Origin: a virus
Direction: 5' to 3' (one strand)
DNA: 23,788 nucleotides
IMG/VR virus record: IMGVR_UViG_3300042934_000092
Coordinates: 1 to 23,788 of that record
In this document: piece by piece, positions 1-23,788 of the stretch
Layout: each line of letters opens with the position of its first letter
Position numbering within the stretch: the first letter of the stretch is position 1
The notes under the pieces: model-generated
Databases searched by the model: none
Seen by the model: only the letters and a program-made list of their open reading frames with translations
Told to the model about the DNA's origin: nothing
Program-made: the position numbers and the translations under genes

Positions 1-60
1 GTCGTCATCGACAAGTCGGGTATCTGCGACCACTGCCTCTACGACTTCGCCAAGGAGTAA
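1..60 (+). CDS. C-terminal end of a small Cys-containing protein (partial)
   Basis: The window opens inside a reading frame that runs to a TAA at 58-60. The last 19 residues include a C-x-x-C pair (GICDHC) close to the C-terminus, as in small zinc-binding phage proteins. The AAGGAG that ends this gene also serves as the ribosome binding site of the recombinase gene starting at 63, so the two are translationally linked. The 5' part is outside the window and no function can be assigned. Confidence 0.6.
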   Translation, partial: VVIDKSGICDHCLYDFAKE

Positions 61-62
61 CC

Positions 63-689
63 ATGAGCGAGCTTGCGAAAGCACTCACCGCGTTCCACAC
101 GGAACTGCCGAAGGTCGGGAAGGGATCCACCAACCCGGCCTTCAAATCTAGGTACGCCGACCTCGCCGACATTGTGTCGGTGGTCCTCCCGGCCCTCGCG
201 AAACAGGGTCTGGCATGGATCACCACCCCCCGTGTCAGTGATGACGGGTTCGTGCTCGAGTACGAGTTGCGCCACACGTCGGGGGACAGCATCACGGGTT
301 CGTGGCCGCTCCCGGACCCGGAGAAGGCCACCCCGCAGCAGATGGGGTCCGCTGTCACCTACGCGAAGCGGTACACCCTGTCCGCGGTGACGGGGATCGC
401 GCCGGATGAGGACGACGACGGGAACGCCGCATCGAAGGGTCCGGGTGCCGCGCCACGGCAGACCCGCGCAGCCCGGGTTGCGGACTCGCAGGACAAGGTT
501 GCAGCCGCCGTCCAGGCAACCGCCGCTGCGACCACCGCGGAACGGTTGGACGAGATTGAGGCTAAGGCTAAGGCGTTCGGCATCGACGGTATCGACCGTG
601 TGAAGTCGGCTTTGGCTGCGAAGCGCGCCGAGCTCGGACCGTCCGCCACCGACCACTGGGCAACAACGGGAATCCCCGAGGAGTCGTGA
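63..689 (+). CDS. erf: ERF-family single-strand annealing recombinase
   Basis: This 208-residue protein is recognisable as an ERF-superfamily recombinase, which anneals complementary single DNA strands during phage recombination and genome circularisation. Family signatures are visible in order: NPAFKSRYADL (about residues 24-34), the conserved QQMGSAVTYAKRY block (92-104) and an acidic DEDDDGN segment (115-121). The C-terminal third is an Ala/Lys-rich tail with no clear domain, which is normal for the family. The ATG is preceded by AAGGAG at good spacing, overlapping the stop of the upstream gene. RusA and SSB, encoded further on, are its likely partners. No exonuclease partner is visible in the window. 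Confidence 0.9.
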   Translation: MSELAKALTAFHTELPKVGKGSTNPAFKSRYADLADIVSVVLPALAKQGLAWITTPRVSDDGFVLEYELRHTSGDSITGSWPLPDPEKATPQQMGSAVTYAKRYTLSAVTGIAPDEDDDGNAASKGPGAAPRQTRAARVADSQDKVAAAVQATAAATTAERLDEIEAKAKAFGIDGIDRVKSALAAKRAELGPSATDHWATTGIPEES

Positions 690-964
690 TGAACAGACCA
701 TTCGTTCGCCTCTGCCCCTGCGGATGCCGCATGTACGGGGTATGGCGGCAGAACTGGACCGACACATGGGCACCGGCGTACGACCGCGACTACCCGCGTG
801 AAGGACTCATCCACTTCTACGCGTTCCTGTGGGAAGCGATGGACACCGCCTTCCGTGAAGCATCCACGGAGGGTGCGCGACGACTCAAGGCGGCACTCGA
901 AGCCCACGCACCTCAGCACGCGGCGTCGGTCCCGAGTTCGACGTGGCGGAAGTTGGGCATCTGA
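689..964 (+). CDS. Small phage protein with N-terminal CPCGC motif
   Basis: The 91-residue product starts at an ATG overlapping the recombinase stop codon (TGATG); a GTG three bases earlier is in frame and adds one residue. Near the N-terminus it has closely spaced cysteines (LCPCGC), followed by an aromatic-rich segment and an Ala/Arg-rich helix. The closely spaced cysteines suggest a metal site, but there are too few ligands to name a fold. I do not recognise the family. Coupling to erf and to the next gene (a further ATGA overlap) places it in the early operon. Confidence 0.75.
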   Translation: MNRPFVRLCPCGCRMYGVWRQNWTDTWAPAYDRDYPREGLIHFYAFLWEAMDTAFREASTEGARRLKAALEAHAPQHAASVPSSTWRKLGI

Positions 965-1227
965 TGAGCGTTCTCGACACACCCCGGGTAGACACGATCA
1001 TCCTCGACGAAACCATCCTCGACGACACCGCGTGCTGCAACTACGACGACAAGCCCGCCGAGTGGCTGGCCCACTGCCGACACTGCCCTAGCCAGGCACT
1101 GTGGTGCGCGGACCATCACGACCGGAAGATGTTGCAGGCGTTGAGTCATCGCGGGGACTGGCACTGCGGTTCTTGCGGGCAGCGGTCTTTGACGTGGCAT
1201 GCCGGGTTCTACAAGAGGCCGGTATGA
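964..1227 (+). CDS. Small Cys/His-rich zinc-finger-like protein
   Basis: This 87-residue protein starts at the ATG that overlaps the previous stop (TGATGA); an in-frame ATG at 943 lies inside the upstream gene and is less likely. The middle and C-terminal part carries many potential zinc ligands: a CC pair, HCRHC, WCADHH, then WHCGSCG. The spacing fits two small treble-clef or zinc-ribbon-like sites. No named family is recognised. It lies directly before the HNH gene with an ATGA overlap. Confidence 0.75.
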   Translation: MSVLDTPRVDTIILDETILDDTACCNYDDKPAEWLAHCRHCPSQALWCADHHDRKMLQALSHRGDWHCGSCGQRSLTWHAGFYKRPV

Positions 1228-1577
1228 GTCGCGCGAAACCTATCCCTCCCGGCAACCGCCGCATCGTCCTCGACAGGGCTGACGGAGCCTGCGAAGGATG
1301 CGGGCGCTGGTTCTCCGCACTCCAGCTTCATCACCGTCGCTACCGTTCGCGTGGCGGCGGGCATGAAGTGTCCAACCTGCTCGCACTGTGCGGGATGGGC
1401 AACGTGCAGAACGGCGGATGCCACGGTGTCGCGCACTCCGCTGAGGGTGGCGAGCTCGGATGGTCCTGTAACTCGTGGGAGAACCCGAAACACCGCCCGG
1501 TCCTGTACCGGGGAACCCTGATGTGGCTGGTCGACGACGGGCGTGTGGTCGACGTCAAACCCGAACCCGACTTCTGA
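1224..1577 (+). CDS. HNH endonuclease-like protein
   Basis: The 117-residue product has the layout of an HNH nuclease: a first Cys pair (C23, C26 in GACEGCG), the catalytic-type HH (H36-H37 in LQLHHRRYRSRGG), a central Asn (N51 in VSNLLALCG) and later C56, C66-H67 and H71. The family hydrolyses DNA with one metal ion in a beta-beta-alpha fold; in phages it includes free-standing homing nucleases as well as enzymes with a replication or packaging role. The start is the ATG overlapping the preceding stop. The second HNH gene of the window (11777) has different spacing, so the two are not recent duplicates. Substrate and role of this copy are unknown. Confidence 0.85.
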   Translation: MSRAKPIPPGNRRIVLDRADGACEGCGRWFSALQLHHRRYRSRGGGHEVSNLLALCGMGNVQNGGCHGVAHSAEGGELGWSCNSWENPKHRPVLYRGTLMWLVDDGRVVDVKPEPDF

Positions 1578-1589
1578 GGGAGGCCAGTT

Positions 1590-1628
1590 ATGTCGTCAGA
1601 GTCATATTCCGCCTGGAGGGCGTCGTGA
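1590..1628 (+). CDS. Candidate 12-codon micro-ORF
   Basis: An ATG at 1590 sits six bases after a strong GAGGGAGG ribosome binding site and opens a 12-residue frame (MSSESYSAWRAS) whose TGA overlaps the GTG start of the next gene (GTGA at 1625-1628). No other start fits that ribosome binding site. It may be a leader peptide or a translational-coupling device for the downstream HTH gene. Such a short frame can arise by chance, so this is tentative. Confidence 0.25.
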   Translation: MSSESYSAWRAS

Positions 1629-1819
1629 AGATTTGGGAACGGGCGTTCATCGAGTCCCACCTGATGTCACCCCACGGCCCGCAACGCATCGCCGCCTGCC
1701 GAACCGCCTATACGTATGGGTTCACGATCGAGGAGATTGTGGAGACTTCCGGGCTCCCGAAGTGGCGGGTACTTCAAGCGGTGCTGGGTGAGGCCGTCAA
1801 CCGAACAACAGACGACTAG
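1625..1819 (+). CDS. Small helix-turn-helix-like protein
   Basis: Using the GTG at 1625, preceded by GGAGGG, gives a 64-residue protein. Its central part (about residues 27-58) reads as a helix-turn-helix: a helix ending AYTYGF, TIEEIVETSG as the first HTH helix and turn, and LPKWRVLQAVLGEAV as the recognition helix. The frame is open further upstream, but that part lies inside the HNH gene and has no ribosome binding site. It stands just before the replication initiator, so a role in replication control is possible. No family is recognised. Confidence 0.7.
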   Translation: MKIWERAFIESHLMSPHGPQRIAACRTAYTYGFTIEEIVETSGLPKWRVLQAVLGEAVNRTTDD

Positions 1820-1826
1820 GAGGGTC

Positions 1827-2669
1827 ATGCCACGTGACGCACGTCTATACATGACGTTCCCCATCGACTTCTGGACTCACCCGAAAGTGTCACGCCTCAG
1901 TGACGCAGCATTCCGGGCGTTCGTGGAGTCCAACGGGCAGTCCCGCATGAGGGAGACAGACGGGGTGCTCGAGCCTGACGATGCCGAGTTCCTGTGGAAG
2001 CCGGATGTCCTCGAAGAACTCGTCCGCTCTCACCCGTCCCGCCCCCTGATGTTCAAGGACGACGCCGGCAACTACGTGCTCCGGGACTACGCCGAACACC
2101 AGTTCACGAAGGACGACCGGGACCGCCTGTCGCAGAAGCGGAAGGAAGCCGCGGAGAAGCGCTGGGGTAATGCAAGTGCATTGCAAGTGCAAAGCAAACC
2201 TATGCAACCCGATGCAAGGAAAGAGATAGGGATAGGGACAGGGGAAGAGGTAGGTAACGAAGTAGATGGTTACGTCTCGTCGGCAGTCGCTGACGCGACC
2301 GACCGACCCGAGATCACCCTACTCCTCGACCTACTCGATTCTGAGATCCGAGCCAACGGCGGCAAGCCGCCTGCGAGGACGAAGAAGAACCTCGACGCTG
2401 CCCGCCTCCTCATCGACAAGGACGGTCGCAGCGTCGACCAGATCGCTAAGGCGATTCGTTGGTGTCAGGCCGACGAGTTCTGGCGGGCGAACATCCTCAG
2501 CATGTCGAAGCTGCGTGAGAAGTACGACCAACTGCGCCTAGCCGCAACCCGGACGGGTGGGGCGAAGCAGTCCCGGGCGGATGAGAACGCCGCCGACTAC
2601 TACCGCTACTACGGAGGAACCGATGAACGAGCCGGAAGCGTTCAAGCTCTTGACCCTGGCATCGGCTAG
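1827..2669 (+). CDS. Phage replication initiator / replisome organiser-like protein
   Basis: The 280-residue product starts at the ATG following TAGGAGGGTC, where the ribosome binding site overlaps the stop of the upstream gene. The N-terminal part (about residues 1-110) resembles the winged-helix domain of phage replication proteins (TFPIDFWTHPKVSRLSD). The C-terminal part carries the motif DEFWRANILSMSKLREKYDQL-like segment at about 216-236, common to phage replisome organisers. The two are joined by a low-complexity linker (about 115-150) rich in Gln, Gly and Glu. The DNA of that linker carries repeats that look like an origin, as in lambda O. The protein would bind the origin and recruit the helicase, probably with the next gene product. 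Confidence 0.75.
   Translation: MPRDARLYMTFPIDFWTHPKVSRLSDAAFRAFVESNGQSRMRETDGVLEPDDAEFLWKPDVLEELVRSHPSRPLMFKDDAGNYVLRDYAEHQFTKDDRDRLSQKRKEAAEKRWGNASALQVQSKPMQPDARKEIGIGTGEEVGNEVDGYVSSAVADATDRPEITLLLDLLDSEIRANGGKPPARTKKNLDAARLLIDKDGRSVDQIAKAIRWCQADEFWRANILSMSKLREKYDQLRLAATRTGGAKQSRADENAADYYRYYGGTDERAGSVQALDPGIG
2170..2266 (+). repeat. Iteron-like TGCAA repeats plus purine tract: candidate replication origin
   Basis: TGCAA occurs on the + strand at 2171, 2182, 2188, 2203 and 2213. Four of the five are spaced 11, 21 and 10 bases apart, close to whole turns of B-DNA. The first two lie in TGCAAGTGCA and TTGCAAGTGCAAAG. From 2211 a purine-rich stretch follows, with ATAGGG twice and ACAGGG once, much richer in A than surrounding DNA. 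The position is the linker of the initiator gene, which is where lambdoid phages keep their origin. The repeats are seen directly; the origin function is inferred. Confidence 0.5.
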
Positions 2670-2964
2670 GGATGGCCGGAAGGTGTCGCCGTCTGTGGCG
2701 AAGGTGTGGGCTGGGGATCTTGCCCGTGTAGACCTCGACGTTGCTGTTGAGGCCGCGACCCTGCATTACCGGGAGTCGTCGGACTGGTTGATGCCGGTTC
2801 ATGTGATCCGTAATGCGCGTCGTGTGTTGGAGGGTCGGGAGCGGGTGGCACGGTTGCGCCGGCAACTGGAACCCGAGAAGCGGGAGTTCTCCGAAGAGGG
2901 TGTAGCCGCGTACTGGGCGACCGTGCGCGAGTTGAAGGTAGCGAAGGCGGACGCGGAGTCATGA
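2623..2964 (+). CDS. Candidate helicase-loader protein (G39P-like)
   Basis: This 113-residue protein begins at the ATG after GGAGGAACC, inside the 3' end of the initiator gene (47-base overlap). The first 70 residues contain a helical pattern (SVAKVWAGDLARVD, then AVEAATLHYRES and LMPVHVIRNARR) similar to the N-terminal domain of the SPP1 G39P family of helicase loaders and inhibitors: a Trp in helix one, a V..A...H/Y block and a proline before the next helix. The C-terminal half is charged and helical. Position after the initiator is where phages often keep the loader. The match is from memory of the pattern, so the call is moderate. Confidence 0.5.
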   Translation: MNEPEAFKLLTLASARDGRKVSPSVAKVWAGDLARVDLDVAVEAATLHYRESSDWLMPVHVIRNARRVLEGRERVARLRRQLEPEKREFSEEGVAAYWATVRELKVAKADAES

Positions 2965-3632
2965 GCCTGTACTACGAAGACGAGTACGTGCAGCTTCACC
3001 ACGGAGACTGCCGCGCGATCCGCGGTTGGACGACGGCCGATGTGCTCGTTACAGACCCGCCCTATGGGATCTCGTGGGAGCCGCTGGCCCTGAATGATGT
3101 GAAGCAGAAGCGCGAAAGTGCCACCGCTGCGATTGCCGGCGACGAAGACACGGCGGTTCGCGATGCAGTGGTCGACCTATGGGGGAACCGACCGTTCATG
3201 ATCTTCGGCTCGTGGCGGTACCCACTCCCGCGGAAGCCCTCACATCGCCTCATCTGGCACAAATTAGGTCGTCAGCCCGGCATCACCAAGGCCGCATGGT
3301 TCCCGAATGACGAAGAGGTTTGGGTAGGTGGTTCGGGGTGGGTGGGCAGTCCAAGCCCCACGGTTATCACGACCACAGAGCAGCGCGGGCAGGAACCGGG
3401 ACGTGTGGGCCATCCCACACCCAAGCCGATTCCGCTCATGGAGGCACTGATCCAGAAGTGCCCTCCGGGTGTCATCGCGGACCCGTTCGCCGGTTCGGGC
3501 GCGACCCTCATCGCGGCCCGCAACCTGGGTCGGAAAGCGATCGGTGTGGAGCTCGAGGAGAAGTACTGCGAGCTGATCGTGAAGCGGTTGTCGCAGCAGG
3601 CGTTCGACTTCTCATCCTTGGAGGCGTCGTGA
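2961..3632 (+). CDS. DNA methyltransferase, DPPY type (N6-adenine or N4-cytosine)
   Basis: The 223-residue product is an amino-methyltransferase that moves a methyl group from S-adenosylmethionine to an exocyclic amine of DNA. The catalytic motif IV is DPPYG (residues 32-36). The SAM-binding motif comes late, as DPFAGSGAT (174-182), preceded by the typical HPTPKP (151-156) and followed by IGVELEEKYCE. This order, DPPY before FxGxG, is the beta class. Whether A or C is modified cannot be read from the sequence. Start is the ATG overlapping the previous stop (ATGA). No restriction enzyme is adjacent, so it is a solitary phage methylase, probably protecting the genome from host restriction. Confidence 0.9.
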   Translation: MSLYYEDEYVQLHHGDCRAIRGWTTADVLVTDPPYGISWEPLALNDVKQKRESATAAIAGDEDTAVRDAVVDLWGNRPFMIFGSWRYPLPRKPSHRLIWHKLGRQPGITKAAWFPNDEEVWVGGSGWVGSPSPTVITTTEQRGQEPGRVGHPTPKPIPLMEALIQKCPPGVIADPFAGSGATLIAARNLGRKAIGVELEEKYCELIVKRLSQQAFDFSSLEAS

Positions 3633-3871
3633 GGCGTTTGTCTGAGGCTGTGATGACTGCCCGCGGTGTGCTGTTGGAACAGTACGGTCACCCCCACACA
3701 TGGATCCGGTTCGATATCCCGGTGCGGATTGTTGACGCGAGACCACGACGGAACACCCCGAACTATTTGGGGTGGGCGCGTGTCGACGCGGAACCGGGTC
3801 CGGGTGGGCGTGTCCCAGTTCGGTGGATCAACGAAACCAACTTCAACCGCTACTACCGAAAGGTGCAGTGA
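3629..3871 (+). CDS. Hypothetical small protein
   Basis: The 80-residue product starts at a GTG overlapping the methyltransferase stop (GTGA) with GGAGGCGTC in front; an ATG at 3653 is a weaker alternative. It is basic and rich in Arg and aromatic residues, with segments such as HPHTWIRFDIPV and VRWINETNFNRYY that suggest beta strands. There are no cysteines and no membrane segment. I do not recognise it. It is coupled on both sides to neighbours in the early operon. Confidence 0.7.
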   Translation: MRRLSEAVMTARGVLLEQYGHPHTWIRFDIPVRIVDARPRRNTPNYLGWARVDAEPGPGGRVPVRWINETNFNRYYRKVQ

Positions 3872-4068
3872 TGCCCAAGTACGCACCCGCTAACGAGAAC
3901 GGCGAGAAGCCGTACGTAGTCGAACAGTCCGCGTGGGGCCGCAAGCGCACGAAGGTCTTCTACGCGGCCACCGCCGCCGAGGCAAGGTATCGGGCGTTTG
4001 GCCGACAGGGGACCGGTGAGTACATCACTGGATGCCGGAGGGCGACCCCGGAAGACATGCCGTCGTGA
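3871..4068 (+). CDS. Hypothetical small protein
   Basis: A 65-residue protein starting at an ATG that shares its A with the preceding TGA. It is basic, and its centre (KPYVVEQSAWGRKRTKVFYAA-like, about residues 13-33) looks like a beta hairpin followed by a helix beginning TAAEARYRAF. No metal ligands and no recognised domain. Translational coupling to its neighbours supports it as a real gene. Confidence 0.7.
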   Translation: MPKYAPANENGEKPYVVEQSAWGRKRTKVFYAATAAEARYRAFGRQGTGEYITGCRRATPEDMPS

Positions 4069-4202
4069 ACGTTCCTCGTGTTCGTGTCCCTATGACCATG
4101 TCCGGGTACTGCCAGCACCCGAGCGACCCGGAACACGCGGGTTGCGTCAGAGAGGGCTGCACATGCCCGTGCCACAACCTCAACGAACGGATCAAGACAT
4201 GA
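4065..4202 (+). CDS. Very small Cys/His-rich protein
   Basis: A GTG at 4065, overlapping the previous stop as GTGA, opens a 45-residue frame whose own TGA overlaps the next ATG. In-frame ATGs at 4092 and 4098 are alternative starts. The protein has a dense ligand set: C-x-H, then EHAGC, EGCTCPCH. This fits a small zinc site. The stop-start overlaps on both sides and the absence of any gap make it credible despite its length. Function unknown. Confidence 0.6.
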   Translation: MNVPRVRVPMTMSGYCQHPSDPEHAGCVREGCTCPCHNLNERIKT

Positions 4203-4396
4203 CCGACGAAGAGTTCGAGGCGGCGCTGTTGGCCGCTGCAACCGACGAGTGGATCGACGGCTTCAAGTCCGGCTGGTCATCGTCCGGCGAGGGCTACAAC
4301 GGCGAGTGGCCCGACGAAGGTCGCACGTGGGAAGAGTCAGTCGGGCGGCAGGCGATGCTCAGCATCCTCGAGACCCGGGTGCGCGGCAAGTTCTGA
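4199..4396 (+). CDS. Small acidic hypothetical protein
   Basis: A 65-residue acidic protein starting at ATG 4199 (ATGA overlap). It consists of a short acidic helix (TDEEFEAALLAAATDEW), a Gly/Ser-rich middle with several Trp residues, and a C-terminal helix (ESVGRQAMLSILETRV). No domain is recognised. It is the last gene of this coupled series: a hairpin terminator follows 16 bases downstream. Confidence 0.7.
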   Translation: MTDEEFEAALLAAATDEWIDGFKSGWSSSGEGYNGEWPDEGRTWEESVGRQAMLSILETRVRGKF

Positions 4397-4412
4397 CCAC
4401 CCCTCATTTCTC

Positions 4413-4446
4413 GGTCCTCTTTCCTTCGGGTAGGGGGCCGTTTCTC
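4413..4446 (+). terminator. UUCG-capped hairpin, probable terminator
   Basis: In the 69-base gap after the small acidic gene, 4413-4424 pairs with 4429-4439 around a TTCG tetraloop (4425-4428), allowing one bulge, one mismatch and two G-T pairs; the top is CC-TTCG-GG. It is followed by GTTTCTC, a weak T-rich tract. This would end or attenuate the first early operon just before the RHH regulator gene at 4466. Confidence 0.5.
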
Positions 4447-4465
4447 ATACCCCCAAGGAACCAAC

Positions 4466-4741
4466 ATGCGAATCCAGGTCGACCTTGACCCGCGTGACGT
4501 GTGGCGCATCCAGGAAACAGCGGAACGCCGAGGCATCACACCCGGACAAGTCCTCCGCGACGAACTCCTACGCCAACGCCACGGACGCGACTACAGGGAA
4601 GCCGTCCGCTCCAGGGTCATCGCCGGCATGTGCGACGCCGACATCGCCTCCGAGCTCGGTTGGCCCACAGTCGGCACCATCGCCGCCACCCGCCGCTCCC
4701 TCGGCCTCAAAGCAAACCCCAGATACAGGAGAACCCGATGA
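4466..4741 (+). CDS. Composite ribbon-helix-helix / HTH DNA-binding protein
   Basis: The 91-residue protein starts at an ATG after AAGGAACCAAC. Residues 1-37 fit a ribbon-helix-helix: a short strand (MRIQVDLD), a helix (RDVWRIQETAERRG), a turn with ITPGQ, and a second helix (VLRDELLRQ). Residues 44-80 look like a second, HTH-type unit (REAVRSRVIAGMCDADIASELG, then WPTVGTIAATRRSLGL). It is the first gene after a terminator, so it may be an autoregulated operon head. The coding strand is strikingly C-rich compared with the G/T-rich late genes, which suggests a different origin or strand bias. The target operator is unknown. Confidence 0.75.
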   Translation: MRIQVDLDPRDVWRIQETAERRGITPGQVLRDELLRQRHGRDYREAVRSRVIAGMCDADIASELGWPTVGTIAATRRSLGLKANPRYRRTR

Positions 4742-5064
4742 GTGGAGACGTGATCGTCCCTTGCCCCCGCTGCGGTGTCGCACGGCAGGTGAAGACCGGT
4801 GCGGCGGGGAAACACTGCCAGGACTGCAAAACCCAGCGGGGCACGGCACGGGTCTCACGGAACTGGATGGACGACGCCGCATGTGCGACGACCGACCCGG
4901 ACGCTTTCTTCCCGGAGCCCGGCGAGTCGACGGTGATGGCGAAAGCGGTGTGCGCGTCGTGCCCGGTACGACGGCAGTGTCTTGCGGACGCACCAACGTG
5001 GGACCGGTTCTCGATTCGCGGGGGGCTGGCCGCTTACGAACGCCGACGAAAGGCAGTCGCATGA
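4738..5064 (+). CDS. WhiB-like Fe-S regulator with an extra N-terminal Cys cluster
   Basis: The 108-residue protein carries the WhiB-family signature: four cysteines as C49, C72-x2-C75 and C81 (AACATTDPDAFFPE, then VCASCPVRRQC), which bind a [4Fe-4S] cluster, followed by a Gly-turn (IRGG, about 93-96) and a basic tail AAYERRR. Wbl proteins act with the main sigma factor; phage versions such as TM4 WhiB can repress host whiB2 and cause superinfection exclusion. Here the usual WGG turn is RGG. Residues 1-40 add a separate zinc-ribbon-like set, CPRCG (C9, C12) and HCQDC (C27, C30), not usual in the family. Start ATG 4738 overlaps the preceding stop. Confidence 0.88.
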   Translation: MSGDVIVPCPRCGVARQVKTGAAGKHCQDCKTQRGTARVSRNWMDDAACATTDPDAFFPEPGESTVMAKAVCASCPVRRQCLADAPTWDRFSIRGGLAAYERRRKAVA

Positions 5065-5213
5065 CCAGTTGGGGATGCGCGAACGTCCAGACCGACGACG
5101 AGGGCCGCGTGTGGGAGTGCCTGGCGCCTGCCTATCACAGCGGCGGCTGCTTTCTATCGCAAACAACTGGACCCGAGTATGACCCGGGCGACTTCGGAGG
5201 GATGTCGACGTGA
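5061..5213 (+). CDS. Small hypothetical protein with three Cys
   Basis: A 50-residue protein starting at ATG 5061 (ATGA overlap with the WhiB-like gene). It has three spaced cysteines (WGCAN, WECLAP, GGCFLS) and an HSGGC segment, then a flexible Gly/Asp-rich tail. This pattern (C...C....H..GC) is common among small actinophage proteins of unknown function and may be a metal site. It is coupled to rusA through a GTGA overlap. Confidence 0.65.
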   Translation: MTSWGCANVQTDDEGRVWECLAPAYHSGGCFLSQTTGPEYDPGDFGGMST

Positions 5214-5617
5214 CCGACACAGTGTCGTTCTTCATCGAAGGCGTCCCAGTTCCCCAGGGCAGTAAGACCGTGTCGCAGGCGAAGGGGCGGGCTTGGTTGC
5301 GGGATGCGAACGCCGCCCGCCTGAAACCGTGGCGGCACGTTATCGCCACTCACGCGGACCTTGGGGTCACGTTCGACTGTCCAGTCATCGTGACCCTTTC
5401 GTTTGTCCTCCCACGCCCACAGAAACCCCGATGGGCCGTGCCTGCGGTGAAGCCCGACATCGACAAGCTGTGCCGCGCGATTCTCGACGGTCTCAAAGAC
5501 GGCGGCTTGCTCGCGGAGGATTCGCGGGTCGTCACCCTCACTGCAACGAAGCGTTACCCAAACCCCGGAGACCCTACCGGCGTCGGAATCGACGTCACCG
5601 AATGGAGCAACCGATGA
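5210..5617 (+). CDS. rusA: RusA-like Holliday junction resolvase
   Basis: The 135-residue product matches the RusA family, which cleaves four-way DNA junctions as a Mg-dependent homodimer. The N-terminus (FFIEGVPVPQGSK) is typical; the catalytic block KPDIDKLCRAILDGL (81-95) supplies the paired aspartates, and EDSRV (103-107) with a following Lys (TATKRY) completes the site. Length is normal for RusA. Start is a GTG overlapping the previous stop. With ERF and SSB it forms the phage recombination set, resolving branched DNA before packaging. Confidence 0.9.
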   Translation: MTDTVSFFIEGVPVPQGSKTVSQAKGRAWLRDANAARLKPWRHVIATHADLGVTFDCPVIVTLSFVLPRPQKPRWAVPAVKPDIDKLCRAILDGLKDGGLLAEDSRVVTLTATKRYPNPGDPTGVGIDVTEWSNR

Positions 5618-6063
5618 CCGAGTACATCACCATCCACGGCGGACTCACCTCGGCGCCCGAACTGCGCTACAGCGGTAGCGGTGTCGCCATCGTGTCAGGC
5701 ACCGTCGCATCGACGGAGCGGTACAAGAACCGCGACAACGAGTGGGTCGACGGGAAGTCCCTCTACCTCCGCTACTCAGCCTTCAAGGACATCGCCGAGA
5801 ACATCGGCGCATCCAATCTCGACAAGGGCTCACAGGTCGTTGTCACCGGGAAGCTCCACACCCGCGAATACGAAGACCGCGAGGGAAACAAGCGATCCTC
5901 GACCGAGCTCGAGGTGACCGACTTCGCCGTCTCGCTGCGCCGTGCGGTCGCCGAAGTGACCAAGTCCGGGCCGGCAGCCCCAGCCCGCCAGAACCAGGCA
6001 GAGGCGGCTGTGGCGGACGCATGGTCTACCCCCGGCAGCCTCGGCGACGACACGCCGTTCTGA
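5614..6063 (+). CDS. ssb: Single-stranded DNA-binding protein
   Basis: The 149-residue protein has the OB-fold pattern of SSB: an N-terminal strand with HGGLTSAPELRY, then VSGTVASTERYKNRDN, a loop, SLYLRYSAFKDIAENI, and VVVTGKLHTREYEDREGNKR before the last strand ELEVTDF. A flexible Ala/Gln-rich linker leads to the acidic tip GDDTPF, the site that contacts partner proteins. It protects single-stranded DNA in replication and recombination. Start ATG 5614 overlaps the rusA stop. Confidence 0.92.
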   Translation: MTEYITIHGGLTSAPELRYSGSGVAIVSGTVASTERYKNRDNEWVDGKSLYLRYSAFKDIAENIGASNLDKGSQVVVTGKLHTREYEDREGNKRSSTELEVTDFAVSLRRAVAEVTKSGPAAPARQNQAEAAVADAWSTPGSLGDDTPF

Positions 6064-6064
6064 C

Positions 6065-6247
6065 ATGGGTACCGCACGCCCCTGGCCTGAGCCCACCCCG
6101 AAGCAAGCCGCATGGCTCGTGTTCATCAAGAACCCGGTCCCCGAACCACCCGCCCACCGCTGCGGGGTCTGCTTCGGCCCGTATGGGCGTAGTGCGATCC
6201 CGTGCCGCAACGACCCAGGAACGAGGAGACATGCCACGGATACTTGA
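6065..6247 (+). CDS. Small Pro/Cys-containing hypothetical protein
   Basis: A 60-residue frame beginning one base after the SSB stop and overlapping the next gene by 17 bases. It starts with a Pro-rich stretch containing WLVF, followed by HRCGVCFGPYG and a third Cys in AIPCRND. A C-x-x-C pair with a later Cys suggests a partial zinc knuckle. There is no strong ribosome binding site of its own; it probably relies on coupling to ssb. Function unknown. Confidence 0.6.
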   Translation: MGTARPWPEPTPKQAAWLVFIKNPVPEPPAHRCGVCFGPYGRSAIPCRNDPGTRRHATDT

Positions 6248-6938
6248 TTTGTTCGCTGGTGCGGGCGGCGCGGCGATGGGCTATCACCGCGCCGGGTTCG
6301 AGGTCGTGGGCGTCGACATCAACCCGCAGCCCGACTACCCGTTCCGTTTTGTCCAGGGGGATGCGACTGACCTTGTTCAGGATCGGTTCGAGGGATGCTT
6401 CCACTTCCGGGGCTACGACAAGCCCTGCTTGGGCCGCTTCGATGCCGTACACATGTCGTGCCCGTGCCAGGGTTACACGGCCCTCACAACAGGCACGAAC
6501 GCCGGCAGGACCGCACAGCCGAAGCTTGTCGCACAGATGCGCGAGTGGGCGGATGCAACCGGCCTGCCGTACGTCATCGAGAACGTGCAGGGTTCGGACG
6601 TGCGCCGCGACTTGACGCTCTGTGGCGAGATGTTCGGCCTGAACGTCATCAGACACCGGTACTTCGAGGTCAGCGGATTCCAAGCCGCACCGCCCGCGCA
6701 CGTCCCGCACCGTGGGCGAGTCAAGGGCTGGCGTCACGGCGAGTTCTTCGACGGCCCCTACTTCGCTGTGTACGGCGAAGGCGGCGGCAAGGGCACAGTC
6801 GCCGAATGGCAAGACGCCATGGGCATCGACTGGACCGACAACCGCCACTCGATCGCAGAGGCGATCCCGCCGGCGTACAGCGAGCACATCGGACGGCAAC
6901 TGATAGACCACCTCACCCGTGAAGGAGCAGCCGCATGA
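6231..6938 (+). CDS. DNA cytosine-5 methyltransferase
   Basis: The 235-residue enzyme shows the C5-methyltransferase layout: SAM-binding motif I DLFAGAGGAAMGYHRAGF (from residue 6), VVGVDI (motif II), the catalytic motif SCPCQGYT with nucleophile C79, and the ENV motif (117-119), then CGEMFGL and RHRYFE (motif VIII). Length is short for the class (bacterial enzymes exceed 300), so the target recognition domain must be small; the region after residue 150 would hold it. No restriction partner is seen. It starts at ATG 6231 with GAGGAGAC upstream. Confidence 0.88.
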   Translation: MPRILDLFAGAGGAAMGYHRAGFEVVGVDINPQPDYPFRFVQGDATDLVQDRFEGCFHFRGYDKPCLGRFDAVHMSCPCQGYTALTTGTNAGRTAQPKLVAQMREWADATGLPYVIENVQGSDVRRDLTLCGEMFGLNVIRHRYFEVSGFQAAPPAHVPHRGRVKGWRHGEFFDGPYFAVYGEGGGKGTVAEWQDAMGIDWTDNRHSIAEAIPPAYSEHIGRQLIDHLTREGAAA

Positions 6939-7267
6939 CGAAGCGCCCCGGAACGCTCGGACCCATCCTCCCGACCACGGCGAGGGGGCATTGCGGGTTT
7001 GTGACGTCGTGGGCTGTCCGCATCTGTGGTGCCCCCGCAACCGTCCATCACCTGCATGACAACCCGGTGTGCAACATGTTCGTCTGCGACCAGCATGCGG
7101 GTGAGGCTGTTGTGTTGTTGGGTCCGGTGGATCGTCATCCTGTTGCGTCGGAGTGTGTGCATCCGGGGTCGGAGTGGCGCATGTCGGGGGTGCGTCCGGG
7201 GTTCTGTTTCGTGCCTTCGGAAGACGTTGAGCTTGTGAACGAATTCCAGGAAGTAGGCGCCCGATGA
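6935..7267 (+). CDS. Cys/His-rich hypothetical protein
   Basis: The 110-residue product starts at ATG 6935, overlapping the methyltransferase stop. It carries a ligand-rich central block: GHCGF, RICGAP, HHLHD, PVCNMFVCDQH (a C-x4-C-x2-H core), then ECVHPGSEW. The pattern resembles small treble-clef zinc proteins often seen in actinophage early regions. No enzyme motif is visible. It ends coupled to the T5orf172 gene (ATGA). Confidence 0.7.
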   Translation: MTKRPGTLGPILPTTARGHCGFVTSWAVRICGAPATVHHLHDNPVCNMFVCDQHAGEAVVLLGPVDRHPVASECVHPGSEWRMSGVRPGFCFVPSEDVELVNEFQEVGAR

Positions 7268-7863
7268 CCGAACTCCCGCGGAAGCGCAGACGACGCAAGC
7301 CCAACGGGTCCGACGAGCTCTGGTGTTCGTGGGGCCGGCACCGCACCTACAGGCAACCGAACCTGAAGGAGCAGTACGACCACGGCTCAATCTGCCTCAC
7401 GTGCCAGGTGGAGATCATGTCGAACCTCGAGACGGTCGTGCCGATGCCGGAACTGTCGATTGCGCAGCGCATGGCGGAGCGGAAGCGGTGGGAGGACGAG
7501 CGCGCTCAACGCAATGCTGTGGCGCCGCTGAAGAAGCGGATGCCCGACGCGGAAGGTCTCGTCTACTACATCCGCATCAACGGTCAGGTGAAGATCGGCT
7601 ACACGGCGAACCTGAAGCAACGGTCACGTGCCTACCCTCCAGGTTCGGAACTTCTAGCCGTCGAACCTGGCGGGCGGGATGTCGAGGCGCAGCGTCACCG
7701 ACAGTTCGCACGCGACCTCGCAAAGGGCCGTGAGTGGTTCCACGAGTCCACCACGCTCGCTGAGCACATCGCTGGGCTGGTGGGGAAGTTCGGGAAGCCT
7801 GACGCGCTCATGTACAAGTACAAGGCTCACGGTGCCGCTCGGAAGGTGAACGCCAATGGATGA
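7264..7863 (+). CDS. T5orf172 / GIY-YIG superfamily domain protein
   Basis: The 199-residue protein has a basic N-terminus (KRRRRK), a small Cys region (WCSWGRHR, then CLTC at 44-47), a helical linker rich in Arg/Glu (about 63-90) and a C-terminal domain fitting T5orf172/MUG113, part of the GIY-YIG nuclease superfamily: LVYYIRINGQVKIGYT (99-114), an Arg in the next helix (R120), a conserved Glu in VEAQRHRQF (E141) and GREWF (155-159). GIY-YIG enzymes cut DNA through a Tyr/Arg/Glu site. The protein may be a nuclease or DNA-binding factor; its target is unknown. Confidence 0.78.
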   Translation: MTELPRKRRRRKPNGSDELWCSWGRHRTYRQPNLKEQYDHGSICLTCQVEIMSNLETVVPMPELSIAQRMAERKRWEDERAQRNAVAPLKKRMPDAEGLVYYIRINGQVKIGYTANLKQRSRAYPPGSELLAVEPGGRDVEAQRHRQFARDLAKGREWFHESTTLAEHIAGLVGKFGKPDALMYKYKAHGAARKVNANG

Positions 7864-8437
7864 CGAGAGTGTGGGATACCTCACCGCCGATCAGTTCAAC
7901 CGGTTCGGTTGGGCCATGCACCACTCCCGCGACCTCGTCTCATGGTTGCGGGTCGCTGGGTACATCAAGTCCGCTGACGCTGACGTGACCGTCGCGACCA
8001 CACGGGACGGTCACATCGGCCTCCCACCCACATGGCTGGCGGCGGACGCAATCAGCCGGCTCCTGTACGAACTGAACGGGTTTCGGGAGCTCGAGGACGC
8101 CGCAAACGACATCCACGGCGCCGACCTGGCTGTCATCTTCACCCGTGAGGTGGAGACCGGCCGGGCGCGGTGGCCTTACGAGGACCGCCCCCACTACGTC
8201 AAGTGGATCAGGTGCCCTGCGTGCTCGCACATGTCACTCCGGTATCACCCGCCAAGGTTCGACGGGGACCGGATCACGGTGAAGTGCATGCTCTGTCAAC
8301 ACGTCGCCGAAGAGGACACGTTCTCTGTCGCGGCCATGCTTCAGGAGAAGGAAATTGCGGGACGACTGGGTGACGATGAAGCAAGCGACGGAACGGATTC
8401 CACGAACCGAAAGGACAATCTACCGGTGGGTGCGTGA
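7856..8437 (+). CDS. Hypothetical protein with C-terminal zinc ribbon
   Basis: The 193-residue product overlaps the previous gene by 8 bases. The first 100 residues are mainly helical and unrecognised. A zinc ribbon follows: C120-x2-C123 (RCPACSH) and C144-x2-C147 (KCMLCQH), spaced like a typical four-Cys site. The last 30 residues are polar and disordered-looking, and they overlap the next, differently framed HTH gene by 83 bases, so this tail may have been extended by overprinting. Confidence 0.7.
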   Translation: MDDESVGYLTADQFNRFGWAMHHSRDLVSWLRVAGYIKSADADVTVATTRDGHIGLPPTWLAADAISRLLYELNGFRELEDAANDIHGADLAVIFTREVETGRARWPYEDRPHYVKWIRCPACSHMSLRYHPPRFDGDRITVKCMLCQHVAEEDTFSVAAMLQEKEIAGRLGDDEASDGTDSTNRKDNLPVGA

Positions 8438-8570
8438 TGGGCGTGTGCGGACCATGCAACCCCTTCGGGTGCTGTGGTTGAACCTCGCGGATCTGCTTAA
8501 GGCGGAGTCGGAGGCCCGCCCTGGACGACCAATCGGAAAGAAACCTGAGAAATATCCGCGTGGCGGTTGA
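8355..8570 (+). CDS. Excisionase/MerR-like helix-turn-helix protein
   Basis: A 71-residue frame starting at TTG 8355, preceded by AGGAGAAGG at workable spacing; an ATG at 8376 is an alternative. The sequence WVTMKQATERIPRTERTIYRWVRDGRVRT is a winged-helix HTH of the kind found in Xis/AlpA and MerR-type proteins, followed by the strand pair LRVLWLNLADLLKAE. It overlaps the end of the upstream gene in another frame. As last gene before a strong terminator it may regulate the adjacent gap. No integrase is in the window, so an excision role is not shown. Confidence 0.7.
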   Translation: MRDDWVTMKQATERIPRTERTIYRWVRDGRVRTMQPLRVLWLNLADLLKAESEARPGRPIGKKPEKYPRGG

Positions 8571-8603
8571 CAAAACCTGTCATATCTGTCACTGTGTGTA
8601 GTG
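8567..8603 (+). promoter_or_regulatory. TTGACA box with CTGTCA repeats: candidate operator/promoter
   Basis: A perfect TTGACA (8567-8572) overlaps the stop of the HTH gene and leads into the most AT-rich noncoding stretch nearby. CTGTCA occurs twice, at 8577 and 8586 (9 bases apart), and CACT/AGTG form an inverted pair around GTGTGT (8590-8603). No good -10 box lies 16-18 bases after TTGACA, so a promoter is not established. An operator for the adjacent HTH protein is an alternative. Confidence 0.3.
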
Positions 8604-8635
8604 ATGGTGGATTCGTATGTCCGCCACCAAGATCT

Positions 8636-8670
8636 AGCCCGCAAGTCGCTTCGGCCACTATGCGGGCTTT
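8636..8670 (+). terminator. Strong UUCG-capped terminator hairpin
   Basis: AGCCCGCA (8636-8643) pairs perfectly with TGCGGGCT (8661-8668). The intervening bases continue the stem (AGT with ACT, then GC with GC, one mismatch and one bulged A) up to a TTCG tetraloop at 8650-8653. The tract after it, TTCGCGTTCT, is only moderately T-rich, as usual in GC-rich phages. It should end the long early operon. Confidence 0.75.
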
Positions 8671-8897
8671 CGCGTTCTCCCGGCAGCGGCGACCCCGTAG
8701 ATCGGTAGAGAACAGGCCGCAGCCCAGGAGCCGGCCACCATACCCAAACACGGTCCCAAAGTCGCGCCTTCGCTAAGCGCGTGACCGTCACAGCCGGAGC
8801 CAGCACCCACGGGTGGCTGAGGTCGGCACTCTTCACTTTCCCGTGCACGCTCCCCGCGTATACCGGGGGAGTAGCACCCAACCCATTGGGAGCGACC
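8671..8897 (+). other. Noncoding gap between early and middle genes
   Basis: No reading frame with a ribosome binding site is seen here; the gap from 8571 to 8897 is the longest in the window. It holds several inverted repeats: GTTCTC/GAGAAC (8674-8679 and 8708-8713), CGCGC/GCGCG (8763-8767 and 8777-8781), GTGAC-C-GTCAC (8781-8791), and CTCCCC/GGGGAG around GCGTATACCG (8850-8871). These could be operators or RNA hairpins in the leader of the next transcript. No convincing -35/-10 pair was found, though a promoter is expected after the terminator. Confidence 0.5.
8877..8892 (+). promoter_or_regulatory. Hairpin overlapping the ribosome binding site of the next gene
   Basis: CCCAA (8877-8881) and TTGGG (8886-8890) form a 5-bp stem with a CCCA loop. 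The 3' arm contains part of GGGAG (8888-8892), the ribosome binding site for the ATG at 8898. Folding would hide the site. This may tune translation of the small HTH-like protein; it could also be chance. Confidence 0.35.
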
Positions 8898-9131
8898 ATG
8901 GGCCTCATCGATCGACTCGCTGCACCGCCAGCGAAGTACCGCCCCGGCCGGTCCGTCATGGACGTGTGGTTGGAGTCTCGCCCCGAGGGTGAGCAGACAG
9001 TCATCCTTTCAGCCGCAGCAAACCCCGAGTGGGGTCATGTTGCCCTGTTGAAGGAACTGGTTTCCGAGGGCGCCCCTGACATGTCGGACACGGCGTTCCG
9101 GGCGTGGCGTGTGAAGCGGGGTCTGACATGA
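8898..9131 (+). CDS. Small HTH-like protein paired with metallophosphoesterase
   Basis: The 77-residue protein starts at ATG 8898 after GGGAGCGACC. The first 15 residues (MGLIDRLAAPPAKYRPG) resemble the start of the next protein (MSLADRLNDAP...TKYQK), suggesting a shared N-terminal peptide. The rest (AAANPEWGHVALLKELVSEG, then MSDTAFRAWRVKRGL) has the shape of a small helix-turn-helix with a basic recognition helix. It overlaps the metallophosphoesterase gene by ATGA. The partnership suggests that both act at the same DNA or complex, but the role is unknown. Confidence 0.7.
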   Translation: MGLIDRLAAPPAKYRPGRSVMDVWLESRPEGEQTVILSAAANPEWGHVALLKELVSEGAPDMSDTAFRAWRVKRGLT

Positions 9132-10276
9132 GCCTCGCAGACCGCCTCAACGACGCCCCGGTACCGGTCCCGACGAAGTATCAGAAGCGGGCCGAGTACG
9201 ACACCGAGACCGGCAAAGGTGAGGGTGCTACCGGTCCCGTCCGGACCAAGATCACCGACCACGCGCAGCTCCTCGAGCTCGCAGGGTTCGACCCTGACAA
9301 CTTCCGCATCGTGGGGCGCATCGCCCAGTGGACGAAGACGTTCCACGACAAGGAAGACACCTACTCGTTCTTCTTCCAGACGGAACTGATTGGTTCCGAA
9401 GAAGACGCTATTGACCTCCCTGCCCTCTACGCCGAGGCGAGACGAGCACCACGAAAGCCCATCAGGGCTACGGCCACGAGCCGAGTAACCATCGTCGCTC
9501 TGTCGGACGTTCAAGCGGGCAAGGTAGACCACAGGGGCGGCACGCCGGAACTCATCGACCGTTTGGCGGGGATGAGGGAACGGCTTGCCGCCCACCTCAA
9601 GGTGCGGAAGCCGCAAGCAACCGTGCTCGCTGAGGTTGGGGATCTGTTCGAGGGGTTCGAGTCGGGTGGAAACCCGATGTTCACCAACGACCTGTCCCTA
9701 GCGCAGCAGATGGACCTTGCTGGTACCGAGGTGTACCGGTTCATCGAGGTCATGCAGAGGCATGGTCGTGTCGATGTGGTGTCGATCCCGTCGAACCACA
9801 CGCAGTGGCGTTCCGGTAAGCAGCAGCTCGGACGCCCCGGCGACGACCTCGGCATTTTCGTGCATCGGCAGGTTGAGAAACTAGCCAACGCGGCCGGCAT
9901 CGACGCCCACTGGACATTCCCCGACATGTACAACGAGTCAGTCGTCATCGACGTCCTCGGCACCGGTCTGGGTGTGGTCCACGGGAACCAGTTCAACACT
10001 GGTCAGGCGGTCACATGGTGGCAGAAGCAGCAGCACGGTGGCATGCCCACCGCAACCGCTGACATCCTCCTCACCGGCCACTACCACCACCTCACCGTGA
10101 TCCCCTCAGGCCGTAACCCGGTCACAGGGAAACCGAAGTGGTGGCTCCAGGCGCCGACGACCGACAACGGTTCGTCTTGGTTCCGGAACATTGGTGCCGG
10201 CGACAGTGACGCGGGCCTGCTGGTGTTCGACATCACGGAGGACGGGTTCGACCTCTCGAGCCTCACGGTCCTCTAA
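9128..10276 (+). CDS. Metallophosphoesterase (calcineurin-like)
   Basis: The 382-residue protein has a N-terminal region of about 115 residues of unknown fold and a metallophosphoesterase domain. Metal-site motifs appear in order: SDVQAG (D127, with Gln129 where His is usual), GDLFEG (D172), SNHTQWR (N223-H224), VVHGN (H285) and GHYHH (317-321). The family hydrolyses phosphoesters, including nucleic acid ends, with two metals. The Gln in motif I occurs in some subgroups and does not prove inactivity. Start ATG 9128 overlaps the small HTH gene stop. Substrate is unknown; a DNA-end or nucleotide role is plausible in this context. Confidence 0.85.
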   Translation: MSLADRLNDAPVPVPTKYQKRAEYDTETGKGEGATGPVRTKITDHAQLLELAGFDPDNFRIVGRIAQWTKTFHDKEDTYSFFFQTELIGSEEDAIDLPALYAEARRAPRKPIRATATSRVTIVALSDVQAGKVDHRGGTPELIDRLAGMRERLAAHLKVRKPQATVLAEVGDLFEGFESGGNPMFTNDLSLAQQMDLAGTEVYRFIEVMQRHGRVDVVSIPSNHTQWRSGKQQLGRPGDDLGIFVHRQVEKLANAAGIDAHWTFPDMYNESVVIDVLGTGLGVVHGNQFNTGQAVTWWQKQQHGGMPTATADILLTGHYHHLTVIPSGRNPVTGKPKWWLQAPTTDNGSSWFRNIGAGDSDAGLLVFDITEDGFDLSSLTVL

Positions 10277-10285
10277 CCCCTGACC

Positions 10286-10320
10286 TTGCGTGGGTATACC
10301 GACTGTGTATGCCCACGCAA
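10286..10320 (+). terminator. Perfect 9-bp hairpin after the metallophosphoesterase gene
   Basis: TTGCGTGGG (10286-10294) and CCCACGCAA (10312-10320) form a perfect 9-bp stem with a 17-base loop. Within the loop TATAC can pair with GTGTA if one T-G pair and a small bulge are allowed. There is no T tract, so it is either a weak terminator, an RNA-stability element or an operator. It lies 9 bases after the stop codon and 31 before the next ATG. Confidence 0.45.
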
Positions 10321-10351
10321 AGTACCTTCTACCGCGAACGGCGGTGTCGCC

Positions 10352-10519
10352 ATGCAGCACCCATGCTGTGACGAATGCGGGATGGCTGTGGCCGCGAAAG
10401 ACGTCGTGTCCCTCCCATCAGGGCGATGCCTGTACTTCTGCCACCACCATGCGGAGAAGTATCGGCCGAAGCTCGAGGAGATGGGTGCGCTCATCTACCC
10501 ACTATTGGACGGTGACTGA
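10352..10519 (+). CDS. DUF7455-like small zinc protein
   Basis: Taking ATG 10352 gives 55 residues with CCDECG (C5, C6, C9), LPSGRCLYFCHHH (C26, C30, H31-H33) and a helix KYRPKLEEMGALI. This matches my memory of the actinobacterial DUF7455 pattern: C-x2-C, a short strand ending in SG-x-L-x-FC-x-HH, and a helix with a conserved Gly. It should be a small zinc-bound fold. The open frame further upstream covers the hairpin and is unlikely to be coding. The ribosome binding site (GGCGGTG) is poor. Confidence 0.65.
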   Translation: MQHPCCDECGMAVAAKDVVSLPSGRCLYFCHHHAEKYRPKLEEMGALIYPLLDGD

Positions 10520-10650
10520 TGAATGACGCAGAAACGCAACGGGCCGTGCTCCGTGAGTTGCAGAACCTCGATGGGTCGGTTCGGTCAGCAGTGAAAGCGC
10601 TGACGGGGCTAACGGACGAGGAGATTGACGAGCTCGGCGGACTGCCATGA
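10519..10650 (+). CDS. Very small helical protein
   Basis: An ATG sharing its A with the preceding TGA opens a 43-residue frame (MNDAETQRAVLRELQNLDG..., ending in DELGGLP). It is acidic and predicted as two helices, with TGLTDEEIDEL resembling a short helix-capped motif. Both ends overlap the neighbouring genes. Too short to identify. Confidence 0.55.
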   Translation: MNDAETQRAVLRELQNLDGSVRSAVKALTGLTDEEIDELGGLP

Positions 10651-10772
10651 TGTGCCGGTGTGACAGTGCCGAGTGTGGTGATCTTCGGGCTGAGTACATC
10701 GACTCCCGGATCGGCCGTCTCGTAAGCGAACAGGCTGAAGTCTCGCAATGTGAGGGTGAGGGCTCAAAGTGA
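10647..10772 (+). CDS. Very small Cys-containing protein
   Basis: ATG 10647 overlaps the stop before it, giving 41 residues: MMCRCDSAECG at the start, a helix (DLRAEYIDSRIGRLVSEQAE), and a single Cys near the end. The N-terminal cysteines could form a small metal site. Its TGA overlaps the GTG of the next gene. No family recognised. Confidence 0.5.
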   Translation: MMCRCDSAECGDLRAEYIDSRIGRLVSEQAEVSQCEGEGSK

Positions 10773-10903
10773 CCTGCACGATGACTTTGGTCCTCGACGT
10801 CGACTCGCTCACGTGCGACCTGAACCAGCCGGAAGGGCATGCCGGCCCGCACCGTGGGACTACCGCGGACGGGCAACGCTACTGGTGGGCATACGCGCGG
10901 TGA
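10769..10903 (+). CDS. Very small Cys/His protein of the GHxGxH type
   Basis: GTG 10769 overlaps the previous stop (GTGA) and opens 44 residues. It has CDLNQPEGHAGPHRG followed by YWWAYAR, a pattern (C-x7-H-x3-H with Gly/Pro, then Trp residues) frequent in tiny actinophage proteins. It probably binds one metal ion. Function unknown. Its TGA overlaps the next GTG. Confidence 0.55.
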   Translation: MTCTMTLVLDVDSLTCDLNQPEGHAGPHRGTTADGQRYWWAYAR

Positions 10904-11058
10904 GTGACACGCGGCGCCGCAACTACCGTGGCGAACCAATCCGTGACGGTGAACATGCGAAACGGTGCCCCGAACCGGACTGTGACTGGTGTGTGAACGG
11001 GGCCGCGAAGAAACCGTGGGCTCGATGGTTCAGGCGGGCGGTCAGATTCGATGAGTGA
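10900..11058 (+). CDS. Small basic Cys-containing protein
   Basis: GTG 10900 (GTGA overlap) gives 52 residues, strongly basic, with HAKRCPEPDCDWCVNG in the middle, a three-Cys-plus-His set that could hold zinc. The C-terminus (KPWARWFRRAVRF) is amphipathic and cationic with several Trp/Phe residues, which may bind nucleic acid or membrane. The family is not recognised. Confidence 0.6.
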   Translation: MSDTRRRNYRGEPIRDGEHAKRCPEPDCDWCVNGAAKKPWARWFRRAVRFDE

Positions 11059-11302
11059 CGCATACGACGCCTTGTGTGCTGCTGTACGGACTTACTACGC
11101 CGAGGTGGAACCCGAGTCCTACGTTGACGCGTGGGTTCTCATCTCGCATCGTAGAAGCCCCGAGCTTGAGCAGGACGGGCAATCCACTGTCGGTGTGCTC
11201 TCATCCCCTGAACTGTCATGGGTGACGAAACGCGGACTGTTGGACGTGGCGCTCACTGAGGACAGGTTCTCTACCACTACCCCGGAGGATGACGATGACT
11301 GA
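11051..11302 (+). CDS. Acidic hypothetical protein
   Basis: An 83-residue protein starting at ATG 11051, overlapping its neighbour by 8 bases. The fold looks mixed: an N-terminal helix (YDALCAAVRTYYAEVEP), then strands (YVDAWVLISHRR, STVGVLSS), and a very acidic tail PEDDDD. No domain recognised. The stop lies inside the start region of the next gene. Confidence 0.65.
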   Translation: MSDAYDALCAAVRTYYAEVEPESYVDAWVLISHRRSPELEQDGQSTVGVLSSPELSWVTKRGLLDVALTEDRFSTTTPEDDDD

Positions 11303-11447
11303 CGTTTCGATTCAGACGCGCATGTGGCACTTCACGTTCTCCCGTTGGTACGACCATGACCGTGCAGGCCACCCTCGCCGCGCGAGGACGTGGGGTCGCA
11401 TCAACGACGGGCTTTGCAAGATCCTCGACACCATCGGTTGGGGCTGA
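11295..11447 (+). CDS. Small basic hypothetical protein
   Basis: ATG 11295, placed six bases after GGAGG (11284-11288), begins a 50-residue basic protein with aromatic residues (MWHFTFSRWYDHDRAGH) and a C-terminal helix (WGRINDGLCKILDTIGWG). It is the last gene of the tiny-gene array, ending before the gap that precedes the tRNA. Unrecognised. Confidence 0.6.
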   Translation: MTDVSIQTRMWHFTFSRWYDHDRAGHPRRARTWGRINDGLCKILDTIGWG

Positions 11448-11663
11448 TTGACGATTGGTCTGAGGGGGTTTTCGTCTATCTCGTCGCGGTGACGACGCAA
11501 ACCACACCACGGTGGAGACCGCAGACCGGTACAAGGGCATGTCCCTAACCGCGCGGCAAAAGGTCAGAACGTCCTGCCGGGTCATGGTGGCGACCATCCG
11601 GAGGGCTGACGCTGATCTGCGGCCTAAGAACGAGGCGTCGCTACACGCCTACTCCACCACCTC
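11448..11663 (+). other. Gap without a confident gene, upstream of the tRNA
   Basis: About 216 bases with no frame having both a ribosome binding site and a recognisable product. A TTGACG at 11448-11453 begins right after the stop, but no matching -10 box is seen. A GTG-initiated frame of 59 codons (11512-11691) runs into the tRNA and lacks a ribosome binding site, so I do not annotate it. The gap may hold a promoter for the tRNA and the packaging genes. Confidence 0.4.
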
Positions 11664-11747
11664 GCCCGTCTGGCGGAATAGGCAGACGTGACCGGCTCAA
11701 ACCCGGTTGCCCTCACGGGCATGCAGGTTCGACCCCTGCGACGGGCA
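11664..11747 (+). tRNA. tRNA-Leu (anticodon CAA)
   Basis: A full tRNA fold is visible: acceptor GCCCGTC (11664-11670) with GACGGGC (11740-11746); anticodon stem ACCGG/CCGGT around the loop CTCAAAC, giving anticodon CAA (11698-11700); a long variable arm with GCCC/GGGC, as expected of leucine tRNAs; and a T arm GCAGG-TTCGACC-CCTGC. The discriminator base is A. The 3' end is followed by CAC, so CCA is not encoded. It reads UUG leucine codons, which occur in frame in the late genes such as the large terminase. Confidence 0.95.
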
Positions 11748-11776
11748 CACGATTCCCTTCGACATCGAGGTACACC

Positions 11777-12127
11777 ATGCGCGTGTGCTCACAACCTGGA
11801 TGCCCAACGATCTACCCCTCCACCGAGGGGTCACGTTGCGCCACACACAGGCGTGCAGCAGACAGGGCTAGGGGCACAGCACGGGACCGGGGTTACAACA
11901 CCCGTGGACACCAAGCCTTCAGGGCTGCGGTACTCACACGTGACCCCATCTGCGTCATCCCCGGGTGCATCAACTTCTCCACTGTTGCTGACCACTACCC
12001 CTTGTCCCGCAAAGAACTACTCGAGCGCGGCATGAACCCCAACGACCCTGACCACGGTCGCGGTCTATGCAAACCACACCACGACAGTGAGACAGCACAG
12101 CATCAGCCAGGTGGATGGCACACCTGA
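11777..12127 (+). CDS. HNH endonuclease adjacent to terminase
   Basis: The 116-residue product has an N-terminal zinc site (C4, C9, C21, H24) and an HNH core: a basic RGYNTRGHQAFRAAVL helix, C59 and C64, the catalytic-type DH in VADHYPLSRKE (H73), NPNDPDHGRGLC, and the final KPHHDSET. This type sits just upstream of the terminase genes in many cos-type phages, where in HK97 it works with the terminase in cutting DNA. Start is ATG 11777, 30 bases after the tRNA. There is little ribosome binding site (CGAGG). Confidence 0.88.
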   Translation: MRVCSQPGCPTIYPSTEGSRCATHRRAADRARGTARDRGYNTRGHQAFRAAVLTRDPICVIPGCINFSTVADHYPLSRKELLERGMNPNDPDHGRGLCKPHHDSETAQHQPGGWHT

Positions 12128-12316
12128 ACAGATGTTCGACTGACCACGTCAAGGGGTGGGGGGAGACCCTTCATCTCAACCCGGCAAAGTACCGCCGGGG
12201 AGGTGAACTTTTGGTCTGGCAGGTTCAAAACGTTTCAAAGCGCCCCCGGTTCGAACGGGCGTTCGATGTTCGCGGTCGCGTGATGCGGCCCGGCGTGATG
12301 CCGAGGACGTGGAGAT
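12128..12316 (+). other. Noncoding gap between HNH and small terminase genes
   Basis: No gene with a ribosome binding site is convincing in these 189 bases; an overlapping frame (12115-12345) is likely spurious. It contains a 6-bp hairpin CCCGGC/GCCGGG (12180-12185 and 12194-12199) with an 8-base loop, a run of G (12154-12163 region), a doubled TTCAAA, and several TTCG words near 12250. Position between an HNH nuclease and terminase is where a packaging (cos or pac) site could lie, but no direct sign of a cut site is readable. Confidence 0.4.
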
Positions 12317-12766
12317 ATGACCAGTGGTGGTGCTCGGGCTCGTAGTGGCCCTGCTCCTGATCCGAATGCGCTTCGGCGTGATCGGAAGGACGATAAGGAT
12401 TGGGTTGCCCTGCCCGCTGAGGGGTTCACGGGCGATGTCCCGGAGTTCCCTTTGTCTGATGCGTATGCGTCGGAGACGGTGCTGTGGGCGAAGTTGTGGG
12501 CGAAGCCGCAGGCGTACATGTGGTCGCGGCTTGGGCTTGAGTATCAGGTTGCCGCGTATGTGCGTGCGTTCCTTGAGTCGGTCCAGGAGAAGGCTTCTGC
12601 CGGGTTGAAGACTGCCGTACTGCGCATGGAAGCGGAGCTCGGGCTGTCGACGGTTGGCATGGGGCAACTGCGGTGGAAGATCGCCGCGGATGAGCTTGCT
12701 GAGCGTCGTGAGGTTGCGGCGCCTGGTCGTTCTGCACGTGACCGGTTGCAGGCCCTTGATGGGTAA
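12317..12766 (+). CDS. terS: Terminase small subunit
   Basis: The 149-residue protein precedes and overlaps (8 bases) the large terminase gene and fits an actinophage small terminase: a disordered basic N-terminus, a central helical part (ASETVLWAKLWAKPQAYMWSRLGLE), and a C-terminal helix ending LGLSTVGMGQLRWKIAADEL, a motif of P27-type small subunits. It would form the ring that recognises viral DNA and loads the motor. Start ATG 12317 follows GTGGAGAT. Confidence 0.8.
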   Translation: MTSGGARARSGPAPDPNALRRDRKDDKDWVALPAEGFTGDVPEFPLSDAYASETVLWAKLWAKPQAYMWSRLGLEYQVAAYVRAFLESVQEKASAGLKTAVLRMEAELGLSTVGMGQLRWKIAADELAERREVAAPGRSARDRLQALDG

Positions 12767-14399
12767 GCCCATGTTCCTCGCGGCCGATTGGATCGAGGCG
12801 CATTGTGTGATTCCTGACCAGGAGTCGCGCGGTGAGCCGTTTCTGCTCGGTGATGACCAGTTGCGGTTTGTGCTGAGTCATTACACGGTGAAGCCTGGTG
12901 CGATTGCTGCTGGTGAGCGTGTCAGTGGCCGCATTGTGAAGCCGGCTGATGCGTTTTTGGCTCGCCGGTCGCAGTTGGTTCGTGCGCAGAAGTGGGGCAA
13001 GTCTCCGCTGGTGTCCGCGTTCGTGTGTCTCGAGGGTGTTGGCCCAGCGACGTTTGCCGGGTTTGCGTCCAGGGGTGACGTGTACGACTGTCGAGACTTC
13101 GGTTGCGGTTGTGGGTGGGTGTACGAGTTTGAGGCTGGCGAGCCGATGGGCAAGCCCTGGGCGACGCCGCTGATTCAGATCACAGCAACGACCGAGGATC
13201 AGACCGACAACACATATGACGCGTTGCGGCCGATGATCGAGTTGGGTCCGCTGTCGGACGTGATTCCGAAGACGGGCGAGGAGTTCATTCGTCTGCCGAA
13301 CGGTGGCCGGATTGACGCGGTGACGTCTAAGGGCAACTCGCGTCTTGGGCAGCGTGTCACGTTTGTGGTGCAGGACGAGACGGGGCTGTGGCTCGAGACG
13401 AACGGTGGCTGGAACCTCGCTAAGAAGCAGCGTCAGGGTCTCGCCGGTATGGGTGGGCGTGCGATCGAGACGACGAACGCGTGGAACCCTGCCGACAACT
13501 CGGTGGCGCAGCGGACGTTCGAGTCGAAGTCCAAGGACGTCAATAAGGACTTTGAGCAGCCGCCTACTGATCTGGATTTCAAGAAGAAGTCTGATCGGGC
13601 GAAGATCCTCGCGTTCAACTATCGTGCGGCTCCTTGGGTGTCGCTGAGCGCGATCGAGGGTGAAGCGGCGGAGATGCTGGACACGGCGCCGGCCGACGCT
13701 GAACGGTTCTTCGGTAACCGGATCGTGTCTGGTTCGGGCTCGTGGATGGACATGCCGAAGTGGGATGCCCGTAAGGCTGATCCGCCCGTCACTGTTGCTC
13801 CTCGAACGAAGGTGTGCCTGGGGTTCGACGGCTCGGACAACGACGACTTCACAGGCATCCGCTTGGAGACGTTGGATAAGCATCAGTTCACGCCCGTGTA
13901 CGGCGAGAAGCGCGCTGTGACGCTGTGGGAGCCGGGCGACTGGTCTGGGCGTATCCCTCGGGCTGAGGTGAACGCTGCGGTTGACGAGCTCGCGAACCAG
14001 TTCGAGATCGTGCGTGGTTACTGTGACCCCCTGTTTTGGGAGTCGGAGATTGACGAGTGGGCGTCGAAGTACGGCGAGAAGGTGTTCGTCAAGTGGGCGA
14101 CGAACCGGATCACGCAGATGCATGCCGCGTTGGACCGGTTTCAGACGGACGTGTACAACGCGGAGTCCGGGTTCACGCATGACGGCGACCAGCGCGTGGG
14201 GAACCACATTCGTAACGCGATCGTTCGTGCGCGGGCGTTGAATCCGCTGACGAAGCAACGGCAGTACATCCTCGGGAAGCCCGAAGAGCACCAAAAGATC
14301 GACTTCACGATGTCGTCCGTGCTTGCGCATGAGGCGGTCATGGATGCGATCGCTGACGGTGCGTTGGCGCCTACGCCCGACAACTTCATCTACTACTGA
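12759..14399 (+). CDS. terL: Terminase large subunit (ATPase-nuclease)
   Basis: The 546-residue packaging motor protein has a divergent Walker A-like loop RAQKWGKS (75-82), Walker B with catalytic Glu in VTFVVQDE (200-207), and a C-terminal RNase H-type nuclease with acidic residues GFDGSDNDD (D357 onward), YCDP (D423) and a late Asp (D515 or D529). Between Walker A and the ITATTEDQTDNTY segment is a Cys-containing stretch, DCRDFGCGCGW (about 110-120). It pumps DNA into the prohead through the portal. Start ATG 12759 is used; ATG 12771 is possible. Confidence 0.92.
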   Translation: MGKPMFLAADWIEAHCVIPDQESRGEPFLLGDDQLRFVLSHYTVKPGAIAAGERVSGRIVKPADAFLARRSQLVRAQKWGKSPLVSAFVCLEGVGPATFAGFASRGDVYDCRDFGCGCGWVYEFEAGEPMGKPWATPLIQITATTEDQTDNTYDALRPMIELGPLSDVIPKTGEEFIRLPNGGRIDAVTSKGNSRLGQRVTFVVQDETGLWLETNGGWNLAKKQRQGLAGMGGRAIETTNAWNPADNSVAQRTFESKSKDVNKDFEQPPTDLDFKKKSDRAKILAFNYRAAPWVSLSAIEGEAAEMLDTAPADAERFFGNRIVSGSGSWMDMPKWDARKADPPVTVAPRTKVCLGFDGSDNDDFTGIRLETLDKHQFTPVYGEKRAVTLWEPGDWSGRIPRAEVNAAVDELANQFEIVRGYCDPLFWESEIDEWASKYGEKVFVKWATNRITQMHAALDRFQTDVYNAESGFTHDGDQRVGNHIRNAIVRARALNPLTKQRQYILGKPEEHQKIDFTMSSVLAHEAVMDAIADGALAPTPDNFIYY

Positions 14400-14414
14400 C
14401 CCTTTGGAGGGCGC

Positions 14415-15896
14415 ATGAACGCGGATGACGCCCGGAAACTTACCCAGCGGATCTACACCCGTCTGAACAACCGTCGTGCGGACATCGACAAGGCGGAGTC
14501 GTATTACAACGGTGAGCACCCCCTGTCTTTTGCGACTGCTGAGTGGCGGAAGCAGAACGCGGCACGGTACGCCGGGTTCTCGGACAACTGGTGTGCGACG
14601 GTCGTCAACGCGGAAGCTCAGCGGCTCAAGCCGATCGGGATTGCGAATCTGCCGAAGCGTGCCGGCGCGAAGCTGTGGGACTCGTTGCAGATGAACGAGT
14701 TCGATTCGCAGTTCTCGCAGGGTGTGGTTGCGTCGCTGACGGCTAAGCGGACGTTCGCGATCGTGTGGGCTGACTCCTCAGGGAAGCCGCTGGTGACGTT
14801 CGAGCACCCGTCGAATGTCGAGATTGAGTACGACTGGGAGAACCCTCGTCTGCGGAAGGCCGCGTTGAAGACGTGGGTGGATGAAGACCTCGAGCTCGCA
14901 ACCCTGTACACGCCGACTGAGCTGTTCAAGTGGCAGCGGAAGCGACCGAACGCGCAGCAGGATCAGCAGTCTCAGGCGCTCCAGTCGCGTACTGGGCATG
15001 CGGCTGATGGTGGGTGGATTCCGCGTGAGTCCGAGGGTGAGCAGTGGATCATCCCGAACCCTCTGGGTGTCGTCCCGGTGGTGGAGATCGCGAACCGTCC
15101 GACGCTGAAGGGTGACCCGCGGTCGGAGATCCAGGGCGTCATGCCCATGCAGGATTTCGTGAACCTGATGTGGGCGTATCTGATGCTCGCCGCTGACTAC
15201 GCGTCGATGGATGCGCGCGTCATGCTCGCCGCCGAACCCCCGATGATTCCGATCCTTGATTCGGACGGAAACGTGATCGGCAAGCGTCCGGTGGAGATGA
15301 AGGATCTCCGCGAGAAGCGCCTCATCAGCATCACGGGTGACAACGCGAAGATCGACTCTTGGAAGGCGGCTTCCCTCGACATTTTCACGGACACCATCGA
15401 GATCGCGGTTGGGCACATCTTTGCGCAGACGCAGACCCCGCCGACGTACTTGGTGACGAAGACGGGCATGTCGAACGTGAATGCGGAGGGGCTGAAGGCG
15501 TCCGAGATCGGTCTTGTCAACAAGTCTGACGAGTTCATCACCTTCACGGACCCGCAACTGCGTGAACTTCTGCGGCTCGTGGCTCTCGTTGAGGGTGACA
15601 AGAAGCTTGCGGAGCAGTCGCGCCTGGCACAGATTGTGTGGCAGTCGCGCGAGATCCGTTCCGAGGCGCAGCTTGCTGACGCGCTCGTCAAGAAGCGTCA
15701 GATGGGGTACCCGTTCGAGTATCTGCTTGAGCAGTCGGGGCATTCGCCGGCTGACATTCGCCGCATCTTGAAGATGCGTGAGGCGGAACTGAATGACCCG
15801 CAGATTGTGGCGGCGATGAGGGGGATCAGTGATTCCTCAGGCGGCGGCGGAGCAATACCGGAAGCAGCAGACGATAGCGGGGACGACAGCATCTAG
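14415..15896 (+). CDS. Portal protein (SPP1 gp6-like)
   Basis: The 493-residue product lies after terL, with TTTGGAGGGCGC before its ATG. The N-terminus (RKLTQRIYTRLNNRRADIDKAESYYNGEHPL-like, residues 6-37) and the segments DNWCATVVNAEAQRL and VVEIANRP fit the SPP1 gp6/DUF1073-like portal family. It forms the dodecameric ring at one capsid vertex through which DNA passes. The acidic C-terminus overlaps the next gene by 68 bases, an overlap commonly seen between portal and MuF-type genes. Confidence 0.9.
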   Translation: MNADDARKLTQRIYTRLNNRRADIDKAESYYNGEHPLSFATAEWRKQNAARYAGFSDNWCATVVNAEAQRLKPIGIANLPKRAGAKLWDSLQMNEFDSQFSQGVVASLTAKRTFAIVWADSSGKPLVTFEHPSNVEIEYDWENPRLRKAALKTWVDEDLELATLYTPTELFKWQRKRPNAQQDQQSQALQSRTGHAADGGWIPRESEGEQWIIPNPLGVVPVVEIANRPTLKGDPRSEIQGVMPMQDFVNLMWAYLMLAADYASMDARVMLAAEPPMIPILDSDGNVIGKRPVEMKDLREKRLISITGDNAKIDSWKAASLDIFTDTIEIAVGHIFAQTQTPPTYLVTKTGMSNVNAEGLKASEIGLVNKSDEFITFTDPQLRELLRLVALVEGDKKLAEQSRLAQIVWQSREIRSEAQLADALVKKRQMGYPFEYLLEQSGHSPADIRRILKMREAELNDPQIVAAMRGISDSSGGGGAIPEAADDSGDDSI

Positions 15897-16734
15897 CGTC
15901 GCAAAGCTGTGGCGTCGGCTCGGGACGGAGTTCTCGGCCGAGTGGGTCCACGTTTCTCCCGTTGTGGTGAGCGTCGTTCAGACGGGCCGGGATGCGTCGG
16001 TACGTGTCGCGGTGCCCTACACGGATTCTGTGCTGTCAGAGACCGGTCAGGTGGCTCCTGGGGTGGGTGCGCTGGTTCCGGCGCGCTTCACCCGGGATGC
16101 CCCTGACGGGCGCGCCATGAGTTCCCTGCTCGACGAGGCCGTTGTGCTGTCGAAGTCGGCTATCGCGGGTGGGGCGACTGTCCCCGATGCGCTCGCGCAG
16201 GGTGGTACGTGGCTGACGGGCACGGTGCTGACTGTGATGGCGGACACGCGCCGGCAGGTGTACCACGCGGACATCATTCAGCGCCCGAACCTCGGTGGTT
16301 ACGCGCGGATGCTGAACCCGCCGTCGTGTGCACGCTGCACGATCCTTGCGGGGAAGTGGTTCGCGTGGAACAAGGGGTTCCTGCGGCATCCGCGGTGCGA
16401 CTGCATCCACATTCCGTCGTCTGAGGCGATCGCTGACGACTTCACGACAGACCCGACCGAGTACTTCGGTTCGCTGTCGAACGCGGATCAGGACCGGATC
16501 TTCACGAAGACCGGTGCCAGGGCGATCCGTGACGGCGCCGACGTGTCTCGCGTGGTCAACATCGACCAGCGGGGGCTTGGTACAGCGAAGGGCAAGCGTC
16601 GATTCGGTACACCTTCGCGGATGACGGTCGACGACATCTACCGCGTTGCCGGTACCCGTGCGAACGCGATCCGGATGCTCCAGGCCGAGGGGTACGTCAA
16701 CTACCAAACCGGACGGCTGAACCCGTCCCTCTGA
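15829..16734 (+). CDS. MuF-like minor capsid protein
   Basis: The 301-residue protein starts at GTG 15829 after AGGGGG, inside the portal gene. Helical N-terminal parts lead to the family signature: SCARCTILAGKWF (C167, C170), FLRHPRCDCIHIPS (RHPRCDC at 186-192), typical of Mu gpF/SPP1 gp7-type proteins. These bind the portal or inner capsid and may help DNA ejection. No toxin or protease domain is obvious at the C-terminus, which is short and ends NPSL. A terminator follows. Confidence 0.85.
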   Translation: MIPQAAAEQYRKQQTIAGTTASSVAKLWRRLGTEFSAEWVHVSPVVVSVVQTGRDASVRVAVPYTDSVLSETGQVAPGVGALVPARFTRDAPDGRAMSSLLDEAVVLSKSAIAGGATVPDALAQGGTWLTGTVLTVMADTRRQVYHADIIQRPNLGGYARMLNPPSCARCTILAGKWFAWNKGFLRHPRCDCIHIPSSEAIADDFTTDPTEYFGSLSNADQDRIFTKTGARAIRDGADVSRVVNIDQRGLGTAKGKRRFGTPSRMTVDDIYRVAGTRANAIRMLQAEGYVNYQTGRLNPSL

Positions 16735-16757
16735 GTTTCCCGCGCGATGCGGCGAAT

Positions 16758-16802
16758 CACCCCGTTTGGGGTGGCATCTGGCCCCGTGATGGGGCCTTTT
16801 CT
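16758..16802 (+). terminator. Tandem hairpins with a rho-independent terminator
   Basis: First hairpin: CACCCC (16758-16763)-GTTT-GGGGTG (16768-16773), perfect. Second: GGCCCC (16780-16785)-GTGAT-GGGGCC (16791-16796) followed by TTTTCT, a textbook terminator. The GGGG of the first hairpin can alternatively pair with CCCC of the second, so the two structures could be exclusive, as in attenuators. It separates the portal/MuF genes from the scaffold and capsid genes. Confidence 0.8.
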
Positions 16803-16825
16803 ATCCCAACTAGGAGTGATTCCAC

Positions 16826-17425
16826 ATGGCTGAAACCGAAGAGGTCGAGACGACCGAAACGGATCAGATCGAAGAAGTCGAGTCCGAAGAGCAGGAGCAG
16901 GAGCAGGAAGAAGACCCCAATGCGGGTCTGAAGAAGGCTCTGGCTGCGGAGCGTAAGGCGCACAAGGATGCGGCGAAGCGTCTCCGTGAGCTCGAGCAGG
17001 AACGCGAACTTGCCAGCAAGGCACCTGATGAGCAGGCCCTTGAACTGGCTCGCCGTGAGGCCGCTGCTGAAGCGACCACGAAGGCGAATGACCGCATCGT
17101 GCGGGCGGAGATTCGCGCTGCTGCTGCTAATCGGGTGAAGAACCCCGCCCTGGCCGTGAAGTTGATCGATGCCTCAGCGATTGAGGTCGACGACGACGGC
17201 GAGGTTGACGCGGATGCTCTCGCTTCAGCGATCGACACCCTGCTGACCGACTATCCGGAGCTCGCCGTCACGGCGCCTGGGTTCGGTTCGGCCGATCAGG
17301 GGGCGAAGGGCCGCGCCGCGGCACCTAAGCAGCTCACTGATTACGACCTTGAACAAATGTCCCCGGCGGAGATCAACAAGGCACGGCGTGAAGGCCTGCT
17401 GGACAAGCTCCTCGGCAAATCCTGA
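16826..17425 (+). CDS. Scaffolding protein
   Basis: The 199-residue protein has no enzymatic motif. It is highly acidic at the N-terminus (E/Q-rich to about residue 30), then has a long coiled-coil-like helix (AERKAHKDAAKRLRELEQERE) and a basic-ending C-terminus (INKARREGLLDKLLGKS). Placed directly before the major capsid gene, this is the typical layout of a scaffold that shapes the prohead and leaves or is removed on maturation. Start ATG 16826 follows CTAGGAGTGATTCCAC. Confidence 0.85.
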   Translation: MAETEEVETTETDQIEEVESEEQEQEQEEDPNAGLKKALAAERKAHKDAAKRLRELEQERELASKAPDEQALELARREAAAEATTKANDRIVRAEIRAAAANRVKNPALAVKLIDASAIEVDDDGEVDADALASAIDTLLTDYPELAVTAPGFGSADQGAKGRAAAPKQLTDYDLEQMSPAEINKARREGLLDKLLGKS

Positions 17426-17437
17426 AGGGGGTAGCTC

Positions 17438-18253
17438 ATGGCTATCAGCAATTACAAGCCGACTATCTGGCACGCGTCTCTCCTCGAGAACCTGCACCAG
17501 AACACGTTCGTCATCCCGACCCTGAACCGGGACTACGAGGGTGACATCGTCAACGGCGGTGAGTCGGTGAAGATCACCGGTTTCACTCAGCCGACCATCG
17601 GCACCTACGCGGGTTCGATCACCCGTCAGGCGCTCACGGACTCGAGCCAGACGCTCACGATCGACCAGAAGAAGTACTACGCCTACCTCGTCGATGACGT
17701 GGACCGGGTGCAGGCTGCTGGTTCGTTCGATGCGTTCCAGACTGACGCCGCGCTGGGCCTCGCAGATGTCGCTGAGGACTACGTCCTGACGACCATGCTG
17801 TCGGGTGGCACTTCGGCTGGTACGACCGCGGTCACGACTGCGGCTCTGGCCGACTCGGCTGTCGTCGCGATCCGCACGGCGCTGGTGAAGGCGAAGGTTC
17901 CCTCCTCGCAGCGTTACCTGGCTGTCAACCCCGAGGCGGCGGCGTTCCTGATGAACTCCTCGACCTCGCTGTTCAAGGCGAACGAGTCCGGTTCAGACGA
18001 GACTCTCCGCAACGGTGTCATCGGTCGCTACCGCGGCTTCACCGTCGTGGAGACCCCGTCCGCTGCGATCGCGAACACCTCGAAGCCGGTCTTCATCGGC
18101 TACTGGGGTCGTGCGTTCGCGTTCGTGGAGCAGATCGTCAAGCAGCGTGCGAACGTTGCCCTGGACGCCTTCGGTGACCAGATCGACGGCCTGCACGTGT
18201 ACGGCGCCAAGGCGCTCCGCGCCACGGCGATCCAGCACTACGTCTCGGCCTGA
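17438..18253 (+). CDS. Major capsid protein
   Basis: The 271-residue product follows the scaffold and has strong ribosome binding site GGGGG. It contains the typical actinophage capsid start (YKPTIWHASLLENLHQNTFV), ITGFTQPTIGTY, a helix with AALGLADVAEDYVLTTM, and a C-terminal half with RYLAVNPEAAAFL and GRYRGFTVVETP, fitting an HK97/P22-type coat fold. It forms the icosahedral shell. No protease site or delta domain is visible, consistent with a separate scaffold. Codon choice is strongly biased, as expected of a highly expressed gene. Confidence 0.9.
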   Translation: MAISNYKPTIWHASLLENLHQNTFVIPTLNRDYEGDIVNGGESVKITGFTQPTIGTYAGSITRQALTDSSQTLTIDQKKYYAYLVDDVDRVQAAGSFDAFQTDAALGLADVAEDYVLTTMLSGGTSAGTTAVTTAALADSAVVAIRTALVKAKVPSSQRYLAVNPEAAAFLMNSSTSLFKANESGSDETLRNGVIGRYRGFTVVETPSAAIANTSKPVFIGYWGRAFAFVEQIVKQRANVALDAFGDQIDGLHVYGAKALRATAIQHYVSA

Positions 18254-18268
18254 CCCTAGGGGGCAATC

Positions 18269-18829
18269 GTGGTTGCGTTCACCAACTCTGACGCTGTCGC
18301 CGCTCGTCTGAACCGCACTTTTTCGAGTGCGGAGGACGAGTGGGTCACCACACTGTTGGTGGACGCTTCCGCGTACCTTCGGTCGGTTATCGGGCAGGAC
18401 GTTTACCCGACGACTCAGTCGACGTTCACGGCATGGCCGGATGCTGGGCGGGTTGATCTGCCTCAGTATCCGGTCGTGTCCGTGGACGCGGTTGAGCGGG
18501 ATGCGGTTGCTGTGGATTACACGTACCGGCCTGGGTATTTGACGGTGGATTGTGATGACCCGGTGGATGTGACGTTCACGTGGGGTGTTGCTACGGCGCC
18601 GCCTGTGCTGGTGTCGTTCTCCGCCGTTCTTGTGTCGCAGGCGATCCTTGCGGTCGAGACGGGTACGGGGCTCACCTTCGGCGGGCTGTCGTCCGTCGCG
18701 CTTGATGACTTCCGGGCAGCGTTTGCGGATGGTGGCACTGGGTCGGGAATGGTGCTCCCGGAGCCGCAGCAGGCACTTATCCGCCGCCAGTTCGGTCGCG
18801 GTGATGTGACGGTGGTGGAGACCCGGTGA
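18269..18829 (+). CDS. Head-to-tail connector (adaptor)
   Basis: The 186-residue protein begins with GTG 18269 after AGGGGGCAATC. Its N-terminal helices (SDAVAARLNRTFSSAEDEWV, LLVDASAYLRSVIGQDVYP) and the beta-rich middle (YPVVSVDAVER) are like the gp6/gp15-type adaptor that sits below the portal. Position straight after the capsid gene is canonical. It has no catalytic motif. Confidence 0.8.
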   Translation: MVAFTNSDAVAARLNRTFSSAEDEWVTTLLVDASAYLRSVIGQDVYPTTQSTFTAWPDAGRVDLPQYPVVSVDAVERDAVAVDYTYRPGYLTVDCDDPVDVTFTWGVATAPPVLVSFSAVLVSQAILAVETGTGLTFGGLSSVALDDFRAAFADGGTGSGMVLPEPQQALIRRQFGRGDVTVVETR

Positions 18830-19212
18830 GCATCCTCGGTCTGGGCAGGAACTTCGCTGAGGCGCGGATGACTGACACGGTGCTGATCACCCGCGAGACG
18901 GAGCCTGTCTTCGATCCGGAGACAGGCACTTACACGCCAACCACGGTGACCGTCTACAACGGCCCCGCACGACTCAAGCTCTCCTCGAGCGTCGTCGGTT
19001 CGGTGGATGCGCAGGGGCAGAACCTTGCGGCGCAGACGCCACGTCTGGACCTTCCCGTCGCGACGTCGGGTGATGTGCAGGTGAACGACTCGGTGGAGAT
19101 CACCGCTTCCGTGAATGACCCGGCGAGTGTGGGTCTGCGGCTGAACATCGAGGGCGTGTTCTTCCAGACCGATGCGACGGCGCGGCGTTTCCCGGTGGAG
19201 GTGCAGTCGTGA
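18826..19212 (+). CDS. Head-to-tail stopper-like protein
   Basis: GTG 18826, overlapping the preceding stop, gives 128 residues with MTDTVLITRETEP, a strand-rich core, LDLPVATSGDVQVNDSVEIT and the ending TARRFPVEV. This resembles the DUF6093-type proteins of actinophages, which are placed like the stopper that closes the channel after packaging. The assignment is from position and pattern only. Confidence 0.75.
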   Translation: MSILGLGRNFAEARMTDTVLITRETEPVFDPETGTYTPTTVTVYNGPARLKLSSSVVGSVDAQGQNLAAQTPRLDLPVATSGDVQVNDSVEITASVNDPASVGLRLNIEGVFFQTDATARRFPVEVQS

Positions 19213-19583
19213 CGACCTTTGATTTCTCGGAGCTGTCGAAGCTGGCCGCGGATCTCGGTGAGGTGCCGGCGAAGGTAACCGCCAACGCGAAGAAGGCGGT
19301 TGAGATAACCGCCCGTCACGTGAAGGATGATTGGCGCGACCAGTTGAAGCAGTCCGAGAGCATCCCGCGCGGCGCCCAGTCGGTGAGTTACGACGTCGGG
19401 GTTGGCCTGGACGGTATCACTGCGGAGATTGGTCCGGAGGTTGGTGGCCCGGGCGCGCTTGTCGGCATGCTCGAGTACGGCACGCCGACGACCCCGCCGA
19501 CAGGTTACGGTCACGGCGCGTTGCAGAAGAACGAGGCGGACTTCATCAAGGGCCTCGAGATCGCTGCGGGAGACATCCTGTGA
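19209..19583 (+). CDS. HK97 gp10-like tail completion protein
   Basis: The 124-residue protein starts at GTG 19209 (GTGA overlap). The pattern is that of the gp10 family: an N-terminal helix (FSELSKLAADLG), a long helix ending ARHVKDDWRDQL, a strand region with VGVGLDGITAEIGPE, and GMLEYGTPTTPPTGYG, where the LEYGT motif is diagnostic. Such proteins join the head-tail interface and help finish the tail. Confidence 0.85.
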   Translation: MTTFDFSELSKLAADLGEVPAKVTANAKKAVEITARHVKDDWRDQLKQSESIPRGAQSVSYDVGVGLDGITAEIGPEVGGPGALVGMLEYGTPTTPPTGYGHGALQKNEADFIKGLEIAAGDIL

Positions 19584-19957
19584 GCGCGGCAGGTGACGCC
19601 GCAGTTCTGGCCCGCCTCCGCTCTGACTCGCAGCTCGCGAACGCGATCTATGAGGGCACGGTCACGGACCCTCCCGAACGTTACGCGTCCGTGTTTGCAC
19701 CGCTGGGTGCTGACAGTTCGGATCGGCTGGGTGGCCCGTCGAACGTCAACGACACGACGTACACGATTCACAGTGTCGCGACGACGGTTGAGCAGGCGAA
19801 GTGGGTTGGGCGTCGTGTCGTCGGGTTGCTGACGGATTACGTCATCCCCGGTGTTGGCCGGCTCACACACCCCGTGTCTCTGCCGCCTCGGCTGGACAAG
19901 GAAGCGAACCCGCCCCTGTGGTACCTCGTCGACCAGTTCGACCTGACCCACTCATAA
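19580..19957 (+). CDS. Tail terminator protein
   Basis: GTG 19580, overlapping the previous stop, gives 125 residues with an N-terminal helix AAVLARLRSDSQLANAIYEG, a VFAPLGADSS strand, TIHSVATTVEQAKWVGRRVVGLL, and the ending PPLWYLVDQFDLTHS. Size, position before the tail tube gene, and strand-helix pattern fit the gpU/DUF3168-type terminator that caps tail length. It ends the connector run, 73 bases before the tail tube gene. Confidence 0.75.
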   Translation: MSAAGDAAVLARLRSDSQLANAIYEGTVTDPPERYASVFAPLGADSSDRLGGPSNVNDTTYTIHSVATTVEQAKWVGRRVVGLLTDYVIPGVGRLTHPVSLPPRLDKEANPPLWYLVDQFDLTHS

Positions 19958-19962
19958 GAACT

Positions 19963-20013
19963 CCCTCCTTACTCCCTGGAGGGCAACCCAAGGAAAAACC
20001 CCGGTTGTCGGGG
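19963..20013 (+). promoter_or_regulatory. Two hairpins between tail terminator and tail tube genes
   Basis: CCCTCC/GGAGGG (19963-19968 and 19978-19983) and CCCCG/CGGGG (19999-20003 and 20009-20013, loop GTTGT). The second is preceded by a run of A, so on the minus strand it reads as stem-loop followed by TTTTT, a rho-independent terminator for leftward transcripts. On the + strand no T run follows, so it may instead be a leader structure of the tail tube mRNA. Confidence 0.45.
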
Positions 20014-20030
20014 AGAAGAAAGGAAAGAAC

Positions 20031-20555
20031 ATGGCAGATGTAGCTGACGTTGTTCCCGCCGCCATTGACGTCAAGGGGAACCTTGTCATCTGGTGGGTGG
20101 GTGGCGCGATTGCTGACCTGACCGCCCCGGGCAAGGTGCTCGTTTTTGACGCGGCAACCACGTTCCGTGTGACGCACTCGTTCACCCCGGGCGGTTTCGC
20201 CCTGGACGCCGACCAGGTGATTGACACTGACTCCCGACTCGGCCTCACGGTCGACCTGGAAGCCCTCGGTATCCGCACCGACACACTCGGCATGCTCGAG
20301 TACGTCGACTCCACGAACGCTTCTTCGGCGGCGGTAGTGCTGAAGCCGGTCGGTTCGGCCACGTCGATCTCGGGTTACTTCGTGATCCGCCGCAACGTGA
20401 CGAACACCACGGTTGCGACCGCGGCACAGAAGGTCTACACGATCCCGGTCACGCTGGGTACGCAGATCTTCCCCGTCACCCCGGATGGTAAGGCGCTCAT
20501 CAAGCAGCGTGCGTCGATCACCGGCCCGATCGTTCACGGCGTTATCGCGGCGTGA
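20031..20555 (+). CDS. Major tail protein
   Basis: The 174-residue product lies after the tail terminator with GAAAGGAAAGAAC before its ATG. It is rich in beta strands (VKGNLVIWWVGG, KVLVFDAATTFRVTHSF, TSISGYFVIRRNVTN, VYTIPVTLGTQIFPV) and Thr/Val, as expected for a tail tube subunit. It forms the stacked rings of the flexible tail. A perfect hairpin follows the stop, consistent with strong separate expression. Confidence 0.8.
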   Translation: MADVADVVPAAIDVKGNLVIWWVGGAIADLTAPGKVLVFDAATTFRVTHSFTPGGFALDADQVIDTDSRLGLTVDLEALGIRTDTLGMLEYVDSTNASSAAVVLKPVGSATSISGYFVIRRNVTNTTVATAAQKVYTIPVTLGTQIFPVTPDGKALIKQRASITGPIVHGVIAA

Positions 20556-20562
20556 CCTATCT

Positions 20563-20599
20563 CCTGACCCTGGGGTTCTCACCGTGCCCCAGGGTCAGG
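20563..20599 (+). terminator. 13-bp perfect hairpin after the tail protein gene
   Basis: CCTGACCCTGGGG (20563-20575) pairs perfectly with CCCCAGGGTCAGG (20587-20599), with an 11-base loop. It is followed by TTCTACC, without a clean T run. Stem strength and position suggest a terminator or transcript end that raises the tail protein dose over the downstream genes. Confidence 0.75.
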
Positions 20600-20634
20600 T
20601 TCTACCCTCCACGGTGAAGTAAACGGTGAACAGA

Positions 20635-21207
20635 ATGAACTTCAAGGAACAGTTGGCCGCGGCTCGTGCCGCACGGCCTACCAAGGATGTGGTGGTTGTC
20701 CTCGACGGCGCCGTATCTGCTGAGCGGGAGCGGCTGGAGAAGGAACTCGCAGCGGTTGACGTGAGCGACACTCGCATGGGTGTTGCGTCGCCGGCTGACG
20801 AGATCCAGAAGCAGCTTGACGAGCTCGCGGAACAGTCCGCCGACTCCCTCCTCACCATCCGTCTCACCCGTCTCCCCGGGCGTGACTGGTCGAACCTGAC
20901 GTCGAAGTGCCCGGTGCGGCCCGACGTTCCCATTGACCGTCACTACGGGTACAACTACGACGCCGCCTGTGAAGCTGCGGCACGCTACCGTGACACGTCA
21001 AACGTGGCGTACGGTGCACGGCTGGAGGGCGGCGAAACCGTCGACATCAGCGACGACGAGTGGGGTGACCTGTTCGACGTCCTGTCCGGTAGCGACATCG
21101 GTAAGATTCGTGACGCCGTGTGGTCGCTGAACGAGTACGAACCGCAGGAACGACTGAATGCACTGGTAAAAGGCTCCGGGGCAGCGTCGCGCTCCGTCAG
21201 CAAGTAG
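20635..21207 (+). CDS. Tail assembly chaperone (upstream product)
   Basis: The 190-residue protein from ATG 20635 (an in-frame GTG at 20626 is possible) lies between the tail tube and tape measure genes, the place of lambda G-type chaperones. It starts with a helix (NFKEQLAAARAARP), contains a conserved-looking SLLTIRLTRLPGRDW region, and ends SVSK. A second product reads on in the -1 frame. The two bind the tape measure and lead tail tube assembly; they do not stay in the virion. Confidence 0.85.
   Translation: MNFKEQLAAARAARPTKDVVVVLDGAVSAERERLEKELAAVDVSDTRMGVASPADEIQKQLDELAEQSADSLLTIRLTRLPGRDWSNLTSKCPVRPDVPIDRHYGYNYDAACEAAARYRDTSNVAYGARLEGGETVDISDDEWGDLFDVLSGSDIGKIRDAVWSLNEYEPQERLNALVKGSGAASRSVSK
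21165..21172 (+). promoter_or_regulatory. Probable -1 slippery site GGTAAAAG
   Basis: In frame, the codons are CTG GTA AAA GGC. The AAA codon can re-pair as AAA after sliding back one base, and the -1 frame then continues AGG CTC. GTA and AAA are unusual in this GC-rich genome, which points to a selected site. It lies 12 codons before the stop of the first product, and the -1 frame is open to 21587. It is not a full X-XXY-YYZ heptamer, so the exact slip base is inferred. Confidence 0.6.
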
Positions 21208-21587
21208 CTTTCGCCGCGCGCTCCGGGATCGCCCCACGGCGACTCTGGGGGTGGGAGCCACGCACGTTCTACGAGTACGACGCAGACGGACGCATGATCT
21301 CGTCAGTCGTCGAACCTGAGTGGGACGAAGAACAGGTCGACCTTGTCATCGCGGAGCAGATGGTTCGGAACCTGACCGGACCTAACGGTGAGTGGATGCC
21401 GGATGCGACGAACGACGAACTGTCTGACCCGATGAACTACTCCGGTCAGCGCCCGGTCGCCAAGGGGCCGTTCGTCAACTGGTACGAGAAGGCGCGCCTT
21501 GACGAGCAGGACGCCTACCGGAAGTCGCTGGGTGAGAACGGGAACATGAACGGCGTGTACTTCACCGTCGAGAAGTTCGAGTACTAG
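21171..21587 (+). CDS. Frameshift extension of tail assembly chaperone (G-T type)
   Basis: This -1 frame has no proper ribosome binding site or plausible own start near its 5' end, and continues the upstream protein after residue 179 with RLRGSVALRQQ, for a fusion of about 317 residues. The extension contains SGIAPRRLWGWEPRTFYEYDADG, a segment typical of actinophage T-type domains, then VEPEWDEEQVD and GPFVNWYEKARLDEQDAY. Lambda G/GT makes a minor fused form in the same way. Its stop codon overlaps that of the antisense lipoprotein gene (CTAG). Confidence 0.8.
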   Translation, partial: RLRGSVALRQQVAFAARSGIAPRRLWGWEPRTFYEYDADGRMISSVVEPEWDEEQVDLVIAEQMVRNLTGPNGEWMPDATNDELSDPMNYSGQRPVAKGPFVNWYEKARLDEQDAYRKSLGENGNMNGVYFTVEKFEY

Positions 21588-21886
21588 AACTCGTCGGCGT
21601 ATTCGTCGCAGTACGCGACAGATGCGGCTCCTGCAACACGGCCAGCTTCGGCGGCTGTCATCCCGGTCTCTTTGGCAATGCGGATGAACTCGGTGAGCCC
21701 TGCCTCGAATCCGCGGTCCTCAAGGATGTCGCAGACCTGACGGCCCAGTTTCGTCAGGTCTGCGGCGCCCGCGTCGGATAGCGCCGGCACTTCACGGACT
21801 GCGGTCACGTATGCGTCATCGACGCTGGGCGCCGCGCAGCCCGTGAGTAGCAGCACAGGGAACAGCACAGCAATGACGCGCTTCAT
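21584..21886 (-). CDS. DUF732-like secreted lipoprotein, antisense to the tail operon
   Basis: The 100-residue product reads leftward from ATG 21886. It begins with a signal peptide (MKRVIAVLFPVLLLTGC) whose LLTGC is a clean lipobox with C17 as the lipidated residue. The mature part has two Cys (C52 in RQVCDIL and C93 in VAYCDEY), helices with GFEAGLTEFIRIAKETG, and a C-terminal SVAYC, which fits the actinobacterial DUF732 pattern. It should be anchored outside the cell membrane, with C52-C93 perhaps disulfide-bonded. Opposite strand and location between chaperone and tape measure mark it as a moron-like insertion; superinfection exclusion is a possible role. Confidence 0.8.
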   Translation of the reverse strand: MKRVIAVLFPVLLLTGCAAPSVDDAYVTAVREVPALSDAGAADLTKLGRQVCDILEDRGFEAGLTEFIRIAKETGMTAAEAGRVAGAASVAYCDEYADEF

Positions 21887-21930
21887 GGCGCTGACTCTAC
21901 AACTCAAGACCGATCTAGCGGAGGTGTATC

Positions 21931-23788
21931 TTGGCCGACCGCCAGACAAAGGTCACGCTTACGGCGTCCGTCAATTCCTACATTGCCGACATGAAGCGGG
22001 CGCAGGACTCGACCGCGAAGGTTGGGGACGAGGCTGCTAAGGCTGCGGGGAAGCTTGAGAAGCAGCATCAGGCGATGACTGAAGTGGGCGCCGGCGTGGC
22101 GGCAGTTGGGGCTGTTGCCGCGGTCGCTTTCGGTATAGCGGTTGCGAAGTTCGCGGAGTTCGACGCCGCCCTAAGTAATGTGCAGGCGGCGACGCAGGAG
22201 TCTGCCGAGAACATGGGCAAGCTGCGTGAGGCGGCGCTTGAGGCTGGTGCTTCGACGGTGTTCTCTGCCACTGAGGCGGCGAACGCGATTGAGGAACTGG
22301 GTAAGGCCGGTCTGACGACTGAGCAGATCCTTGGTGGCGGTCTGACGGGTGCGTTGGATCTTGCTGCGGCGGGTCAGCTTGAGGTTGCTGAGGCGGCGGG
22401 TATCGCGGCGATCGCGTTGAAGCAGTTCAACCTTGAGGGTGAAGACATCCCTCACGTGGCCGACCTTCTCGCGGCTGGTGCGGGTAAGGCTGTCGGTGAC
22501 GTGAAGGATCTGTCTGACGCGCTCGGTCAGGTGGGTCTGGTCGCGAATGGTGCGAACCAGTCCATTGAGGACACGACTGGTGTGCTGGCGGCGTTCGCTG
22601 ACGCGGGTCTGCTGGGGTCGGATGCGGGTACGTCGCTGAAGGCGGCGCTGATCGCGCTCCAGGCGCCCACGGACAAGGCCCGCAAGATCATGGAGGAGTA
22701 CAACCTCTCTTTCTATGACACCAACGGGCAGATGTTGGCGTTCGATGAGATCGCCGGCCAGTTGGACGAGAACCTTGGTTCGCTGACTGACGAGACCCGT
22801 AACGCGGCTCTGGCGCAGATTTTCGGTAACGATGCGCTGCGTGTTGCGAACGTCCTGTACGACGAGGGTGCTGCTGGCATCCGTAAGTACATCGACCAGA
22901 CGAACGACTCGGGGTATGCGGCGAAGGTTGCCGCTGACCGGTTGAACAATCTGACCGGTGATGTGGAGAAGCTGGGCGGCGCGATCGACACCGCCCTCAT
23001 CAAGTCGGGTTCTGGTGTCAACGATCTTCTCCGGTCGATCACTCAGGGTGCGACGGGCATTGTCGACGCGATCGGTCAGCTCCCCGCGCCTGTGCTGGGT
23101 GTTGCCACTCAGATCACGGGCATTGTCGCCGCTGTCGGCCTCGTGGGCGGTGCGGCGCTGTTGGCTGTGCCGAAGATTGCACAGTTCAAGCTGGCGATGT
23201 CGACCCTGAACATTTCGGGTGCTTCTGCGGCTCGGGGTATCGGTCTGGCGACTGGTGCGCTGGCTCTTGCTGGTACGGCGTTCTCGATTTGGGCGCAGCG
23301 TCAGGCGGAGGCGACCGCGACGGCTTCGGAGTTTGAGGAGTCTCTGGATCAGACGACTGGTGCGGTCACTGACTACACGCGGGAACTGGTTGCGAAGAAG
23401 CTTGCTGAGGCGGGCGCGTTTGACGGTGCGAAGAACGCCGGCATCTCCCAGAAGGAGCTCACTGAGGCGATTCTGGAGGGCGGCGACGCTGTCGAGGATC
23501 TGCGGCAGAAGCTGTACGACTACGCCAACGGGAACCCGTTCGACCCGTCGATCGCGAACTCTGTGAACACGGTCAACGCACTGTCTGACGGGCTCGAGCG
23601 TGCCGACAAGAACCTTGAGGACCAGGCTGCTGCGGCTGATGTGTCGGCAGACAAAACCACGGATGCGGCGACTGCGTATAAGGATGCTGCGGCTCAGGCT
23701 GAGGAACTTCAGACGAACCTTCGGGAACTGATCGACACCATCAATGAGGCGAACGGGATCGGGCAGGACGCGGTCAGCACGAACGCCG
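21931..23788 (+). CDS. Tape measure protein (partial, 3' end outside window)
   Basis: The frame starts at TTG 21931, positioned after a strong GCGGAGGTG, and runs to the end of the window (619 codons). It contains a tape-measure core typical of TP901-type proteins: FAEFDAALSNVQAATQES (about 76-93), GASTVFSATEAANAIEELGKAGL, GLTGALDLAAAGQLEVAEAAG, and DTTGVLAAFADAGLLGSDAG. Hydrophobic segments lie at about 52-75, 393-415 and 434-456. It sets tail length and is threaded through the tube, probably with a role in DNA ejection. No other start in this frame has a ribosome binding site. Confidence 0.93.
   Translation, partial: MADRQTKVTLTASVNSYIADMKRAQDSTAKVGDEAAKAAGKLEKQHQAMTEVGAGVAAVGAVAAVAFGIAVAKFAEFDAALSNVQAATQESAENMGKLREAALEAGASTVFSATEAANAIEELGKAGLTTEQILGGGLTGALDLAAAGQLEVAEAAGIAAIALKQFNLEGEDIPHVADLLAAGAGKAVGDVKDLSDALGQVGLVANGANQSIEDTTGVLAAFADAGLLGSDAGTSLKAALIALQAPTDKARKIMEEYNLSFYDTNGQMLAFDEIAGQLDENLGSLTDETRNAALAQIFGNDALRVANVLYDEGAAGIRKYIDQTNDSGYAAKVAADRLNNLTGDVEKLGGAIDTALIKSGSGVNDLLRSITQGATGIVDAIGQLPAPVLGVATQITGIVAAVGLVGGAALLAVPKIAQFKLAMSTLNISGASAARGIGLATGALALAGTAFSIWAQRQAEATATASEFEESLDQTTGAVTDYTRELVAKKLAEAGAFDGAKNAGISQKELTEAILEGGDAVEDLRQKLYDYANGNPFDPSIANSVNTVNALSDGLERADKNLEDQAAAADVSADKTTDAATAYKDAAAQAEELQTNLRELIDTINEANGIGQDAVSTNA

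What the first reader, a model, noticed from the sequence alone, without database searches (positions are those of the whole stretch)
21584..21886. Antisense lipoprotein moron inserted between tail chaperone and tape measure
The only minus-strand gene of the window is a complete DUF732-like lipoprotein with clean lipobox, in a slot that is normally uninterrupted in siphophages. Its stop codon interlocks with the chaperone stop (CTAG). Surface lipoproteins of phages can block DNA entry of later phages, and being antisense would allow expression from a lysogen while the tail operon is silent. Leftward transcripts would also be antisense to the chaperone frameshift region.
Basis: partly seen in the sequence, partly recalled or inferred. 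Interest (0 to 1): 0.65.

Follow-up and report, generated by a model that had tools for sequence, protein, structure and literature searches.

The report
Reverse-strand lipoprotein gene beside tape measure
A Microbacterium-type temperate phage carries, between two tail genes, a backwards gene with its own promoter for a small surface lipoprotein, and many related phages keep a different small envelope protein in exactly that slot, most likely so that the dormant phage can shield its host from other phages.

Summary
21584-21886(-) encodes a 100-aa DUF732 lipoprotein (Pfam E 5e-8) with an invariant LTGC lipobox. It is conserved in the same slot and strand in relatives, including a Microbacterium prophage integrated at tRNA-His, and is under purifying selection (median dN/dS 0.12). 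A -10 box (TAGAGT) lies exactly 7 nt before the ATG with no Shine-Dalgarno, the signature of an actinobacterial leaderless promoter.

Among 49 non-redundant tape-measure relatives, 26 carry a reverse-strand lipoprotein or multi-TM ORF in this slot (control positions 0.65%). TANNNT lies 6-7 nt before the start in 22 of the 26, against 0.6 expected. Cargo families differ while slot, strand and promoter persist. So it is a moron slot with interchangeable envelope cargo, not a lone insertion.

The slot is not "normally uninterrupted": HK97 keeps its superinfection-exclusion moron gp15 there, and reverse genes there were already noted for Gordonia cluster DN phages.

Most likely function, inferred only: exclusion of incoming phages by the lysogen at the tape-measure/DNA-entry step. 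There are no expression or exclusion data. Antisense control of the chaperone is possible but unsupported.

The parts
21584..21886 (-). DUF732 lipoprotein gene, 100 aa plus stop
21836..21847 (-). codons of the lipobox LTGC (residues 14-17), invariant in 15 relatives
21605..21820 (-). DUF732 domain (profile match); AlphaFold2 model all-helical, mean pLDDT 86.6
21894..21899 (-). TAGAGT, -10 (TANNNT) box 7 nt before the ATG: predicted leaderless promoter
21887..21893 (-). CAGCGCC spacer between -10 box and ATG, shared with unrelated slot genes
21584..21587 (.). CTAG shared by the convergent stop codons of the lipoprotein and chaperone ORFs
20626..21207 (+). tail assembly chaperone, first frame (G-like)
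   Evidence: by position and synteny with annotated chaperones of Seahorse, Hestia and others
21120..21587 (+). tail assembly chaperone, second frame (-1, T-like)
21931..23788 (+). tape measure protein, N-terminal part (TTG start, GGAGG at 21920-21924); runs off the window
21900..21907 (-). TTGAGTTG, part of a GCTATTGAGTTGTC-like element near the tape-measure start in several relatives; role unknown

Best explanation
A moron in a recurrent cargo slot. SHOWN in sequence: between the tail chaperone and the tape measure gene (TMP) sits a leftward gene under its own predicted leaderless promoter (TANNNT 6-7 nt before the ATG). Here the cargo is a DUF732 lipoprotein; in related phages the same slot, strand and promoter carry other lipoproteins or small 2-3-TM membrane proteins. 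The phage type is temperate. INFERRED: because the promoter points against the tail operon and looks like a host housekeeping leaderless promoter, the gene is transcribed from the prophage while the late operon is off. The protein is exported, lipidated on the invariant cysteine and anchored on the outside of the cell membrane. There it interferes with the TMP-dependent DNA entry of superinfecting phages that use a similar tail, as HK97 gp15 and TP-J34 Ltp do.
For: Real gene. Own promoter: spacing histogram 6 nt 11 genes, 7 nt 11 genes, all other spacings from 0 to 25 nt 0-1; 21 of 26 against 0.57 expected, the window's own gene making 22; promoter-defined reverse ORFs in 30/49 slots against 6/1669 control anchors; TANNNTC[AG]GCG(N1-2)ATG in 10/49 slots and 0 elsewhere in 719 kb of strand. 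Envelope cargo: 26/49 against 27/4123 controls; 23 of 30 promoter-defined ORFs are envelope-like. Cargo swapped under the same promoter: L027 (different lipoprotein), L029 (3-TM by the script). Temperate: integrase plus 25-bp att repeat at the 3' end of tRNA-His in genome G037, with the gene inside. Precedent: HK97 gp15 in the same slot; gp15 and Ltp act on DNA injection and are escaped by tape-measure-region changes (PMC10883804; PMC3952083).
Against: No expression or phenotype data. DUF732 has no tested function known to me; no PADLOC match and no PDB fold match. One DUF732 phage protein (Troll4 gp76) slowed M. smegmatis growth when overexpressed (PMC7474061), so it might do something else to the cell. 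Some slot cargos are not envelope proteins (L105, L109, L119; Periwinkle gp17-19). Slot-protein type does not track TMP beyond ordinary divergence in a way that proves co-evolution.
Confidence: 0.55

Rival explanations
1. Lysogenic conversion unrelated to phage exclusion: the lipoprotein changes host envelope or fitness (stress, adhesion, nutrient or wall maintenance) and the slot is simply a safe place for independently transcribed cargo.
For: DUF732 lipoproteins also occur on Microbacterium chromosomes outside this slot. Slot cargos are very diverse. Same promoter evidence as for the best explanation.
Against: The strong bias to membrane or lipoprotein cargo next to the tape measure gene, and the HK97 gp15 precedent in the same slot, point more towards DNA-entry interference.
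Confidence: 0.3
2. Antisense regulation: the leftward transcript tunes chaperone frameshift or TMP expression, and the protein is secondary.
For: Convergent overlap with the chaperone; no terminator detected between them, so read-through is possible.
Against: Purifying selection on the protein; conserved lipobox; cargo replaced by unrelated envelope proteins of other lengths with strand and promoter kept.
Confidence: 0.07
3. Lytic-phase role: a membrane-bound helper of tail assembly, virion release or pre-lytic exclusion, transcribed by host RNA polymerase early in infection rather than in lysogeny.
For: A leaderless host-type promoter could fire on entry. Some slot-bearing phages were isolated as plaque formers (Arthrobacter and Microbacterium phages).
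Against: Not part of the late operon; absent in related functional phages (Powerpuff, AGM1); a truncated copy is tolerated (L015).
Confidence: 0.08

Closest known systems
HK97 gp15 moron (superinfection exclusion)
   Same: Same slot between frameshifted tail chaperone and tape measure gene; small envelope protein; absent in relatives.
   Different: gp15 is on the same strand as the tail genes, in an E. coli phage, and is not a lipoprotein; no sequence relation was looked for or seen. HK97 also has a 'reverse moron' gp23 elsewhere in its tail genes.
TP-J34 Ltp superinfection-exclusion lipoprotein
   Same: Phage-encoded, membrane-anchored lipoprotein of a Gram-positive temperate phage; expressed in lysogeny; target reported to be the tape measure protein (PMC3952083).
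   Different: ltp lies in the lysogeny module and belongs to another protein family with repeat domains; the present protein is DUF732.
Reverse genes between tail chaperones and tape measure of Gordonia cluster DN and Arthrobacter/Microbacterium phages
   Same: Same slot and strand: Periwinkle gp17-19, Seahorse gp19, Hestia gp18, Persistence gp17, Eileen gp17, Hum25 gp16, Auxilium gp18, Footloose gp15.
   Different: Cargo mostly small two-TM proteins or, in Periwinkle, not envelope-like; none annotated with a function; no promoter or class-wide analysis found in the papers searched.
DUF732 / PHROG 658 actinophage proteins
   Same: Sequence and predicted-fold family.
   Different: The weak hits to annotated phages are not in this slot (for example Streptomyces phage Daubenski gene 161, Bogota gene 42); function unknown.

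Membership tests
DUF732 (PF05305) lipoproteins | profile match above gathering score | tested here: met
   33.7 bits against cut-off 22.4; control genomes outside the family ring 0 of 14
DUF732 (PF05305) lipoproteins | export as lipoprotein (lipobox with N-terminal signal) | tested here: met
   MKR + hydrophobic stretch + LTGC invariant in 15 relatives; LPAM_1 match is weak and below cut-off
phage moron | inserted between genes that are adjacent in related phages | tested here: met
   Powerpuff and AGM1 have chaperone and TMP adjacent; L030-L032 lack a gene
phage moron | own promoter | tested here: met
   by sequence only:
phage moron | own terminator | tested here: not met
   no intrinsic-terminator-like site in 20400-22300; a feature of the classic lambdoid morons, not of all
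phage moron | expressed from the prophage | not testable with these tools
   needs strand-specific RNA-seq or 5' mapping
superinfection-exclusion proteins (gp15/Ltp-like) | blocks DNA entry of a superinfecting phage in a tape-measure-dependent way | not testable with these tools
   no phenotype; resemblance in slot and localisation only
superinfection-exclusion proteins (gp15/Ltp-like) | match to a known defence or Cor-type exclusion family | tested here: not met
   PADLOC none; PHROG Cor match E=0.09 covers only the signal peptide

The most novel reading that the evidence does not exclude
Many actinobacterial siphophages share a dedicated 'shield slot' at the tape measure gene: a conserved leftward leaderless promoter-start module under which small envelope proteins of unrelated families are exchanged, giving each prophage a swappable, tape-measure-directed entry block.
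Probability: 0.4. Interest if true: 0.75.

Novelty: new variant of a known kind. Interest (0 to 1): 0.55.

Why it matters
Many small actinophage genes have no function. Position, strand, promoter and cargo class now tie a whole set of them (lipoproteins and 2-3-TM proteins beside the tape measure gene) into one testable hypothesis, with isolated laboratory phages (Arthrobacter Seahorse, Hestia, Persistence, Eileen; Microbacterium Footloose) ready for assays. If right, the slot would be a catalogue of entry-blocking proteins acting in Gram-positive hosts, and the leaderless promoter a simple way to find such prophage-expressed genes in unannotated data.

Tried and rejected
Nucleotide search of the region against phage records: none. 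tblastn of the lipoprotein against phage records: none; with a relative as query only weak Streptomyces phage hits. PDB fold search: no match; the viral fold library returns mostly DUF732 proteins (best E 1.5e-3), confirming the family only. PADLOC: none. NCBIfam: only sub-cut-off hits, including a weak SLATT match for one 2-TM slot protein. Idea that the GCTATTGAGTTGTC-like element is the -35 box: rejected, because its distance to the -10 box varies; its role stays open. Idea that the spacer CAGCGC is a host-wide consensus for leaderless genes: not supported, as only 24 TANNNTCRGCG(N1-2)ATG sites were found in three host-related genomes totalling 11.2 Mb, both strands. Covariation of slot protein with TMP identity: homologous in 91-100% of pairs at 80% TMP identity or more and 3-5% at 50-70%, which is equally expected from shared descent. 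A first count was discarded because redundancy removal failed and long ORFs were missed; one search replaces it. Searches failed on input or holdings.

Full report
Observation. The minus-strand ORF at 21584-21886 is complete: ATG at 21886, 100 codons, stop sharing CTAG with the stop of the second-frame chaperone ORF. It matches DUF732 above the Pfam gathering score and PHROG 658. [quoted passage not shown] Upstream in the window lie replication and recombination genes (Erf, helicase loader-like, methyltransferase, RusA, exonuclease) and a head module, as in a temperate siphophage.

It is a gene under selection. Twelve close IMG/VR contigs carry it in the same place and strand. One of them (L013/L015) is truncated and has lost its promoter and the first 33 residues next to a homing-endonuclease-like remnant. 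Three more distant contigs carry it intact at 59-66% identity. The 15 intact sequences keep the lipobox LTGC and two further cysteines, C52 and C93, without exception. Pairwise differences fall at the third position of the minus frame, the median dN/dS is 0.116 in 66 pairs, and the plus-strand frames are full of stops. AlphaFold2 gives a confident all-helical domain (mean pLDDT 86.6) whose best matches in the viral library are mostly DUF732 proteins, with no match in the PDB.

Host and lifestyle. The same prophage type sits in a 4.37-Mb chromosome found by a search of the genus of Microbacterium thalli (G037; lipoprotein E=5.8e-57; chaperone and tape measure on either side). Its ends are a 25-bp repeat: one copy is the 3' end of a tRNA-His gene, the other lies 38.5 kb away. 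An integrase lies next to the tRNA, and the lipoprotein is inside the element. This supports a temperate phage of Microbacterium or close kin; the window itself is a 23.8-kb fragment without an integrase.

Promoter. In the window TAGAGT ends exactly 7 nt before the ATG and there is no Shine-Dalgarno sequence. TANNNT about 12 bp upstream of the start codon is the published signature of leaderless genes, which make up about a fifth of actinobacterial genes (PMC3160421). All intact relatives keep it, even where a roughly 770-bp insertion with HNH-type sequence separates the gene from the tape measure gene (L017, L023). No sigma-70 -35/-10 pair and no intrinsic terminator were found by consensus scan.

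A slot rather than a single insertion. Eighty loci fetched by tape-measure similarity and others were reduced to 49 with less than 80% identity in the tape-measure N-terminus. In 26 of them a reverse-strand ORF in the slot is envelope-like (lipobox with signal, or at least two hydrophobic spans); at 4123 control anchors elsewhere in the same loci the rate is 0.65%. These ORFs were chosen without regard to promoters, yet 21 of 26 have TANNNT 6-7 nt before an in-frame ATG against 0.57 expected by shuffling. The window's own gene, which that script's start rule missed, makes 22. The spacing histogram is 11 at 6 nt, 11 at 7 nt and 0 or 1 at every other spacing from 0 to 25. Conversely, choosing by promoter alone finds a reverse ORF in 30 of 49 slots against 6 of 1669 control anchors, and 23 of those 30 are envelope-like. 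Ten slots share the longer string TANNNTC[AG]GCG(N1-2)ATG, which occurs nowhere else in 719 kb of strand in these loci and is rare in host genomes. Under this shared start the cargo differs: DUF732 (window; L116, a distant member with Pfam E=3e-8), a different lipoprotein (L027), multi-TM proteins (L029, L085, L091) and others. Caveats: the membrane calls are simple hydropathy, control anchors are mostly coding, and the loci were gathered by tape-measure similarity, so the rates hold for this group only.

Characterised phages show the same. Seahorse gp19, Hestia gp18, Persistence gp17, Eileen gp17, Hum25 gp16, Auxilium gp18 and Footloose gp15 are single reverse genes in this slot, encoding small proteins with two hydrophobic spans. 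Footloose and Eileen have leaderless-type -10 boxes, whereas Seahorse, Hestia, Persistence and Auxilium have TATGAT with a short leader and a GGGGG-type ribosome site. Powerpuff and AGM1 have no gene there. [quoted passage not shown] Periwinkle's three genes there are not obviously envelope proteins. The searches of open-access papers found no promoter analysis or function for the slot.

Mechanism. HK97 carries its moron gp15 in precisely this slot. gp15 and the streptococcal phage lipoprotein Ltp both block DNA injection; [quoted passage not shown] PMC3952083). The tape measure protein is also what the membrane nuclease SNIPE senses (PMC13190303). By analogy, the most likely role here is exclusion at the DNA-entry step by a membrane-anchored protein made from the prophage. 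Shown: gene, selection, promoter signature, slot, cargo class, temperate type. Inferred: transcription in the lysogen, lipidation, exclusion, tape-measure target. The slot-type versus tape-measure identity curve fits but does not prove a functional link.

Antisense idea. The leftward transcript would have to run about 380 nt beyond the lipoprotein stop to cover the frameshift overlap. No terminator was seen, so this is possible, but selection on the protein and the swapping of cargo argue that the product is the protein.

Verdict. Real and well supported as a moron-type gene. As a kind of thing it is a variant of known tail-module morons. The new part is the class-wide pattern of strand, leaderless promoter and interchangeable envelope cargo beside the tape measure gene.

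Noticed in passing
window 21900-21907; L057, L059, L062, L063, L117, L082 at -27 to -37 of the tape-measure start: A GCTATTGAGTTGTC-like element on the minus strand just upstream of the tape-measure ribosome site is shared by phages with different slot genes; its distance to the -10 box varies and its role is unknown.
   Followed up: partly
L017 and L023, between lipoprotein promoter and tape-measure start: About 770 bp of inserted reverse-strand HNH-like sequence separates the promoter from the tape measure gene; Footloose has an HNH gene (gp16) in the same place and L119 a reverse HNH-like ORF in the slot, so homing endonucleases also target this junction.
   Followed up: partly
L015 3764-4010 (L013): Truncated lipoprotein gene without promoter and first 33 residues next to a remnant resembling the L017 insertion: gene decay in a relative.
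   Followed up: partly
L130 slot protein (MTQTGVDHRKRGIQAMRIG...): Weak, sub-cut-off NCBIfam match to a SLATT membrane domain (E=3.6e-4), a domain found in conflict systems.
   Followed up: no
L068-L072 (Microbacterium-genus genomes): Host chromosomes carry DUF732-like lipoproteins outside this phage slot, possible source or target analogue of the phage version.
   Followed up: no
window 20626-21587: The chaperone's two frames overlap at 21120-21207 with a GGTAAAAGG run that may serve as a -1 slip site; not tested across relatives.
   Followed up: no
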